A stretch of DNA of 64,000 nt, taken from NCBI RefSeq assembly GCF_023516215.1, contig NZ_CP097349.1:2852001-2916000 (forward strand), given 5' to 3'. The notes under the pieces were generated by a model, which saw only the letters and a program-made list of their open reading frames with translations, was not told the origin of the DNA and did no database searches. Shown in pieces: positions 1 to 64,000 of this stretch (positions within the stretch are counted from its first letter, which is position 1; every line of letters starts with the position of its first letter). This DNA comes from Cytobacillus pseudoceanisediminis (lineage in GTDB: Bacteria; Bacillota; Bacilli; Bacillales; Cytobacillaceae). Both the position numbers and the translations under genes were made by a program.

Positions 1-52
1 AAGACCCGATAAAACCAATTAAAAATATAACGAATAAAAAGGTCAAATCCAT
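1..52 (-). CDS. TauE/SafE-family sulfite/organosulfur exporter, N-terminal fragment
   Basis: Only the first 17 codons lie in the window; the gene runs off the left edge. The start ATG at 50-52 (read on the minus strand) follows a good ribosome binding site (AAAGGAGG, about 7 nt away). The residues begin MDLTFLFVIFLIGFIGS, a hydrophobic first segment typical of TauE/SafE membrane exporters, which pump sulfite or other sulfur compounds out of the cell. It starts 5 nt after the stop of the TusA gene, so it is the distal gene of the sulfur operon; a tauE gene is also part of the cst persulfide operon of Staphylococcus. The family call rests on a short hydrophobic stretch plus context. Confidence 0.6.
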   Translation of the reverse strand, partial: MDLTFLFVIFLIGFIGS

Positions 53-56
53 GTGG

Positions 57-338
57 CTATCTCCTCCTTTTAGCGATAAAAGGGAGCAGCCCCCCTTTAC
101 CTTTCAATAGATTAGCCTTTTTTATCCAGAACTTTAAAGTTCCGCTGTCATCCTCATGTTTTAATAGCTCATGTCCTGTTGACTCTGTCCAGGCAGCCAA
201 GTCTTTAACTGCACCTTTGTCGGTTGTATGAACTTCAAGCACCTGGCCTGATTCGATTTCCCCTATTGCTTTCTTTGTTTTTACGATTGGCATTGGACAA
301 GCTAAGCCTTTTGCATCCAGCACTTTTGCTGCGTTCAT
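57..338 (-). CDS. TusA-family sulfur carrier protein
   Basis: A 93-residue cytoplasmic sulfur carrier. The TusA/SirA signature CPMP sits at residues 14-17 (LDAKGLACPMPIVKTKK); the Cys is the persulfide-carrying residue in this family. The later VLEVHTTDKG and KDLAAW stretches fit the TusA fold. Family members are usually about 75 residues; this one has a basic C-terminal tail ending IAKRRR. It is cotranscribed with rhodanese, persulfide dioxygenase and DsrE-like genes upstream and with a TauE exporter 5 nt downstream, so it probably moves sulfane sulfur between these partners rather than serving tRNA thiolation. The second TusA domain of the operon is fused to a rhodanese at 1558-2135. Confidence 0.9.
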   Translation of the reverse strand: MNAAKVLDAKGLACPMPIVKTKKAIGEIESGQVLEVHTTDKGAVKDLAAWTESTGHELLKHEDDSGTLKFWIKKANLLKGKGGLLPFIAKRRR

Positions 339-396
339 GTTTCCATTCCTCCATTGTTTAAAATTATCTAATTTAACGTTATATGAAATCAGATGA

Positions 397-1517
397 TTAT
401 CTTACAGCACAGCGGTTAGGACCAATTTCCATCTCTCTCTGTTTTTCTTCATCCGGGTTGATTTTCCCCATATTTGTTTCACGGATTTCCTGATAAGCAT
501 TTGGCTGAGGAGGAAGGTTCTCAGAAACTAATTTTCTGAACTCTCCTTCGTCATCAATTTTTAATCCATGATTCTCAGCAAATAATGTGCCAAGTTTCTC
601 AGAAACACTGCCATCTTCATTTAACTCATCAATGATCATGAAGTGTGCAGGCATAACAGCTAATTCACTTGATAGCTCCTTATATCGCTTATAAAGTGTT
701 TCCCTTAAATCGCCAGCCCAGGCACCGGCTTTTCCTGCAAGGTCAGGTCGGCCAATTGAATCGATGAATAGAATATCTCCTGATAGAAGGTATTGATCAT
801 CTACCACAAATGATGTGGATCCAATTGTATGGCCTGGTGAATAAACAGCTTGAATGCTGATCTTAGTAGAACCAATCATTACTTCACTTTCATCTTCAAG
901 GCTTTTGTAATCAAATGTTACTTCTTCAGCATCCTTGGGAGGAAGCCAGTATGAAGCACCTGTTTTTTCAGCAATTTTTCTTCCGCCTGAGATATGGTCA
1001 GCATGCAGATGTGTATCAAATACATGCTTGATCTCTGCATTCTTTTCAGCAGCAAAATCAGTAAATACGTCTGTCATTCTTGTTGCATCGACAATCGCTG
1101 CTTCCCCATTAGAAATAACCATATATGATAAACATCCTTTACCAATGCGGACAAATTGGTACATTTCGCCCCGTCCTTCAAGTCTCCTACCTTAACAGGC
1201 TCAAGGTGTTCGCTCCATGCTTTCATTCCGCCCTTCAGGTAAGAAGCCTCTCGTCCAGCTTCTTCAAGCATTTCTGCAATCATGACAGAAGATCCTTCTT
1301 TTGCACAAACGATTAAAAGTTCTTTATCAGCTGGAATTTTATCCAGAATTGACTCTACTCCATCAAGAAGATCGAAGTAGGGAACATTCAAGTATTCAAA
1401 GGTTTTTCCTTCAATCTTCCAATCATTAAAGTCACTTTCATTGCGCACATCCAGTATAAATAGCTCTTCATTTTCAATAACTTTTTTTGTTACTTCTTTA
1501 GCTGTCATTGCTTTCAT
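397..1517 (-). CDS. Rhodanese-MBL-fold persulfide dioxygenase fusion (one-base frameshift)
   Basis: About 373 residues in two frames. The N-terminal part is a rhodanese domain ([10 protein letters not shown]; catalytic Cys near residue 71 in IVCAKEGSS). The C-terminal part is a metallo-beta-lactamase domain with metal-binding [15 protein letters not shown] and GDILFID motifs as in ETHE1-type persulfide dioxygenases, which oxidise glutathione or low-molecular-weight persulfides to sulfite. The frames join at the CCCC run at 1169-1172 (plus strand): one extra base there gives [16 protein letters not shown], a continuous protein. Domain content matches CstB of the Staphylococcus cst operon, with the rhodanese placed N-terminally instead. 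Start ATG at 1517 follows AGGGGG. As sequenced, only the rhodanese part would be made from the native start; a sequencing error is likely. Confidence 0.85.
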
Positions 1518-1557
1518 AGTTTTATACCCCCTACTGTATACTTTCTTTTAAAATTTT

Positions 1558-2135
1558 TTAGTTCACTTTAGTTTCTGTCGGTCCATTCCAACCAGACATA
1601 CCCGGCACTACATTAATTATGCGGGTGAAGCCTTTATCGCTTAATGCCTGTGAAGCCATACCACTTCGGCTGCCTGTACGGCATACTACATAAATCTTTT
1701 TATCTTTATTCAGCTCTCCCATTCGTTCTTCAAGTTCACCAAAAGGGATAGAAACAGCGTTTGGAATATGTTCAAATGCAAATTCAGCCGGTTCCCTTAC
1801 ATCAAGAACGTCAATCTCTGAATTTGATTCAAGTTCTTTTTGAAGATCTTCGTTAGAGGCAATAGTCTCAAAATTTGCTGCTTCTCGCTCTTCATTTTCA
1901 CTTGCTTTGCGGATATAGTGCATAAGCACATCACCTTCTTCAATTGTTCCAAGATATTGATGTCCTGAACTTTTTGACCAGGCCTGAATGTCTGCCTTTG
2001 AACCTTTATCCGTTGCAAGCACCCCAAGTACTTCACCGGGATTTATATTATTTATTGCTTTTTTGTTCTTACAATTGGCATTGGACAAGCAAGGCCTTTT
2101 GCATCTACCGTAAAGTTTGCTTTTAATGTTTTCAT
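1558..2135 (-). CDS. TusA-rhodanese fusion protein (one-base frameshift)
   Basis: The intact product would be about 192 residues. Start ATG at 2135 follows AGGGGG and gives MKTLKANFTVDAKGLACPMP, a TusA domain with CPMP at residues 17-20. The frame breaks at a run of six T (2059-2064, plus strand); one more base joins RTKK to AINNINPGEVLGV and the rest of the TusA domain. A rhodanese domain follows (VLDVREPAEFAFEHIPNA) with the active-site loop CRTGSRS, Cys near residue 152. This is the TusA/rhodanese part of the multidomain sulfurtransferase CstA; the DsrE part is the separate next gene upstream. It would accept sulfane sulfur and relay it between carriers. Confidence 0.85.
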
Positions 2136-2165
2136 TTAGAAATCCCCCTATTATAAAAATTTGGT

Positions 2166-2642
2166 TTAGATGAATAAGTTTACATTTCCATCTTCTGCAT
2201 CAGCCAAGTAGGCTGCTACACCAGCATATTCAACGCCATCAATAATTTCATCTGGTTTAAAGCCCAGAAGATCAACTGTCATCTGACAGGCTACCAGCTT
2301 TATATCCTGCTCTTTTGCCATTTCAATCAAATCCTTTACTGGCATCGTGTTGTGCTTTTTCATAATATCTTTAATCATTTTAGGACCCATGCCAGCCATA
2401 TTCATTTTTGAAAGACCCATTTTTTCAGGACCTCTAGGCATCATTTTTCCAAACATTTTTTCCATAAATGATTTTTTCACTTGAATAGACTCATCTTTCC
2501 TTAGAGCATTCAGTCCCCAAAAAGTGTGAAAGATTGTTACCTCATGGTCATAAGCAGCTGCTCCGTTGGCAATGATATAAGCTGCCATCACCTTGTCATA
2601 ATCTCCGCTAAATAGAACAATTGTTGTTTTCTTCTTATCCAT
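2166..2642 (-). CDS. DsrE/DsrF/DrsH-like family protein
   Basis: A 158-residue soluble protein of the DsrE-like superfamily. It has the N-terminal TTIVLFSGDYDKVMAAYIIANGAA segment of a Rossmann-like fold, then a Met/Lys-rich middle (roughly residues 60-95, KMMPRGPEKMGLSKMNMAGMG) typical of the DrsH-like subgroup, and the motif KLVACQMTVDLLGF containing the conserved Cys of sulfur-relay members. First gene of the sulfur operon, with start ATG at 2642 preceded by GAGGGGGAGAAG. The operon promoter lies 120-150 nt upstream. Role in persulfide handling is inferred from family and neighbours. Confidence 0.85.
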   Translation of the reverse strand: MDKKKTTIVLFSGDYDKVMAAYIIANGAAAYDHEVTIFHTFWGLNALRKDESIQVKKSFMEKMFGKMMPRGPEKMGLSKMNMAGMGPKMIKDIMKKHNTMPVKDLIEMAKEQDIKLVACQMTVDLLGFKPDEIIDGVEYAGVAAYLADAEDGNVNLFI

Positions 2643-2656
2643 TCTTCTCCCCCTCT

Positions 2657-2670
2657 TACCCCAATGGGTA
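2657..2670. promoter_or_regulatory. Palindrome TACCCCAATGGGTA in the 5' leader of the sulfur operon
   Basis: An inverted repeat TACCC-CAAT-GGGTA lies about 15 nt upstream of the DsrE-like start codon, next to the ribosome binding site. Its arms match those of the palindrome in the operon promoter (2769-2784). It may be a second CsoR/CstR-family operator. Not tested. Confidence 0.4.
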
Positions 2671-2763
2671 TTTATATAATCAAAAAAATATAGTTTTTTA
2701 TTGTGTAAAGAAAATCAGCAGCATCATAATCTCCTCTGCATTATTCATTCAATTACAGTTCAT

Positions 2764-2792
2764 ATAATATACCCTATATGGTATTATGTCAA
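2764..2792 (-). promoter_or_regulatory. Sigma-A promoter with CsoR/CstR-type operator in the spacer
   Basis: Read on the minus strand: TTGACA (2787-2792), a 17-nt spacer, TATTAT (2764-2769). The spacer and -10 hold ATACC-ATATA-GGGTAT (2769-2784), a near-palindrome of the kind bound by CsoR-family repressors, including the persulfide sensor CstR. A repressor bound here would block RNA polymerase, and persulfide stress would then induce the downstream sulfur operon. The repressor gene itself is not in the window. Confidence 0.65.
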
Positions 2793-2820
2793 TAACTTGA
2801 TCCAATCTTATTGTCAAAAA

Positions 2821-2840
2821 AAACACCCAAACGGGTGTTT
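2821..2840 (-). terminator. Rho-independent terminator after the HesB-like gene
   Basis: Stem AAACACCC / GGGTGTTT with loop AAAC; on the minus strand it is followed by a run of eight T. It lies about 12 nt beyond the HesB-like stop codon and separates that gene from the sulfur operon promoter. Confidence 0.85.
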
Positions 2841-2852
2841 TTAATCACTGTC

Positions 2853-3140
2853 TTAACAGCAATCACTTTCGTTGCCTAATAAGACTAGTCTTTCATTTTC
2901 CTGATCATGGTCCAGAATCATACTTTCTGTATGCTGCTTGATCTCCGGGTCAAATGCAACTTGAATTTCATTGATTGTCTCGATTATATCGTCTGCTTCC
3001 GGCTCATCCAGAGCCAGTCCAATTTGTGGGCCTCCTCAGCCAAAGCCTGCGAAATAAACTCTAATGCCACCCGTATCTTTCTCTTGAAACACTTGCTTCA
3101 ATAGGTCACGAGCTGAATCTGTAATTTTCAAGATTACCAT
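2853..3140 (-). CDS. HesB/IscA-like protein, probable selenoprotein (UGA = Sec35)
   Basis: A 96-codon reading frame, 95 residues if the in-frame TGA at 3036-3038 is read as selenocysteine. Around it the protein reads IRVYFAGFG-U-GGPQIGLALDEP; HesB/IscA-like proteins carry a conserved Cys here, and Sec-containing HesB-like proteins are an established bacterial selenoprotein family. The frame stays open for 60 codons beyond the TGA with family-like sequence (DIIETINEIQVAFDP) and ends DCC. A SECIS-like hairpin begins 18 nt after the TGA. Start is ATG 3140 (close to AAAGG) or TTG 3131, which is better spaced from it. Expected role: Fe-S or sulfur/selenium handling. The alternative is a nonsense mutation; the selA/selB/selD/tRNA-Sec genes needed for decoding are not in this window. 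Confidence 0.75.
2999..3017 (-). promoter_or_regulatory. Candidate bacterial SECIS hairpin
   Basis: Downstream of the in-frame UGA (18 nt gap) the mRNA can form a 7-bp stem CUGGCUC/GAGCCGG (one U-G pair) with apical loop UGGAU. Bacterial SECIS elements are short hairpins about 16-37 nt after the UGA with a G among the first two loop bases; this one has G in the second loop position. The stem also encodes the conserved LALDEP residues, so chance pairing cannot be excluded. Confidence 0.55.
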
Positions 3141-3322
3141 CCTTTCTTTAGTTTATAAATGGATTCAAGCTATATCAGTAACTGGTAAGTCATTAAATAA
3201 CCTATTCCAATACCCCCGCCTGTACACGTTAATATTACTGCAATACTCCTTAGGAAGAAAGTATTTAGTTTATATCCTGTCCATTTTTTAATAAACCTCT
3301 TTTTATTGCTCAACCTGAAAAA

Positions 3323-3349
3323 GACGAACCACTTCAGATGTGGTTCGTC
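3323..3349 (-). terminator. Terminator of spoVR
   Basis: Perfect 10-bp stem GACGAACCAC/GTGGTTCGTC, 7-nt loop, followed on the minus strand by TTTTTC. It begins about 8 nt after the spoVR stop codon. Confidence 0.9.
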
Positions 3350-3357
3350 CTCCATTG

Positions 3358-4769
3358 TTATAAGTATTTTCTATGAATGCTCTTCCCGTCGTAAGTGAAA
3401 AGCATATTTTTTCCTTCAACCATGGTTTCCATATGAACTCCTCTTCCCCAAAGCTGGTATACGTATGGGAGTACTTTTTCAAGATATTTAAGATCAAGCT
3501 CCACTCCTTCAAACCAATGCTTGAGGTAAAGCTCTCCATTCTTCATATAATCGCCGTCATTAACCGTCAAATACGGGAATCCTCCATTTACACGCATGCT
3601 GACAAGCTGATCCCGAACATGCTCCCACTGTTTATCAACAATTTTATAATCCTTTCCCTGCTTTTGAAAAAGGTACATATCTTCTCTCATGACAAGGTCT
3701 TTTGTTAAATAATTTCTCAAAAAGAAATATCGGATTCGATTTCACGCACCTCAAACATTTTTTCCCTGCCTGAACCTGGAACTGCACCGCGCCTCTTCAT
3801 TTCCTCCGTCGGGTTGTTATACCTCTCTTCAATATCTTCAAAAATTTTCAGGCCCAGATAATATGGATTGATTCCGGTTCTGGACGGCTGAACCACTCCG
3901 GCATTCAATTTGGCAAATTCAAGCGCTTCTGCAGATGTCAATTCCATTTCCCTTAAAATACGCTGATGCCAATAGGAAGCCCATCCCTCATTCATGATTT
4001 TTGTTTCGAGCTGCGGCCAAAAATAGAGCATTTCTTCCCGCATCATAGTTAAAATATCCCGCTGCCAGTCGGTTAGCTCCCTGCTGTAGCTTTCAATAAA
4101 TAATAGTAAATCCTTTTCGGGTTTTGGAGGGAATTTCTTTTTCTTCTTCTTTGGCTCATGCTTTTTGTTCCTTTCATCCAAACCCCATAAATCATCATAA
4201 GGGCTAGGCGCTGCCGTATCACCGCTGCTTTCATATTCATCTTCCGTACTCCAGGCGAGCTTAGGTCTCATAAGAGACGGATCAATATGTTCTTCAATTG
4301 CCAGCACTGCATCCAGGAAAGTTTCCACTTCCTTCTTCCCAAACTCAATTTCATATTGCCTGATTCTTTCGGCGGTGGCAGCCATGCTCTCTACCATGTC
4401 CCTCTTTGTGTTTTGAAAACGGACATTATTTTTAAAGAAATCGCAGTGTGCTAAAACATGCGCCACAATTAATTTGTTTTGAATAAGGGCATTGGAATCG
4501 AGCAGAAACGCGTAGCAAGGATCCGAATTGATTACAAGCTCATAAATTTTTGATAATCCTAAATCATAATGCAGCTTCATTTTATGAAACTGTTTTCCAA
4601 AGCTCCAATGCGAAAACCTGGTCGGCATGCCATAAGCGCCGAATGTATAAATGATTTCTGCAGGACAAATTTCATACCTCATTGGGTAATAGTCCAGGCC
4701 AAACCCATTTGCAATTTCAGTAATTTCCTGAATGGCATATTCCAATGACTTATTTTCTTCTTCTCGCAT
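3358..4769 (-). CDS. spoVR: SpoVR family stage V sporulation protein (one-base frameshift)
   Basis: About 470 residues, the usual size for SpoVR/YcgB proteins, which in B. subtilis are needed for proper spore cortex formation. Recognisable stretches include [54 protein letters not shown] and [17 protein letters not shown]. The frame breaks in a run of five A at 3719-3723 (plus strand); one extra base joins ESDISF to [18 protein letters not shown] and the C-terminal 120 residues. Start chosen at ATG 4769, 8 nt after AAAGGGG, rather than an upstream in-frame start without a good site. SpoVR, YhbH and PrkA are a functionally associated trio in many bacteria; the other two lie at 41-45 kb here. 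Confidence 0.92.
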
Positions 4770-4860
4770 TGCCACTCCCCTTTTAGTCCTTACCATAATC
4801 TATGAACCAACAAGAGGATTGATGAGTAGTCTCTTCATAAGCTTGTAACAAATTACATCA

Positions 4861-4887
4861 AAAAGCGGAGCATTTCGCCCCGCTTTT
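4861..4887 (-). terminator. Terminator after the PepSY-domain gene
   Basis: Stem AAAAGCGG/CCGCTTTT with an 11-nt loop between the PepSY gene stop (4897) and spoVR. Flanking A and T runs allow use on either strand. Confidence 0.75.
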
Positions 4888-4896
4888 CATTTGGAT

Positions 4897-5448
4897 TTAC
4901 TCATCAAATTCGGCTTTTAATACTTTTCCTGTTTCAGCATCAATATCAACATCTGCTTCGCCTTTATTTGTTTGCAGTTCAACTTCATATAGGATTTGTC
5001 CATCGTCTTCATCTATTTCAATTTCTTTCATCGTTCCATTAACTTCTTTTTCAGCTATTTCAATAGCCTTTTGTTCGGAGATTACATTTTCCCGATTTAC
5101 CTCTTTTTCAGACTGATCATCGTCATCATCGTCGTTTCGCTCTTTATTAATTGAAATGACTTCACCATCTAAGGCGTGAACTTTAATATCGAAATCTTCT
5201 TTCCCGTTCTCAATATCAATTTCATAATACTGTTTGCCATTTGCTCTTTCCAATTCAATGCTCTCTACTCTTCCCTCTGCTTCAGAAAGAGCAATCTTTT
5301 TCGCTTCTTCAACAGTAATCATATCCTGTGCAGCTTCTTTTTTACTCCCAGTGCTTCCTTTTCCATTCGTATCTGCTGCACCTGCTGCAACAGCACCTCC
5401 CAGCAATAAGGCTCCTGTCAAAGAAATAACTGCAAATTTTTTGTTCAT
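4897..5448 (-). CDS. Secreted PepSY-domain protein
   Basis: A 183-residue protein with an N-terminal signal peptide (MNKKFAVISLTGALLLGGAVAAGA, cleavage probably near residue 24). Two PepSY domains follow: about 42-98 (ITVEEAKKIALSEAEGRVESIEL ... ALDGEVISI) and 124-183 (ISEQKAIEIAEKEVNG ... AETGKVLKAEF). They are separated by an acidic linker with five consecutive Asp. PepSY domains often act as extracellular inhibitors or ligand sensors. It is followed by a terminator and lies downstream of a second PepSY gene and a two-component system, resembling the B. subtilis ykoJ/ykoGH neighbourhood. Start has AGGAGG upstream. Confidence 0.85.
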   Translation of the reverse strand: MNKKFAVISLTGALLLGGAVAAGAADTNGKGSTGSKKEAAQDMITVEEAKKIALSEAEGRVESIELERANGKQYYEIDIENGKEDFDIKVHALDGEVISINKERNDDDDDDQSEKEVNRENVISEQKAIEIAEKEVNGTMKEIEIDEDDGQILYEVELQTNKGEADVDIDAETGKVLKAEFDE

Positions 5449-5543
5449 TTTATTTTTCCTCCTTTTTCTTTTCTACATGTTCAATATAACCGGTGAAAAT
5501 GAGAGAAAAAGGATAAGAAAATTAAAATTTGATGAGAAAGGGA

Positions 5544-6234
5544 TTAATCATCCCAGGTAACCGACAACACTTCTCCTGTAATAGCATGGATCTCGACAGC
5601 TGCCTCCCTGCCATCATCCTTTTCTATCTCAACAAGATAAGAAGGTCCCTTGTCTGTTTCTCCAAAGCTGATATCATCCACTTCCCCAGGTTCATTTTTT
5701 AGAGCAATTTGGACAGCTTCCTCTTCGGTTAGATTTTTTACAGGGACCTTTGTTTCCTCAGCAGCACGGGATAAAACTTCTCCATTCAGAGCATCAACAG
5801 TAATCTTAATCTTCTCTTCATCTTTCTGAACGATTGCCTCGAAGGCTGATTTTTCTTTATGAGTCACTTTTTTAATGGAGAGTAATTCACCAGATTCTTC
5901 TGCCTGAATAATTTCCTTTATTTTTTCTTCATTAAGCTGCTTCTGTTCACCATTAGAAATTTGATCTTTTTTTCAAAAGAAAGAATTTCTCCTCCGTTTT
6001 CACTCAGCTTTATTTGATAGAACCCTTTGCCTCTTTTCATTTCAATCAAATAAGTGCTGTTCACTTTTTCAAATTCAGAATTTCACCCTGATACCGGTCT
6101 TTTATTATCTCCATGGCTTCACTTTCAGTAATTGATTCTGAAGCCGAGACATTTGTGAATTGTATTACAGCAAATACAAGGAGCGCAGCCAGCAAAAGCC
6201 CCGAAGCTGAAATTATTATAAGTTTATGCTTCAT
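5544..6234 (-). CDS. PepSY-domain protein with N-terminal membrane anchor (two one-base frameshifts)
   Basis: The intact product would be about 230 residues: a signal/anchor segment (LIIISASGLLLAALLVFAVIQF) and PepSY-like units, the last two being THKEKSAFEAIVQKDEEKIKITVDALNGEVL and EEEAVQIALKNEPGEVDDISFG ... ITGEVLSV. The frame breaks twice, in T runs at 6065-6069 and 5967-5973 (plus strand); one base added at each restores a continuous protein through the intervening region (NSTYLIEMKRGKGFYQIKL, then DQISNGEQKQLNEEKIKEII). Start ATG 6234 follows a GGAGAGGTGTAAGG leader. It lies 70 nt downstream of the histidine kinase gene in the same direction and resembles YkoJ, the PepSY partner of YkoGH. 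Confidence 0.75.
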
Positions 6235-6304
6235 TTCCTTACACCTCTCCACTTGGCTTATTTCTCTATTATCTGATAATAACATGAGAAAATGATGAGA
6301 ATGG

Positions 6305-7657
6305 TTAAGTTATTTTAATTCTTATGGATGCTGCAGTTCCCAATCCTTCAGTACTTTCGAGCCTGATCTCAACCCCAAGAGCATCGGCGATTTCTTTGGC
6401 AAGGGACAGTCCCAGTCCCGATCCTCCTGTTTTTCTGTTTCTTGCCTCATCTACCCGGTAAAAACGGTCAAACACTCTTGGCAGATCCTTCTGGGGAATA
6501 CCCATGCCGCGATCTTCAATCCGGATATAAACCTTACTTTTCTCTGTCCCGATAGTAACCCTTATGATATCATCACTGTATTTCCTGGCATTATCCAGAA
6601 AAATAAACAGAAGCTGCTTTAATTTATTTTCATCCGTTTGAATAAAGGTATTTCCAGCCAAACTGGATTCCAACTGTATAGTCCTTTTAAAAGCATCTCC
6701 ATAAGTCCGGATGACCTGGGTTAAAAAACGGTTAAGATCTATCATCTTCAAATCGAGCATCCACTGATCATCATGCCGTGCAAGCAAAAGAAGCTGTTCT
6801 GTCATTTCCTTCATTCTTAATGCCTCTGAATGAATGGCTTCTATTGATTCATTAAATAATTCAGGTTCTTTCAATCCCCTTCTCTTAAGCAGGCTTGAAT
6901 AACTCTCAATAACAGTTAATGGGGTTTTTAATTCATGGGAAGCATTTGATATAAAAAGTTTTTGCTTTTCATAATTGGATTCAAGAAGATCTATCATATG
7001 GTTGAAGGTTTCACCCATTTGATGCAGCTCATCCTGGGATTTCCCCTCCAGTTCAAGACGCTTGAATTGGCCGCTTTTTCTAATTTCTTTCATGGTGGCT
7101 GTCATTGTCGCAACTGGCCTTGTAATAAACTTACTGAGGATAGCGCTGGAAATTAGAACTGGAATCATTGCCAGGACTGTGACAATCCCCAGAACGAAGC
7201 GTAGAGTCCTTAATATATTTTCTGCACTTTCCATGCTTCTGGCCAGCTGAAAGCTCCCTATTTCACCATCTGGAAGGATCACAGGTGCAGACGCAAACAT
7301 ATAGACCTTCTTATCAATCTCCATTGTTTTTATCAATTCACTGCTGATATACTCTGCAGGTATTTTACTGAGCGCCTTTTCATCGGAGGATGCGGAGGTT
7401 ACTGCCTTTTTATCTGGCTGAACCAGTCTCACCATTCCGCTTGACGGAACAAAAGCTCTAAGCAAATCATCTTCTGGAACCTTCCCGATTGATCTTTGCG
7501 CAATCTTTGTAATATTAGCCATTTCATTTGAAATGGATGCCTGCTCATTTTCATATATTAATTTGCTGAAAACAGCATACACAGCGATATTCATGATAAG
7601 CAGAAGTACTGCAAAGAGAACAGTTGTATACAAATATATTTTCTTCCGAAGATTCAT
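6305..7657 (-). CDS. Sensor histidine kinase (YkoH-like)
   Basis: 450 residues. Transmembrane segments at about 8-30 and 152-175 flank an extracellular sensor of about 120 residues. A HAMP linker follows, then the HisKA dimerisation domain with phospho-acceptor His near 241 (NASHELKTPLTV), and the ATPase domain with N box (FIFLDNARKYS), G1 box DRGMGIP and G2 box GGSGLGLSLAKEI. It overlaps the response regulator by 4 nt, so they are translationally coupled. Adjacent PepSY genes suggest the system senses the cell envelope or secreted ligands. The closest named pair I can suggest is B. subtilis YkoH/YkoG, based on architecture and the PepSY neighbour. Confidence 0.9.
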   Translation of the reverse strand: MNLRKKIYLYTTVLFAVLLLIMNIAVYAVFSKLIYENEQASISNEMANITKIAQRSIGKVPEDDLLRAFVPSSGMVRLVQPDKKAVTSASSDEKALSKIPAEYISSELIKTMEIDKKVYMFASAPVILPDGEIGSFQLARSMESAENILRTLRFVLGIVTVLAMIPVLISSAILSKFITRPVATMTATMKEIRKSGQFKRLELEGKSQDELHQMGETFNHMIDLLESNYEKQKLFISNASHELKTPLTVIESYSSLLKRRGLKEPELFNESIEAIHSEALRMKEMTEQLLLLARHDDQWMLDLKMIDLNRFLTQVIRTYGDAFKRTIQLESSLAGNTFIQTDENKLKQLLFIFLDNARKYSDDIIRVTIGTEKSKVYIRIEDRGMGIPQKDLPRVFDRFYRVDEARNRKTGGSGLGLSLAKEIADALGVEIRLESTEGLGTAASIRIKIT

Positions 7658-8358
7658 TTCGTCTCCTTTAATACATACCCTACTCCGCGAATTGTGTGAA
7701 TAAGAGCTGGCCTCTCAGGCATGTCTATTTTCTTGCGCAAATACCTGATATAAACATCAACTACATTTGTGTCCCCCAAAAAGTCATATCCCCAAACGGC
7801 CTCCAAAATCTGTTCCCTGTTCAGGACCTGTCTTTTATTTGTCATTAAATAAACAAGCAAATCAAATTCTCTTGGGGTGAGTTCTATGGCCTTATCTCCC
7901 CGGCTGACTTCTCTTGTTTTTTCATTGAGCTTTAAATCTGACACTTCCAGACAGTCATGAACTGCAGGTTCCTCTGTACCTGCTGACTTTATTCTTAGTG
8001 CAGCCCGTATCCTGGCAAGCAGCTCTTCAATCTGGAAAGGTTTTGTTATGTAATCATTGGCACCCAAGTCTAAACCCGATACTTTATCTTCCACTGAGCT
8101 TTTAGCCGTCAGGAGCAAAATGGGGGTTTGTTTATCCTTGCTGCGAATTCTTCGCAGAATTTCTATCCCGCTAAACCCAGGAAGCATAATATCCAGAATA
8201 ATTAAGTCCCATCTTCCAGTCCGGTATAACTCCATTGCCTGATAGCCATCCATTGCCTTTGTCACTTGATAGCCCTCGAATTCAAGTTCAATTTCCAGAA
8301 GCCTCGCAATTTTAGCTTCATCTTCCGCAACAAGAATTGATTCCTTCAAAAAACTCAC
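7654..8358 (-). CDS. OmpR/PhoB-family response regulator (YkoG-like)
   Basis: 234 residues. Receiver domain at about 8-120 with acidic pocket AEDE, phospho-acceptor Asp56 (DLIILDIMLPG) and switch Lys (ITKPF). A winged-helix DNA-binding domain occupies about 140-232 (LTPREFDLLVYLMTNKRQVLNREQILEAVWGYDFLGDTNVVDVYIRYLRKKI, winged end IRGVGYVLKE). First gene of the operon with the kinase and probably a PepSY gene. Confidence 0.93.
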   Translation of the reverse strand: MSFLKESILVAEDEAKIARLLEIELEFEGYQVTKAMDGYQAMELYRTGRWDLIILDIMLPGFSGIEILRRIRSKDKQTPILLLTAKSSVEDKVSGLDLGANDYITKPFQIEELLARIRAALRIKSAGTEEPAVHDCLEVSDLKLNEKTREVSRGDKAIELTPREFDLLVYLMTNKRQVLNREQILEAVWGYDFLGDTNVVDVYIRYLRKKIDMPERPALIHTIRGVGYVLKETK

Positions 8359-8459
8359 TCCCTATATTTGACGGTTTTATTCATAACCCAAGAGTATCAG
8401 AAAAATATTTTTTTATCATTATTTTAAATAAGGAGTTTGTTTGCCAAATACAATGAAAA

Positions 8460-8477
8460 AAGCTCCCGAAGGAGCTT
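8460..8477 (-). terminator. Terminator of the DUF3889 gene
   Basis: Stem AAGCTCC/GGAGCTT with a four-base loop; on the minus strand followed by a T run. It overlaps the last bases of the stop codon. Confidence 0.85.
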
Positions 8478-8793
8478 ACTGCGTTTTTCTCTCTACAGAT
8501 AGGCTTACCGCTTTGTTATCCTTAAGGTTATGTGTGACCCTAACCAGCACGGTTACAGGCTTCCCATCTTCCTTTACAGTAAAAGTGAAGGTGTCTGTTA
8601 CATCTGTTTCAGTAACTTTTTGCCTTCCTCCATACTGATAATCCACCACTTCTTCTCCAGGATAGTCTTCTTTCACAACTGCGATGGCAATTCTCCCATA
8701 CTTTTCATAATCCGGTTTTTGGACAGCTCCTGCCAGTGAGCCTCCCCCGGCTAATAAACAAACCAGCATAAACATCGATAAATACTTTTTCAT
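8476..8793 (-). CDS. Secreted DUF3889-family protein
   Basis: A 105-residue protein with a signal peptide (MKKYLSMFMLVCLLAGGGSLAGA) and a small domain YGRIAIAVVKEDYPGEEVVDYQYGGRQ ... VTVLVRVTHN characteristic of Bacillus DUF3889 proteins. Start ATG 8793 follows GGAGGATAT; further upstream in-frame starts lack a site. Function is unknown. The gene stands alone between the response regulator and yhdB. Confidence 0.8.
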   Translation of the reverse strand: MKKYLSMFMLVCLLAGGGSLAGAVQKPDYEKYGRIAIAVVKEDYPGEEVVDYQYGGRQKVTETDVTDTFTFTVKEDGKPVTVLVRVTHNLKDNKAVSLSVERKTQ

Positions 8794-8998
8794 ATATCCT
8801 CCAAAGCATGTGTCGTTAATTATATTTTTGTCCCAGTCATCAATTTTATGTATGGTATTTGTCTTATAAATGGATGTGGCCAATATACAGGTAAATGATG
8901 AAAACCCTTGTAAATCAACAAGTCCAAGATTTACTTCGAAATAAAATTCTGCATCATCATAAACTATAATCAACTCCTGAAAGAGGAGGAGAGGACAA

Positions 8999-9253
8999 AT
9001 GAATAAAGTGGATTATGACCGAGCGCTATATTATACGCACCGGTCAGAATGGGATAACCTGCTGATCCTGATGGTCAGAACAGATGATCAATTTCTTTCG
9101 AAGAAGATCGAACATTTTCTTCATGCCTACAACTTCGAAAAAGACTATTCTGTCATTGAGAAACATTTATATTCACTGCTGAGATATATTGACCATGCCA
9201 ATGAATTATCGGAAAAACAGCTGCCAAACACTGTATTTTATGAACTAACTTAA
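8999..9253 (+). CDS. yhdB: YhdB-like small protein
   Basis: 84 residues, MNKVDYDRALYYTHRSEWDN..., closely resembling B. subtilis YhdB (DYDRALYYTHRS and LLSKKIEHFLHAY-type motifs). Function unknown; no signal or membrane segment. It follows a strong GAGGAGGAGAGG site and faces azr across a shared terminator, the same arrangement as in B. subtilis. Confidence 0.85.
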   Translation: MNKVDYDRALYYTHRSEWDNLLILMVRTDDQFLSKKIEHFLHAYNFEKDYSVIEKHLYSLLRYIDHANELSEKQLPNTVFYELT

Positions 9254-9274
9254 AAAAGAATTCCACCAATAATA

Positions 9275-9300
9275 AAACACGGATTTTTTGGTCCGTGTTT
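9275..9300. terminator. Bidirectional terminator between yhdB and azr
   Basis: Stem AAACACGGA/TCCGTGTTT, 8-nt loop, T run on the plus side and A-rich sequence on the other, between two convergent genes. Confidence 0.85.
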
Positions 9301-9311
9301 TTTTTAATTAA

Positions 9312-9851
9312 TTATTTTAATTCCTGCTTAATCTGGCCATATGCCTTCATATATACCTGAAGTTCTTTCATTAACCCCTCAACAAGTTGGGCAGGTTCCT
9401 CATAAAGGCCATCATTTTCATAATCAAAACAATGCGGATCCAGGACCAGCTGCTTAGGAATGACATTGGCATATACGCCTCTGCCGGCAATTCTTAAATT
9501 ATTCAGGGCATTGATGCCGCCTTTTCCGCCTCCTGCCACAACAAGCAAGCCGACTGGCTTATGGGCAAATTGCTCACTTCCGAGAAAATCCAGCGCATTC
9601 TTTAGAGCTCCGCTCATGGCACTGTGGTACTCAGGGGAAGCTAGAACGACCCCATCAGAGTCTGCAATCTGCTGGCGCAGCTTTCTAACGGCAGGCAGCT
9701 GATATTGATCTTCTGTACCATTATATAAAGGAATTTCTCCAAGACTTAAATCGATCAGTTCAGCGTTATATTTCCTTGCAATATAACGAGACGCTATTCC
9801 CGTTCTTCCTTTCAATCGCGGGCTTCCATTAATAATTGTAAGCTTCATCAT
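9312..9851 (-). CDS. azr: NADPH-dependent FMN reductase / azoreductase
   Basis: 179 residues of the flavodoxin-like NADPH:FMN reductase family. FMN-phosphate loop GSPRLKGRTG near residues 9-18, the SPEYHSAMSGALKNALDFL motif and LLVVAGGGKGG are typical. B. subtilis Azr (YhdA) is about the same length and sits beside yhdB as here. It reduces quinones, azo dyes or nitro compounds with NADPH. Start is one of two adjacent ATGs (9851 or 9848) after AAAGGAG. Confidence 0.9.
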   Translation of the reverse strand: MMKLTIINGSPRLKGRTGIASRYIARKYNAELIDLSLGEIPLYNGTEDQYQLPAVRKLRQQIADSDGVVLASPEYHSAMSGALKNALDFLGSEQFAHKPVGLLVVAGGGKGGINALNNLRIAGRGVYANVIPKQLVLDPHCFDYENDGLYEEPAQLVEGLMKELQVYMKAYGQIKQELK

Positions 9852-9989
9852 AAACTCTCCTTTTAGTTCCTATACTACTTAGTATATAGAAGTTTGCATT
9901 TTTAAACATCGTCAGTATGGCTGAGTTTTACAAAGCTTATCTTAGGACTAATTCAGTGAATACCTCCTGCAACTTTAGGATGATTTTTC

Positions 9990-10637
9990 TTAATTTGACT
10001 CTGCAATACCATGACGAACTGCATAAAGTGCTGCCTGTGTTCTGTCCGCAAGTTCCAATTTGGACAATAAGTTGGAAACATGGGTCTTGACTGTCTTTTC
10101 TGTTATATAAAGGGATGAAGCAATTTCTTTATTGCTCTTCCCTTTTGCAATCTCCCGCAGAACCTCCAGTTCTCTTTTTGTCAGTTCTTCCAGCGGCTGT
10201 CTTTCTGTACTGTTTTTATTCGTTAAATGTGTGAGCAGATGGGAGGTGGCTTTTGGATGCAGCTGGTTCTCCCCTTTCATCAGCTGGATAATTGCCTGGA
10301 CAAGAATATCCGGCTCAATATCCTTCAGCTGATATCCTGAGGCCCCTGCCTCAATTGCCGGAATCACATGATCCTGATCTGAAAAGCTTGTAAGTATCAT
10401 GATTTTCACTTCAGGGCAGCTCGCTTTAATTTGCCTGGTGGCTTCAATACCATTCATTACAGGCATATCCAAGTCCATTAATACAACATCAGGCTGATTC
10501 GTTTGCATCATCTCTACAGCTTCACGGCCGTTCTTTGCTTCTCCGATGATTTCTATTTCCGGCTGTGTTTTCAGAAAAAATACAAGACCCCTTCTTACAA
10601 CATGATGATCGTCCGCTATTAAAACCTTGATCGCCAT
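9990..10637 (-). CDS. yhcZ: NarL/LuxR-family response regulator YhcZ
   Basis: 215 residues. Receiver domain with DD at 9-10, phospho-acceptor Asp55 (VVLMDLDMPVMNG) and a C-terminal LuxR-type helix-turn-helix (LTKRELEVLREIAKGKSNKEIASSLYITEKTVKTHVSNLLSKL, about 147-200). It directly follows the kinase gene yhcY (no gap) and lies next to azr as in B. subtilis. Confidence 0.92.
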   Translation of the reverse strand: MAIKVLIADDHHVVRRGLVFFLKTQPEIEIIGEAKNGREAVEMMQTNQPDVVLMDLDMPVMNGIEATRQIKASCPEVKIMILTSFSDQDHVIPAIEAGASGYQLKDIEPDILVQAIIQLMKGENQLHPKATSHLLTHLTNKNSTERQPLEELTKRELEVLREIAKGKSNKEIASSLYITEKTVKTHVSNLLSKLELADRTQAALYAVRHGIAESN

Positions 10638-11768
10638 CTATTTCCCTCCCTTTTCCAAAGGAATGATAATTTCAATATTCGTTCCTTTGTTTGGCTCTGT
10701 TTTTAATTTAAATAAACCATTCAGTGCTTCCGTCCTTTTCTTCATGCTTTTGAGGCCGAGGGAAGGGATATCGTTTTCTCTATAATGAAACCCTCTGCCG
10801 CAATCGGAAATCACCATTGAAACTGTTTTTCCATCCACTGTCAGTGCTAAGTCTGCCGTTGATCCACCAGAGTGTTTTTTGCAATTTGCCAATGCTTCCT
10901 GGCCAATTCTCCAAAGTGTCTCTTCAACTTTTCCAGGCAGACAGATCACACCTTTTACTTTTGAATTCAGCTTCAGGCCAAGCATTTGGCTGTATGACTG
11001 CATAGCACATACAATCCCATTTTCCAGCCCTCGGGGTTTCAGCTGCCAGATCAGTGCCCTCATCTCGCTTAAAGCTTCCTGTGCGAGATCCTGCATGTAG
11101 GAAAAGGTCTCTTTAATTTCAGGGTTATCAGTCATTTCAGCCCCTCCTCTCGCCGTTAAGCTTAAGGAGAACAATAGCTGGTTGACTGAATCATGCAGGT
11201 CCCTTGCCAGCCTGTTTCTTTCCGCAGCAAGAGCCGTCTCCTGTTCCAGCTGTGTCAGCTTGATTCGTTTTATAGCCGTTCCGACCTGAAAAGCCACAGA
11301 TTCAAGCAAAGCCAATTCTTCTTGTGAAAAATGAGTTTTATCAGGTGAGCCGATATTAAGGATCCCAAATTTTTCTTTCCCTGCTCTCAGCGGGACGGAG
11401 GCATGATGGGTAAGCCCATTGGTATCCATTCTTTGCTCAGCAATGGCATCTTCTATTCTTTTGCATTCAATAATGTTCGAAGCTTTGTTTAATCTGCCGT
11501 CATTATAGCGGTCAATACACCAGCAGTCTCCATTGCACATTGGTTTGCAGTTATCCGCGGCAAGGGCAGGGGGCAGTTTTTCTTCTGCTGCCAGGCGGAA
11601 CGCCCCTTGGCTATCAATTAAAAATACCCATCCCGTTTCAAGGCCGGTAATATGAAGCAATTTTTGCAGAACCTCTTTAAGAAGGGAATCAATTTCCGTT
11701 CCTTCATTCAATATTTCTGCTATTTCTTTTAATATTTTGATTTCAGATTGCCTTTTTTCCCCTAACAC
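10638..11768 (-). CDS. yhcY: GAF-domain sensor histidine kinase YhcY
   Basis: About 376 residues from the GTG at 11768, which follows AAGGGGGATAAG; longer in-frame starts exist but lack an equivalent site. A GAF domain (LLHITGLETGWVFLIDSQG ... VAFQVGTAIKRIKL) carries several Cys (NCKPMCNGDCWC) that might bind a metal or cluster; this is an inference. A HisKA_3 dimerisation domain follows (RNRLARDLHDSVNQLLFSLSL, acceptor His) and a compact ATPase domain (ISDCGRGFHY, GLKSMKKRTEALNG). Cytoplasmic NarX/DesK-type kinase without membrane segments; partner of YhcZ. Confidence 0.9.
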   Translation of the reverse strand: MLGEKRQSEIKILKEIAEILNEGTEIDSLLKEVLQKLLHITGLETGWVFLIDSQGAFRLAAEEKLPPALAADNCKPMCNGDCWCIDRYNDGRLNKASNIIECKRIEDAIAEQRMDTNGLTHHASVPLRAGKEKFGILNIGSPDKTHFSQEELALLESVAFQVGTAIKRIKLTQLEQETALAAERNRLARDLHDSVNQLLFSLSLTARGGAEMTDNPEIKETFSYMQDLAQEALSEMRALIWQLKPRGLENGIVCAMQSYSQMLGLKLNSKVKGVICLPGKVEETLWRIGQEALANCKKHSGGSTADLALTVDGKTVSMVISDCGRGFHYRENDIPSLGLKSMKKRTEALNGLFKLKTEPNKGTNIEIIIPLEKGGK

Positions 11769-11882
11769 CCTTATCCCCCTTGGAACTGTCATATTATGTA
11801 CTTTCATTATATAACTTTTTTCCCTTTCTTCCTTGGCATTTGGGAGGAAGCGGACTCCGACCAAAGTTGTATACAGAAAAAA

Positions 11883-11907
11883 CACCGAAGAGCAGGCCTC
11901 TTCGGTG
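11883..11907 (-). terminator. Terminator after the SDR gene
   Basis: Perfect 10-bp stem CACCGAAGAG/CTCTTCGGTG followed on the minus strand by a T run; 7 nt beyond the stop codon at 11915. Confidence 0.9.
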
Positions 11908-11914
11908 AAATCGA

Positions 11915-12637
11915 TTATGCAATTGGATAGTTTTGAACAAATGGATGAAGAACGATTTCGTCTATCAACATGTGCTTCGGCGCAGATGCCATGTAAACAA
12001 CAGCATTGGCGATATCTTCAACCTTCAGCCAATCTCTTTTCTCTTCAAGCCCCTGCTTAGACTCTGCAAAAAACGTATCTACCATGCCGGGATTAATGGT
12101 TCCGACGCGGATGCCGTATTCTCTGACTTCCTGAGCTAAAGACCCTGAAAAGCCCTGCACTGCATATTTCGTAGCTGTATAAGCTGATCCATTGGGGATG
12201 GTGTATCTGGCTACGTCAGAAGAAATCGTAATGATTGTACCGGATTTGCGCTCTTTCATGTGCGGCAGTACTGCCTTGCATCCGAGGAAAACTCCCTGCA
12301 CATTTACTTCAAAGACCTTTTTCCACTCGTCCAGTTTTGTTTCATCAACCTGCTTAAAAAATCCCACCCCTGCATTATTCACCAGAAGATCAAGCTGTTT
12401 GTACTTCTGAAGAGTTTTTTCAACCGCATCTTTTACTTCGGCTTCATCCGAAATATCCGCCTGAATGGGCAGTACATCTGCAAATCCCATTTTTTTGAGA
12501 TCTTCAGCAGATTGATGAATTTCCTCTGACCTTCCAATCAGGGTAAGCTTCATGCCCTGCTGGGCCAGTTTAACAGCAATTTCCTTGCCGATCCCTCTTG
12601 ATGCACCTGTTACAATTGCCGCTTGTCCCTTTAACAT
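11915..12637 (-). CDS. Short-chain dehydrogenase/reductase (FabG-like)
   Basis: 240 residues. Classical SDR motifs: cofactor loop TGASRGIG (10-17), NNAG, active-site Ser (TIISISSDV-type segment TIITISSDV), YTATK (Tyr-x-x-x-Lys) and NPGMVDT. The GRS after beta-2 (LIGRSEEIH) suggests NADP preference. Substrate cannot be told from sequence; it need not be acyl-ACP. It lies between yhcY and pgcA and is absent from that place in B. subtilis, so it is a lineage-specific insertion. Confidence 0.88.
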   Translation of the reverse strand: MLKGQAAIVTGASRGIGKEIAVKLAQQGMKLTLIGRSEEIHQSAEDLKKMGFADVLPIQADISDEAEVKDAVEKTLQKYKQLDLLVNNAGVGFFKQVDETKLDEWKKVFEVNVQGVFLGCKAVLPHMKERKSGTIITISSDVARYTIPNGSAYTATKYAVQGFSGSLAQEVREYGIRVGTINPGMVDTFFAESKQGLEEKRDWLKVEDIANAVVYMASAPKHMLIDEIVLHPFVQNYPIA

Positions 12638-12679
12638 CGAATCTTCCTTTCTGGCTAATCACCTTCTGGATGTTTAACG

Positions 12680-14425
12680 CTATTGTATTACCGAACTGCC
12701 CATTCTTTCTTCAACGATTTGCATAAATTCACTTTGGACAGATTCCAGTTTTTCTTTGCTGCTGGCCAATGTAGAGGCGCTGATTCCAAAATAGAATTTA
12801 ATCTTCGGTTCTGTGCCTGATGGCCTTAGGCAGATCCAGGTCCCATCTTCGAAGAAATACTTAATAACATTGGACTTCGGCAGGTCGATTACATTCTCCA
12901 TTCCATCTGCTTCCGTTCTGATTCCTGTTAAGTAATCTTCAATAGCCAGGACCTTCATTCCTTTAAGGTCTTTTATCGGATTGGCACGGAAGGATGCCAG
13001 GGTCTGCTGGATTTTTTCTGCTCCTTCAATTCCTTTTAGAGTCATTGATTTTAACCCTTCAAGAAAATAGCCATATTCGTCAAATAAGCTAAGCAATGCA
13101 TCATAAAGGGACATGTCCTTCTTTTTATAAAAAGCAGCCATTTCCGCAGCAAGCAAAGATGCCTGGATAGCATCTTTATCCCTTGCAAAGTCACCGATAA
13201 GATAGCCATAGCTTTCCTCATACCCAAACAGGAAACTGTATTCACCCGTCTCCTCATATTCCTTGATTTTTTCTGCAATAAACTTAAATCCTGTCAAAAC
13301 ATCGATGGTTTCTACACCAAAAGATGAGGCAACCCTGCGTCCAAATTCAGATGTTACGATCGTTTTTAGCATAATGCCATTGTCAGGCAGTGTATTCTTC
13401 TCTTTCTTCTGAGAAAGTATGTAGTGAAGCAGCAGCGCACCTGTCTGATTTCCTGTCAAAAGGACATACTCGCCATCTTTGTTCTTTGCAGCAATGCCAA
13501 GTCGATCGGCGTCTGGGTCTGTGGCAATTAGTATATCTGCATTAGTTTCTCTTCCATCTCTCATGGCCAGCTCAAATGCAATCTTTTCTTCTGGATTAGG
13601 ACTCTTTACTGTTGAAAACTCAGGATCCGGCAGCTCCTGTTCCTTTACTACATGCACATGTTCATAGCCCAAAGCAGCCAGAGCCTCTCTAACCGGCTTA
13701 TTCGCTGTACCGTGCAGAGGTGTAAAAACTACATGAACATCCGTTTCATTTGCGGCATCAGGGTTTTCGGAAATGGTAAGGAGCTGCTTCTGATAGGCCT
13801 GATCAACTGTAGCCCCAATCATTGTGATAAGGCCTTTCTCTTTTAAACTGTCCTCGTCCATCACTTCAATAAGCAGTTCGTTTTCTATTTCATTTACTTT
13901 GCCGATTACAATGTCAGCTTCAGCAGGAGTCAGCTGGGCACCGTCCGATCCATACACTTTATAGCCATTGTATTCCGGAGGATTATGGCTCGCCGTCACG
14001 ACTATTCCTGCATAAGCATGCAGGTATCGGACTGCGAATGAAAGTTCAGGTGTTGGGCGCAGTTCGTCAAATACATAAGTCTGAATGCCTCTGCTTGCAA
14101 GGGTTTTAGCTGCTTCCATTGCAAATTCCGGGGACATGTGGCGTGAATCATATGCTATTGCCACCCCTCTGTTCTTTGCTTCCAATCCTTTTTCTTCTAT
14201 GTATGCGGCAAGTCCCGCAGATGCCTTGCGGACTGTATATATATTCATGCGGTTTGTTCCCGGTCCTATTTCCCCGCGCATGCCGCCCGTTCCAAATTCC
14301 AGTCCCTTATAAAACGCTTCTTCAAGGAGCTTTTCATTTCCCTGCAGACGTTTCAGCTGTTCAAGTAATTCACTGTCCAAATTCTCATGGTTTATCCATC
14401 GTTCTGCCGCTGTCTTCCATTCCAT
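12680..14425 (-). CDS. pgcA: Phosphoglucomutase PgcA (alpha-phosphohexomutase family)
   Basis: 581 residues, full length. Converts glucose 6-phosphate to glucose 1-phosphate for UDP-glucose and glycolipid/teichoic-acid synthesis. Motifs in order: active-site phosphoserine loop TASHNPP (Ser146), metal-binding loop DPDADRLG, sugar-binding GYEESYGY and phosphate-binding [13 protein letters not shown]. The same gene (formerly yhxB) lies upstream of yhcY in B. subtilis. Start ATG follows AGGAGG. Confidence 0.95.
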
Positions 14426-14541
14426 TGTATGACCTCCTAAAAAAGCTTCACCATATCTTTTTCGAGTTCCAGACGGATATTCCTCTTTAAAACATCCGAG
14501 TTATTTTGACAAAATCCACCCTAAGATCAGGTATAAAAAGC

Positions 14542-14569
14542 ATTGAGCGCCAGGTGAAAGGCGCTCAAT
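14542..14569 (-). terminator. Terminator of the yhcX gene
   Basis: Stem ATTGAGCGCC/GGCGCTCAAT, 8-nt loop, followed by GCTTTTTAT on the minus strand, just beyond the stop codon at 14583. Confidence 0.88.
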
Positions 14570-14582
14570 CTGCAACTATATA

Positions 14583-16120
14583 TTACTTCTTATATTTAAT
14601 GCTGTAAATATCATGCCTGCGGTCTTTTAGCTGGCGCACCGTGCCATCCTGTCTTTGACGGCGGAGAATTTCCAGATCAACATCACCAATCAGGACCATT
14701 TCAATATTTGGATTGGTCTCTCCCACAATGCCATCCCTTGCAAACTCAAAATCAGATGGTGCAAATATGGCAGACTGTGCATACTGAATATCCATATTCT
14801 CTGTTTGCGGAAGATTGCCGACCGTCCCTGAAATAACCGTGTATATCTGATTTTCAACAGCGCGTGCCTGAGCACAATAGCGCACTCGCAAATATCCTTG
14901 GCGATCCTCAGTACAGAAGGGTGTAAATATAATTTTTGCACCTTTATCAGTCGCAATTCTCGCCAGCTCAGGAAATTCGATGTCATAGCAAATTTGGATG
15001 GCTATTTTTCCGCAATCCGTATCAAATACTTTAACTTCATCTCCGCGGCTGATCCCCCACCATTTGCGCTCATTTGGCGTAATGTGGAGCTTATACTGCT
15101 TTTCAATCGTCCCATCGCGGCGGAAAAGATAAGCGATATTATAAATCTCATCATCATCTTCTTTAACAAAATGAGAGCCGCCAATTATATTAATATTATA
15201 TCTGACTGCCAAATCCGTGAATAACTCGATATATTGCTCAGTGTATTCCGTAAGCTTTCTGACCGCCAGGCTTGGTGACCGTTCGTCCAGAAAGGACATT
15301 AGCTGAGTGGTAAATAACTCGGGAAATACCGCAAAGTCAGAACCGGAATCAGAAGCAACATCTGTAAAATATTCCACCTGATGGGCAAATTCATCGAAGG
15401 ATTTAATCTGCCGCATTAAATATTGCACCACGCATATACGGACCGGATAACTTGTTTTGTAAAAGCGCTTAGTCATTGGTCTGTAATCAACATTATTCCA
15501 TTCCATCAGCGTTGCATATTTATTTGACTGCACATCATCCGGCAAATAGTTCGGGTTAATCCTCATCAGGGTAAAGCCATTCAGTAGCTGAAAGGATAAA
15601 ACCGGGTCATAGATTTTATGAAGTGAGACCTCATTTACATACTCACGGGGGTTCATTTCTTTCGCGTATTTATGATAATTCGGAATACGCCCCCTATGAT
15701 GATACTTTTTAAATTTAAAGATCTGACAAGCTCTTTTCTCTCCTCATACAGGCGGTGGCCAATTTTCATTCTGCGGTAATCCGGATGAACCATTACTTCT
15801 ATTCCATAAAGGTTATAGCCTTCCGGATTATGGTTTGTTATGTATCCTTTGTCTGTTACATCATCCCAGGAATGACGGTCATCATACTCATCAAAATTGA
15901 TAATAAGGCTTGAGCACGAACCAATGATTTCCCCATCATATTCTGCAACAAACTGGCCTTCAGGGAAAATATCCAGATGGCTTTCAAGCTGATCCTTCTT
16001 CCAGGGTATCATGCCTGGGAAACAGAGCTCCTGCAGGGCAATGATATGATCTATATCTGAATGCCGTGTATTTCTGATAATCATTTTTTTCTCAAACTTC
16101 TTTAAATCAAGCTTTGTCAA
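14583..16120 (-). CDS. yhcX: YhcX-like GNAT acetyltransferase / carbon-nitrogen hydrolase fusion (one-base frameshift)
   Basis: About 512 residues when joined. N-terminal GNAT domain (MIIRNTRHSDIDHIIALQELCF ... YGIEVMVHPDYRRMKIGHRLYEER) and C-terminal nitrilase-superfamily domain with the Glu-Lys-Cys set: FPELF, KLHITPNERKWW and QICYDIEFPELAR. The frame breaks in the C run at 15690-15694 (plus strand); one more base gives IIGGRIPNYHKYAKEMNPREYV. Start chosen as TTG 16120, eight bases after AAAGGAGTG. The fusion is conserved in Bacillus YhcX; substrate unknown, possibly an auxin- or agmatine-like amide. Confidence 0.88.
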
Positions 16121-16466
16121 TGGTGGTGCACTCCTTTTGGAAATAATAATTATCATGGGAGCTGATAAGAAAGTTCAGCCTCTCCAGTGACATACGACTC
16201 TTTTCCCTTTTTTACTGCATTCATAACACCCTATGAGTTTTCTTAGCCAATTTCCCTCTTATTCTTATCTTGCGTCTTTTCCTTTATATATATTTCTATA
16301 AATGTGTTGTATATCTTTTATTAATTTCCGTAATTCCCCCTATTCCTTTCTAATATCAATTAATATTACAAATGCCCTATTTCTGATGGTCCTTTGAACA
16401 TGTTAATTTACAAGGGATGTCCAATAGCTTTATAATTTTAGAGTACATATTAATAAGGAGATTATT
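16121..16466. other. Intergenic region, divergent promoters of yhcX and bdbC
   Basis: About 345 AT-rich bases between divergent genes. I see a good ribosome binding site (AAGGAG) before bdbC and no clear riboswitch, terminator or repeat. Confidence 0.5.
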
Positions 16467-16907
16467 ATGGAGAAAACACAAACAGACCGGCGGGAGAATT
16501 TGCTGTTTATTGCCTGGGCAGCATCGATTCTGGCCATGTTCGGCAGCCTTTATTTTTCGGAAATCAGGCAATACGAACCTTGCGAGCTTTGCTGGTATCA
16601 AAGGATTGTCATGTACCCATTTGCTGTCATATTAGGCTTGGCTGTTATTAAGAAAGATTATCGCATCAGCCTTTATACAATGGTGTTATCTGCAGTTGGA
16701 GCAGGGATTTCCATATACCACTATTCCATTCAGAAAATTTCATTTATGGCAGACCATGCAGCAGCATGCGGGAGAGTTCCCTGTACAGGGCAATATATTA
16801 ATTGGCTTGGATTCATTACGATTCCGTTTTTAGCATTGACAGCTTTTATAATTATTTTTATTTGCAGTTATCTTGTCTGGAAGAAAACCAAGGAGGTAGC
16901 AGAATAA
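16467..16907 (+). CDS. bdbC: Thiol-disulfide oxidoreductase BdbC (DsbB-like)
   Basis: 146 residues with four predicted membrane segments. Redox-active pairs: CELC (Cys39, Cys42) in the first loop and Cys101/Cys106 (CGRVPC) in the second. DsbB/BdbC proteins reoxidise an extracytoplasmic thioredoxin-like partner using membrane quinone. The next gene overlaps by one base and encodes a membrane-anchored thioredoxin, so the two probably work as a pair. Confidence 0.93.
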   Translation: MEKTQTDRRENLLFIAWAASILAMFGSLYFSEIRQYEPCELCWYQRIVMYPFAVILGLAVIKKDYRISLYTMVLSAVGAGISIYHYSIQKISFMADHAAACGRVPCTGQYINWLGFITIPFLALTAFIIIFICSYLVWKKTKEVAE

Positions 16908-17377
16908 TGAAAAAGGTCATTATTTTTCTTGCCATTATCATTGCGTTATTCGCAGCTGTTGGAATCTTAACTAAGATGCAAAATGAAGAAAAAGTTTCTG
17001 GGAATAATCCATATGAAAAGGATTCACTTCATCCTGAAACAGTCAAACAGCTTGAAGACCCAAATTATCAAAATCTGATTCTTCCTGAAGAATTGGACAA
17101 AAAGTTAAATGAAAATGAAGATGTAACTGTGTATTTTTATAGCCCGACATGCCCTCATTGCCAGAGGACAACTCCTATTGTGTCTCCGCTTACAGAAGAT
17201 ATGGGCATTGACCTGGTTCAATTCAACCTGCTTGAATTTGAAGACGGCTGGGACAATTACGGAATTAAGGAGACTCCAACAATTGTTCAATTCAAAGACG
17301 GCAAAGAGGTTAACAGAATTACTGGCTACCAGGAAAAAGAAGTCTTTGAACAATGGTTTAATGAGAATTCGAAATAA
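16907..17377 (+). CDS. Membrane-anchored thioredoxin-family protein
   Basis: 156 residues: N-terminal anchor (KKVIIFLAIIIALFAAVGIL), a spacer of about 50 residues, then a thioredoxin domain with CPHC (Cys82, Cys85) and the cis-Pro loop ETPTIVQF. The acidic CxxC surroundings and coupling to bdbC (start codon overlaps the bdbC stop) indicate an oxidase-type partner acting on exported proteins. Start ATG 16907 follows AAGGAGG. B. subtilis BdbD is the functional counterpart, though this protein is shorter. Confidence 0.88.
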   Translation: MKKVIIFLAIIIALFAAVGILTKMQNEEKVSGNNPYEKDSLHPETVKQLEDPNYQNLILPEELDKKLNENEDVTVYFYSPTCPHCQRTTPIVSPLTEDMGIDLVQFNLLEFEDGWDNYGIKETPTIVQFKDGKEVNRITGYQEKEVFEQWFNENSK

Positions 17378-17380
17378 CCA

Positions 17381-17406
17381 AAAACGCCTGCGGCTGCAGG
17401 CGTTTT
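17381..17406. terminator. Bidirectional terminator between the thioredoxin gene and yhcU
   Basis: Stem AAAACGCCTGC/GCAGGCGTTTT with a short loop and T run; the flanking genes converge. Confidence 0.9.
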
Positions 17407-17407
17407 T

Positions 17408-17806
17408 CTATACGAGCATTTCATTTGCGGCTTTGGCGTAGACACTGAACAAATTATTCCGCGGCATCCTTTCTCCGCAAAAATGACTGTAGGCAAATGG
17501 AAATGACAAACCGAATTCTTGAAGTATTTGAACATTTTTGGCGAAAATCATCTCATATTTGTCATTCATCTGACGGGATTCCAGAATAGCCATTAGCGTC
17601 TGCAGTCCTGCTATAACCTGATAAGCCTCCTTTAATGTTCCGAAGTATTCAAAGTGCCGTGTAGAAGTATGTAAAATCTTCTGCTGTTCAAATTCTCTAA
17701 TGTCATCATCTGTGAAATAAAGAGGAAACACATTTGAATAGAATTTTCTAATTAACTCTTGAATTTTTTGTTCCTGATCAGGAGTTGATGCAAATACAAC
17801 TTTCAC
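17408..17806 (-). CDS. yhcU: YhcU-like DUF5365 protein
   Basis: 132 residues from GTG 17806 (after AAAGGTGGG), beginning VKVVFASTPDQEQKIQELIRKFYSNVFPLYF. It matches the DUF5365/YhcU family and lies next to yhcT as in B. subtilis. Soluble, function unknown. Confidence 0.8.
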   Translation of the reverse strand: MKVVFASTPDQEQKIQELIRKFYSNVFPLYFTDDDIREFEQQKILHTSTRHFEYFGTLKEAYQVIAGLQTLMAILESRQMNDKYEMIFAKNVQILQEFGLSFPFAYSHFCGERMPRNNLFSVYAKAANEMLV

Positions 17807-18150
17807 TGATAACCCACCTTTGTAATCCTTGTAATCAGTTCGTAATATATACATAAGAATATCATATTCTGAAAGCCCTTTAGGGTGGTAATTATACCCA
17901 TGGAGAAGGGATTTGTTGACATTTATTCCTCCTGCGGAAATAGATGGCACAGTCGTAATGCTTTATAATTAGTTCTAAAGTTCTATATTAACTCCATTTT
18001 AAGTAAAATAAAAGGTGGTTTTAAATATTACAATAATAATCTGTGGACACCTATTCCTTTTATCCGCTGATTATAAAGGCTAATATAGTTATTGTAATTA
18101 ATTTATATGTAGAAAAGTCACGATTATTCAACCAGGATAAGGAGCAATTT

Positions 18151-19071
18151 ATGGTAAAAATACAAAGGTTTGGCGAATGGTGTGAAATAGAGGTGCCTGT
18201 TCACTGGGAAGGATATACCGTCGAATACATAGTCCGGACATTATGGGGAGCACCAAAAAAACAGACACACAATATGAGGATGAACAAGCAGGTTGTAACC
18301 AATGATGCCCCAGCCAATTGGACAAACCCGCTGCAGGCAGGGGATAAATTAAAATTCCATTTCTTCAGGGAGGAAGATTTGGGACTTATACCCTCTTATT
18401 ATGACATCGAAGTACTCTTTGAAGATGATCATTTACTTGTTTTGAATAAGCCTGCAGGCATGGACACACATCCTAATTCTCCAGAACAAAATAATACCTT
18501 AGCAAACGCTGCAGCCTTTCATATGCAGATGCAGGGCGAATACAGAAGCATAAAACATATACATCGCCTGGACCGAGATACGACCGGTGCCATTTTGTTT
18601 GCGAAGCACGCATTGGCAGGAGCAATCCTGGATAAAAAACTGGAAGAAAGAACAATTAAACGTACATATTTAGCATTAGTTCATGGAAGGATTTCTAAGA
18701 TCAGAGGAACCATCAGCGAGCCAATTGGGCGGGACAGACATCATCCAGCCAGAAGAAGAGTATCTCCCGGCGGCCAGCCTGCTGTCACGAACTATGAACT
18801 AATTGAATACTTTCCTAATCTGAAGCTTTCACTTATTAAATGCCGTCTGGATACTGGCAGAACACATCAGATCCGTGTTCACCTCAGCCATATCGGACAT
18901 CCGCTTGCAGGGGATATTTTATATGGCGGAAAACCTGCTTTTCCACGTCAGGCACTGCACGCCGTAAAACTTGAGATTCCACACCCGTTCTTAGAAGAAA
19001 CCATAGTCTGTCATGCGCCTTTCTTAGATAATCCTGAGATATTTAAGGGAATTGATCCGTATTGCTTTTAA
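18151..19071 (+). CDS. yhcT: RluA-family pseudouridine synthase YhcT
   Basis: 306 residues from ATG 18151 (after AAGGAG). Contains the RluA catalytic motif HRLDRDTTG with the nucleophilic Asp, then GRTHQIRVHLSHIGHPLAGD. It makes pseudouridine in rRNA or tRNA; target not predictable here. The N-terminal 90 residues carry an S4-like/extension segment (MVKIQRFGEWCEIEVPVHWEGYTVEYIVRTLW). Confidence 0.92.
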   Translation: MVKIQRFGEWCEIEVPVHWEGYTVEYIVRTLWGAPKKQTHNMRMNKQVVTNDAPANWTNPLQAGDKLKFHFFREEDLGLIPSYYDIEVLFEDDHLLVLNKPAGMDTHPNSPEQNNTLANAAAFHMQMQGEYRSIKHIHRLDRDTTGAILFAKHALAGAILDKKLEERTIKRTYLALVHGRISKIRGTISEPIGRDRHHPARRRVSPGGQPAVTNYELIEYFPNLKLSLIKCRLDTGRTHQIRVHLSHIGHPLAGDILYGGKPAFPRQALHAVKLEIPHPFLEETIVCHAPFLDNPEIFKGIDPYCF

Positions 19072-19082
19072 GAACGATTCAT

Positions 19083-19105
19083 AGCTGCCCTCTAGAGAGG
19101 CAGCT
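19083..19105 (+). terminator. Terminator of yhcT
   Basis: Stem AGCTGCC/GGCAGCT followed by TTTTTATG, 12 nt after the stop codon. Confidence 0.85.
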
Positions 19106-19147
19106 TTTTATGTCGCTATAATAAAGAGCAGAGGCTTTCAGCGCAAA

Positions 19148-19174
19148 AAAAGAAGCCCCATATGGGACTTCTTT
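19148..19174 (-). terminator. Terminator of the GlsB-like gene
   Basis: Stem AAAGAAGCCC/GGGACTTCTTT (one bulged base), followed on the minus strand by a T run. Confidence 0.8.
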
Positions 19175-19186
19175 CAAATGATTCTA

Positions 19187-19447
19187 TTAGTCATGAGATT
19201 TACGCATAGCCTTCATGATGAAGCCTACGATGAATACAAGCACGATAGCACCAATTAAAGCAGGAATAATAGCAAAGTCAGCTACTACAGGACCCCAATC
19301 ACCAAGAATCAATGAACCTAACCATGCACCAACGAAACCAGCAATGATGTTACCAATAATTCCTCCTGGAATATCTCTTCCCAAAATCATACCTGCTAAC
19401 CAACCAATGATACCACCTATAATTAATGCCCATAAAAAGCTTAACAT
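19187..19447 (-). CDS. GlsB/YeaQ/YmgE family stress-response membrane protein
   Basis: 86 residues, three membrane segments, glycine-rich: LIIGGIIGWLAGMILG, NIIAGFVGAWLGSLILGDWGP, IGAIVLVFIVGFIMK. The transglycosylase-associated (GlsB/YeaQ) family is a small membrane protein linked to general stress; biochemical role unknown. A sigma-B-like promoter lies about 105 nt upstream. Start follows AGAGGAGTGA. Confidence 0.88.
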   Translation of the reverse strand: MLSFLWALIIGGIIGWLAGMILGRDIPGGIIGNIIAGFVGAWLGSLILGDWGPVVADFAIIPALIGAIVLVFIVGFIMKAMRKSHD

Positions 19448-19552
19448 TGAAAATCACTCCTCTTTTTGATTTGAATTAGTTTCTGTTCAGATTAAGAATT
19501 TCATTCAGCAGCTGCGCAGCTTTTGGTGATCTTATGTGCTTGTATAATTAAA

Positions 19553-19577
19553 TTACCCAGGATTCTCTATCTAAAAC
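19553..19577 (-). promoter_or_regulatory. Sigma-B-like promoter of the GlsB-like gene
   Basis: On the minus strand: GTTTTA (19572-19577), 13-nt spacer, GGGTAA (19553-19558). Compared with the sigma-B consensus GTTTAA-N13-15-GGGTAT each hexamer has one mismatch. It fits the stress role of the gene. Confidence 0.5.
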
Positions 19578-19631
19578 CACAAATTAAAAAACTATTCTTC
19601 TGGAAAAATTTTATAATTACCAAAAAAATAA

Positions 19632-19656
19632 AAAAACATCCCTAAGGATGCTTTTT
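19632..19656 (-). terminator. Terminator of the aldo/keto reductase gene
   Basis: Hairpin CATCC-CTAA-GGATG flanked by A and T runs, 12 nt beyond the stop codon at 19668. Confidence 0.75.
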
Positions 19657-19667
19657 GAATAGCTTAA

Positions 19668-20495
19668 TTAAAAATCAAAATTGTCCGGGTCAGCCCCAAA
19701 TCGCTGATCTTTATTTAATGTATTCATTTGTCTCATTTCTTCTTGAGTTAATTCAAAATCAAAAATATTTGCATTTTCCCTTAATCTTTCTTCTTTAACT
19801 GACTTGGGGATTACAATAATACTGTTTTGGAAATGCCATCTTAATATAACTTGGGCTGATGATTTGCCGTGACCCGCGGCAATTTCTTTTATGGCAGGGT
19901 CCTCCAGCACTCTGCCCCTTGCAATTGGAGACCAGGCTTCCACTTTTATATTGTGCTCATCACAAAATGCCCTCAATTCTTCCTGGGATAGAAGAGGGTG
20001 AAGCTCAACCTGATTTACTGCAGGCTTTTCAGCTGAGTTTTCCATTATGTCCTTTATATGATGAATTTGAAAATTGCTCACGCCGATGGCCCTTACCTTT
20101 CCATCCCTATACAGCTTTTCAAGCGCTCGCCAGGTTTCCAGGTATTTCTCCTTAACTGGCCAATGGATTAGATATAAATCGATATACTCTAAACCCAGCT
20201 TCTTTAAACTTTTATCAAAGGCATCTAATGTTTGCTCATATCCCTGGTCCGTATTCCACACCTTTGTCGTTATGAAAAGCTCTTCCCTGGGAACACCGCT
20301 TTCTTTTATTGCCCTTCCAACACCCTCTTCATTTTCATAAAAGGCAGCAGTATCAATTAGCCTGTAGCCTATGTTGATTGCATTTTTCACTGTGTCTTCA
20401 ACCTGCTGGCCCTCTTCTACTTTATATACTCCCAGCCCGAATTGGGGCATTTCAACTCCATTATGTAAGGTTAAAGTGCTGCTGATATCCTTCAT
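19668..20495 (-). CDS. Aldo/keto reductase (YtbE/YvgN-like)
   Basis: 275 residues of the AKR5-like group. Catalytic tetrad in context: Asp and Tyr in DTAAFYENEEGVG, Lys in FITTKVWN, His in YLIHWP; NADPH-binding IPKSVKEERLREN near the C terminus. Likely reduces methylglyoxal and other aldehydes. A single-gene unit with its own terminator. Confidence 0.92.
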   Translation of the reverse strand: MKDISSTLTLHNGVEMPQFGLGVYKVEEGQQVEDTVKNAINIGYRLIDTAAFYENEEGVGRAIKESGVPREELFITTKVWNTDQGYEQTLDAFDKSLKKLGLEYIDLYLIHWPVKEKYLETWRALEKLYRDGKVRAIGVSNFQIHHIKDIMENSAEKPAVNQVELHPLLSQEELRAFCDEHNIKVEAWSPIARGRVLEDPAIKEIAAGHGKSSAQVILRWHFQNSIIVIPKSVKEERLRENANIFDFELTQEEMRQMNTLNKDQRFGADPDNFDF

Positions 20496-20582
20496 ATAAT
20501 GAAATCATCTCCTTCATGTTTTTTACTTCATTTTATCATTTGCATGAAAAGGAGACCTACTATTTACACTTCCAAAACAAAA

Positions 20583-20607
20583 GCGATTGCCCTAGGGAGG
20601 CAATCGC
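20583..20607 (-). terminator. Hairpin, possible terminator of a short minus-strand transcript
   Basis: Perfect 9-bp stem GCGATTGCC/GGCAATCGC, followed on the minus strand by TTTTG. It lies in the 300-base gap between the aldo/keto reductase and helD. Upstream on that strand is only a very short frame (GTG near 20667, about 22 codons) behind AAGAAGGGG, which I do not call as a gene. Confidence 0.45.
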
Positions 20608-20764
20608 CCATCTATATAAACGGCATATGCCGGGATTGTGATATCGCTATTTTTCGTCACCCCTTCTTATGTAAGATTGATTTTCCCGGTGAAAAAATGT
20701 CCTAAACAATGGACAAAAAATACTTTTTGAAGCTCTCCGAAACAATTGAATTTAGGCCAAAAAA

Positions 20765-20787
20765 AGCAGCCCGAAAAATCAGCTGCT
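20765..20787 (-). terminator. Terminator of helD
   Basis: Stem AGCAGC/GCTGCT with 11-nt loop followed on the minus strand by seven T. Confidence 0.8.
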
Positions 20788-20794
20788 AAAAGTT

Positions 20795-23060
20795 TTAACC
20801 AATAATAAAATTGTTTCTTTCCATTCCATAGAAATATAACCGGTGCAGAGGCCTTGTCATAGCGACATAAAGAAGCTTAATATCCAATTCAGACTTTATA
20901 GAAAATTCTTCCTCAAGCGACAGAATTATGACCCCGTCAAATTCCAGACCCTTTGCCAAATAGGAGGGGACGATGACGATTTCATCCTTTGGTATGCTTT
21001 CCTGCTCCTGCAGCAGTTTAAAAGGGAGCTTGGCATGCTTTTTAAAAAGGCCATGAATGAGCAGACAGTCTTTCATCGTTTTCCCGATCACCGCAAATGT
21101 TTTATAATCTTCTTTTTTCAATGAAATTACCTGTTCCTCAAGCTGCTGTACAAGCCTATGGCCATTCTCTCTCTTGATAAATTCAGGACTTTTCCCATGG
21201 CGGACAACCGGCTCGACTTCAGGGAATGAATAGGGGAGAAGCTTGAGCAATTCATTCGCCTTTTCCATGATTTCCACGGTGGTACGATAGCTTTTCTGAA
21301 GCTCTGTATATGTTGCACGAGGAAAAATAAAGTCAAGAACCTCCTGCCAGCTTGTTAGTCCCCTGTAGGAATGAATTCCTTGTGCAAGATCCCCCACTAA
21401 TGTGAACATATCCGTATCAAGTGACTTTTTTAAAGAGAGGAGCTCCATGAAACTGTAATCCTGTGCTTCATCAATGACGATATTTTTTGCCTTCAGCTCT
21501 TTAGGGATGCCAAAAAGGCTTTCCTGCAAGTAAAGCATTAAAGCTAAGTCTTCTCTCTCATAAACCTTTTTCCTGAACAATTTCCTGCAGTACTCACATA
21601 GCAGATCTGCATCTTTTAGAGGCAATTTCCCGCCTGACAATCTTGAAAGACGGTTGGAGTCTTCAAACAGGTCTTTATAATAACGGATAAGGCTTTTTTC
21701 GGAAATTGCTTCATGTATTTTGGCACAGCAGTTCTGAAGCTTTTCTTTAATTCTTCCAGCCTGGCAGCTTTTTTATCAAGCGCATCTGAAACATACTGTC
21801 TTCTTTTTTCCGGGTCTTTCCCTCTGTTAAGGGCCCTTTCAATTCTCTCGTCATAATACGTTTCAATTTTCTTTATGATATTTTTCTTTTTCTTAGCAAG
21901 ATCGTTTTGAAGCACAGCCTTTAACTTTTCGAGCCTTCGATAAAGAGGCAGATAATTGTAATCCTCCAAAAAAGCTGGAAGAATTTCTTATGGCTGAACA
22001 GCCTGAATTTATCTACCATAAAATCATCACTGGGGCAGAAGCTATTATAAATTTCTTTTAGGTAATTGGTGAGGATTGTCTGAAAAACGGGCGATCCTTT
22101 AATGGATGATGCCCAGGCTGCAAGGTTTACTTCTTCACTGCCATGGTCTTCAAGCAAGTTCACCAATTTACTGTCATCAGCCATTTTAAGATCCTCACCA
22201 AGACATGCCAGCACATATTCCTGGAAGGTAGTCTGGCGGACTCTTTCTACCCCAAGCTCAGGAAGAGCTTCTGAAATATAATCAATGAATAGCCTGCTTG
22301 GTGCCAGAATCATAAGCTGTTCAGGTGCAAAATTTTCTTTGTACTGATAAATGAAATAACTAATCCTGTGCAGGGCAATTGTTGTTTTTCCGCTTCCTGC
22401 TGCCCCCTGAACAATGATGGGCTTATTCAAATCAGCACGTATTATTTTATTCTGTTCTTCCTGTATGGTTGAAATAATTTCTGTGAGGCGGTTGCTTGAG
22501 CTTTTAGACAGTGATTCCTGAAGCAATTCATCTGTAGTCGTGAGGTCTATATCCCGGATCTCATCCAGAATCCCATCTTCAATCATATATTGCCGTTTCA
22601 ATGACAGATGGCCCGTAAAGCTTTCTTCATAGGAATGATATTGAACCTCTCCCAGCCTGCCTTCATAGTATAAATTGGCTATCGGAGAACGCCAGTCAAC
22701 GATAATCTGCTCCTGATTCTCCCTTGAATACAATGAAGTTTTGCCTATGTATAAGATCTCTTTTTCATTTAAATCTTCTCTTAAGAAATCAATTCTGGCG
22801 AAATATGGCTTTTTCCGGGCTTTTTTCAATTGTTTTAATTCATCTTTGGACATTTCAAAGAAACGGGCATTTGTCAATAAAGAAGAGTAACTTAAACTGG
22901 ATTCAAGCCAATCAACGTCTTCAAAAGCTTCTTTCATATTTTCCTGGAACTTATCTTTGCTGGATTCTGACGTTTTAATTACGACATCAATATAACGTTT
23001 CGTAAATTCCAGCCGCTGAGTCTCCTGCTGAAAATCGGGGTGTTCAAATTCAGATGGCAT
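20795..23060 (-). CDS. helD: HelD-like superfamily 1 helicase, RNA polymerase recycling factor (two one-base frameshifts)
   Basis: About 755 residues when joined, near the usual HelD size. HelD binds stalled RNA polymerase and uses ATP to release it from DNA. N-terminal coiled-coil arm (FTKRYIDVVIKTSESSKDKFQENMKEAF), Walker A GAAGSGKTTIALHR, middle coiled segment (NIIKKIETYYDERIERAL), then DEAQDYS (Walker B), GDLAQGIHSYRG and the C-terminal LYVAMTRPLHRLYF motif. Frame breaks lie in an A run at 21968-21973 and a T run at 21694-21699 (plus strand); one base at each restores LFLEDYNYLPLYRRLEK and KKSLIRYYKDLFED. Start follows AAAGGAG. Confidence 0.9.
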
Positions 23061-23259
23061 ATGTTTCTCCTTTCAATTGTTTTTCAGCCGCAATGGAGAA
23101 ATACATATGAGCATACGCGTGGGCAGAAAAATATATTATCAGAAAAATCTGCAAGAATCAAGGGATGATAAAGACAAATTTGTTTTTGTCGAATTAGGGT
23201 GTTAAATGCATTGGCAATCATGTTAATTTATAATATAGAAAAACACTCTTTAGGAGGTG

Positions 23260-23358
23260 ATGAAAGTGGCCATTGCAGTTGCAATGCCTGATAATGCAGC
23301 GTCTCATGCAAAGCCTGATATTGGTGGCGATACTTTGCATGAGGCGGTAATAGACTAA
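23260..23358 (+). CDS. Possible 31-32 residue peptide with internal inverted repeat
   Basis: A short frame begins at ATG 23260 or, better spaced from TTTAGGAGG, GTG 23266, and reads MKVAIAVAMPDNAASHAKP... to HEAVID before TAA 23356-23358. It contains an 11-bp perfect inverted repeat. It lies about 95 nt upstream of the CD3324-family gene on the same strand. I do not recognise it; the strong ribosome binding site is the main support. Confidence 0.4.
   Translation: MKVAIAVAMPDNAASHAKPDIGGDTLHEAVID
23303..23343 (+). repeat. Inverted repeat CTCATGCAAAG/CTTTGCATGAG
   Basis: Perfect 11-bp arms (23303-23313 and 23333-23343) around a 19-nt loop, inside the short frame above. No T run follows, so it is not a normal terminator; it could be an RNA control structure or an operator. 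Confidence 0.6.
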
Positions 23359-23452
23359 TTTATTATCGCCCATTCAGCTAAAACCATTTCTGATATCGGC
23401 TTTGCACCTTATTCATTTTTTATTAACAAAAATCAATAAGGAGCTGGCAGAA

Positions 23453-23716
23453 ATGAGTTATGTAAAAGCGAATGCCGTTTTACCGGAGACTTTGATAGCA
23501 GAAATTCAAAAATACGTTCAGGGTGAGGCAATTTATATCCCCAAGCCTGAAAAGGACTACCAAAAATGGGGCTCACGCTCTGGAGCGAGAAAAGCCCTGG
23601 ATGAAAGGAACCATTCTATTAAAGGCGCCTTCCAAAACGGCAAAACAATCTCTCAATTGGCGGAAGAATATTTTCTTTCAGTTGAAACAATCAAAAAAAT
23701 AGTTTATAAAAAGTAA
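23453..23716 (+). CDS. CD3324-family / Mor-like helix-turn-helix protein
   Basis: 87 residues from ATG 23453 (after AAGGAGCTGG). MSYVKANAVLPETLIAEIQKYVQGEAIYIPK is followed by a C-terminal helix-turn-helix (GAFQNGKTISQLAEEYFLSVETIKKIVY). This layout matches small Bacillus/Clostridium proteins named CD3324 family, related to Mor/C transcription activators. Target unknown. Confidence 0.8.
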   Translation: MSYVKANAVLPETLIAEIQKYVQGEAIYIPKPEKDYQKWGSRSGARKALDERNHSIKGAFQNGKTISQLAEEYFLSVETIKKIVYKK

Positions 23717-23722
23717 ATATTC

Positions 23723-23747
23723 GCACTGAACCTTGTTCAGTGCTTTT
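23723..23747 (+). terminator. Terminator after the CD3324-family gene
   Basis: Stem GCACTGAAC/GTTCAGTGC, three-base loop, followed by TTTTC. Confidence 0.88.
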
Positions 23748-23854
23748 CATATGCCAAGTTCATTTCCTAATCGTTTTATACATTTACATTTTTATGTAAT
23801 TCTTTTAAAGTGAAGGTGATATATAAAGGTGCTGTAGGTATAGGAGTGTGTATA

Positions 23855-24492
23855 ATGGAACCTTTCATCAGGAATGATCAATATAATTTTATTAAATATC
23901 AGACGCAGGTGCTAATTAATGGCCATGCATCTGTCAATGATACAGGAGTGCTGAATGCACTGAAATCTCTTTCTGCTGAGAAGGTATTGGGCCTTTTTGA
24001 AGAACTTAGCGAGGAACAGAGACAGCTTCTTTTACCGGTCAGTGATATAAAAGAAAGAGATCAGGCTGATGCCTTTTTGGAACAAATAAAGGAATACGTA
24101 ATACCGTTTGCATCATTGACGGAACAATCCATCAAAAAGCTGTTCCCTAAAGCAAAAAAATTAAAGATACCAGCACTTGAAGATATCGATTTCAGGGAAA
24201 TAAGCTACTTAGGATGGGACGACAAAGGCACAAACAGGAAGTATATGATCAGCCTTATGGATGGCAAACTGACTGGCATATATGGAACATTTAAACCGCT
24301 GGGCAAAAAAGGGATCTGTGCCATCTGCAACAAATTCGAAGAAACAGGCATGTTCTTAACTGAAACCAAGGGTACTCAGCTGGGTACCTATACAAAAAAG
24401 GGAATTACATTTGCCAGGACAGCCAGAAATGCAATGCGAATTTAAATTCACTGGAAAAGCTTCATGATTTTATCGGAAGGCTTAAAGGATAG
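23855..24492 (+). CDS. FusB/FusC-family EF-G-binding protein (one-base frameshift)
   Basis: About 212 residues when joined. The N-terminal helical domain begins MEPFIRNDQYNFIKYQTQVL; the C-terminal domain holds a four-Cys zinc finger, CAICNKFEETGMFLTETKG ... then, in the other frame, YICQDSQKCNANLNSLEKL. The break lies in the A/G run at 24394-24402; one base restores the second Cys pair and a stop at 24490-24492. Family members bind elongation factor G; acquired ones give fusidic acid resistance, while chromosomal Bacillus homologues are usually intrinsic. Start ATG 23855 follows AGGAG. Confidence 0.85.
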
Positions 24493-24510
24493 ATGAATAT
24501 CTCCATAATT

Positions 24511-24538
24511 AAGACACCGCCTTATTTGGCGGTGTCTT
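24511..24538 (+). terminator. Terminator after the EF-G-binding protein gene
   Basis: Perfect 11-bp stem AAGACACCGCC/GGCGGTGTCTT followed by TCTTTC. Confidence 0.88.
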
Positions 24539-24670
24539 CTTTCATCTCTTCGTTTATTCTCATTAAACTGGGGAATATTACTGTAATAAAAAAACTATCA
24601 TATTTTGTCGATTTCGTATAAAATAATTACGTTTGATTGAATTTTTCCTAAAATAATTGGGGGTAAAAAA

Positions 24671-25288
24671 ATGGTTTTTAAGAAGAAGGACAAGTTTAAC
24701 ACATTGTTAAGCAATATTTCAGTGAATTTAAAAGATAGTGCAATTTACTTTGCCGACTATAAAATTAACAATGTCAGTGATTTAAAAACCTTTTCAAAAA
24801 CAATGAAGGATTATGAAACAAAAGGCGATTCCTATGTGCATGAAGTCATTAAGGAATTAAATAACGCTTTTATTACACCGATTGAAAGAGAAGATATCCT
24901 CCACCTCGCTATGAGCATGGATGATGTGCTCGATGGTTTTGAAGAATGTGCTGATTTATTTGAAATGTATTCCATGACACAAGCTGATGAGTTTATGCTG
25001 AAGTTTGTGGATGCAATTAAGAATTGTGCAATTGAAATTGAAAAATGCGTGGAACTTCTTTCAACTAAGAAATTACTGCAGATCAGGGAGCATGCAATCA
25101 AAATTAAAGATTACGAATCCAAATGTGATGGAGTCCGCCGTCAATCAATCAAGCATCTTTTTGCTACTGAAAAAGATCCTATCCGGATTATTCAGTATAA
25201 AGAAATTTATGAAACTCTGGAAGATATTGCTGACAGCTGCCAGAATGTCGCCAATACGCTTGAAACCATCATCATGAAAAATGCTTAA
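24671..25288 (+). CDS. DUF47/PhoU-like regulator of phosphate transport
   Basis: 205 residues, all-helical, DUF47 (YkaA-like) family: FADYKINNVSDLKTFSKTMKDYETKGDSYVHEV ... PIEREDILHLAMSMDDVLDGFEECADLF. These PhoU-like proteins are encoded next to Pit-type phosphate transporters and are thought to control them. The pit gene starts 12 nt downstream. Confidence 0.9.
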   Translation: MVFKKKDKFNTLLSNISVNLKDSAIYFADYKINNVSDLKTFSKTMKDYETKGDSYVHEVIKELNNAFITPIEREDILHLAMSMDDVLDGFEECADLFEMYSMTQADEFMLKFVDAIKNCAIEIEKCVELLSTKKLLQIREHAIKIKDYESKCDGVRRQSIKHLFATEKDPIRIIQYKEIYETLEDIADSCQNVANTLETIIMKNA

Positions 25289-25300
25289 GGGGCGATTACA

Positions 25301-26299
25301 ATGGATGCAGTATTTATTATTACAATCTTAATTGTCATTGGAGCTCTGGCATTTGATTTTATCAATGGATTTCATGATACGGCAAACGCAATAGCTACCT
25401 CTGTCTCCACTAAGGCTCTTAAACCAAGGCATGCCATCCTATTGGCTGCCGTCATGAACTTTGTTGGTGCCATGACATTTACTGGGGTGGCCAAAACCAT
25501 AACAAAGGATATAGTGGACCCATTTACTTTGCAGAATGGTTCACTTGTCATTCTGGCCGCTTTAGTTGCTGCGATATTCTGGAACCTGCTGACTTGGTAT
25601 TATGGCATCCCTAGCAGCTCTTCCCATGCGATCATAGGGTCGATTGCCGGTGCTGCGATTGCGGCAGCTGGATTTTCAGCTTTAAATTATCAGGGATTTT
25701 TAAAAATCCTTCAAGCACTTATCTTTTCGCCGTTAATTGCCTTTGCAGTCGGTTTTATCGTTTACAGCATATTCAAGATTGTCTTTAAACACAACAACCT
25801 TACAAAAACAAACCGGAACTTCAGGCTGTTTCAAATTTTCACAGCCGCTCTGCAATCATATACACATGGAACAAATGACGCGCAAAAAGCTATGGGTATT
25901 ATTACAATGGCGCTTATCGCAAACAACTATGTCACTTCAACTGATATTCCATTTTGGGTACAGTTTTCCTGTGCATTAGCTATGGGTCTTGGGACTTCCA
26001 TCGGAGGCTGGAAAATTATCAAAACGGTCGGTGGAAAAATCATGAAAATCCGGCCGATAAATGGAGTGGCAGCAGATTTAACAGGTGCAATGATCATTTT
26101 TGGCGCAACATTTATCCACTTGCCAGTCAGTACTACTCATGTTATCTCCTCTTCCATCCTGGGTGTAGGTTCTGCCCACAGGCTTAAAGGAGTAAAATGG
26201 GGAACAGCCCAGAGAATGCTTATTACATGGGTAATCACCTTGCCGATATCGGCAACTTTAGCTGGCCTTGTTTATTTAATTTTGAATGCCATTTTCTAA
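25301..26299 (+). CDS. pit: Low-affinity inorganic phosphate transporter (PiT family)
   Basis: 332 residues, about 9-10 membrane segments. The two inverted-repeat signature motifs are present: GFHDTANAIATSVSTKAL near residue 23 and THGTNDAQKAMGI near residue 188. Takes up phosphate (as metal-phosphate or with protons/sodium). Forms a two-gene operon with the DUF47 gene; ends at a strong terminator. Confidence 0.93.
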   Translation: MDAVFIITILIVIGALAFDFINGFHDTANAIATSVSTKALKPRHAILLAAVMNFVGAMTFTGVAKTITKDIVDPFTLQNGSLVILAALVAAIFWNLLTWYYGIPSSSSHAIIGSIAGAAIAAAGFSALNYQGFLKILQALIFSPLIAFAVGFIVYSIFKIVFKHNNLTKTNRNFRLFQIFTAALQSYTHGTNDAQKAMGIITMALIANNYVTSTDIPFWVQFSCALAMGLGTSIGGWKIIKTVGGKIMKIRPINGVAADLTGAMIIFGATFIHLPVSTTHVISSSILGVGSAHRLKGVKWGTAQRMLITWVITLPISATLAGLVYLILNAIF

Positions 26300-26306
26300 T
26301 ATAAAT

Positions 26307-26335
26307 AAAAGGAGCTGGCTTAGCCCGCTCCTTTT
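26307..26335. terminator. Terminator between pit and yhcW
   Basis: Stem AAAAGGAGC/GCTCCTTTT with 11-nt loop between convergent genes. Confidence 0.85.
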
Positions 26336-26336
26336 A

Positions 26337-26996
26337 TTAACTCTCGCCTTGCCCCATTATCAGTTCATCAATAGGTATCTCAGAAAAAGCCTTATACCTC
26401 ATAACCTTTTCATGGAAGGAAAGAAAGTGCGTAACATCATTTGGAACAGCCGCACAGTGCATTCCTGCCTGAACAGCTGCGATTGATCCATTTACGGAAT
26501 CTTCAATGGCCAGACTTTCTTCAGGCTCGACGCCCATTTCTTCAAGTGCTTTTATGTAAAGAGCCGGGTCAGGCTTTACTTTTTCAACATCTTCTTTTGT
26601 TTTGATAGTTTGAAAATGACCCTCAATTCCAAAATGGTCTAAATAATGCTTAACCCATTCCCTGCCAGAGCTGGATGCGACTCCAAGCTTAAGGCCTTTT
26701 TCAATGCACTTTTCTATTAGGTCCTGAATCCCTTCCCTCAGAATTAAAATATCCCTCTGACTCTGGAATGCTTTTTCTGTTTTCTCCTGAACAGATTCAC
26801 GATTAATTTGAATACCTAATTTACTGTCAATATAATTAAATAGAATATCATCTGTAGTGCCAATCCCCTTCGCAAAATCCTCCAGCCCAAGCTCAAATCC
26901 ATAATCTTCTGACAGGATTTGTTTAAAAACCTCATACCATAAAGATTCTGTGTCTACAATGGTTCCATCAAAATCAAAAATTACAGCCTTTATCAT
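26337..26996 (-). CDS. yhcW: HAD-family phosphatase YhcW (beta-phosphoglucomutase-like)
   Basis: 219 residues. HAD motif I DFDGTIVDTES (nucleophile Asp), motif II ASSSG, motif III Lys in VEKVKPDP, motif IV AIEDSVNG. Cap domain in residues about 15-80. Small phosphorylated sugar is the likely substrate; the exact one is unknown. Confidence 0.88.
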   Translation of the reverse strand: MIKAVIFDFDGTIVDTESLWYEVFKQILSEDYGFELGLEDFAKGIGTTDDILFNYIDSKLGIQINRESVQEKTEKAFQSQRDILILREGIQDLIEKCIEKGLKLGVASSSGREWVKHYLDHFGIEGHFQTIKTKEDVEKVKPDPALYIKALEEMGVEPEESLAIEDSVNGSIAAVQAGMHCAAVPNDVTHFLSFHEKVMRYKAFSEIPIDELIMGQGES

Positions 26997-27070
26997 TCTG
27001 CCACCGCCTCCTGAATTCTTTCCCCTTACATTAGACGTTACTGCTATATTAAAGTTACTATTTTTGAAGC

Positions 27071-27095
27071 AAGCCGGGAACTAGCTTCCCGGCTT
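27071..27095. terminator. Hairpin at the 3' end of rocB
   Basis: 10-bp stem AAGCCGGGAA/TTCCCGGCTT; it overlaps the rocB stop codon. T-rich tracts are short, so termination is likely but not certain. Confidence 0.6.
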
Positions 27096-28751
27096 TTGAA
27101 GTATTCTTCTTGTAACCTTTCGGATAATCTCAGGCAAAACTTCAAAAGTATATGGTTTATAGACCCGTTCAGTCCACTTATGGCCAGCCTTCCCATAAAC
27201 TCCAAGGTTAATGACAGGAATATTTAAATCCCTCATTGCCTTTAATGGAATTGGAAAAAGGTTTTTTATGGCAGGAAAGTTCTTTTTAAGAGATTGTATA
27301 TCTTCATCCGAGCCGTCAAAAGACAGGAAGCTTCCATCAGATAAGTAGGGAAAATATTTGCGGACCTTGAATGCCTCACCTGTTTTCTTAGCCTCTTCAG
27401 CAAGCACTTCCTCCAGGCAATCTTTCAAAAAGACCCCTCTTTCTGTATTCACATCAACTGTGTTGGCAGGAAGAAAAGGTGTTCCATAAAATAAAACCAC
27501 TCTAGGTTTCTTTTCAGGGTCTGATTGGTGCAAAGCTTCTACAATATCAAAGGCAATCATTCTGGCATCGGTTTCTTTAAGAGAACTTTGCTTCCTCGCT
27601 TCTTCCATAACACTCACTGTATCTATGCCCTTCTGTTCAAGATATACAAGAAAATCATCTAGAGCCGTGACTTCTGTTCCCCAGTCCAGCTGTCTTTCCG
27701 GCAGCTTATTTACAGTCTGAAAATCTTTATAGGCACCTTTCAGCCGGTGCTCTACTGCGATGGCTGCATCTTCGGCAATCATCCCAAGTTCTTTCGAAAG
27801 CTGCTTCAGCGGTTTTTCATAGAAAAAGTAATTGAAGTAAACTCGGCAGCCGACAGCCGTCTGAACGTCATAGCGTTTTTTATCATCTCTCATATATAAA
27901 CAGCTTGGAGGAAGCACCAGCTCTCCTTCAAGCTTCTCAGTCAGCTGAAAATTCTGGCTTATACGGGCAGTCAGCTCTGCAGCAATTAATGTTGGATCAA
28001 TCCCTGCCAGACTTTCGCCTGCATGGGTCTCCCTTCCGAAAATGGAGAAACACGGCAAGATTTTTCCTGCTGTACCGGTGTATATATACTTTGTCGTGTC
28101 CCCATCATACAATGGCGAGATAAAATCATTATTAATTGCAGCCAAGTATTCCAGGCCCATTTTTTCTTTCAGCCTTAGCAATTCGGCTAGGGCGGCTCTG
28201 CTTCCTTTATGCTCGCCCTCTTCATCAGCATTGAACATGACGAGCAAATTGCCGTTCAATTCGTCGGGATTTTCCGAGAAAAACAGAAGATTGGCCAGAT
28301 GGACAGCAACTCCGCTCTGCATATCCAATGCCCCTCTGCCAAAAAGCCACTCCTCAGACAGGGCATCTTCCTGCACTTCCGGATCAGAGCCATATTGTAC
28401 AAAGAACTCCTGGAGCTTATCCGGATCATGGGCCATGCCCTGAATCGGGCCAAAATCCTCCGTGCCGACCGTGTCTAAATGCGCCAGATATAGAATAGTC
28501 CTTTTGCCTCCGGAACGCCCCTTGAGGAAAGCAAACACATTCTTGCGGCCCAATTCATCACCAGGTATTTCCTGAGTCCATACTAAATTATCATTATCAT
28601 TAAAAGATGGATACGAATGTATTATTTCTTTTAGAAAGTCAGCTTTATGCCTTTCTCCATCTGAATGGTTGTAGCTCTTCATCTTCACAAGGGCCTTTGT
28701 TAAATATTCGGCCTGCTGACTCAAGTTCATTGATTTAAGATTTGCAAACAT
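27081..28751 (-). CDS. rocB: M20-family peptidase/deacylase RocB (arginine utilisation)
   Basis: About 556 residues. M20 metallopeptidase ligands in context: ILYLAHLDTVG, GRGALDMQSGVAVHL and FNADEEGEHKGS. Size and sequence fit RocB of the B. subtilis arginine catabolic regulon rather than typical 400-residue M20 enzymes. Biochemical reaction of RocB is not well established. Start chosen at ATG 28751 after AAATGGGG; a second in-frame start 21 nt upstream has no site. Confidence 0.85.
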   Translation of the reverse strand: MFANLKSMNLSQQAEYLTKALVKMKSYNHSDGERHKADFLKEIIHSYPSFNDNDNLVWTQEIPGDELGRKNVFAFLKGRSGGKRTILYLAHLDTVGTEDFGPIQGMAHDPDKLQEFFVQYGSDPEVQEDALSEEWLFGRGALDMQSGVAVHLANLLFFSENPDELNGNLLVMFNADEEGEHKGSRAALAELLRLKEKMGLEYLAAINNDFISPLYDGDTTKYIYTGTAGKILPCFSIFGRETHAGESLAGIDPTLIAAELTARISQNFQLTEKLEGELVLPPSCLYMRDDKKRYDVQTAVGCRVYFNYFFYEKPLKQLSKELGMIAEDAAIAVEHRLKGAYKDFQTVNKLPERQLDWGTEVTALDDFLVYLEQKGIDTVSVMEEARKQSSLKETDARMIAFDIVEALHQSDPEKKPRVVLFYGTPFLPANTVDVNTERGVFLKDCLEEVLAEEAKKTGEAFKVRKYFPYLSDGSFLSFDGSDEDIQSLKKNFPAIKNLFPIPLKAMRDLNIPVINLGVYGKAGHKWTERVYKPYTFEVLPEIIRKVTRRILQKPGS

Positions 28752-28934
28752 AGGCCAACCCCATTTCGTCATCGTTTGACACTAGTGTATAAGCATAATC
28801 CATTAATAATCAACCATTTGTATATAATGGCTGTTTCACGGAAAGCAAGTTTCCGTATCGAAGCTTTTTTCTTTATATAAGGATGAAACCGCCAATATAT
28901 AGAATAATAAAATTAAGGTCTTGAAATCTAAACC

Positions 28935-28979
28935 AAAAACGAATATTATATTATTTGTGCTTTCTAAACGTTCGTATTT
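28935..28979 (+). promoter_or_regulatory. Pair of inverted PurBoxes (PurR operator)
   Basis: AAAAACGAATATT (28935-28947) and, inverted, AAATACGAACGTT (28967-28979, minus strand). Both resemble the PurR consensus AWWWCCGAACWWT (each with about two mismatches) and are arranged as divergent boxes about 19 nt apart, as at B. subtilis PurR targets. They lie about 50 nt upstream of the purine permease start. Confidence 0.55.
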
Positions 28980-29030
28980 ATTGATAACACATACAACCTG
29001 AAAGAAGTTTTAGTTTATGGGGGACTTTAT

Positions 29031-30332
29031 ATGTTCAAACTGAAAGAAAATCAAACAAACGTAAAGACCGAAATTCTGGCAGGCATCACCACTTTCCTGA
29101 CTATGGTGTATATTGTGGTCGTTAATCCTGTCATATTATCTGATGCAGGTGTACCTTTTGAGCAAGTCTTTTCTGCAACCATTATCGCAACCGTTGCAGG
29201 TACTCTTTGGATGGCACTGTTCGCCAATTATCCGATTGCCATCGCACCTGGAATGGGCCTGAACGCCTATTTTGCCTACTCCGTAGTCGGCACACATGGA
29301 AATATTGATTACATGACAGCATTCTCAGCAGTATTTATTGCAGGGATTATTTTCATTATATTGTCGCTTACCCCTTTCCGGGAAAAACTGATCATTGCGA
29401 TACCAGATAATTTAAAGCACGGAATTACTGCCGGAATCGGCTTATTTATTGCATTTATCGGCTTGCGGCTAACAGGGCTGATTACAAGCCACCCAACAAA
29501 TCTTGTTGCACTAGGGGATTTGCATTCTCCCCAATCCATTCTTGCTCTGGTCGGCCTTGCTGTGACTTTAATCCTCATGACTCTCGGGATTAATGGGGCT
29601 TTATTTTTCGGAATGATTCTCACAGCTCTGATAGCCTTCTTTACCGGCCAGCTCTCTTTTGACCAAGGATTTGTTTCACTGCCTTCGCTTCCGGATGGAA
29701 TCATCATTTTAAATCCATTCGAAGCAATTGGAGATATTATCCAGCATAGTTTATACGCAGTAGTTTTCTCCTTTCTGCTTGTAACGATTTTTGATACGAC
29801 TGGAACGATGATCGGCGTTGCCCAGCAGGCGGGATTAATGAAAGGCAAAACGATGCCTAGAGCTCGTGAGGCGCTTTTGTCAGATTCCATTGCTACTTCA
29901 ATCGGCGCCATGTTTGGTACAAGCCCGACTTCAGCTTATATTGAATCTTCCACAGGTGTGTCAGCCGGCGGAAGAACAGGATTAACAACCTTGACTGTTG
30001 CAGGTTTGTTCCTGCTATCAGCTTTCTTCGGACCGCTTGTCAGTGCGGTGTCAGGTCTTGCCGCTATTACTGCACCAGCCCTGATCATCGTTGGAAGCCT
30101 GATGATGGGCAGCATTTCACATATTAAGTGGAATGAACTTGATGAAGCATTCCCTGCATTCCTGATTATCTTAAGCATGCCGCTGACATCCAGCATTGCA
30201 ACAGGAATTGCGCTTGGATTCATCGCTTATCCGCTTATGAAAGTGGTAAAAGGCAAATGGAGAGAAGTTCATCCGCTGGTTTATTTATTTGCAGTGCTAT
30301 TCTTTTATCAGCTTGCTTTCCTGCCGCACTAA
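29031..30332 (+). CDS. NCS2-family guanine/hypoxanthine permease (PbuG/PbuO-like)
   Basis: 433 residues, 12-13 membrane segments. Begins FKLKENQTNVKTEILAGITTFLTMVYIVVVNP, with GMGLNAYFAYSV and FVTIFDTTGTMIGVAQQAG-type motifs (present as LVTIFDTTGTMIGVAQQAG) of AzgA-like purine transporters, and TSPTSAYIESSTGVSAGGRTGL. Imports guanine or hypoxanthine with protons. Upstream PurBoxes suggest PurR control; I see no purine riboswitch in the leader. Confidence 0.92.
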   Translation: MFKLKENQTNVKTEILAGITTFLTMVYIVVVNPVILSDAGVPFEQVFSATIIATVAGTLWMALFANYPIAIAPGMGLNAYFAYSVVGTHGNIDYMTAFSAVFIAGIIFIILSLTPFREKLIIAIPDNLKHGITAGIGLFIAFIGLRLTGLITSHPTNLVALGDLHSPQSILALVGLAVTLILMTLGINGALFFGMILTALIAFFTGQLSFDQGFVSLPSLPDGIIILNPFEAIGDIIQHSLYAVVFSFLLVTIFDTTGTMIGVAQQAGLMKGKTMPRAREALLSDSIATSIGAMFGTSPTSAYIESSTGVSAGGRTGLTTLTVAGLFLLSAFFGPLVSAVSGLAAITAPALIIVGSLMMGSISHIKWNELDEAFPAFLIILSMPLTSSIATGIALGFIAYPLMKVVKGKWREVHPLVYLFAVLFFYQLAFLPH

Positions 30333-30359
30333 AAAGAAAAGCGGAAGCGCCTTATAAAA

Positions 30360-30384
30360 AAGCTTGTCCAAATCGGACAAGCTT
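30360..30384. repeat. Left copy of a 25-bp palindromic hairpin flanking the IS
   Basis: A 10-bp-stem palindrome (AAGCTTGTCC/GGACAAGCTT, loop AAATC), identical to the copy at 31944-31968. It sits where the permease terminator is expected, but lacks its T run, which is attached only to the right copy. Confidence 0.85.
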
Positions 30385-31943
30385 CAGACTGTCGACAAAC
30401 TCGATGAAAATCGTGCTTGTCTGCAGTCTTTTTTATTTTAAAATAGAAGTAATACAATGCTTGAGGTGATTTAAATGCTTTCAAAACATAATCCAATTCA
30501 ACGGGATCAAATTGAAATGGTTGCTTTAGACGAACTTGTACCGGCGGACCATTTGGTCCGCAAAATTGAAGCGGCGATTAATTTCTCATTCATCTATGAC
30601 TTGGTAAAAGATAAGTATTCAGAAAAAGGCCGCCCAAGTATTGACCCTGTAATATTAATTAAACTCACATTTATTCAATATACCTTCGGTATTCGCTCCA
30701 TGCGTCAAACAATTGAAGAATTGAAAACGAATATGGCTTATCGATGGTTTTTAGGATATGGCTTTCACGATAAAGTTCCTCACTTCTCAACTTTCGGTAA
30801 AAATTATGAGCGCCGATTTAAAGACACCGATCTCTTTGAACAAATATTTTACCGAATCTTAAAAACCGCAGCTGAAAAGAATTTAATTAGTGCTGAACAC
30901 GTTTTTGTAGATTCTACTCATGTAAAAGCGAGTGCAAATAAACGCAAATTTGAAAAGAAAGTTGTTCGAAAAGAAACCCGTGCTTATCAAGAACGCCTTC
31001 AAGAGGAGATTAACCAAGACCGCGAGGATCATGGAAAAAAGCCGTTTCCACCTGATAAGTTTGATAAAGAAGAATACAAAGAAATCAAGGAAAGTACAAC
31101 AGATCCAGAGAGTGGCTACTATGTAAAAGATGAGCGTACAAAACAGTTCGCTTATTCTTTCCATGCGGCTGCAGACCGCAACGGCTTCGTGTTAGGCGCA
31201 ATTGTAACCCCTGGTAACACGCATGATAGTCATATTTTAGAGCCATTGGTAGAACAAGTCATTGAGAAAGTTAGTAAACCAAAAGCTGTTGCGGCAGACG
31301 CAGCCTATAAAACACCTGCTATCACGAGCTACTTATTGAAAAACGACATCACACCTGCTTTACCTTACACACGACCTCGCACAAAAGAGGGTTTCTTCAG
31401 AAAACATGAGTATGTTTATGATGAGCATTTTGACTGTTACATTTGCCCAACTGGTGAGATATTAAAATATACTACAACTACAAAGGAAGGCTATCGTCAA
31501 TATAAATCAGATCCTCGAATTTGTGCTGGATGCCCTTTCTTGTCTCAATGCACACAGAGTCAAGCACATCAAAAACTGATTCAACGTCATGTGTGGGAGT
31601 AACATGTGGAAGAAGCAGATCATCTTCGCCACCATCAAGACGTCAAACCGATCTATGAAAAACGCAAAGAAACAATTGAACGAGTATTCGCAGATGCAAA
31701 AGAAAAGCATGGCATGCGTTGGACAACCCTCAGGGGACTTAAAAAATGTCGATGCAGGCGATGCTTACTTTCGCTGCCATGAATTTGAAGAAAATGGCCA
31801 ACTGGACTTGGCAAGGTCCAGAAATGGCCTAAATGATAACCTCGGAGAGGTCTGCAATTCTCTGTAACTACTTGAAGTCCTACAAAAAATCAAAAAAAGA
31901 GTTCGGAATGAGACTATTCCGAACTCTTTTTGTCTACAAACTG
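30385..31943 (+). mobile_element. IS1182-family insertion sequence, decayed
   Basis: About 1.56 kb. Ends are imperfect inverted repeats: left CAGACTGTCGACAAAC, right (minus strand) CAGTTTGTAGACAAAA. The single transposase gene is of the IS1182/DDE type. Near the right end is a strong hairpin (about 31898-31931, GAGTTCGGAAT/ATTCCGAACTC with a T run) that would stop read-through transcription. Both ends abut identical 25-bp hairpins, so the element split or duplicated the terminator of the upstream permease gene. Confidence 0.85.
30475..31832 (+). pseudogene. IS1182-family transposase, interrupted
   Basis: The first 375 codons give a typical IS1182 transposase: MLSKHNPIQRDQIEMVALDELVP, VLIKLTFIQYTFGIRSMRQTIEEL, catalytic Asp in VFVDSTHVKASANK, second Asp in VAADAAYKTP, then a Cys-rich ICPTGEILKY ... 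CAGCPFLSQC. An in-frame TAA (31600-31602) follows HVWE, after which HVEEADHLRHHQDVKPIYEKRKETIERVFADAKEKHGMRWTTLRG continues in the same frame, including the third catalytic Glu. A one-base loss in the A run at 31741-31746 then shifts SMQAMLTFAAMNLKKMANWTWQ to another frame. Two lesions make it probably inactive. Confidence 0.85.
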
Positions 31944-31968
31944 AAGCTTGTCCAAATCGGACAAGCTT
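31944..31968 (+). terminator. Right copy of the 25-bp hairpin with T run
   Basis: Same palindrome as at 30360-30384, here followed by TTTTTTGTTTTTT. Together they suggest the original permease terminator was the insertion target and was duplicated. Confidence 0.8.
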
Positions 31969-32050
31969 TTTTGTTTTTTACCGCTTCTATTTAATACCTG
32001 ACCATTCATATTCTATAAGTATACAATTGGACAAGTTAGGGTGATAGCTT

Positions 32051-32632
32051 ATGTATGAAAAGCTGTTTGCAACTTTAATAGGAAGTTTATTATTAGGCAT
32101 AGGCATTAACGGCTTCCTTGTCCCCCACCATTTGCTTGATGGGGGCATTATTGGCATAGGGCTGATCCTCCATTATTATTACGAGCTTCCCACTGGATTA
32201 AGTATGATTGTCTTAAGCATTCCATTATATGTACTTGCCTGGTTTTATGAGAAGAAATATTTTTTCTATAGTCTGCACGGCCTCCTGATTTCATCCTTCA
32301 TTATTGATTTGCTTTCTGCTATGCGAGGACATTTTAATCTTTCCATATTGCCCAGCTCGATTTTAGGCGGCTGCCTGGTTGGTTTTGGGATAGGCCTTAT
32401 GCTCCGCTATGAAACCAGCACAGGGGGGACAGACCTGCTGGCACAGCTGATGACAAAGCTCCTCCCTATTAATATCGGCGCTTTGATATTTGCAATTGAT
32501 GGATTGGTCATTTTAAGCGGTTTAAAAATTGTCGGTATTGAAAAATTCCTGTACTCGTTTTTAACCATCATATTTGTAGGCACCATGACATCGTTAACAG
32601 TTATAAGAAAAGAGCAGAATATCGTTAAATGA
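32051..32632 (+). CDS. YitT-family membrane protein (short form)
   Basis: 193 residues with five predicted membrane segments (ATLIGSLLLGIGINGFLVPHHLLDGGIIGIGLILHYYY ... YETSTGGTDLLAQLM). This is the YitT/DUF161 membrane domain without the C-terminal DUF2179 domain of longer relatives. Function unknown. Start follows TTAGGGTGATAGC. Confidence 0.85.
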   Translation: MYEKLFATLIGSLLLGIGINGFLVPHHLLDGGIIGIGLILHYYYELPTGLSMIVLSIPLYVLAWFYEKKYFFYSLHGLLISSFIIDLLSAMRGHFNLSILPSSILGGCLVGFGIGLMLRYETSTGGTDLLAQLMTKLLPINIGALIFAIDGLVILSGLKIVGIEKFLYSFLTIIFVGTMTSLTVIRKEQNIVK

Positions 32633-32634
32633 AA

Positions 32635-32665
32635 AAAGCGGCAGGTGCCCGGCACCTGTCGCTTT
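32635..32665. terminator. Terminator between the YitT-family gene and tcyP
   Basis: Long stem AGCGGCAGGTG/CACCTGTCGCT around a CCCGG loop, with A and T runs on either side; convergent genes share it. Confidence 0.85.
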
Positions 32666-32673
32666 TCTTATGC

Positions 32674-34062
32674 TTATGCTTCTGCTTCTATTTTTTCATT
32701 CATGTCGCTATAAAGATTTCCATCAATTTCACCGGTGATACGGCTCGTTAAGATGCCGGAGGTCATGGATCCGCTGACGTTAACAGCTGTGCGTCCCATG
32801 TCTATCAGCGGTTCAATTGAGATCAGCAAGCCGGCCAGTGCAACTGGCAGGTCAAGGGCAGATAATACCAGGATCGCTGCGAACGTCGCACCGCCGCCGA
32901 CCCCTGCCACACCAAAGGAGCTGATCGCTACAATGAGAATGACGGTAAAAATAAATCCTGGTGACAGCGGGTTAATGCCCACAGTCGGAGCAATCATTAC
33001 CGCCAGCATTGCCGGATAGATTCCAGCACATCCATTTTGGCCGATGGAAAGACCAAATGACCCTGCAAAGTTGGCAATTCCTTCAGGAACACCCAGTGAC
33101 TTTTGTGTTTTAATGTTCAATGGCAATGCACCGGCACTTGTTCTAGATGTAAAGGCAAATGTTAATACAGGAAATGCTTTTTTCATATAGGTAATTGGAT
33201 TTAAACCGCTCAATGTTAAAAGCAGCAGGTGAATCAGGAACATAATGGCAAGGGCCACATAAGAAGCTATAACAAATTTCCCTAAGTTTAAAATGGAGTC
33301 GAAATCACTCATGGCCACTGTTTTCGTCATGATGGCCAACACTCCGTACGGAGTCAAGCGCAGAATTAATGTTACAACACGCATAATAATTGCATAGAAC
33401 GCATCCACAATTTTTGCGAAAAGCTCAGCCTGCTCGGGTGATTTCCGTCTGACACCCAGGTATGCAATTCCTAAAAAGGCTGCAAATATTACAACTGAAA
33501 TGGTGGATGTAGGTCTTGCTCCTGTAAAATCAAGAAATGGGTTTGCCGGAAGAAGATCAAGCATCTGCTGTGGGAATGTTCTTCCTTCAATACCCTGATA
33601 GGTTTCTTCCAGCTGTTCGCCGCGGGCTGTCTCTGCATCGCCTCCGCTGATTTGGACTGCCTCCAAGTCGAAACCGACAGCTGTTGCAATCCCTATAGCG
33701 GCAGCAACTGCAGTTGTACCTACAAGCAGACCAAGGATAAGCACACTGATTTTCCCTATATTATTTGTTAATTTAAGCTTAGTAAAAGCTCCTAAAATGG
33801 AAATGAAGACTAATGGCATTACGATCATTTGCAGGAATTTGACATAACCCCCGCCTATTAAATTGAACCAGTCTGCAGATTTGGCAATGATCTCAGCACC
33901 CGGTCCGTAAATCAGCTGAAGGGCGAAACCAAACAAAATCCCTAATCCAAGCGCTGTAAACACACGCTTTGAGAATGAAATATGCTTTTTTTGCATAAAG
34001 AATAATACGCCTACAAGCAGAAGCATAATGGCAATATTTAAAACTAATAGTCCTGTACTCAT
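32674..34062 (-). CDS. tcyP: L-cystine:cation symporter TcyP
   Basis: 462 residues, DAACS (glutamate/dicarboxylate) family with eight membrane segments and two re-entrant loops. It matches B. subtilis TcyP (YhcL, 463 residues) in length and in stretches such as FLQMIVMPLVFISILGAF, SRTSAGALPLNIKTQKSLGVPEGIANFAGSFG and IGQNGCAGIYPAMLAVM. Imports cystine. Start chosen at ATG 34062 after GGGGAGG; the promoter lies about 40 nt further upstream. Confidence 0.9.
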   Translation of the reverse strand: MSTGLLVLNIAIMLLLVGVLFFMQKKHISFSKRVFTALGLGILFGFALQLIYGPGAEIIAKSADWFNLIGGGYVKFLQMIVMPLVFISILGAFTKLKLTNNIGKISVLILGLLVGTTAVAAAIGIATAVGFDLEAVQISGGDAETARGEQLEETYQGIEGRTFPQQMLDLLPANPFLDFTGARPTSTISVVIFAAFLGIAYLGVRRKSPEQAELFAKIVDAFYAIIMRVVTLILRLTPYGVLAIMTKTVAMSDFDSILNLGKFVIASYVALAIMFLIHLLLLTLSGLNPITYMKKAFPVLTFAFTSRTSAGALPLNIKTQKSLGVPEGIANFAGSFGLSIGQNGCAGIYPAMLAVMIAPTVGINPLSPGFIFTVILIVAISSFGVAGVGGGATFAAILVLSALDLPVALAGLLISIEPLIDMGRTAVNVSGSMTSGILTSRITGEIDGNLYSDMNEKIEAEA

Positions 34063-34102
34063 CGGACTGAATCCTCCCCAAAAGATGTTCTCATAATGAC
34101 TT

Positions 34103-34131
34103 ACTATAATACATGTATTCCTATGAGTCAA
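34103..34131 (-). promoter_or_regulatory. Sigma-A promoter of tcyP
   Basis: Minus strand: TTGACT (34126-34131), 17-nt spacer, TATAGT (34103-34108). The spacer contains ATAGGAATAC, which may belong to a CymR-type cysteine-regulation site; that part is a guess. Confidence 0.6.
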
Positions 34132-34235
34132 GTCGGAATTAAAATTTAAATTTTCTTATTATATATTCCATTCTGCCATGAAATGTTCAGTATTTTTCCT
34201 TTTGATTTGCGCCTAAATTTCACGAACCATTAGAT

Positions 34236-34263
34236 AACCCGGCAGTTGTATAACTGCCGGGTT
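34236..34263 (-). terminator. Terminator of proC
   Basis: Perfect 12-bp stem AACCCGGCAGTT/AACTGCCGGGTT with a four-base loop just beyond the stop codon at 34282. Confidence 0.85.
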
Positions 34264-34281
34264 TAGGTTAATAAATCTTGT

Positions 34282-35097
34282 TTAATTGTTTTTCCCTGAA
34301 AGAGCCTTTGTTTTTTCAAAACATTGATCCATTGCACTCATTACCGCTGCACGGAACCCTTTTCTCTCCAGCTCGGCAACTGCTTCAATCGTTGCCCCAC
34401 CTGGAGTACAGACCTCATCCTTTAATTCCGCTGGATGCAGACCTGTTTCCAGCACCATCTTGGCAGCCCCCAAAACAGCCTGTGCTGCGAGCTGATAAGA
34501 CTGTTCACGGGGCAATCCTGCTTTTACACCGCCATCTGCCAATGCTTCAATGAACATATAGACGTAAGCTGGAGAAGAACCGCTTATAGCAGGAATCGCA
34601 TCCATCATCTTTTCTTCCATAAAAGCTGCTCTTCCAATGCATGAAAATATTTTTTCCACTTCCTCCATATCATCTGGAGATACTGATTCATTAGCTGAAA
34701 GGACGCTCATTCCTTCTCCTACTAATGATGGCGTATTAGGCATGATTCGAATTGCTCTAACTTTCCGGCCAAATGACTGTTCCAGAAAGGTTAGACTAAT
34801 GCCGGCCGCAATGGTTATAATGATGGCATCGGAACGGACGCTATCTTTAATCTCATCAATAACTTCCCCATGTGCATCAGGCTCAATAGCCAAAAACACT
34901 ATATCCGCTTCTTCCGCTGCTCCAATATTGGAAAGGCGTGTTTGTATATTCCACCTGCTTTTTACATCGTCAAGCGTCTTCTCCGTTCTTGCTGAAGCAA
35001 TAATCTGGCTTGGATTTACCAGATTGGATTTGAGTATTCCTCCAATTATGGCCTGAGCCATTTTTCCACATCCGATAAAACCGATATTTTTATTCAT
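34282..35097 (-). CDS. proC: Pyrroline-5-carboxylate reductase
   Basis: 271 residues. NAD(P)-binding GFIGCGKMAQAIIGG at the N terminus and the C-terminal signature with SGSSPAYVYMFIEALADGGVKAGLP and CTPGGATIEAVAELE. Catalyses the last step of proline synthesis. Bacillus has several paralogues (ProI, ProG, ProH); which one this is cannot be told. Start ATG 35097 follows AGGATGTGGG. Confidence 0.92.
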   Translation of the reverse strand: MNKNIGFIGCGKMAQAIIGGILKSNLVNPSQIIASARTEKTLDDVKSRWNIQTRLSNIGAAEEADIVFLAIEPDAHGEVIDEIKDSVRSDAIIITIAAGISLTFLEQSFGRKVRAIRIMPNTPSLVGEGMSVLSANESVSPDDMEEVEKIFSCIGRAAFMEEKMMDAIPAISGSSPAYVYMFIEALADGGVKAGLPREQSYQLAAQAVLGAAKMVLETGLHPAELKDEVCTPGGATIEAVAELERKGFRAAVMSAMDQCFEKTKALSGKNN

Positions 35098-35229
35098 CAA
35101 TGCCCACATCCTGTATAGTATTTCCCTTTGCTATTATACTGCAGGTATGGTTATGAAAAAATAGCAGAGGGTAAAAACATAAGACACGATGCTGCAACAC
35201 TAATAACATACTGTTTGGAGAGATTGATC

Positions 35230-35835
35230 TTGAAAGATATAAAACCATATGCCCCACTGCCAGAAGACTTCTTTCAGCAGCCGACACTACTATTGGCGGA
35301 AGCACTGCTGGGCTGCTTATTGATCAAAGAAACGGAAGAGGGCATCGCCTCAGGCTATATCGTTGAGACAGAAGCATATATGGGCCCGGAAGACAGGGCA
35401 GCTCACAGCTTTGGGAACAGGAGAACAAAGCGGACCGAAATCATGTTCAATGAACCCGGATTTGTCTACACGTATGTGATGCATACCCATTGTTTGGTTA
35501 ATGTTGTGAGCGGCCCAAAGGAAAAGCCTGAAGCTGTATTGATCAGGGGAATTGAACCTGTAGACGGCCTTGATTTAATGAAGAAAAGACGAAAAATGGA
35601 TGATCTTAAGAACCTAACTAATGGACCTGGTAAATTAACCAAAGCTCTCAATATTACAATAGATGATTATGGGCGGCGTTTTACAAGCCCTCCTCTTATG
35701 ATTGCTAAAGGAATTCCTCCCGGGAAAGTCACACGCGGAAAACGAATCGGAATTGATAATTCCGGTGATGCGCGGAATTATCCCTGGAGATTTTGGATTG
35801 CTGAAAATCCTTATGTTTCACGGAACAGGAAGTAA
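35230..35835 (+). CDS. DNA-3-methyladenine glycosylase (AAG/MPG family)
   Basis: 201 residues from TTG 35230 (after TTGGAGAGA). Family motifs: LAEALLGCLLIKE, YIVETEAYMGPEDRAAHS (catalytic Glu), NRRTKRTEIMF, NVVSGPKEKPEAVLIRGIEP and NGPGKLTKALNI. Excises alkylated and deaminated purines in base-excision repair. Length is usual for the bacterial family, which supports the TTG start. Confidence 0.88.
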   Translation: MKDIKPYAPLPEDFFQQPTLLLAEALLGCLLIKETEEGIASGYIVETEAYMGPEDRAAHSFGNRRTKRTEIMFNEPGFVYTYVMHTHCLVNVVSGPKEKPEAVLIRGIEPVDGLDLMKKRRKMDDLKNLTNGPGKLTKALNITIDDYGRRFTSPPLMIAKGIPPGKVTRGKRIGIDNSGDARNYPWRFWIAENPYVSRNRK

Positions 35836-35864
35836 GAGGAAGGAAGAAATTAATAAACAGCAAA

Positions 35865-35898
35865 CCGGAAAAACTCTTCAAAAGAAGAGATTTTCCGG
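35865..35898. terminator. Terminator between mpg and the antiporter gene
   Basis: Long hairpin CCGGAAAAACTCTTC/GAAGAGATTTTCCGG followed by AAATTTTT. Confidence 0.85.
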
Positions 35899-35912
35899 AA
35901 ATTTTTATGCTA

Positions 35913-37055
35913 TTAACCGGAATTCTTCTGCACCCGTGAATGGATCCAGGATGATAACTGAAACAGCAGCATGCCGACCAAAGCTGCAATCAGGATATAA
36001 GCCCCTGCAAATACTTTAAGGCCTCCTGTGGCCAATCCGGCAATAATTACAGAGAATTCTCCCCTTGATGATAATGATAATCCCGCCTTTAGAGCTTCCT
36101 GTTTCGATAGGCCATACCATTGCCCTCCAAAATATCCTGCAGCAAGCTTGTGAATGATGGACCAGGTAACAATAATAACCAGAAGATCCAGAGAAGGAAT
36201 TTCTTCATTAAACTCAAGCGAAAGCCCGAAATTCAAGAAGAAAAATGGGAGAAACAGATTCCTGACGGGAAGTACAACTTCCTCTGTTTTTTCTTTCACC
36301 TCCGTTCCGGCAAGTATGATGCCGGCAAGAAATGCGCCAATAACCTCTGATAGCCCCAGAAATACTGCAAATCCTCCATAGGTAATCGCAACTCCAAGAA
36401 CAAGAATCAAAAAGGAATCTTCATGAGCAACTTTCTTCATCCAATGCTGGGCTTTATGAAGAACTATTCTGCTCATCCAAACTGCAGCGCCAGCAAGGAG
36501 AGATACCTTCAGAAAAATAAACAGAAAGTCTGCAGCGGAGAAACTATTTCCACCGCTCAGCCCAATCAGAACGGTCACAAGAATCGGGGCAGCGAGGTCT
36601 TCAAAAATCAGAAGAGATAGAATATATTCAGAGTCTTTATCTTCAAGGCGATTCTTTGATTCCAGCAGCTTAACAGTAATTGAAGAACTGGTTGCATATA
36701 CGATTCCGCCTATCAATAAAGAGACAAACATATTTTGACCTGCTGCATAGGCAATTCCCGCAGTCACTCCCACTCCCAAAAAAACATCCAATAGCCCGGA
36801 TTTCCAGACCTTCCTTCCGTTATTCCTTAATTCTCGCACAGAGAATTTTGTGCCAAGCAGAAAGAATAGCAGAATTAAGCCAATTTCACCTGCAGCTTCA
36901 ATTACTTTCGCCTCTTTGTAAAATCCAAAAATACCGATGCCAGCTCCTAAAATAATATAAATAACGATATCGGGAATTCTTAAGATTTTAATCCCAATTA
37001 TTGCAGTTATATAAAGGGCAATAAAAATGAGCCCAATTGCAAGAGGCATATTCAT
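35913..37055 (-). CDS. CPA2-family cation:proton antiporter
   Basis: 380 residues, about 12 membrane segments, no C-terminal TrkA domain. Na_H_exchanger fold with GEIGLILLFFLLGTKFSVREL, SSSITVKLLESKNRLEDKDSEYILSLLIFEDLAAPILV and LSLSSRGEFSVIIAGLA, resembling Kef-type and KhtU-like K+(Na+)/H+ antiporters. The ion is not predictable. No KhtT- or TrkA-like regulatory gene is adjacent. Confidence 0.85.
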   Translation of the reverse strand: MNMPLAIGLIFIALYITAIIGIKILRIPDIVIYIILGAGIGIFGFYKEAKVIEAAGEIGLILLFFLLGTKFSVRELRNNGRKVWKSGLLDVFLGVGVTAGIAYAAGQNMFVSLLIGGIVYATSSSITVKLLESKNRLEDKDSEYILSLLIFEDLAAPILVTVLIGLSGGNSFSAADFLFIFLKVSLLAGAAVWMSRIVLHKAQHWMKKVAHEDSFLILVLGVAITYGGFAVFLGLSEVIGAFLAGIILAGTEVKEKTEEVVLPVRNLFLPFFFLNFGLSLEFNEEIPSLDLLVIIVTWSIIHKLAAGYFGGQWYGLSKQEALKAGLSLSSRGEFSVIIAGLATGGLKVFAGAYILIAALVGMLLFQLSSWIHSRVQKNSG

Positions 37056-37386
37056 ATTCCGTTATTCATCCTTTTCTGAAACCGTATTTTTACGGACTAT
37101 TAATACCCTCTTTGTCTAAATTTCACTCCTGTCAATTAGATCCAAAATCGGATAGCACAAATTGTGTCATTCCCTCCAAGGATTGTTTTTTCGGCTGTAT
37201 TTAATTTCGGAAATGAATACTTAATTATTTATATAAAGAAAATTCGACAGGTACCTGGCACCAATAAAATTTGTCGATAAAAAAACGAGCTATATTACTG
37301 GACTTTTTTATTAAAGCGTTTATTTTACTATAAAAAGGCAATATTCTATGTATAAGTTCAATAAAACCGAATGGGATGGTGTTACG
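37056..37386. other. Intergenic region with a GACAGGTACCTGGCACC palindrome
   Basis: About 330 AT-rich bases. At about 37247 is GACAGGTACCTGGCACC, similar to the core of the hairpin at 32640-32660 (CAGGTGCCCGGCACCTG); TCGACA and TGTCGA flank it and could extend the stem. No gene is seen. Confidence 0.4.
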
Positions 37387-37581
37387 ATGGCAGACAAAAA
37401 AAATGTTAAAACTCCCAACAAAGATCTAAATATTGGTGCTAATGTTTCATTAAACGGCCTGGTAACAGCTGTTTTTGATAATATGGTCCATGTCCAGATT
37501 GGCGCTAAGATTGTAACGGTCCATGTAAAAGACCTTTATTCTGGATTAAATAATCCTTTGTTAAAAAACCAGCAGGCATAA
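37387..37581 (+). CDS. Small basic protein of unknown function
   Basis: 64 residues from ATG 37387 (after GGGATGGTG), or 77 from ATG 37348, which also has a site (AAAAGG). The core GANVSLNGLVTAVFDNMVHVQIGAKIVTVHVKDLY looks like a small beta-barrel (KOW- or DUF2187-like), flanked by polar ends. I cannot name the family. Confidence 0.6.
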   Translation: MADKKNVKTPNKDLNIGANVSLNGLVTAVFDNMVHVQIGAKIVTVHVKDLYSGLNNPLLKNQQA

Positions 37582-37587
37582 AGTGAA

Positions 37588-37630
37588 ACTTCAATCAGCG
37601 GGGGCTTTATACCCCACTGATTATAAGTTG
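37588..37630 (+). repeat. Hairpin at the start of an intergenic repeat region
   Basis: AACTTCAATCAGCGGGG pairs with CCCCACTGATTATAAGTT (with small bulges). It directly follows the small gene and precedes the direct repeats below. It could serve as terminator or as one end of a structured element. Confidence 0.55.
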
Positions 37631-37638
37631 AGGCCCAC

Positions 37639-37789
37639 AGGACAAGGAAGGCTTCGTCTGCATGAGCATCGTACGAGCAAATGCGACAGCTTTTGGGCGG
37701 AAGTATGTTACAAAGACATTGCCATAGGACAAGGAAAGCTACGGCAGCGATACATCGCACGACCGAAAGCGCAGCTTTTGGGAGGACGT
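37639..37789 (+). repeat. Two imperfect direct repeats of about 65 bp
   Basis: Copies at 37639-37704 and 37726-37789 share AGGACAAGGAA.GCT.CG, CATCG.ACGA, GCGACAGCTTTTGGG or close variants, and GGA.GT. The stretch is GC-richer than its surroundings and has no convincing coding potential. Further on, GGGCAGT (about 37828) and ACTGCCC (about 37887) could pair over 55 nt. Probably a dispersed Bacillus repeat or structured RNA. Confidence 0.6.
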
Positions 37790-37931
37790 GGCGTTTTTAG
37801 TCTTTGTTCTGCGGTCGGGCCTTTATGGGCAGTGGACTCCCACTTATCCTCTTTCGATTCCTCTGAGTCTTGAAGAAGGAGGCTTACTGCCCGTTAGACT
37901 GCGATAACATCCACCATCTCTAAACATACTT

Positions 37932-37970
37932 CAGGAGGGGCAGCTCATAAGCTTGCCCCTCCTGTTTTTT
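37932..37970 (+). terminator. Terminator downstream of the repeat region, facing hom
   Basis: 11-bp stem CAGGAGGGGCA/TGCCCCTCCTG followed by TTTTTT on the plus strand. It would end plus-strand transcription that crosses the repeat region, and it also lies just after hom on the other strand. Confidence 0.85.
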
Positions 37971-37985
37971 CATTATGTTTTCAGG

Positions 37986-39200
37986 TTATACCGTCTGTAC
38001 CTGTTTATTTTCCTTTACAGCCGGAGCATAGTCTCCAAGCACCTGATAAGCCTTCAAATCTGATGTATCTAATAATGACACAGCTTCCAATGATGCCTTA
38101 AAGATGAAGACATCTTTTGACACTTTACTGATTATTTCACATCCCTCAGGCAATCCTGCATTAGCATCACCCCAAATAATCCAAACTGGCTCGTCAAGAA
38201 CAGTCCATTCCGACTTGCCTTCCTCAAAGACTGAAGGAATATCTGTTCTGCCTACATGAATCAAATCTTCAATAATTGCGCTGGCTGTCGGAAACATGCC
38301 GGCTCCAGGACCCTGCAGGCTGATATTCCCGACTATATCCGCATCAATTGAAACTGCATTTTGCACTCCTTCTACTCTGTACAAGGGATGTGCCTCCGCT
38401 GTCAGGACCGGTTTTACAGTACAGCGGATAGCATCTTTTTCCCTCTCAATCGATGCTACATGTTTAAATTTCAGTCCCAGGGAGTCAGCCATACGGATTT
38501 GTTCAATTGTAATGTCAGTAATGCCTTCTCTAACAGATGTTTCCTGCGCCGGTGCTTTCCCGAACACCAGCTCACTCAGAACAACCGCTTTGAAAAAAGC
38601 GTCATATCCCTCGATATCGTTTTTGGGATCGGCTTCTGCATATCCTTTTTCCTGAGCTATTTTCAGTGCTTCTTCAAATGATAAGTTCTCTTCGCGCATA
38701 CTTGTCAAAATGAAATTGGACGTGCCATTTAATATACCTTCGATCCGTTCAATCTTGTTCGCATTCAGCAGCTGCTTGATAGTCTGAATTATTGGGATTC
38801 CGCCTCCGACTGTTGCTTCAAATCCTAATGATACATTATGTTCTTTTGCGAGCCTCGCAAGCTCACTTCCATGGAATGCAAACATCTCCTTATTTGCAGT
38901 AATGACATGGCATCCTCTCAATATTGCCTGGCGCAAATACGTATAGCCTGGCTCCCTGCCAACAATGGCATCAATTACGACATCAAGCTTGGGAAGCTCA
39001 ATAATTTCTTGAAAATCATCAGTTAAAAGCACGTCATCATCAGGCACAGAATGCTTACTCACATTTTTGACAAGGATGGCGGAGACCTTCACTTCTTTCC
39101 CGAATATCGCCTGAAGCCTTCCCTGATGTTTGCTGATCGTTTCATACACTCCTTTTCCAACTGTTCCAAACCCCAATAGCCCGATCGTTAACGCTGACAT
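37986..39200 (-). CDS. hom: Homoserine dehydrogenase
   Basis: 404 residues. NAD(P)-binding GLLGFGTVGKGVYE, catalytic-domain motifs ANKEMFAFHG, ATVGGGIPIIQTIK, EGILNGTSNFIL and AEADPKNDIEGYDAFFKAVVLSEL. Reduces aspartate semialdehyde to homoserine for threonine and methionine synthesis. Expression is controlled by a SAM-I riboswitch in its leader, so this copy probably serves methionine synthesis. It has only a short C-terminal regulatory region (about 85 residues). Confidence 0.93.
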   Translation of the reverse strand: MSALTIGLLGFGTVGKGVYETISKHQGRLQAIFGKEVKVSAILVKNVSKHSVPDDDVLLTDDFQEIIELPKLDVVIDAIVGREPGYTYLRQAILRGCHVITANKEMFAFHGSELARLAKEHNVSLGFEATVGGGIPIIQTIKQLLNANKIERIEGILNGTSNFILTSMREENLSFEEALKIAQEKGYAEADPKNDIEGYDAFFKAVVLSELVFGKAPAQETSVREGITDITIEQIRMADSLGLKFKHVASIEREKDAIRCTVKPVLTAEAHPLYRVEGVQNAVSIDADIVGNISLQGPGAGMFPTASAIIEDLIHVGRTDIPSVFEEGKSEWTVLDEPVWIIWGDANAGLPEGCEIISKVSKDVFIFKASLEAVSLLDTSDLKAYQVLGDYAPAVKENKQVQTV

Positions 39201-39252
39201 TTCTCATTCCCCCTGGTTAATATTTAAAGAGCAGATACCTATAAAAACAAAA

Positions 39253-39288
39253 AACCCCTTCCGTCTATTACAGACAAGAAGGGGTTTG
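39253..39288 (-). terminator. Riboswitch-controlled terminator upstream of hom
   Basis: Stem AACCCCTTC.GTCT/AGAC.GAAGGGGTT, followed on the minus strand by TTTTTTG; located between the SAM aptamer and the hom start. Confidence 0.9.
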
Positions 39289-39311
39289 AATTTACATTCC
39301 GTTCATTCCGC

Positions 39312-39415
39312 CTTCTTATCTTCGGAAAATGTATTCCTCTGAATTTGGCACCGTGCATAAATGCTGGTTGCCGAGGCTTCATAGGGTCAGTCCCTCCGCC
39401 TCTCTTGATAAGAAG
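39312..39415 (-). promoter_or_regulatory. SAM-I riboswitch (S-box) aptamer
   Basis: The minus strand shows the S-box core: CTTATCAAGAGAGGCGGAGG, GACTGACCCTATGAAGCC, CGGCAACC, GGTGCCAAATTC and the closing AGATAAGAAG. High SAM would favour the terminator at 39253-39288 and shut off hom. Confidence 0.95.
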
Positions 39416-39488
39416 TTTCTAAGTATTCAATTTATATGAATCATAAACATTTATAAGGACTTCGTCAACCTTTTTTGAAATTTTTTCT

Positions 39489-40127
39489 TCAACCGCTTTC
39501 ATTTTCCTCGAAATCTTCAATAATGATTTCAAGAAAATGCTTAAGAATTCTGGCAGTGAGCCCCCAAATAACCTTATCCTCAAAAAAGTAAAATACTTCT
39601 TCTACTTTCCTTGTCTGCCAATTGTAATTTTCACCTCCGGCAATCAAGTCAAAAGGAAAATTTTCTTCGGGCTCTACTTTAAAATTCACGTGATACGTTT
39701 CCGGCTTTACTCTTTTTAGAAAGGAAAGAGGCACGGTAAAAACTTCTTCTACTTCGTCAGGGTTTGGCACGATCTGGTCAGGATTATGGATAATGCCTGC
39801 ATAAGGGTAAATAATTTGTCCGAAGGAAATCATGTAATCCAGCGGGGACACATCTGTGATGCTGTCTTCGTTTACACCAAGTTCCTCTGAGGTCTCACGG
39901 ATAGCCGTATGCTCCTCATCCCTGTCTTCCGGATCTATTCTTCCCCCGGGGAAACAGACCTCCCCAGGCTGCCTTCTCATTGTAAGTGAACGCACCTCAA
40001 AAAGGACATGTGTTTCCTTATTTATCTCAACAAGCGGAAGCAAAATAGCGAATTTCGAAAATCGCTCACTCCCTAAAATGACTGGGGTCCTGTTACTTAA
40101 CCTTTTAGCCAGTTTTTCAATCTCCAT
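39489..40127 (-). CDS. NUDIX hydrolase, CoA pyrophosphatase-like
   Basis: 212 residues. Nudix box in FPGGRIDPEDRDEEHTAIRETSEELGV matches GX5EX7REUXEEXGU. The upstream LTMRRQPGEVCFPGG resembles the UPF0035/CoA-pyrophosphatase subgroup (NudL/YeaB). Probably cleaves CoA or related dinucleotides. Confidence 0.88.
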   Translation of the reverse strand: MEIEKLAKRLSNRTPVILGSERFSKFAILLPLVEINKETHVLFEVRSLTMRRQPGEVCFPGGRIDPEDRDEEHTAIRETSEELGVNEDSITDVSPLDYMISFGQIIYPYAGIIHNPDQIVPNPDEVEEVFTVPLSFLKRVKPETYHVNFKVEPEENFPFDLIAGGENYNWQTRKVEEVFYFFEDKVIWGLTARILKHFLEIIIEDFEENESG

Positions 40128-40330
40128 ATACCCCCACCTCCAGCAGAAATTCCAATTTATTGGCTACATCTTTATCATACTGTATTTACTGTGTTTTATT
40201 AATTCATACGGCTTGTACCATGTAATGATACAGGACAGTCTAACTGTCCGCCCTTCAAAAGAAAAAGAAAGTTTCTCCTCCTGCAAATCAGGGGAAATAG
40301 AAAATATAATATGACATGAGGAGTGAAAAT

Positions 40331-40945
40331 ATGAAGAAAAATATATTAATAGGCGGGTATGCTACACAGGAAGAGCTACGAGAAGCTATTGAAGGGGCAG
40401 AGTCAAACGGGTATCAGAAAGACAACCTGGTGATTGTTTCAAAAGATGGAGCGAATCTTGAAAGCTTTGCAGACAATCATGGAGTGAACTTACGAATAGT
40501 CGGATCCCAGGAGCTCGGCAATCAGCGCTTTCTTGATTCAGTGAAAGCCCTTTTTATGGGAGAAGATCCAGCCACAAGTTCAGGAATGGATCCTGATAAA
40601 AAAGATGGTATACGGTTTGATGAACATGACCTGGATAAATACGCAAGTATGGTGTTTGATGGAAAATATGTCTTAATCGCGGATTACTACGGAAACTATC
40701 CCACTACCCAGAAAGGCAATCAGAGGGTCAGTGCTGAAGACTCAGAAGGGTACCTCGAAAGCGCTTCAGCACGGGAAGTTGTCCATGAAACAGATATCAA
40801 AACACTGGCAGATAAATCCGGTAGCTCATGTGCTGCCGATAATCAGGAATTTACTCGTGTTCATGTTTCACCAAAGTCTGAAGTTGTGAAAACCAGTGCT
40901 GAATTAAACTGGGATAATCGGCTTACAAAGGAAAGGCACAAATAG
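40331..40945 (+). CDS. General stress protein (YflT-like domain)
   Basis: 204 residues from ATG 40331 (after GAGGAGTG). N-terminal KKNILIGGYATQEELREAIEGAESNGYQKDNLVIVSKD fits the YflT/general stress protein 17M-like domain, followed by a polar variable C-terminal part. A weak sigma-B-like sequence (GTTTCT-N14-GGGGAA) lies about 60 nt upstream. Function unknown. Confidence 0.8.
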   Translation: MKKNILIGGYATQEELREAIEGAESNGYQKDNLVIVSKDGANLESFADNHGVNLRIVGSQELGNQRFLDSVKALFMGEDPATSSGMDPDKKDGIRFDEHDLDKYASMVFDGKYVLIADYYGNYPTTQKGNQRVSAEDSEGYLESASAREVVHETDIKTLADKSGSSCAADNQEFTRVHVSPKSEVVKTSAELNWDNRLTKERHK

Positions 40946-40947
40946 CA

Positions 40948-40972
40948 AAGGGCCCCCGTGTGGGGTCTTTTT
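40948..40972 (+). terminator. Terminator of the general stress protein gene
   Basis: GC-rich hairpin GGCCCCCGTGTGGGGTC followed by TTTTTT. Confidence 0.75.
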
Positions 40973-40984
40973 TCCCGAATAAAA

Positions 40985-41004
40985 AAGAGAGGTTCCCCTC
41001 TCTT
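40985..41004 (-). terminator. Terminator of yhbH
   Basis: Stem AAGAGAGG/CCTCTCTT with loop TTCC, then a T run on the minus strand; it overlaps the stop codon. Confidence 0.85.
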
Positions 41005-42175
41005 AAGCATACTTCTTCTTATCTTCCTCCTGTTTGAAGAAACTCTTCATCGCATGGAATACATCTGCTTTTTGCTTAAGGATATAATAGCGGAAATCCT
41101 CATTTTTAATATTTTTATAGGCTGACATCAAGGTCGAGTGGCGGTTATACTGGTTGACCTCACCGTACCCGAACATATTGGACACCTTCATAAGATCTTC
41201 CACCAGCTTAACACAGCGGGCATTGTCAGAGGTCAGGTTATCACCGTCTGAGAAGTGGAAAGGGTAAATGTTATATTTGCGCGGGTCGTATTTGACATCA
41301 ATCAGTTCAAGCGCTTTACGGTAGGCAGATGAACAAATGGTTCCCCCGCTTTCTCCTTTTGAGAAGAAGTCCTCTTCTGAGACCACCTTTGCTTCAGTAT
41401 GATGGGCAATAAATTCTATCTCGACTGTCTCATATTTGGTCCTCAGGAACCGGGTCATCCAGAAGAAAAAGCTTCTGGCCATATACTTTTCCCAAATCCC
41501 CATCGATCCGCTCGTATCCATCATTGCAAGCACGACAGCCTTTGAATCAGGCTTTACAATTTCATTCCAGGTCTTGAACTTCAAATCTTCCTTATAAATT
41601 GGGTGGAAAGCTGCCTTTCCATTCATTGCATTCCGCTTGAATGCCGACATCATGGTCCGTTTCTTATCAATATTGCCCATTAATCCAGTCTTTCTGATAT
41701 CATTAAATTCAATGTCCTCTACCAGATTTTCATCCTGCTCTTTTCTTTTTAAATTAGGCAATTCCAATTGTTTAAATAAAGCTTCTTCAATTTCCATCAA
41801 TGATACTTCTGCTTCAAAATAATCCTCGCCTGCCTGGTCGCCTGCCCCTTGCCCTTTTCCGGGTCCTTTCTGGCTGCCGGATCCGTCACGTGCCACTACA
41901 TCTCCAATCTGGCTATCTCCATCGCCTTGGCCGACATGTTTGTTTTTATCATAGTTATAACGGATTTTGTATTCATCCAAAGAGCGAATTGGAATCTTCA
42001 CTACTTCCCGCCCATTCGACATTACAATGTTTTCTTCCGTTATTAAATCAGGCAAATTGTTGCGGATTGCTTCCTGGACTTTATCCTGATGACGCTGCTG
42101 GTCATCATAGCCTTTGCGATGGAGGGACCAATCTTCTTGGGAAATCACAAACTGATGGTTATTGACATTCGTCAT
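41003..42175 (-). CDS. yhbH: Sporulation protein YhbH (UPF0229/YeaH family)
   Basis: 390 residues from ATG 42175 (after AAAGGAGGGG). A glycine/glutamine-rich linker ([25 protein letters not shown], residues about 95-118) precedes a von Willebrand-A-like domain with MIDAS-type MMDTSGSMG and FHFSDGDN. YhbH, the kinase PrkA and SpoVR form a widely conserved trio; here yhbH lies downstream of prkA in the same direction, separated by two small genes. Confidence 0.93.
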
Positions 42176-42479
42176 GTTAACCCCTCCTTTTAAATTAAAT
42201 TTCACACATTACAGCTTTCCAACATACAATATCGCGAGTGTCAAAAAATGATGAAACATCCCCAATTCAGCAGTCTGCCTTCTTTTCATAGACTCATTTC
42301 CTGGCAGCAAATTAATTATTAATGCACCAATACAAAGAAATGTTTATTACTCTATCATATGCGAGAAGACAAAATAATTTACAAATAATTTTGACAATAA
42401 GACATTCGCATCATCTTTTAGACAAGCCCATTTTTTAATATGGGGATTTGCCTAATTAAACAAAAATGAACCTCCGCTT
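42176..42479. other. Intergenic region upstream of yhbH
   Basis: About 300 AT-rich bases. A small hairpin (GCCCATTTTTTAATATGGGG, near 42426) is visible. A mother-cell (sigma-E type) promoter is expected but I cannot assign it. Confidence 0.35.
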
Positions 42480-42492
42480 TTAGCGAAGGTTC
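42468..42492 (-). terminator. Terminator of the 61-residue gene
   Basis: Stem GAACCTCCGCT/AGCGAAGGTTC with T run on the minus strand; overlaps the stop codon. Confidence 0.75.
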
Positions 42493-42665
42493 TTGTCCTT
42501 GTTTTTATGCTGAATGGGATCGGGATATTTATCATAATCCTCTTTTAATTCTTTATTGGTCCGCAAATTTTCCATCTGCTTTCCCAGGTTTTCCATTTCT
42601 TCAATATTTTCTGCCATTGAGCTGTTTCTCGGTGTATAATTCTTATCTAATTCTTTCTTTTTCAT
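42480..42665 (-). CDS. Small acidic/polar protein of unknown function
   Basis: 61 residues from ATG 42665 after GAGGTGATATTC. Strongly charged and helical (MAENIEEMENLGKQMENLRTNKELKEDYDKYPD), without Cys or membrane segment. It resembles small spore or stress-related polar proteins of Bacillus but I do not recognise it. A palindrome resembling CsoR-type operators lies about 23 nt upstream. Confidence 0.65.
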   Translation of the reverse strand: MKKKELDKNYTPRNSSMAENIEEMENLGKQMENLRTNKELKEDYDKYPDPIQHKNKDKNLR

Positions 42666-42782
42666 GAATATCACCTCTGCTGTATTTATACCCCCAATTG
42701 GGCATATCTAAACTTTTAGGCAGAATCTGCTGCATAAAAATGGCCAAGCGAAAATAGGATTATACTAAAAGGGGGGATTTTT

Positions 42783-42917
42783 ATGAGCGAAATCCTTTGC
42801 TGCGGCTGGTGTGGTGAATTATCACTGTATGATCGGACAGTTTATCTTGAAAACAAGCCAATTTGTCCTGAATGCCAGAAAAAAGAAAGAAGCTGCACAA
42901 AATATAGAGAAAAATAG
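42783..42917 (+). CDS. 44-residue zinc-ribbon-like protein
   Basis: MSEILCCGWCGELSLYDRTV then YLENKPICPECQKKERSCTK: two Cys pairs (CGWC and CPEC) 18 residues apart form a likely single zinc ribbon. It has a strong start (AAAGGGGGG, ATG 42783) and is followed within 4 nt by a terminator hairpin, which supports a real gene. Function unknown. Confidence 0.65.
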   Translation: MSEILCCGWCGELSLYDRTVYLENKPICPECQKKERSCTKYREK

Positions 42918-42920
42918 ATG

Positions 42921-42948
42921 AAGGGGCTTTCGGGCCTCTTTTTTTATA
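42921..42948 (+). terminator. Terminator of the zinc-ribbon gene
   Basis: 8-bp stem AAGGGGCT/GGCCTCTT with a TTCG tetraloop followed by seven T. Confidence 0.8.
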
Positions 42949-43041
42949 TGGGGTATTTTTCCTGGAATCTATCATTTTTAATTCATTTTGCGGTTTGCTT
43001 TCCGATTCTGACTTTTTCTTGATTGCGACGCTTCTTCAATT

Positions 43042-43211
43042 ATTTGCGCTGATACATTTGATTTTTGCGCTGTAACCCGTGTTATTTGCGCCTTCCTCAT
43101 TCTTTATTGCCTCTAGTATCATAATTACGCCGATATCCAGCTGATTTGCGCTGCCCAATTTGATTTTTGTGCTGTAACCCATGTCATTACGCCTTCCCTA
43201 TTCTTTATCGC
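43042..43211. repeat. Degenerate TTTGCGC-type intergenic repeat, two units
   Basis: Two copies about 102 bp apart (43042-43110 and 43143-43211) share ATTTGCGCT, TTTGATTTTTGCGCTGTAACCC, GT.ATT.CGCCTTCC and ATTCTTTAT.GC with scattered changes. More TTTGCGC words lie at 43085 and 43243. The block fills most of the 400-base gap between the zinc-ribbon gene and prkA and has no gene. Confidence 0.7.
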
Positions 43212-43280
43212 GTTCTCTTCTGCCATGATTGCTCCTGAACTTATTTGCGCCCCTCCTAATTCAGCTCCTTATTCATCCGC

Positions 43281-43317
43281 AAAAAAAGCCTGGCAGCTAT
43301 CCTGCCAGGCTTTTTTT
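43281..43317 (-). terminator. Terminator of prkA
   Basis: Stem AAGCCTGGCAG/CTGCCAGGCTT with seven-base A and T runs; directly follows prkA. Confidence 0.92.
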
Positions 43318-45211
43318 AACGATTCAGCAAGCTTCCAACATAGCGGAGCAGTTCGTTTGCTGATGTTGAGTTATAGCCATGTTCGTCAATTAATCTTGCT
43401 ACAACTTCATTCACCTTCTTCAGCTGCTGCTCATCAGGCGTTTTTGAAGATGTGGTGATCTTCACGACATCTTTCAGGTCAGCGAAAAGCTTCTTCTGGA
43501 TAGCTTCACGCAGACGGTCATGCGAATTATAGTCAAAGCGCTTGCCTTTTCTTGCGTAAGCTGAGATGCGGATGAGGATTTCCTCCTGAATGCTTTCTTC
43601 GCATTCTCGGAGATGCCGATCTGCTCTTCGATTGAGCGCATCAGTTTTTCATCCGGACTGATTTCCTCACCGGTTAATGGGTCGCGAAGCTTCGCTTTAT
43701 TGCAGTATGCTTCAACATTATCAAGATAGTTTTCCATAAGCGTTTTTGCAGATTCTTCATAAGAGTAAACAAATGCCTTTTGTACTTCTTTCTTCGCAAT
43801 ATCATCATATTCTTTGCGGGCCAGAGAAATAAAGTTCAGGTATCTTTCCTTCAGTTCTGGAGTAATGGATGGATGCTGATCCAACCCTTCTTTAAGCGAC
43901 CGTAATACATCCAGCGCATTGATGCTCGTAATATTTTTACGGATGATTGTAGAAGAGATCCTGTTGATAACATAACGCGGGTCAATACCGCTCATGCCTT
44001 CATCTGCATGCTCTTTTTTCAATTCCTCCACATCAGCCCTGTTATAGCCTTCAACGCTCTCTCCATCATACAAACGCATTTTCTTAACTAAATCTATATC
44101 GCCTTTTTTCGGATCCTTCATGCGGGTTAAAATCGTAAACATCGCTGCAACCCTCAGGGTATGAGGTGCAATGTGCACATTGGAAACATCGCTTTCTCGG
44201 ATCATTTTATCGTAAATCTTCTCTTCCTCTGAAACCTTTAAATTATATGGGATTGGCATAACGATAATCCTTGAGTGCAGAGCTTCATTCTTTTTATTAG
44301 AAATGAATGAACGGTACTCTGTTTCATTCGTGTGAGCAACAATTAGCTCATCCGCTGATATCAAGGCGAAGCGCCCTGCTTTAAAGTTGCCTTCCTGAGT
44401 CAGGGACAATAAATGCCATAAAAATTTCTCGTCGCACTTCAGCATTTCTTGGAATTCCATCATCCCTCGGTTTGCTTTATTTAGTTCCCCATCGAAACGA
44501 TAGGCACGAGGATCTGATTCTGAACCATATTCAGCAATGGTTGAAAAGTCAATGCTTCCAGTCAGATCAGCAATATCCTGGGATTTTGGATCTGATGGGC
44601 TGAAAGTTCCAATTCCCACCCTGCGGTCTTCTGAGAAAATGATTCTTTCAATTAAAACATCTTCTATACGGCCGCCATACTCCTGTTCGAGACGCATACT
44701 ATTCAATGGCGAGAGGTTTCCTTCAATTCTTATTCCATATTCATCATGAAAGTCTTTACGGAGGTGATGCGGGATTAAATGAAGCGGATCTTCATGCATT
44801 GGACAGCCCTTAATAGCATAGACCGCTCCCCTATCAGCGTGAGAATATTGCTCTAAACCTCTCTTTAGCATTGTCACTAAAGTTGATTTACCGCCGCTGA
44901 CCGGCCCCATTAATAAAAGAATCCTTTTGCGGACATCGAGGCGTTTGGCAGCAGGATGGAAATACTCTTCTACCAGCCTTTCCAATGCTTCTTCTAATCC
45001 AAAGAGCTGATTGCTGAAAAATTGATATCTTTTTTGCCCCTTCACTTCTTCGACACCGGCATCCTTAATCATATTATATACCCGTGAATGTGCTGACTGG
45101 GCAACCCATGGCTTCTCTTTAACAATTTCTAAATACTCTCCAAAAGTCCCTTCCCATTTAAGCTTTTCTTCCTCGTGTCTGTACATCTCAATTTTTTTAG
45201 AATATCCATAA
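43316..45211 (-). CDS. prkA: PrkA AAA-type serine protein kinase/protease (two one-base frameshifts)
   Basis: About 631 residues when joined, the family length. MDILKKIEMYRHEEEKLKWEGTF starts at ATG 45211 (after GGGGAGG); a missing base in the T run at 45192-45198 splits the first eight codons from the rest. Walker A GPVSGGKSTLVTMLKRG, RIIVMPIPYNLKVSEEEKIYDKMI and the C-terminal kinase-like region follow. A second break near 43583-43588 moves the last 90 residues (EEILIRISAYARKGKRFDYNSHDRLREAI ... LLRYVGSLLNR) to another frame. PrkA acts in sporulation together with YhbH and SpoVR. Confidence 0.92.
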
Positions 45212-45462
45212 GGACCTCCCCTGTCGCATTATCAGAGACGATTAATATACTCTATGCGCCCCGGCAATCGAACATGCGTAAACTATTGAGAGTTTGGTTT
45301 GTACTTTTTATGGGGAATAATTATAAGGAACACTTTGCTGCGGGATCTAACTGTAAAAAAAACTCCATACTTTTCATTCACAGTTATTCATTTTTGGGCT
45401 ATAATAAGCTTATATTTACAAGCTTGCCTATTGATATACCGCTAAAGGAGGATTACATATAC

Positions 45463-45564
45463 ATGGGTACAATTATTATTATCGGTGTAATGGTTGCTTT
45501 CCTTGCTGCTATTTTCGCTGCTGGTTATGATGACAAGCCAGGCGTAAGCAAAATAAGCTGCTGA
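45463..45564 (+). CDS. 33-residue single-pass membrane peptide
   Basis: MGTIIIIGVMVAFLAAIFAAGYDDKPGVSKISC: one membrane segment (residues 3-20) and a short polar tail ending in Cys. It has a strong site (AAAGGAGG, 9 nt) and a terminator hairpin overlapping its stop codon, so it is very likely expressed. I do not recognise a family. Confidence 0.65.
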   Translation: MGTIIIIGVMVAFLAAIFAAGYDDKPGVSKISC

Positions 45565-45578
45565 TCATTCAGCAGCTT
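45555..45578 (+). terminator. Terminator of the 33-residue membrane peptide
   Basis: Stem AAGCTGCTGA/TCAGCAGCTT followed by TTCTC. Confidence 0.85.
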
Positions 45579-45614
45579 TTCTCTAATTTCGAACACAGGC
45601 TCTTGGTTATAGCC

Positions 45615-46364
45615 CTACCTCAAATCCATCTTTTTCTTCTGTACAAAATCCTTCATATACATTCGTGTCTGCTTTTCAAGCATGCCGGCGATTTGACCAG
45701 TCCACGTGTCATTCCGCTTGCCGCCCGTACGCTCATCATAGTACTCGGAAATGATTTTATTATACACTTCCAGCTCTTCGCGGTAGGCAGTTTCATCCTG
45801 CTTATATTCATTTTCATGGTATATGTGCTGAAGAGGAAGCCTTGGCTTTTTATCGTTCTTTTTGGAAGGATAGCCAACAGCCAGTCCAAACAAAGGAATT
45901 ACGCGATCCGGTGTTTTTAAAAGTTCAGCTACACCTTCAAGATTGTTTCTTATTCCGCCAATATAGCATATTCCCAATCCCAGCGATTCAGCAGCAACCG
46001 CAGCATTCTGTGCAGCCAATGCTGCATCAATGACAGCCACCATAAATTTCTCTGTGCTTTCAATGGAGGGAATTACATTGATATTTTCCATTTGTCCCAT
46101 TACTTCATGACGATGCAGATCAGCACAAAATACGAAAAAGTGGCCATTTTCTGCTACATAATTCTGGTTGCCTGCAAATTCAGCAAGTTTCGCTTTCTTC
46201 ACTTTATCGGTAATACCGATTATTGAATAGGCTTGAACAAAACTTGAGGTGGACGCAGCTTGAGCAGAAAGTACAATCGTTTCTATCTGTTCTTTGGACA
46301 GAGGCCTATCTTCAAAATTCCGCACGGAGCGATGGTCCATCAGCAAATTGATCACTTCATTCAT
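45615..46364 (-). CDS. NfsA/NfrA-type NADPH-dependent nitro/flavin reductase
   Basis: 249 residues. Nitroreductase fold with the FMN-binding HRSVRNFEDRPL near the N terminus, SAQAASTSSFVQAYSIIGI and GLGICYIGGIRNN. Length and motifs fit the NfrA/NfsA oxygen-insensitive group that uses NADPH to reduce nitro compounds, quinones or FMN. Start ATG 46364 follows AAAGGATGAG. Confidence 0.9.
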   Translation of the reverse strand: MNEVINLLMDHRSVRNFEDRPLSKEQIETIVLSAQAASTSSFVQAYSIIGITDKVKKAKLAEFAGNQNYVAENGHFFVFCADLHRHEVMGQMENINVIPSIESTEKFMVAVIDAALAAQNAAVAAESLGLGICYIGGIRNNLEGVAELLKTPDRVIPLFGLAVGYPSKKNDKKPRLPLQHIYHENEYKQDETAYREELEVYNKIISEYYDERTGGKRNDTWTGQIAGMLEKQTRMYMKDFVQKKKMDLR

Positions 46365-46461
46365 CACAACTCATCCTTTCCATATATACTTTTTCATTTT
46401 ACCCAGAAAGGAAAGTATTCTCCAAAGGAAAAGGCCCGAAAAATACCAGGCCAGCTGTTTC

Positions 46462-46944
46462 CTATTTTAAATGCAAGTAATCCTGCTGCCGCAGTGCTTC
46501 ATAAACAAGAATGGCTGCAGTGTTGGATAAGTTAAGCGAACGGACTTTATCGTTCATTGGAACCCTTAATGCGCGTTCTTTGTTGATTTCAATGATATTC
46601 TTCGGAAGGCCCGTCGTTTCTTTGCCGAAAATAAAATAATAATCCTTCCCGACATTGCTGTAATCGAAAGTGGAATGCGGCTTGGTGCCATACTTCGTTA
46701 AGTAGAAGTATTCACCGCCTTCGCTGCTATTAAAGAAATCGTCCAATGATTCATGATAGACGATCTTTACAAATTGCCAATAATCCAAGCCTGCACGCTT
46801 CAGCATTTTATCATCTGTCGAGAAGCCAAGCGGCCGGATCAGATGCAATGTCGTATCAGTAGCCGCACAAGTACGGGCTATATTACCAGTGTTGGCCGGA
46901 ATTTCCGGCTGATATAATACTACATGCAACCCCACTTTTTTCAC
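46462..46944 (-). CDS. trmL: tRNA (cytidine(34)-2'-O)-methyltransferase TrmL
   Basis: 160 residues of the SPOUT family (YibK/CspR). Knot motifs: PEIPANTGNIARTCAATDT, FGKETTGLPKNII and RVPMNDKVRSLNLSNTAAILVYEALRQ. Methylates the wobble position of tRNA-Leu. Neighbours yhbB and queG as in B. subtilis. Confidence 0.93.
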   Translation of the reverse strand: MKKVGLHVVLYQPEIPANTGNIARTCAATDTTLHLIRPLGFSTDDKMLKRAGLDYWQFVKIVYHESLDDFFNSSEGGEYFYLTKYGTKPHSTFDYSNVGKDYYFIFGKETTGLPKNIIEINKERALRVPMNDKVRSLNLSNTAAILVYEALRQQDYLHLK

Positions 46945-46997
46945 CTCTAAATTAAATCTGCATGTGTTATTATATCATTTTGAAATCACCTTACAAA

Positions 46998-47876
46998 TTA
47001 CTGGTCATCAATTATAGACAAAAATTTATATTTAATATTCGGTGTATAGGCTGTTGAATCTTCATAAGCCCAATAACGCATTCGGCTGTTATAAGTATGG
47101 GCATTGACCAGGGGCATTCCTGAGGCATCTTTTCCCGTCACGATCGTTGTATGGTCAAATCGCCCGTCTCCCTGAAAATCATAGCAAATAACATCTCCAA
47201 TTAAGAGCTGATCCGGACTGGAGACTTCCTCCGCTCTTAACCCCGAATTCGAACTCGGCAGATACCATCGCAATGAATTCGCTACCGTCCAGCTGTAGCT
47301 CCAATTTCCGCTTCTCATCCACCATCCTTTTCCGCGGTTAGGATACCCTCTCATCGGGCCGCCGCCTACATGAAGGCACTGTGAAATATAATTGGTGCAA
47401 TCCACTTCAAATTTTTTATAAGCCGGATTATAGCTGTTCCACCATTTTTCTGCATACTGCACTGCTTTCATGCGGTCATACTCATATACAAGCCTTTCTT
47501 CCTCTCCATATTCATGGTCTGGAGACGCTTCATCTTTTTGAATCTCATTAAAAGGGTTTTTCTCCCGATCCTCGACGAACACTCCTTTATAAAAGTCGGC
47601 TGTTCGCTCTTCAATTTCTTCTTCCATATAGAACACGCCTTTTTGCTTAATTAAATATCTAAAGTGAACTCTGTATTCAACCTGCTTCACGTCATCCTTC
47701 TCCCCGCCGACCTTGATCACTTTTCCGGTTGCCTGGGCTTTAACAATCTCACCGGACCGGGCGGTAAGAGATTCTTTCTTCTTTTCAATCTTAGGGCAGG
47801 TATGAATTGAACTTCTTGAATGGGAAACGCACTGCTGCACTCTTTTTATTAACAGCTCCTGAAGCTGGTCCCTCAC
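46998..47876 (-). CDS. yhbB: Amidase_6-domain protein YhbB
   Basis: About 292 residues from GTG 47876 (after TAGGAGAGGAGTGAG). The C-terminal amidase domain (residues about 130-290) carries AVQYAEKWWNSYNPAYKKFEVDCTNYISQCLH with the likely catalytic Cys, and GDVICYDFQGDGRFDHTTIV with the His. This is a papain-like fold seen in putative cell-wall hydrolases. No clear signal peptide, so a role in the mother cell or spore is possible. Confidence 0.82.
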   Translation of the reverse strand: MRDQLQELLIKRVQQCVSHSRSSIHTCPKIEKKKESLTARSGEIVKAQATGKVIKVGGEKDDVKQVEYRVHFRYLIKQKGVFYMEEEIEERTADFYKGVFVEDREKNPFNEIQKDEASPDHEYGEEERLVYEYDRMKAVQYAEKWWNSYNPAYKKFEVDCTNYISQCLHVGGGPMRGYPNRGKGWWMRSGNWSYSWTVANSLRWYLPSSNSGLRAEEVSSPDQLLIGDVICYDFQGDGRFDHTTIVTGKDASGMPLVNAHTYNSRMRYWAYEDSTAYTPNIKYKFLSIIDDQ

Positions 47877-48057
47877 GCATCTCACTCCTCTCCTATTCAA
47901 TACATATGAGAGAAAGCAGAGGACTTTGCTTAATTTTTCGTGCAATATAACAGTAAGTCAGCCGGACTGAACAGTTTCTCTGCATTTGAATTTTACTCTT
48001 TGCATATTGTTGGACTGAGGAAAAATTAGAATTTTTCATAAAAATGGCATAGAAAAA

Positions 48058-48075
48058 GAGGGAGATTCCTCCCTC
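48058..48075 (-). terminator. Terminator of queG
   Basis: Stem GAGGGA/TCCCTC, then CTTTTTC on the minus strand; about 2 nt beyond the stop codon. Confidence 0.75.
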
Positions 48076-48076
48076 A

Positions 48077-49210
48077 TCATTTCTCAATAAAACTTAAACC
48101 TTTTTCAATCTCAGCAATGGCCTCTCCGTCTTTTTCCTGCTGCAAAGCCTTTTCCAGGGCAGCTAATGATTTCTCACCGCCAATTTTCCCAAGTGCCCAG
48201 GCAGCCGTTCCACGGATCACCGGCCGAGGATCTTCTGTCATGACTTTAATCAGATCTTCTACAGCTGTTTCGTCTTTGTAGTGAGCCAAGGCGATAATGG
48301 CATTTCGCTGGATCGGCTTTTTCCCTCTCCAGGAGCCTGAAACCGGACCATATTTTTCTTTAAATTCACGGTTGCTGATAAATAAAAGCGGCCTTAAAAG
48401 CGGCTTTGCCACTTCCGGATCCGGCTCCATCTCTTCGTGCAGATGAAAATCCTTGCCTTTATTTTCAGGGCATACGGTTTGACAGGTATCACACCCATAA
48501 AGTCTGTTACCCAGTTTTTCTCTATACGGCTCAGCAAGAAAGCCTTTTGTCTGTGTCAGAAACGCGATGCACTTCTGTGCATCAAGCTGACCTCCCTGAA
48601 TTAAAGCACCAGTCGGACAGACGTCTACACATTTATTGCAGCTGCCGCATCTGTCTTCCATTGGTTTATCCGGCTCAAATGGCAGATTCGTAATCATTTC
48701 TCCTAGATAGACATACGATCCGAATTCCGGTGTAATGATGGAACAGTTTTTTCCGCTCCAGCCAATTCCGGCACGCTGCGCTACGGCCCGATCCACAAGC
48801 TCACCTGTATCCACCATGGATTTGCATAACGCCTCAGGTATTCTTGACTGAATGAATCCCTCAAGTTTCTGTAGACGTTCCCTCAAGATATGATGATAGT
48901 CTTTACCCCATGAAGCGCGGCAGAAAATGCCTCTTCTCTCACCTCTTTTGCTGACCACTCTGACCTTCATTTTGGAAGGGTAAGCAACAGCTATTGAGAT
49001 AATGGATTTGGGCTTGTCCAATAGGAGGCTGGGATTCACTCTCTTCTCAATATCGGGCTCTTCAAATCCAGATTGATATTGAAGTTCCTGCTGGCGAATC
49101 AGTCTATTTTTCATCTCATCAAAAGTGCTGGCTGCTGTAAAACCGATTTTATCTATGCCAATTGTTTTACTGTATTCAATCACTTCCTGCTTGAATTGGG
49201 CAAAATCCAT
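48077..49210 (-). CDS. queG: Epoxyqueuosine reductase QueG
   Basis: 377 residues from ATG 49210 (after AAAGGAGG). Cobalamin-dependent reductase that makes queuosine in tRNA. N-terminal B12-binding domain, then two [4Fe-4S] motifs: CGSCNKCVDVCPTGAL and CDTCQTVCPENKG. The C-terminal HEAT-like repeats (VEDLIKVMTEDPRPVIRGTAAWALGKIG) bind tRNA. Confidence 0.95.
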   Translation of the reverse strand: MDFAQFKQEVIEYSKTIGIDKIGFTAASTFDEMKNRLIRQQELQYQSGFEEPDIEKRVNPSLLLDKPKSIISIAVAYPSKMKVRVVSKRGERRGIFCRASWGKDYHHILRERLQKLEGFIQSRIPEALCKSMVDTGELVDRAVAQRAGIGWSGKNCSIITPEFGSYVYLGEMITNLPFEPDKPMEDRCGSCNKCVDVCPTGALIQGGQLDAQKCIAFLTQTKGFLAEPYREKLGNRLYGCDTCQTVCPENKGKDFHLHEEMEPDPEVAKPLLRPLLFISNREFKEKYGPVSGSWRGKKPIQRNAIIALAHYKDETAVEDLIKVMTEDPRPVIRGTAAWALGKIGGEKSLAALEKALQQEKDGEAIAEIEKGLSFIEK

Positions 49211-49317
49211 TGTATAACCTCCTTTCATGAAAAATTGATTTATATGAAAGTCTTTAATTTATTGAATCACCGCTTATTATGATAAACTATTTTAAAGTAA
49301 TTTTGGAGGTGGAAAGC

Positions 49318-49986
49318 TTGGAAATTACGTTTGCTCCCGAGTTGTGCAGGTTAATTCCCCAATTTAAAATTGGATTCATTACATATAAAAATATAGAAGT
49401 CGGACAATCTCCTCAAATGGTAAAGGGCAGACTCCAATTATTTCAGGAATCAATTTATTTTGACTTAGAGGACAAGAGTGTTACAGAATATGAAGGGATC
49501 AAAGAATGGAGACAGATTTTCAAAACAGCAGGCAAGGATCCAAATCGGTACCGCCACTCTGCAGAAGCACTGTACCGAAGAATTAAGAAACAAAATTATC
49601 TGCAGCCGGTCAACAGCTCCATAGATATTAACAACTTCTTTTCCCTCGAATATCAAATACCGATTGGCGTGTATGACGCAGATAAGCTTTCAGGCAATCT
49701 GTCTATCAGGTTAGGCAAAGAAGGCGAAGAATATAACGGTCTAAACGGAAGACCCAACTCACTTGCCAATTTAATTATTAGTGAAGATGCGGCAGGGCCA
49801 TTTGGCAGTCCGTTTGTCGACTCTGAGAGGACAGCGGTGACGGAACAGACTAAAAATGCCGTTCAAATCGTTTATTTGCGCCCTTCTCTGGAAATGGAAA
49901 AGGCTGAAAAAATGGTTGAGTCCCTAATGAACATGTACTCTCAAGTGCATGGTGGAGAAGGAACCTTTAAGGTAATTGGATGTTAA
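49318..49986 (+). CDS. B3/B4 domain protein (PheRS beta-subunit-like editing domain)
   Basis: 222 residues from TTG 49318, well spaced after TTGGAGG. The B3/B4 fold is shown by WRQIFKTAGKDPNRYRHSAEALYRRIKK and NNFFSLEYQIPIGVYDADKLSGNLSIRLGKEGE ... GRPNSLANLIISEDAAGPFGSPFVDSERTAVT. In phenylalanyl-tRNA synthetase this domain edits mischarged tRNA; stand-alone copies are common in Firmicutes and may do the same. Confidence 0.85.
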   Translation: MEITFAPELCRLIPQFKIGFITYKNIEVGQSPQMVKGRLQLFQESIYFDLEDKSVTEYEGIKEWRQIFKTAGKDPNRYRHSAEALYRRIKKQNYLQPVNSSIDINNFFSLEYQIPIGVYDADKLSGNLSIRLGKEGEEYNGLNGRPNSLANLIISEDAAGPFGSPFVDSERTAVTEQTKNAVQIVYLRPSLEMEKAEKMVESLMNMYSQVHGGEGTFKVIGC

Positions 49987-49997
49987 ACAAGTTTATT

Positions 49998-50036
49998 AAA
50001 AATCGAGTGGAATCCGCGGAGGCCACCCGATTTTTT
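49998..50036 (+). terminator. Terminator of the B3/B4 gene
   Basis: Hairpin with outer stem AAATCG/CGATTT and inner GTGG/CCAC, followed by seven T. Confidence 0.8.
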
Positions 50037-50110
50037 TGCTCAATAGCCAAAGAAAATGAAAAAACGCAATACCTCGTTCTTTTTGAACGAAACACTGCGT
50101 TGGCTATGTA

Positions 50111-50184
50111 TGGAGCGGGTGAAGGGAATCGAACCCTCATCATCAGCTTGGAAGGCTGAGGTTTTACCACTAAACTACACCCGC
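50111..50184 (-). tRNA. tRNA-Gly(TCC)
   Basis: 74-nt cloverleaf with encoded CCA. Acceptor GCGGGTG/CACCCGC, anticodon loop CTTCCAA (TCC), T arm GGTTCGATTCC. It stands alone, not in the large tRNA array. Its first 31 bases are repeated about 155 bp away. Confidence 0.95.
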
Positions 50185-50188
50185 ATTT
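50154..50188. repeat. 35-bp direct repeat, copy inside tRNA-Gly
   Basis: This copy covers the 5' half of tRNA-Gly (minus strand) and a few bases before it. The second copy is at 50309-50343; the two are identical over 35 bp. A duplicated tRNA end is the usual mark of site-specific integration or its remains. Confidence 0.8.
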
Positions 50189-50308
50189 ATATGAAGTTAC
50201 TGACTACTGTTTTTTCCCGTACTTGCATGCCTCTTCCTCTAAAAGCTTTTTCATGGAAGCCTATGCGTCGAGGCAACTCGGAGATGATTCATGGATGTGT
50301 TGGCTCGT

Positions 50309-50343
50309 GGCTGAGGTTTTACCACTAAACTACACCCGCATTT
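50309..50343. repeat. 35-bp direct repeat, second copy (partial tRNA-Gly)
   Basis: Same 35 bp as 50154-50188, without the rest of the tRNA. The 120 bp between the copies hold no gene; the remaining bases up to 50530 are AT-rich without recognised features apart from the terminator below. Confidence 0.8.
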
Positions 50344-50496
50344 GTGTATTTATATTTAATCAGTAATGAAATTATGCCTAAATCCAATGTCGATTTTTAT
50401 CTACAGCAAAATAAACATTGTGTCGAATCAACTATTTAATAATACTAAATTCAGCCGGAATGGTCAACCCCAATTGAGAAAATTGTCGAAAATACA

Positions 50497-50519
50497 GGAA
50501 AGGATTTAAAATCCTTCCC
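50497..50519 (-). terminator. Terminator of the sugar-catabolic operon
   Basis: Stem GGAAAGGATT/AATCCTTCC just beyond the last gene of the locus (stop at 50531). Confidence 0.75.
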
Positions 50520-50530
50520 TGCTAAGAATG

Positions 50531-51498
50531 TTACACCCACCACATTTCTGAAGGCTGTTCTTCAATTAAGATCGACTTAAGGTTCCTGACTGCCCTTGTA
50601 AATCCTTCTTCTATAGACATAAGCGGATCTTCATGCTCAATGCTGACAACATAATCATACCCAAATGTTCGCAAAGCGCTCATCATATCCGACCATTCCT
50701 GCAGGCCGTGTCCGCACCCGACTGACCTGAATGTCCACGCTCTGGTCTGGACATTTCCATACGGCTGCATATCTGTTAAACCGTACATATTAACATTTTC
50801 CTGGTCAATATAGGTATCTTTTGCATGAAAATGATGAATGGCATTTTCTTTTCCCAAAATCTTTATTGCTGCCACAGGGTCGATTCCCTGCCACCATAAA
50901 TGGCTTGGGTCCAGATTGGCACCAATGGCATCACAGGTTTCTTCCCTTAATTTTAGAAGTGTATAAGGAGTATGCACAAGGAATCCGCCATGAAGTTCAA
51001 GACCAATTTTCACATTATGGTCTTTTGCAAATTGCCCGGCTTTCTTCCAGTAAGGAATGAGTTTCTCCTCCCATTGCCATTTCAGCACTTCTCCATACTC
51101 ATTCGGCCATGGAGCAACCGGCCAATTCGGATGCTCGGCCCCTTCCCCATCACCTGCAGTGCCTGAAAAACAGTTAACAACCGGAACATTCATTAAGCTG
51201 GCTAACCTAATCGTGTCATATAACACGCGGTCCGATTCCTCTGCAAATGCTCTATCAGGGGAAATCGGATTGCCATGGCAGCTGAATGCGCTGATTTCAA
51301 GACCTCTTGATAAAATCTTTTTCAGATAATCAGCCCGAAGTTCTTTACTTTCTAATAGCTCGTTCAGGCTGCAGTGAGCGTTTCCGGGATAAGCCCCGTT
51401 CCGATTTCAACAGCCTTAAGACCTGCAGCTGCCACATGATCAAGCATTTCTTCAAAATTCTTCTCAGCAAATAAAACGGTAAATACGCCGAGCTTCAT
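50531..51498 (-). CDS. Sugar phosphate isomerase/epimerase, xylose isomerase-like TIM barrel (one-base frameshift)
   Basis: About 322 residues when joined. ATG 51498 (after GAGGAGGGG) starts MKLGVFTVLFAEKNFEEMLDHVAAAGLKAVEIGTG; a missing base in the C run at 51394-51397 separates this from AYPGNAHCSLNELLESKELRADYLKKIL and the long C-terminal part. Metal ligands of the AP-endonuclease-2/IolE-like family: GLELHGGFLVH, NLDPSHLWWQGID, HHFHAKDT and VSIEHEDP. Lies downstream of two Gfo/Idh/MocA genes; together they would convert an oxidised sugar or inositol-like compound. Confidence 0.88.
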
Positions 51499-51516
51499 AA
51501 AATCCCCTCCTCGCTT

Positions 51517-52553
51517 CTAAAGTATTTCTCTTCTGCCCATTTCACTGCTTTTATAAATCGCATCAATAATTCTGGTTGTCTGCAGTGCTTCTTCTGCTTT
51601 AACTATGAATTCTTCCCTCCCCAAACAGCTGTCAATAAAGTTCCGTGCCTGCGCCAAAGCATAGTCATCCTCCCCGGCAGCCATTCTGAGCGTGTATTAA
51701 GGAGCATTCCATGTTTGGATTGGTTCAAACTGAATGGGAATAAATCAATTCCTCCACCCTGCCCTGAAAGGCTGAGGCTTTCATCATCCCGTTCGATATT
51801 GGCCGACCATGAGGTTTCAAAAAGCAGGGATGCCCCATTGGCAAATTTTATATAAGCTGTCACATGGTCATCGACATTAAAGGATTGATGGTCAAAACTT
51901 CCCCATAGATTCACCTGCTCAGGCATTCTGCTCAATGTATTATAAGCTGTACCGGAAACCCCGGTTTCCTCCGGGTTTCCCAGAAGCCAAAGCGAGAGGT
52001 CAAGCAAGTGGCATCCATAATCAATCAAACTTCCTCCGCCCTGAAGTTCCTTATTGGTGAAAACACCCCATCCCGGCACCTTTCTTCTTCTCATTGCCCG
52101 TGCTCTGGCGGCAAATGGAAGACCAATTTCATCTTCTGAAATGAGTTTTTTGGCAGCCTGAGCCTCTTTCATAAACCGGTAGTGGTAGGCAATGGCCAAA
52201 ACCTTTCCCGACCTGTCTCTGGCTTCTATCATTTTCCTGCATTCTTCTGCTGTCATGGCCATCGGCTTCTCACACAACACATGCAGCCCGGCATCCAGTG
52301 CAGCAGCCGTAATCTCAGCATGAAACTTATTCGGTGTACAAATAACTACGGCATCTGTTTCACTGAATACTTCTTTATAATCCGTAAAAACGCTGCTAAT
52401 TCCAAACTTCCTTGCAGCCAATTTTGCAGTATCCTCATTCACATCGCAAATAGCTGTTATGGAAGCACTATCCGATAATTTTAGTAAAACGGGAATATGC
52501 CTGGACTGGGCTATTCCGCCAGCACCAATAATCCCGATCCGAAGTTTCTTCAT
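51517..52553 (-). CDS. Gfo/Idh/MocA-family oxidoreductase (one-base frameshift)
   Basis: About 345 residues when joined. NAD(P)-binding RIGIIGAGGIAQSRHIPVL, the CEKPMA motif (ALDAGLHVLCEKPMAMT) with catalytic Lys, and GGSLIDYGCHLLDLSLWLLG with the conserved DxxxH-like pair. One base is missing in the C run at 51672-51675; adding it gives PGEDDYALAQARNFIDSCLGREEFIVKAEEALQTTRIIDAIYKSS and a stop at 51517-51519. Paralogue of the next gene upstream, 9 nt apart. Confidence 0.9.
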
Positions 52554-52562
52554 TGATGCACC

Positions 52563-53591
52563 TCACTTAATTCTGACAATCTGCTTTGTTTCGCTCGACT
52601 CCAGCGCAGCAAGTATCACTTGGAGCGACTTCATTCCCTCAGAACCAGGAATCGCAGGCTCCTTTTCATTTAAGATGCTTTCAAGAAAATGATCAATGAC
52701 GCCTGAATTCTTTTGTCCTCCTTCTTCATTTGTCTGAATCCCGCCAAGTTCGTACTTCACTGTTTCACCATTTGCATACTGAACAATGAGAGAATTCACC
52801 GGATCATCTTCTAATCTCAAAATTGCCTTTTCTCCATAAATAATTGTGGAATTGTCTTCTTTTGAGACATAAGACCAGCTTGCAGCCAATGTACCGATTA
52901 CACCGCTTTCCGTTTTTAAAACGCATACCGCTGTATCATCGACATCAGCACCCATCTTGGCACTTGTCTCTACGAATGCTCCTGCCTCAGCAAACTCTTC
53001 TCCCAGCAGATAACGCAGCAAGTCGGTCTTATGTACACCAAGGTCGCCCATGGCGCCAATAAAAGCCTGATCTTTTTTGAAGAACCAGCTTTCTTTGCCA
53101 TCTGCACTCCATCCCTCTGGCCCGCCGTGGCCAAAAGCCGTCCGGAAACTATAGATTTTTCCAGCTTCACCTTTTGCAATCAATTCCTTTGCTTTTTTAT
53201 GAGATGGAACAAAGCGCTGATTATGAGCAATCATTAATTTCTTTCCATTCTTACTGGCTGCTTCAATCATGTCCTGTGCCTCTTCCATAGAAGTTGCCAT
53301 AGGCTTTTCACATAGTACATGCTTGCCGGCGTTTAATGCTGCAGCTGATATGGGAGCATGCAGATAATTCGGGGTGCAGACACTCACTGCATCTATATCC
53401 TTATTAGCCAGCAATTCTCTATAATCGGTGTACACCTGCGCCCCGTACAACCCGGCAAACACATTTGCACGCTCTTCATTAATATCACATACCGCTGCAA
53501 TGACAGCCCCGCTGCTTGCATGATATTCAGGCATATGCCGATGCTTGGCTATACTTCCGCAGCCAATTATTCCAATTTTGAGTTTTTTCAT
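52563..53591 (-). CDS. Gfo/Idh/MocA-family oxidoreductase
   Basis: 342 residues, intact. Rossmann loop KIGIIGCGSIAKHRHMPEYHA, ALNAGKHVLCEKPMATSMEEAQ with catalytic Lys, GAMGDLGVHKTDLLRYLLGEEF with Asp/His pair. Members oxidise or reduce sugars, inositols or their acids with NAD(P). The start lies within 2 nt of the ThuA stop, so they are cotranscribed. Confidence 0.93.
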   Translation of the reverse strand: MKKLKIGIIGCGSIAKHRHMPEYHASSGAVIAAVCDINEERANVFAGLYGAQVYTDYRELLANKDIDAVSVCTPNYLHAPISAAALNAGKHVLCEKPMATSMEEAQDMIEAASKNGKKLMIAHNQRFVPSHKKAKELIAKGEAGKIYSFRTAFGHGGPEGWSADGKESWFFKKDQAFIGAMGDLGVHKTDLLRYLLGEEFAEAGAFVETSAKMGADVDDTAVCVLKTESGVIGTLAASWSYVSKEDNSTIIYGEKAILRLEDDPVNSLIVQYANGETVKYELGGIQTNEEGGQKNSGVIDHFLESILNEKEPAIPGSEGMKSLQVILAALESSETKQIVRIK

Positions 53592-53592
53592 C

Positions 53593-54333
53593 TTAATTCT
53601 CCACTCCTTCTTGACTCACTCTGATTCTCTCCAATGGCTTCGCATTTCCATAGACCGGTACGGGAAGATCAGTTGGTTTAGCCCACTTAACAGCATTTTT
53701 AATAACCTGCTGAACGTCCTTATGATAATAAGTTGGATACGTTTCATGTCCTGGGCGAAAATAAAAGATTTTCCCTTTTCCGCGCCTGTATGTACAGCCG
53801 CTCCGGAAAACTTCCCCGCCTTCAAACCAGCTCACCATTACAAGTTCATCCGGTGCAGGGATATCAAAATGTTCCCCATACATTTCTTCTTTTTCAAGTT
53901 CAATATATTCTCCAAGTCCTTCTGCAATGGGATGGCTCGGGTCTACAATCCAAATCCGTTCCTTTTCATCCGCTTCTCTCCACTTTAAATCACAGGATGT
54001 TCCCATCAATGCTTTAAAAATCTTAGAAAAATGGCCGGAATGCAGGACAATCAGCCCCATTCCATCCAGCACTCTTTGTTTTACTTTTTCAGCGATTGCA
54101 TCCTCAACTTCCCCATGCGCGAGATGCCCCCACCAGACCAAAACGTCTGTTTCCTGTAAAACAGCATCACTAAGTCCATGCTGAGGCTCATCCAATGTAG
54201 CTGTCTTTACTTTATAATCTTCTTCATTTAAAAAGTCTGCAATGGCACCGTGAATACCATCCGGATAGACAGACCTTACCTTTTCATCCTTTTGTTCATG
54301 ACGATTCTCATTCCAGACAAGCACGTTGATCAT
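53593..54333 (-). CDS. ThuA-domain protein (trehalose-utilisation-like)
   Basis: 246 residues of the ThuA/glutamine-amidotransferase-like fold: [82 protein letters not shown] and [19 protein letters not shown]. ThuA-like proteins accompany disaccharide (trehalose, sucrose) catabolic genes that also encode Gfo/Idh/MocA dehydrogenases. Exact reaction unknown. Confidence 0.9.
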
Positions 54334-54349
54334 AATCTTCCTCCTTCTG

Positions 54350-55078
54350 TTAATTCATGCTTCGATATTCATTTGGGGAAATCCCCTCTGTCTTTTTAAA
54401 GACTTTGCTAAAGTACTTTTCATCCTGATAGCCGACCTGGAAAGCAATTTCATAGATTTTCAGTTTAGGGTTCTGCAGAAGCTCTTTTGCCTTGTTCATT
54501 CGGACATTCGTAATAAAATCCGTTATGGTAGCCTGATATTCATGTTTAAACTTCCTGGAAATGTACTCCCTGCTTAAATAAAATCTGTCTGCAATTTCCT
54601 GCAGGTTAATATCCTTGTTATAGCTTTCCAGCAAAAACTGTTCTATTTGCTGAATCACATTCATCTCCCCGCCATGCTCCTTCTGGCATTCCTCTGGAGG
54701 ACTCTGCTGTTTCCATTCATTTATGGCTTTCTCCAGGGTTTCATTCAATATTTCAGGATCAATAGGCTTCAAAATATAATCAAAGCTTTTATAACAGATG
54801 GCATTCCTCATATAGTCAAAATCATCATATCCGCTGACGACAATCGTCTTGCTGGATAGATCCGAAGAATGAATCCATTTTAAAAGGCTTATGCCATCTC
54901 TCTTTGGCATGCTCATATCAGTGAATATGATTTCCGGGCGATGCTCTTTAATCAGCTTTATGGCCTCATTTCCATCTACCGCCTCCAGGATTGTGTCAAT
55001 TCCAAAGCGGCTCCAATCCGCAAGAAGCAACAAGCCTTCCCTCACATGTTTTTCATCATCCACAATAATTGCTTTCAT
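54350..55078 (-). CDS. YesN-type AraC-family response regulator
   Basis: 242 residues from ATG 55078 (after GGAAGGTGGATAAG). Receiver with [11 protein letters not shown] and phospho-acceptor Asp54 ([13 protein letters not shown]), then an AraC-type DNA-binding domain with two helix-turn-helices ([46 protein letters not shown] and [31 protein letters not shown]). Shorter than usual YesN proteins (no long middle region). It probably activates the surrounding transporter and catabolic genes. Confidence 0.93.
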
Positions 55079-55079
55079 C

Positions 55080-56870
55080 TTATCCACCTTCCATCCTTTT
55101 TGGAAGTTTAATAGAAACAAGCAGCCCGCCGCGCTCAAGATTCTTAAGCTGCAGGTATGCACGATTGCCATAATAGAGTTTTAACCGGGTGTAAACATTC
55201 TTCAGTCCGATATTCGTTAACTCAACCTTTTGCCCTATCCTGTCATTCATCAAATGCAATCGGATTTCCTCCAGCCTGCTCTCAGAAACGCCGCTGCCAT
55301 TATCCCCGATCAGAATATCCAGATAAAATTCATCCTGTCTGCAGGTGATACTAACCTCTCCTGTTTTTTCCCGTGCATCAAAGCCATGCTTAAAATAATT
55401 CTCCACTATGGGCTGTAAAATCATTTTCGGCACAGGAAACCCCAATGCTTCTTCATCAAGCTGAAAACTGAACTGAAGCTGGTCACCGAACCGCTCTTTT
55501 TGCAGCAGGAGATAGGACTTGGTATGTTCGATCTCTTTTTGAAGAGGAACCATATCCTCCTCCATATTCATGCTGTATCGCATGATTTTAGAAAGGCGGG
55601 TAACAGACGAATAAATCTGCGGACCCTGATTTTTTAATGCCGCTGTTCCGATGGACTGCAATGCGTTATATAAAAAATGCGGATTAACCTGGGACTGCAG
55701 AACCTTTAGCTGATTGGTCTTGTTCTCAAGCTGAAGTTTATACTCCCGATTGATCAAATCATTTATTTTATCGATCATTTGTTTAAATCGATCACCGAGA
55801 TAGCCAATCTCATCATTGCCAAAAGATTGAAAACGGACATTAAGGTTTCCTTTTTCAACCTGATCAATATATTTCAGCAGGATTCTGATTGGTGAAGTGA
55901 TTCTAACAGAGATAAATAGAGTGGCAAGAATAACCAGGATGAGTCCGATTACGCCAAACATGATATTGATTTTCGCCACGCTGAATGCACTTTCATATAA
56001 AGTGGTATATGGGACACGCTTAACAAGATACCAGCCGCCAGAATTTTGCGATAATTGATCGTATATCATGACGCCGTTGAATGAACCTTCTTTCCATTCA
56101 ACCGTGCCATTAACTTTATTTGTACTCATTACCCAATCTATCCAATCAGTCGTTTTAGTATCTTCATCAGTTTCATCAGTTGAATGGTAGATCAATTCCC
56201 CTTCAGGAGATATAATATAGAATTCTTCATTTTCCTCCGAGTAAAGATTACGGCTGATATTGGTTATTTGATCTGGTGAGAACTCCAGTGAGATATATGC
56301 CAATATATCATCTGATGGAATATTGATTAAAGATCTGTGAAGCGTTATTACATTTTTAGGCTTTTTGTCCTCAGGCTCCTTTATCTTATGAATAGGCTCA
56401 AGATACATATTGCTTGGACTTTCTTTTGCTTTTAGGTAAAATTCCTGATTGGCATTTGTCAGCTTCTTTGAAAAAATAACTGTAGAGCGCCTGGAAGCTG
56501 TTATAAGACGATCTTCCTTTGCAACAGCAATGTTGACCCTTTTAATATTTTCTTCTGCATACAGTATGGTAGAAATTACATTTCTTACAGCTTCCACTGC
56601 CTGATAATTATTTTCCTTTTGGGGATCTTTTAAAAAGTTTATTAAACCTGGATTATTGTAAAGGGATAGTGTTAATCCATCCAGCTCATTTATGTAACCC
56701 TCCAGGTTCACTTTTCCTTGATATAATAGGTTGCTATTTTCCTTGATGGCCTGGTCTTTCAATGATTCCGCTGTATGATAATAAGTGATGATTATAGACG
56801 CCCCAAATGGAACGATCGTTGCTACCATCAATAGAACAATCAGTTTATTCCTAATGCTCTTTTTGAACAT
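55080..56870 (-). CDS. YesM-type sensor histidine kinase
   Basis: About 596 residues from ATG 56870 (after GGGGG). Two membrane segments (about 12-34 and 300-322) flank a large extracellular dCache-type sensor; then HAMP, the His_kinase domain with phospho-acceptor in QVNPHFLYNALQSIG, and an ATPase domain (PKMILQPIVENYFKHGF, IGDNGSGVSE, GLKNVYTRLKLYYG). Senses an extracellular sugar, perhaps with the solute-binding protein encoded upstream. One base separates it from the response regulator gene. Confidence 0.93.
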   Translation of the reverse strand: MFKKSIRNKLIVLLMVATIVPFGASIIITYYHTAESLKDQAIKENSNLLYQGKVNLEGYINELDGLTLSLYNNPGLINFLKDPQKENNYQAVEAVRNVISTILYAEENIKRVNIAVAKEDRLITASRRSTVIFSKKLTNANQEFYLKAKESPSNMYLEPIHKIKEPEDKKPKNVITLHRSLINIPSDDILAYISLEFSPDQITNISRNLYSEENEEFYIISPEGELIYHSTDETDEDTKTTDWIDWVMSTNKVNGTVEWKEGSFNGVMIYDQLSQNSGGWYLVKRVPYTTLYESAFSVAKINIMFGVIGLILVILATLFISVRITSPIRILLKYIDQVEKGNLNVRFQSFGNDEIGYLGDRFKQMIDKINDLINREYKLQLENKTNQLKVLQSQVNPHFLYNALQSIGTAALKNQGPQIYSSVTRLSKIMRYSMNMEEDMVPLQKEIEHTKSYLLLQKERFGDQLQFSFQLDEEALGFPVPKMILQPIVENYFKHGFDAREKTGEVSITCRQDEFYLDILIGDNGSGVSESRLEEIRLHLMNDRIGQKVELTNIGLKNVYTRLKLYYGNRAYLQLKNLERGGLLVSIKLPKRMEGG

Positions 56871-56971
56871 GTACATCCCCCGCTGCTTTGTCTTTTACAA
56901 TAGTATAAAGCGAACTTCCCTTTTGGGGATGCCTTTTTGCTATGGGGTTTTGCTTATCATTAAAATATAAA

Positions 56972-57006
56972 ACAGAAAGCATATCTTCCGCAGACATGCT
57001 TCCTGT
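56972..57006 (-). terminator. Hairpin after the solute-binding protein gene
   Basis: 11-bp stem ACAGAAAGCAT/ATGCTTCCTGT (one G-T pair), 12-nt loop, followed by TTTAT on the minus strand. Probably a partial terminator between the transport genes and the kinase. Confidence 0.65.
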
Positions 57007-57016
57007 TTAACCAAAT

Positions 57017-58303
57017 TTATTTCAAATTATCCCAGGATGCCTGGAAGCGTTCAACGAGCGTATCATAGTCGATCTTTCCTGCAGCGTATTCCTGGATTGT
57101 TGCAGCAAACTCTTTATTTGCACCATCAGGCCATCTGAACCATGTCCAAGGAACAGTTTTCTCTTCCTTAGAATACTCAAGAATATGCTGGCCAAGAGGC
57201 CCTAAACCGGTTGGCTCTATATTGTCGAAGGCAGGAATGAACGCAAACTCTTCTGTGATATAACGCTTTCCTGTTTCAGAAGAAACCATCCAGTCAAGGA
57301 ATAATTTTGCTTCTTCAAGATGTTCTGAATTTTTATTAAGAACCCAGTTGTTCGGAACGCCTACTGGTAAACGGTCTGCTTCAGCTTCATCATCAGTCAG
57401 CGGAATTGGAAGGAATCCCATGTTAATTTCAGGGTCGATTTCAAGAATCATGTTTTCTGTCCAGTTTCCCTGCTGAAGCATAGCCGTTTTGCCGGAAGCA
57501 AATAGAGTCACTTGCGTATTGTAATCTGTTGTTAATGGATTTTCATTTCCGAAGTTTATTTCAGTATCAAGCACTTCTTTGAACTCTTTAAATTTATCAT
57601 TGCCAATAATCTTTTCAGATCCGCTGTATAGGCCCTCAATAAATGCCACTGGATCTTCCTGCTGTGCAAATGGAATATTTAATAAATGCTGACCAATGAC
57701 CCACCACTCTCCGTAACCGGCAGAGAAAGGAGTAATTCCTTTATCCTTTAGTTTTTCAGCAGCATCCTTCAATTCAGAAATCGTATTAGGCGGTTCAGTA
57801 ATGCCTGCTTCTTCAAATAAATCCTTATTATAAATGAAACCGTATCCTTCAAGGTTTACAGGCATTCCATAAAGTTTTCCGTCTGTATCAGTCATTGGTA
57901 CTTTTCCAATTGGAAGCACATGCTCTGCCCAAGGCTCATTTGAAAGATCTGCAAGATGCTCCTTCCAAAGCTCCAATTCTTTAAATCCGCCATTGTTAAA
58001 AATGTCAGGCTGTTCGCCGGATGCAAACTTTGCTTTTAATGCGGCACCATAATCAGCACCGCCGCCGACTGATTCAAGCTTTACTTTAATATTCGGATGC
58101 TCTTTTTCGAATTCACCGATCATTTCCTGAAGCTGATCGGCAATCTCCACTTTAAACTGGAACAAATTTAATGTTACCACTTCATCCTCATTCTTTGAAT
58201 CATCCTTAGGCTTTTCGTCCCCTGAAGAGCTGGAAGAAGAACAGCCTGCCATAATGCCCGCCATCAGAACCAATGACAGCAGTAATAAAGCAAAGCGTTT
58301 CAT
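57017..58303 (-). CDS. Carbohydrate ABC transporter solute-binding lipoprotein
   Basis: 428 residues. Lipoprotein signal MKRFALLLLSLVLMAGIMAGC with lipobox Cys21, followed by a Ser/Asp-rich linker. Bacterial extracellular solute-binding protein family 1: VTLNLFQFKVEIADQLQEMIGEFEKEHPNIKVKLESVGGG and GVPNNWVLNKNSEHLEEAKLFLDWM. Binds a mono- or oligosaccharide for the two permeases encoded upstream. No ATPase gene is present, so a shared MsmX-type ATPase is expected. Confidence 0.93.
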   Translation of the reverse strand: MKRFALLLLSLVLMAGIMAGCSSSSSSGDEKPKDDSKNEDEVVTLNLFQFKVEIADQLQEMIGEFEKEHPNIKVKLESVGGGADYGAALKAKFASGEQPDIFNNGGFKELELWKEHLADLSNEPWAEHVLPIGKVPMTDTDGKLYGMPVNLEGYGFIYNKDLFEEAGITEPPNTISELKDAAEKLKDKGITPFSAGYGEWWVIGQHLLNIPFAQQEDPVAFIEGLYSGSEKIIGNDKFKEFKEVLDTEINFGNENPLTTDYNTQVTLFASGKTAMLQQGNWTENMILEIDPEINMGFLPIPLTDDEAEADRLPVGVPNNWVLNKNSEHLEEAKLFLDWMVSSETGKRYITEEFAFIPAFDNIEPTGLGPLGQHILEYSKEEKTVPWTWFRWPDGANKEFAATIQEYAAGKIDYDTLVERFQASWDNLK

Positions 58304-58370
58304 TTTGTTTCCCCTGAATAATTTTTTATATAAACTTTAACAGCCCATATGGCCGCAAAAGTCTCTATAA

Positions 58371-59198
58371 CTACTTGATGGAGCCTTGTGCAATGCCTTT
58401 AATAATATGCCTCTGCAGGAACAGGAAGAAAATAACGACCGGTGTAATGCCCATTACAAGGGCGGCCAGTCCCATGTCCCATTGCTTTGTATATTGTGCA
58501 AAGAATGAACTTGTGGCCAAAGGAATCGTCCTAAGTTCTGCATCCTGAAGCACAAGAAGCGGCAGCAGATAATCATTCCAGATCCATAATGTATTTAAAA
58601 TAACAACCGTTACAGTGATTGGTTTTAGAAGCGGAAAAACAATTCTCCAAAAGACCCCAAACTGGCTGCACCCATCAATTCGGGCCGATTCTTCTATCTC
58701 TATTGGAACTGTTTTAATAAATCCGTGATACAGGAAAAGCGATAATGGTACACCAAAGCCAAAATACATAATGATGAGACCTGGTATGCTGTTTGTCAGA
58801 TTCAGCGTGCCTCCCAGCTTCATCAGCGGTATCATGACCGTCTGGAATGGAATAACCATCGCAGAAACAAATAGGGCAAATAGGATTTTGCTGAATTTTC
58901 CCGGGGTTCGGACCATCTTCCAGGCAGCCATGGAACTAATGACAACAAGTCCAATATTGCTGATCACCGTAATTATAAGCGAGTTCCAGAAGGCCCGCGG
59001 GAAATTAATAATATCCCATACCTTCAAGTAATTGGAGAATAAAAACTCCTGCGGCCACGCTGCAGCATCAATCAAAATATCTGCAAAACCTTTTACAGAA
59101 TTGATGATCACGAAATAAAAAGGTATGAGGAAAATGACTCCTAATACGATTCCGATAATCTCGAGCAGAAACGTAACCTTCGTATATCTGGGATTCAT
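58371..59198 (-). CDS. Carbohydrate ABC transporter permease (MalG-type)
   Basis: 275 residues, six membrane segments. The cytoplasmic EAA loop is present (EIEESARIDGCSQFGVFWRIVFPLLKP). Its ATG overlaps the stop codon of the MalF-type gene (TAATG). Confidence 0.93.
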   Translation of the reverse strand: MNPRYTKVTFLLEIIGIVLGVIFLIPFYFVIINSVKGFADILIDAAAWPQEFLFSNYLKVWDIINFPRAFWNSLIITVISNIGLVVISSMAAWKMVRTPGKFSKILFALFVSAMVIPFQTVMIPLMKLGGTLNLTNSIPGLIIMYFGFGVPLSLFLYHGFIKTVPIEIEESARIDGCSQFGVFWRIVFPLLKPITVTVVILNTLWIWNDYLLPLLVLQDAELRTIPLATSSFFAQYTKQWDMGLAALVMGITPVVIFFLFLQRHIIKGIAQGSIK

Positions 59199-60138
59199 TA
59201 TGCCTCAACCTCCCTTTTCTTGGTCATCATAACCTGAACCGTTGTAAAAATAGCCACAACAAGGAAGAACAGAATGGATTTCGCGGTACCAAGACCATAC
59301 CGGTTATTTTGGAATGCTTCCTGATAAATATTAATCGCTACAGATTGTGTTGAATTAAAAGGACCTCCGCCTGTCAGTGAAATATTCAGATCGAAAATCT
59401 TAAAGGCCATTGAAATAGTTAAAAAGAAACAAATCGTAAACGCCGGCAAAATAAGTGGAATAATAATTTTCGTCAGAAGTGTCCAGCTTGATGCCCCATC
59501 GATCCTGGCAGCCTCCAGCAATGTCTGGTCAACCCCTGCAGCGCTGCAATATAAATAACCATCATATATCCGCTGATCTGCCAGGCAAACACAATTACAA
59601 TCCCCCAGAATGCTGTTGTCTCATCCCCAAGCCATGGGAGCTTAAAAACGGACAGGTCTGTAAGATTTCCAATTGCCGCAAACCCTTTTACAAAAATAAA
59701 CTGCCAGATGAACCCAAGCAATAATCCCCCGATAACATTAGGAATGAAAAACACAGTCCGCAATAAGTTCCTGGACTTCAATGCTGCGTTCAATAATAAC
59801 GCAAGCCCAAAACCTAGTAAATTACTAATAATAACCGAAGCTAACATAAACTTGGTAGTAAAAATAAAGGAATCAAAAAACTTAGGATCATTCTTAAAGA
59901 TCTTTAAATAATTTTCAAGTCCTACCCACTCAACCACAGAACTGACACCATTCCAGGAAGTAAAGGAATAATAAATACCCATCAAAAAAGGAATGATTTG
60001 AATCACCAGGAAAAAAATCAATGCCGGTCCTACAAAAGCACTGTATGTTAGCATTTTTTTCAGATTTGCTTTTTTCCTGGATACTGTTTTAACCTCTGAA
60101 TTGACTGCTGCTTCCCCGACCTCAATCTTTGTCTCCAA
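59198..60138 (-). CDS. Carbohydrate ABC transporter permease (MalF-type; one-base frameshift)
   Basis: About 313 residues when joined. Six membrane segments; EAA loop LEAARIDGASSWTLLTKIIIPLILP. The frame breaks in the C run at 59533-59536 (plus strand); one base added gives IAALQGVDQTLLEAARIDG across the join. Starts at TTG 60138 after GGGGGCGGTG. First gene of the sugar locus, with two cre sites upstream. Confidence 0.9.
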
Positions 60139-60163
60139 ATCTTTTCACCGCCCCCTTATCTCT

Positions 60164-60177
60164 TGCAAACGCTTTCC
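60164..60177. promoter_or_regulatory. cre site (CcpA binding)
   Basis: TGCAAACGCTTTCC (minus strand GGAAAGCGTTTGCA) resembles the cre consensus TGWAARCGYTWNCW, 26 nt upstream of the first permease start. It would mediate carbon catabolite repression. Confidence 0.65.
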
Positions 60178-60188
60178 TACATTATATT

Positions 60189-60202
60189 TGAAACCGTTTG
60201 CA
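60189..60202. promoter_or_regulatory. Second cre-like site
   Basis: TGAAACCGTTTGCA, also close to the cre consensus, 50 nt upstream of the first permease start. A TATAAT sequence overlaps the interval between both sites on the minus strand (near 60183-60188). Confidence 0.6.
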
Positions 60203-60322
60203 TATATAGGTGACTGAATTGACTAAAAAGGTGCAATATTTTGACTTGTTTAAAAGGTTTAACTTGTGTTAATCGAATACATTGCATAGAATGAAGCTAT
60301 CTTGAATATAGGGATGTGGGCT

Positions 60323-61230
60323 ATGATATTAAAATATCGTTATGAACCGGAAGAATTAAAATTGCTTCAGTGTTTACATGGAAGAATGCGGCTTTCCCCA
60401 AAAGATTACAGCCTCTTTCTTAATTTAGAAAAAGGTTTTTCAGGTGAGAAGAAATTTGATGAACTACTAGAACATTCGCCTGAGGAATGGATTATTCTTA
60501 ATGATTTATTGTTCGATTACAGTAACACCCTTTTCCAAATAGATTCACTATTATTCACTGGAGGCTGTATCTATCTTTTTGAAGTTAAGAATTATGAGGG
60601 AGACTTTTATATCGAACAAAACAGATGGTATACAGTACCAGCAAATACTGAAGTTAAAAATCCTCTTCTGCAGCTTCAGCGAAGTGAATCCCTCCTGAGA
60701 AGACTTCTGCAGAAATTGGGAGTAGAAACCCCTCTTAAGGCTCTTCTTATTTTTATTAACCCCGAATTTCAATTGTATCAAGCCACAATGAATCTTCCTG
60801 CTATATTTCCAGCACAAATTAACCGATTTATAGACAAATTAAAATTGAAATCTCAACCGGCAAATAAGAACCATTTAATGCTGGCAGACAAGTTACTGTC
60901 TTTGCATTTGGAGGATATTCCTTATGGAAGGCGATTTGAGTATACATTTGAGGGATTGGAGAAGGGGGTTAAGTGTGCTTCTTGCCAGCACTTTATGGAT
61001 CGATTGCACAGAGCTGCTTTAGTATGTAAGAATTGCGGATACAAAGAAGATGTCGAATTGGCAATCGTTAGAAGTGTTAAAGAGTTTAGAGTTATGTTTC
61101 CCGATATGATGCTAACAACCAATATTGTGCATGAATGGTGTTCTGATATTATTTCAAAGAAAAAATCCGGAAAATCCTATCAAACAACTTTAATCATATC
61201 ATTCATGGCAAGACTTCTTACTTTGAATAA
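60323..61230 (+). CDS. NERD-domain protein (one-base frameshift near the end)
   Basis: About 303 residues when joined. N-terminal part KDYSLFLNLEKGFSGEKKFDELL then the nuclease-related domain with FQIDSLLFTGGCIYLFEVKNYEGDFY (D-x-n-ExK pattern). A C-terminal zinc-ribbon-like CASCQHFMDRLHRAALVCKNC follows. A missing base in the A run at 61160-61165 shifts the last 23 residues; restored they read KKKIRKILSNNFNHIIHGKTSYFE with a stop at 61228-61230. Start ATG 60323 follows AGGGATGTGG. Function of NERD proteins in Bacillus is not established. Confidence 0.85.
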
Positions 61231-61369
61231 AACACAATTATGTTGAGTAGTTTATTTTTAACAGTATGGCATGTCCCCTTCGGCTATCCTCACACGATTC
61301 ATGAATAAGCAAACATCATTAGATTCTTTTAGATCACACTATCGATACTGAAGGGCTCTATTCAGAATT

Positions 61370-61740
61370 ATTAGTTCCATTCACTGAGGTTATCGAACCT
61401 TAATGGCTTTATTCTGCTGCATTAGTTCCGCTCACTTGACATCATGAAACTGAACGGCACTATTCACTTGCATTAGTTCCATTCATGTGACATCTTTGAA
61501 ACTGAACGGCACTATTCTCTTGCATTAGTTCCATTCACATGACATCTTTGAAACTGAACGGCACTATTCTGCTTCATTAGTTCCGTTCACATAAAGTCAT
61601 CGAATCTTTCTGGCTCTATTTTGGTGCATAAGTTCCGTTCACATAACATCTTCGAAATTTAGAGATTCTTTTTCGCCTCTTCAGTTATTAGTTCCGCTCA
61701 ATTCACAACATTAGGACACATCGTTTTTTTCCTCCTGCTA
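61370..61740. repeat. Tandem repeat, about seven 52-bp units
   Basis: Units begin with ATTAGTTCC at about 61370, 61421, 61472, 61524, 61576, 61628 and 61687 (spacing 51-52, last 59). Consensus core: ATTAGTTCCRTTCACATGACAT then CTTTGAAACTGAACGGCACTATTC. The two parts, TAGTTCCGTTC and GAACGGCACTA, are near-complements, so each unit can form a hairpin. Middle units are most alike; edge units are degenerate. No coding potential. Confidence 0.8.
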
Positions 61741-61777
61741 AGTCAATAATTATGTCCTTTTGAATTACTTCCGAACA

Positions 61778-61834
61778 GTTCAGAACCCCATTTCGAAACC
61801 ACCCTCTGAATCGTTCGGAACCCTGCATTGAAAC
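61778..61834. repeat. Short direct repeat upstream of the tRNA terminator
   Basis: GTTCAGAACCCCATTTCGAAAC (61778-61799) and GTTCGGAACCCTGCATTGAAAC (61813-61834), 35 bp apart. Wording is similar to the 52-bp repeat (GTTC..AAC), but it is a different unit. Confidence 0.5.
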
Positions 61835-61914
61835 AACTTGCATCACAATCAGCAGAAGGGCTGCATTGATATTTGCTTTCCGCTTTAAAATTTGCACAGA
61901 TTTTAATTAACAAC

Positions 61915-61946
61915 AAAAAAGGTTTCCCTATTAGGAAACCTTTTTT
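61915..61946 (-). terminator. Terminator of the rRNA-tRNA operon
   Basis: 13-bp stem AAAAAAGGTTTCC/GGAAACCTTTTTT with a six-base loop, just after the last tRNA. Confidence 0.95.
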
Positions 61947-61949
61947 AGA

Positions 61950-62031
61950 TACCGGTGGTCGGGGTCGAACCGACACTCCAGAAGGAACACGATTTTGAGT
62001 CGTGCGCGTCTGCCAATTCCGCCACACCGGC
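61950..62031 (-). tRNA. tRNA-Leu(CAA)
   Basis: Class II tRNA with long variable arm; anticodon loop CTCAAAA (CAA); CCA not encoded. Last tRNA of the array. Confidence 0.95.
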
Positions 62032-62054
62032 ATATTAAAATGTAGTAAATCTTG

Positions 62055-62143
62055 TGGTGCCGAGGACCGGAATCGAACCGGTACGGTAGTCACCTACCGC
62101 AGGATTTTAAGTCCTGTGCGTCTGCCAGTTCCGCCACCCCGGC
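62055..62143 (-). tRNA. tRNA-Leu(TAA)
   Basis: Class II tRNA, anticodon loop CTTAAAA (TAA), encoded CCA. Confidence 0.95.
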
Positions 62144-62171
62144 GTATATCAGCGAATCAAGATTTAGATTA

Positions 62172-62245
<74 letters not shown>

Positions 62246-62263
62246 ATAAATTGAAGTTTATTC

Positions 62264-62338
62264 TGGAGCGGAAGACGGGATTCGAACCCGCGACCCCCAC
62301 CTTGGCAAGGTGATGTTCTACCACTGAACTACTTCCGC
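62264..62338 (-). tRNA. tRNA-Gly(GCC)
   Basis: Acceptor GCGGAAG, anticodon GCC within TTGCCAA, encoded CCA. Confidence 0.95.
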
Positions 62339-62342
62339 AAAA

Positions 62343-62417
62343 TGGCTGGGCTAGCAGGATTCGAACCTGCGAGTGACGGAGTCAAAGTCCGGTGCCTTAC
62401 CGCTTGGCTATAGCCCA
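62343..62417 (-). tRNA. tRNA-Gln(TTG)
   Basis: Acceptor TGGGCTA, anticodon loop CTTTGAC (TTG), encoded CCA. Confidence 0.95.
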
Positions 62418-62475
62418 TTGATCGTTCATATTACATTTATATGAGAGTTATACTCGTACTGTTACTTTAAAATTA

Positions 62476-62552
62476 TGGGGCGACTGATGGGAATCGAACC
62501 CACGAGTGTCGGAGCCACAATCCGATGCGTTAACCACTTCGCCACAGCCGCC
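62476..62552 (-). tRNA. tRNA-His(GTG)
   Basis: Anticodon loop TTGTGGC (GTG); an extra 5' G opposite discriminator C as in tRNA-His; encoded CCA. Confidence 0.95.
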
Positions 62553-62562
62553 ATTATAAAAT

Positions 62563-62636
62563 TGGCAGGGGTAGTAGGAATCGAACCCACATCAAAGGTT
62601 TTGGAGACCTTCGTTTTACCATTAAACTATACCCCT
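62563..62636 (-). tRNA. tRNA-Trp(CCA)
   Basis: Acceptor AGGGGTA, anticodon loop CTCCAAA (CCA), encoded 3' CCA. Confidence 0.95.
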
Positions 62637-62643
62637 ATATAAA

Positions 62644-62726
62644 TGGTGGAGGGGGCAGATTCGAACTGCCGAACCCGAAGGAGCGGATTTACAGTCCGCC
62701 GCGTTTAGCCACTTCGCTACCCCTCC
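62644..62726 (-). tRNA. tRNA-Tyr(GTA)
   Basis: Class II tRNA, anticodon loop CTGTAAA (GTA), encoded CCA. Confidence 0.95.
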
Positions 62727-62743
62727 ATATTAACATAAAAAAA

Positions 62744-62819
<76 letters not shown>

Positions 62820-62837
62820 AAATCAATTCAGTAAAGG

Positions 62838-62910
62838 TGGCTCAGGACGGAATCGAACCGCCGACACAAGGATTTTCAGTCCTTTGCTCTACCGACTGAG
62901 CTACTGAGCC
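62838..62910 (-). tRNA. tRNA-Phe(GAA)
   Basis: Acceptor GGCTCAG, anticodon loop CTGAAAA (GAA); the genome has CCT instead of CCA after the discriminator. Confidence 0.95.
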
Positions 62911-62934
62911 AAATATTATTAATATTGTAAAAAT

Positions 62935-63010
62935 GGCGGTCCGGACGGGACTCGAACCCGCGACCTCCTGCGTGACAGGCAGGCATTCTAACCAACTGAA
63001 CTACCGGACC
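62935..63010 (-). tRNA. tRNA-Asp(GTC)
   Basis: Acceptor GGTCCGG, anticodon loop CTGTCAC (GTC), encoded CCA. Confidence 0.95.
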
Positions 63011-63013
63011 AAA

Positions 63014-63087
<74 letters not shown>

Positions 63088-63096
63088 ACAATAATA

Positions 63097-63172
63097 TGGT
63101 GGAGGATGACGGGATCGAACCGCCGACCCTCTGCTTGTAAGGCAGATGCTCTCCCAGCTGAGCTAATCCTCC
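63097..63172 (-). tRNA. tRNA-Val(TAC)
   Basis: Acceptor GGAGGAT, anticodon loop CTTACAA (TAC), encoded CCA. Confidence 0.95.
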
Positions 63173-63176
63173 ATTA

Positions 63177-63251
63177 TGGTGACCCCTACGGGATTCGAAC
63201 CCGTGTTACCGCCGTGAAAGGGCGGTGTCTTAACCGCTTGACCAAGGGGCC
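63177..63251 (-). tRNA. tRNA-Glu(TTC)
   Basis: Acceptor GGCCCCT, anticodon loop CTTTCAC (TTC), encoded CCA. Confidence 0.95.
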
Positions 63252-63267
63252 AATATAGAATTAATAA

Positions 63268-63358
63268 TGGCGGAGAGCAAGGGATTTGAACCCTTGATAC
63301 GCGGTTAGCGTATACACGATTTCCAATCGTGCTCCTTCGGCCACTCGGACAGCTCTCC
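63268..63358 (-). tRNA. tRNA-Ser(GGA)
   Basis: Class II tRNA with long variable arm, anticodon loop TTGGAAA (GGA), encoded CCA. Confidence 0.95.
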
Positions 63359-63361
63359 ATT

Positions 63362-63436
63362 TGGCTCCGCAGGTAGGATTCGAACCTACGACCGTTCGGT
63401 TAACAGCCGAATGCTCTACCACTGAGCTACTGCGGA
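63362..63436 (-). tRNA. tRNA-Asn(GTT)
   Basis: Acceptor TCCGCAG, anticodon loop CTGTTAA (GTT), encoded CCA. First tRNA after 5S rRNA. Confidence 0.95.
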
Positions 63437-63456
63437 ATAGTGATATTTGTAAAACA

Positions 63457-63574
<118 letters not shown>

Positions 63575-63702
63575 TATTTTTCAAAGACAAGTATTATTAT
63601 ACCGTCTTTTTATCATTTTTCAAGAGGAAATTTACTATTTTTCGTTCCCTCAAAACTAGATAATGTATGAAGAAGAATTTGCCGAGTATTCACCAATAAC
63701 TT

Positions 63703-63757
63703 GTCTAGCTTCGGCTCCTAACTTCTCTCGAAGTTGAACAGTCGCCTCCGCTTTTCG
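63703..63757 (-). repeat. Dispersed Bacillus-type repeat in the 23S-5S spacer
   Basis: Minus strand reads AAAAGCGGAGGCGACTG, then a stem TTCGAGAGAAGTTAGGAG-like segment and GCCGAAGCTAGACAAG. The AAAAGCGGAGGCG start recurs in variant form near 30340 (AAAAGCGGAAGCGCC). Similar GC-rich hairpin elements are common between Bacillus genes; family assignment is from memory, not search. Confidence 0.5.
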
Positions 63758-63760
63758 TTT

Positions 63761-64000
<240 letters not shown>

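Follow-up and report, generated by a model that had tools for sequence, protein, structure and literature searches.

The soil bacterium Cytobacillus pseudoceanisediminis carries a hesB-like gene that very probably encodes a selenoprotein. The window, the whole stretch of 64,000 nucleotides analysed here, corresponds to G000:C1:2852001-2916000 in a genome of 5.69 Mb comprising two contigs. A preliminary description had proposed a HesB/IscA-like selenoprotein, an identification that gains support from the Sec-decoding machinery of the genome, a conserved SECIS-like element and the presence of Cys at the aligned site of homologues. Computation revealed the reading frame, the machinery, a conserved hairpin, a predicted fold and, in many relatives, linkage to ars genes. 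As a whole, we hold the following explanation with high confidence: the gene product would be an IscA/HesB-fold selenoprotein of 92-95 aa, with Sec insertion directed by a hairpin, in which Sec and a C-terminal Cys-Cys most likely serve as soft ligands for a metal or metalloid. The gene and its associated elements are as follows.

2853..3140, minus strand: hesB-like gene, putative selenoprotein, supported by open reading frame, homologues and IscA/HesB fold; alternative start TTG at 3131-3129
3036..3038, minus strand: in-frame TGA at codon 35, probable Sec codon, from codon comparison across 114 placed relatives
3141..3145, minus strand: AAAGG, ribosome-binding-like sequence, from sequence and homologue starts; 0 nt to the ATG and 9 nt to the TTG at codon 4
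2999..3017, minus strand: bacterial SECIS-like hairpin with a 7-bp stem and the loop UGGAU, from comparison; first base 18 nt after the UGA
2819..2842, minus strand: intrinsic terminator of the hesB-like gene, from folding; -16.2 kcal/mol, z -4.28

Reading frame and codon 35

The hesB-like frame, complement(2853-3140), lies on the minus strand, which corrects the preliminary description; recomputed on that strand, its 95 codons are indeed broken solely by TGA at codon 35, as had been claimed. The frame runs from ATG (3140-3138) through TGA (3038-3036) to the terminal stop TAA (2855-2853) and contains no further stops. The N-terminal part of the product reads MVILKITDSARDLLKQVFQEKDTGGIRVYFAGFG-U-GGPQIGLALDEPEADD, and its C-terminal end reads GNESDCC. 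The start codon is uncertain, because many homologues start at position 4 of the window frame and AAAGG abuts the ATG while standing 9 nt ahead of the TTG at codon 4; a start at TTG would yield 92 aa with Sec at residue 32. The terminator assigned earlier to this gene alone was recovered at 2842-2819, with none of 200 shuffles folding into an equally stable structure, although it is missing from the consensus terminator scan. Among named records, the closest protein match (98%) is that of Cytobacillus oceanisediminis 2691 (L023).

Codon 35 was compared across 114 placed loci, which include genomes fetched twice and reduce to 92 distinct sequences: TGA occurs in 100, TGC in 10, TGT in two and TAA in two, the latter (L058 and L095) representing one place, with no Trp codon at all. 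In alignment, residue 35 falls on the first conserved (ligand) Cys of HI1723, AQ_1857 and YfhF/IscA, and 12 natural Cys homologues likewise have Cys there, in keeping with the Cys correspondence on which the preliminary description relied. A scan of the bacterial family returned a match in 144 of 193 genomes. In 122 of them the best match had an E-value of about 1e-20 or lower (113 from the listed scan rows and nine from a second listing, codon-35 placement being checked in the fetched loci); 119 of these matches contain one TGA, one contains two (G033, frame broken), one has TAA (G010) and one has none (G032, TGT).

If the TGA were an ordinary stop, the locus would be a pseudogene or encode a 34-residue product. 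This is very improbable, since dozens of diverged loci keep frame, protein sequence and C-terminal Cys past a TGA that is itself conserved, and change after it is biased towards third positions. Across codons 47-75 of 49 representatives (TGA rows shorter than 165 nt and L061, L066, L076 and L078 dropped, rows sharing 85% identity or more merged), changes at third positions outnumber those at first positions 1.8-fold and those at second positions 2.5-fold. We therefore rejected the pseudogene, even though two decayed copies (L066 and L061) exist and public records hold pieces of 62 aa ending just before the TGA (P0052) and of 56 aa after it (P0047 and others). Decoding as another amino acid, namely Trp by near-cognate read-through or under a changed code, is scarcely credible and was likewise rejected: TGG is found in none of the 114 placed loci, the sense codons there are all Cys, and Sec accords with both the conserved hairpin and the co-occurring Sec machinery. 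We attribute the W that the full-length database relatives P0002-P0034 show at the site to gene prediction under a TGA=Trp code. A sequencing or assembly error, conceivable in a window whose neighbouring genes have frame breaks absent from L023, is rejected as having a negligible chance, because the independently sequenced named-record relatives L023-L030 carry the same-codon TGA in all eight cases (L028 with a frame break upstream of it), as do many other assemblies.

Several variants accompany these sequences. At the place with TAA (L058 / L095 6001-6276; G010:C2:43781-44056), hairpin and frame are otherwise intact, and the tRNA-Sec of G010 has the anticodon UCA despite the TAA, which reflects either a nonsense mutation of recent origin or an error. 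A second, distant HesB-type gene with the context GIG-TGA-GGPQL is present in L076, L083, L078 and L082. The TGT (Cys) copy of G032, L243 (G032:C16:87669-87929), has neither the hairpin codons nor a terminal Cys-Cys, and its short flanks contain no ars match.

Hairpin and Sec-decoding machinery

The hairpin, CUGGCUC-UGGAU-GAGCCGG, allows seven pairs. Folded as a single sequence, it is no more stable than expected by chance (z -1.08; an equally good fold arises in 31 of 200 shuffles), and the case for it was therefore built on comparison. In 49 representatives, the pairwise difference at third positions is 0.077 across codons 42-46 versus 0.53-0.58 in flanking codons. Leu codons 42 and 44 are CTG in 92 of 95 instances, versus 16 of 112 for other Leu codons in 36-84 (p 1.5e-37). 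Across 81 distinct TGA sequences, a set that includes the decayed or distant L061, L066, L076 and L078, each of the seven pairs remains intact in 77-81, and two-sided pair changes were observed once each in L137 (U-A to C-G) and L131 (C-G to U-A). When TGA and Cys sequences were compared (51 representatives of 80, without L076 and L078), the hairpin was absent from the 10 distinct Cys sequences, which have different codons there; it is absent, too, from L243, whose product is 49% identical to the window protein. The pattern TGA-N18-CTGGCTCTGGATGAG, with up to three mismatches, occurs once in the window versus 0.01 expected, and a similar hairpin sequence is visible in many Bacillota HesB-like TGA genes, as it is in the class-sample Sec copies. 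Rfam returned only sub-threshold matches at 2700-3300 (best E 0.11). The SECIS-like hairpin that had been placed 18 nt after the TGA thus stands on comparison, not on bSECISearch or its lone fold.

All components that the preliminary description had named for a check of Sec decoding score above their cut-offs in the window genome: tRNA-Sec with anticodon UCA (58.3 bits; cut-off 47), selB (374; 242), selA (552; 268) and selD (424; 125). The selD gene itself contains one in-frame TGA (TKGG-U-GCK); a second likely selenoprotein, at minimum, is therefore encoded in this genome. Sec insertion at codon 35, which we infer from these sequence comparisons, would follow the standard bacterial mechanism: SelB with Sec-tRNA (anticodon UCA) would bind the 7-bp, UGGAU-loop hairpin that lies 18 nt past the UGA, and Sec would enter at the first conserved Cys position of the IscA fold.

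Sec use had been regarded as uncommon in Bacillaceae; for this family that view is incorrect, as selA is over the cut-off in 172 of 193 genomes. The remaining 21 were checked for tRNA-Sec, which is absent in 19, the two genomes with it being 80-81% complete. Seven of these 19 genomes, which have neither selA nor tRNA-Sec, carry Cys versions, 10 have no match and two (G171 and G175) have TGA-containing relatives; none has an intact gene of the window-gene group. G171 retains a remnant of that group, its N-terminal half replaced by unrelated sequence, and both G171 and G175 contain a copy of the second, distant HesB-type gene with TGA although neither selA over the cut-off nor tRNA-Sec turned up in them, which implies that TGA forms can persist without Sec machinery. 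Conversely, a best match with TGA (E about 1e-20 or lower) occurs in 120 genomes, and selA is over the cut-off in every one of them. Cys versions occur in Sec-using genomes too (G030, G039, G105 and G127).

The formate dehydrogenase alpha model gave seven matches in the window genome (L268-L273 and one more), one of them over the cut-off, and no in-frame TGA was present in any of the seven. Formate dehydrogenase is therefore apparently not a selenoprotein there, suggesting that it is not what keeps the Sec trait in this genome.

Family placement and arsenic linkage

AlphaFold2 modelling on a 44-row alignment gave a pLDDT of 83.8, lowest at the C-terminus (mean 57), and the best Foldseek matches in the PDB were HI1723, AQ_1857 and E. 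coli IscA. TIGR00049, an Fe-S accessory model, matches 43 of 44 members, and Pfam PF01521 scores 24.4 bits, just under its cut-off of 26.3. In the broad sense used in the literature, the gene shares the features of HesB-like selenoproteins: an IscA/HesB domain, an in-frame UGA at the conserved Cys, Sec-decoding machinery in the genome and, by comparison though not by significance of the single fold, a SECIS downstream of the UGA. Curated membership does not extend to it, with 47.7 bits against a cut-off of 66.35 for TIGR01911 (E 1.8e-12) and 46.5 against 85 for NF038090. The window copy belongs to the wider HesB-like family, where its branch falls below the curated thresholds, and lies outside ars operons.

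HesB-like selenoproteins are long established as the TIGR01911 family, according to the portions of PMC1794560 and PMC13188914 consulted. As far as these describe them, such proteins share with ours the IscA/HesB domain, Sec at the first conserved Cys followed by x-G-P or similar, and a SECIS-like hairpin; the window protein differs in scoring below the cut-off, in its length of 92-95 aa, and in having relatives that usually end in Cys-Cys, many of them in ars operons. HesB genes of Cys type or unspecified type are also already known from ars operons, in the excerpts available of the following sources. The ars1 operon of Bacillus sp. CDB3, arsRYCDATorf7orf8, contains orf7, a 'putative HesB-like protein' (PMC4562236, which cites Bhat 2011 as the original CDB3 report), and an Exiguobacterium ars operon includes hesB (PMC8779447). 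An 'adhesin', orf11, occupies the corresponding place of an ars transposon in an excerpt of PMC6920998, and we take it as the same gene because Cys homologues in our comparison carry the name 'adhesin'. Like L086 and our Cys homologues, CDB3 orf7 and the Exiguobacterium hesB lie beside arsA, arsD and arsC, and CDB3 orf7 lies also beside a dual-specificity phosphatase; unlike ours, they are not called selenoproteins in the excerpts of PMC4562236 and PMC8779447, and the window copy is outside an ars operon. Our literature search, covering titles, the starts of abstracts and few subscription papers, returned no report of a Sec-form HesB gene in ars operons.

Loci were scored as ars-linked when a same-strand arsA, arsB, arsC, arsD or ars-type phosphatase match lay within 700 nt. 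By this rule, 46 of 88 Sec-type loci with neighbourhoods are ars-linked, 11 are SpoVR-linked and 31 are neither. The 88 comprise L023-L030, L066 and 79 loci that form part of the family-scan rows (L086-L104 and L153-L212, the window clade left out); among these 79, 46 are ars-linked, four SpoVR-linked and 29 neither, including L157 with ars genes 1.8 kb away. All 12 Cys homologues in the comparison are ars-linked. Many copies follow arsA within tens of bases. The window genome has three hesB copies, two of them ars-linked: L086 on C2, with arsR, arsB, arsC, arsD, arsA, trxB-like and phosphatase matches upstream, and L087 on C1, after arsR, arsB and arsC. The window copy is not of the CDB3 orf7 type, lying between SpoVR and a persulfide operon.

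Named plasmids in PLSDB yielded 19 matching records. In its gene table, which is incomplete and omits pseudogenes, four Sec-type Cytobacillus hits (TGA checked) have no feature, and the 15 other hits have one. The nine hits inspected (H1-H5, H8, H12, H15 and H19) all lie in an ars operon, TGA being present in the first four and Cys codons in the remaining five; the four Cytobacillus plasmids are closely related and do not count as independent cases. A further 28 loci, drawn almost entirely from the class sample, include 14 ars-linked copies among 19 Cys ones and three among nine Sec ones; a 29th locus had no match. The short flanks of 30 phylum-sample loci (two from the window genome and one from the same family) contain arsA once (a Cys copy), an ArsR-like gene once and a thioredoxin-reductase-like gene once. 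Overall, ars linkage is common, not general, and beyond this family the Cys form shows it more often.

These results indicate that a known, functionally unexplained selenoprotein family has a large Bacillaceae branch scored below threshold by curated models. The branch tends to escape annotation, as with the four Sec-type PLSDB hits, and the ars-operon linkage of many members leads to a concrete, testable function in culturable bacteria.

Minor observations concern other neighbours. A gene at 6321-7262 of L087, presumably encoding a SAM-methyltransferase-like protein, lies 48 nt downstream of the third hesB copy. In L100 and L104 (G083 and G073), the HesB-Sec copy stands beside genes that we take to encode a tungstate-ABC-transporter-like system and a substrate-binding-domain-regulator-like protein.

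As to function, Sec and the C-terminal Cys-Cys would, by analogy, form a soft-ligand site. Candidate ligands are Fe or Fe-S, by comparison with IscA, and As(III), to which the ars-linked relatives point. A serious contender, at somewhat less than even chances, is an Fe-S carrier like ErpA/IscA with Sec for Cys and no special arsenic role, the ars linkage reflecting repair of As(III)-damaged Fe-S clusters. The protein shares its predicted fold and first Cys ligand position with IscA, ErpA (HI1723) and SufA, nearly all members match TIGR00049, and 42 of 88 Sec-type loci, the window's included, are not ars-linked by the rule. The differences are Sec at the first ligand and the C-terminus: IscA ends in Cys-Gly-Cys (CxC), whereas 79 of 100 rows have Cys-Cys and 17 a single final Cys; the position of many copies directly after arsA also argues against this reading. 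Tentatively, and on balance doubtfully, the ars-operon form may instead be a selenium-dependent arsenic-resistance arm of Bacillaceae, in which Sec and the terminal Cys-Cys would bind As(III), either handing it over to the ArsA/ArsB pump or buffering it on the pump's behalf. Detoxification of arsenic would then, with SelD, be a main reason that these spore-formers keep the Sec code, and the window copy would be a stand-alone chromosomal paralogue, for which an arsenic role of its own has a lower chance than this full reading. The likeness to the ArsD arsenite metallochaperone, a small protein with soft ligands encoded beside arsA, is by hypothesis only, and ArsD is a separate gene in the same operons. 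In our preferred explanation, that of an IscA/HesB-fold selenoprotein, the window copy would be the chromosomal, SpoVR-linked form, the genome's two further copies being those in ars operons.

SpoVR and the persulfide operon

The neighbourhood of the window copy comprises the following elements.

3358..4796, minus strand: gene that we take to be of the SpoVR family, split by a frame break; upstream neighbour, common to some other genera
2764..2792, minus strand: promoter-like site TTGACA-17-TATTAT ahead of the persulfide operon, 11 of 12 matches; the scan background is 5 sites in 901 bases versus 3.1 expected in shuffles
2657..2670, no strand assigned: palindrome TACCCCAATGGGTA, one in the window versus 0.02 expected, presumably resembling a CsoR/CstR operator
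2166..2642, minus strand: DsrE-like gene, first in the persulfide operon, followed by TusA-rhodanese, persulfide dioxygenase-rhodanese, TusA and TauE, names that we assume in line with the preliminary description

That description had suggested a functional link to sulfane-sulfur handling, in which hesB would act with the neighbouring persulfide operon. The two are on the same strand, and the operon adjoins hesB downstream in seven of 28 loci (the window, L023-L026, L028 and L029), all of them C. firmus/oceanisediminis-like. It is absent from the other 21, including L027 with the same SpoVR-HesB-YitT order, and L089 shows one weak rhodanese-like match only. Moreover, a strong predicted terminator, the promoter-like site and the operator-like palindrome lie between hesB and DsrE, so that hesB has neither conserved adjacency nor a predicted common transcription unit with this cst-like operon. 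The link is therefore improbable, and we rejected it as the family function of hesB, the arrangement being local to one clade. We infer that the persulfide genes form an independent operon, which came to stand next to an older SpoVR-hesB pair.

The tree (95 rows and 91 columns, with L066, rows below 70 aa and identical sequences left out) places the window in a starred clade of eight rows, seven of which are labelled SpoVR-linked; 41 of its 91 inner branches are open and 18 are starred. Frame breaks at about 1160, 2060 and 3720 of the window affect the persulfide dioxygenase, TusA-rhodanese and SpoVR genes, respectively; none occurs in L023, and they are either assembly errors or mutations.
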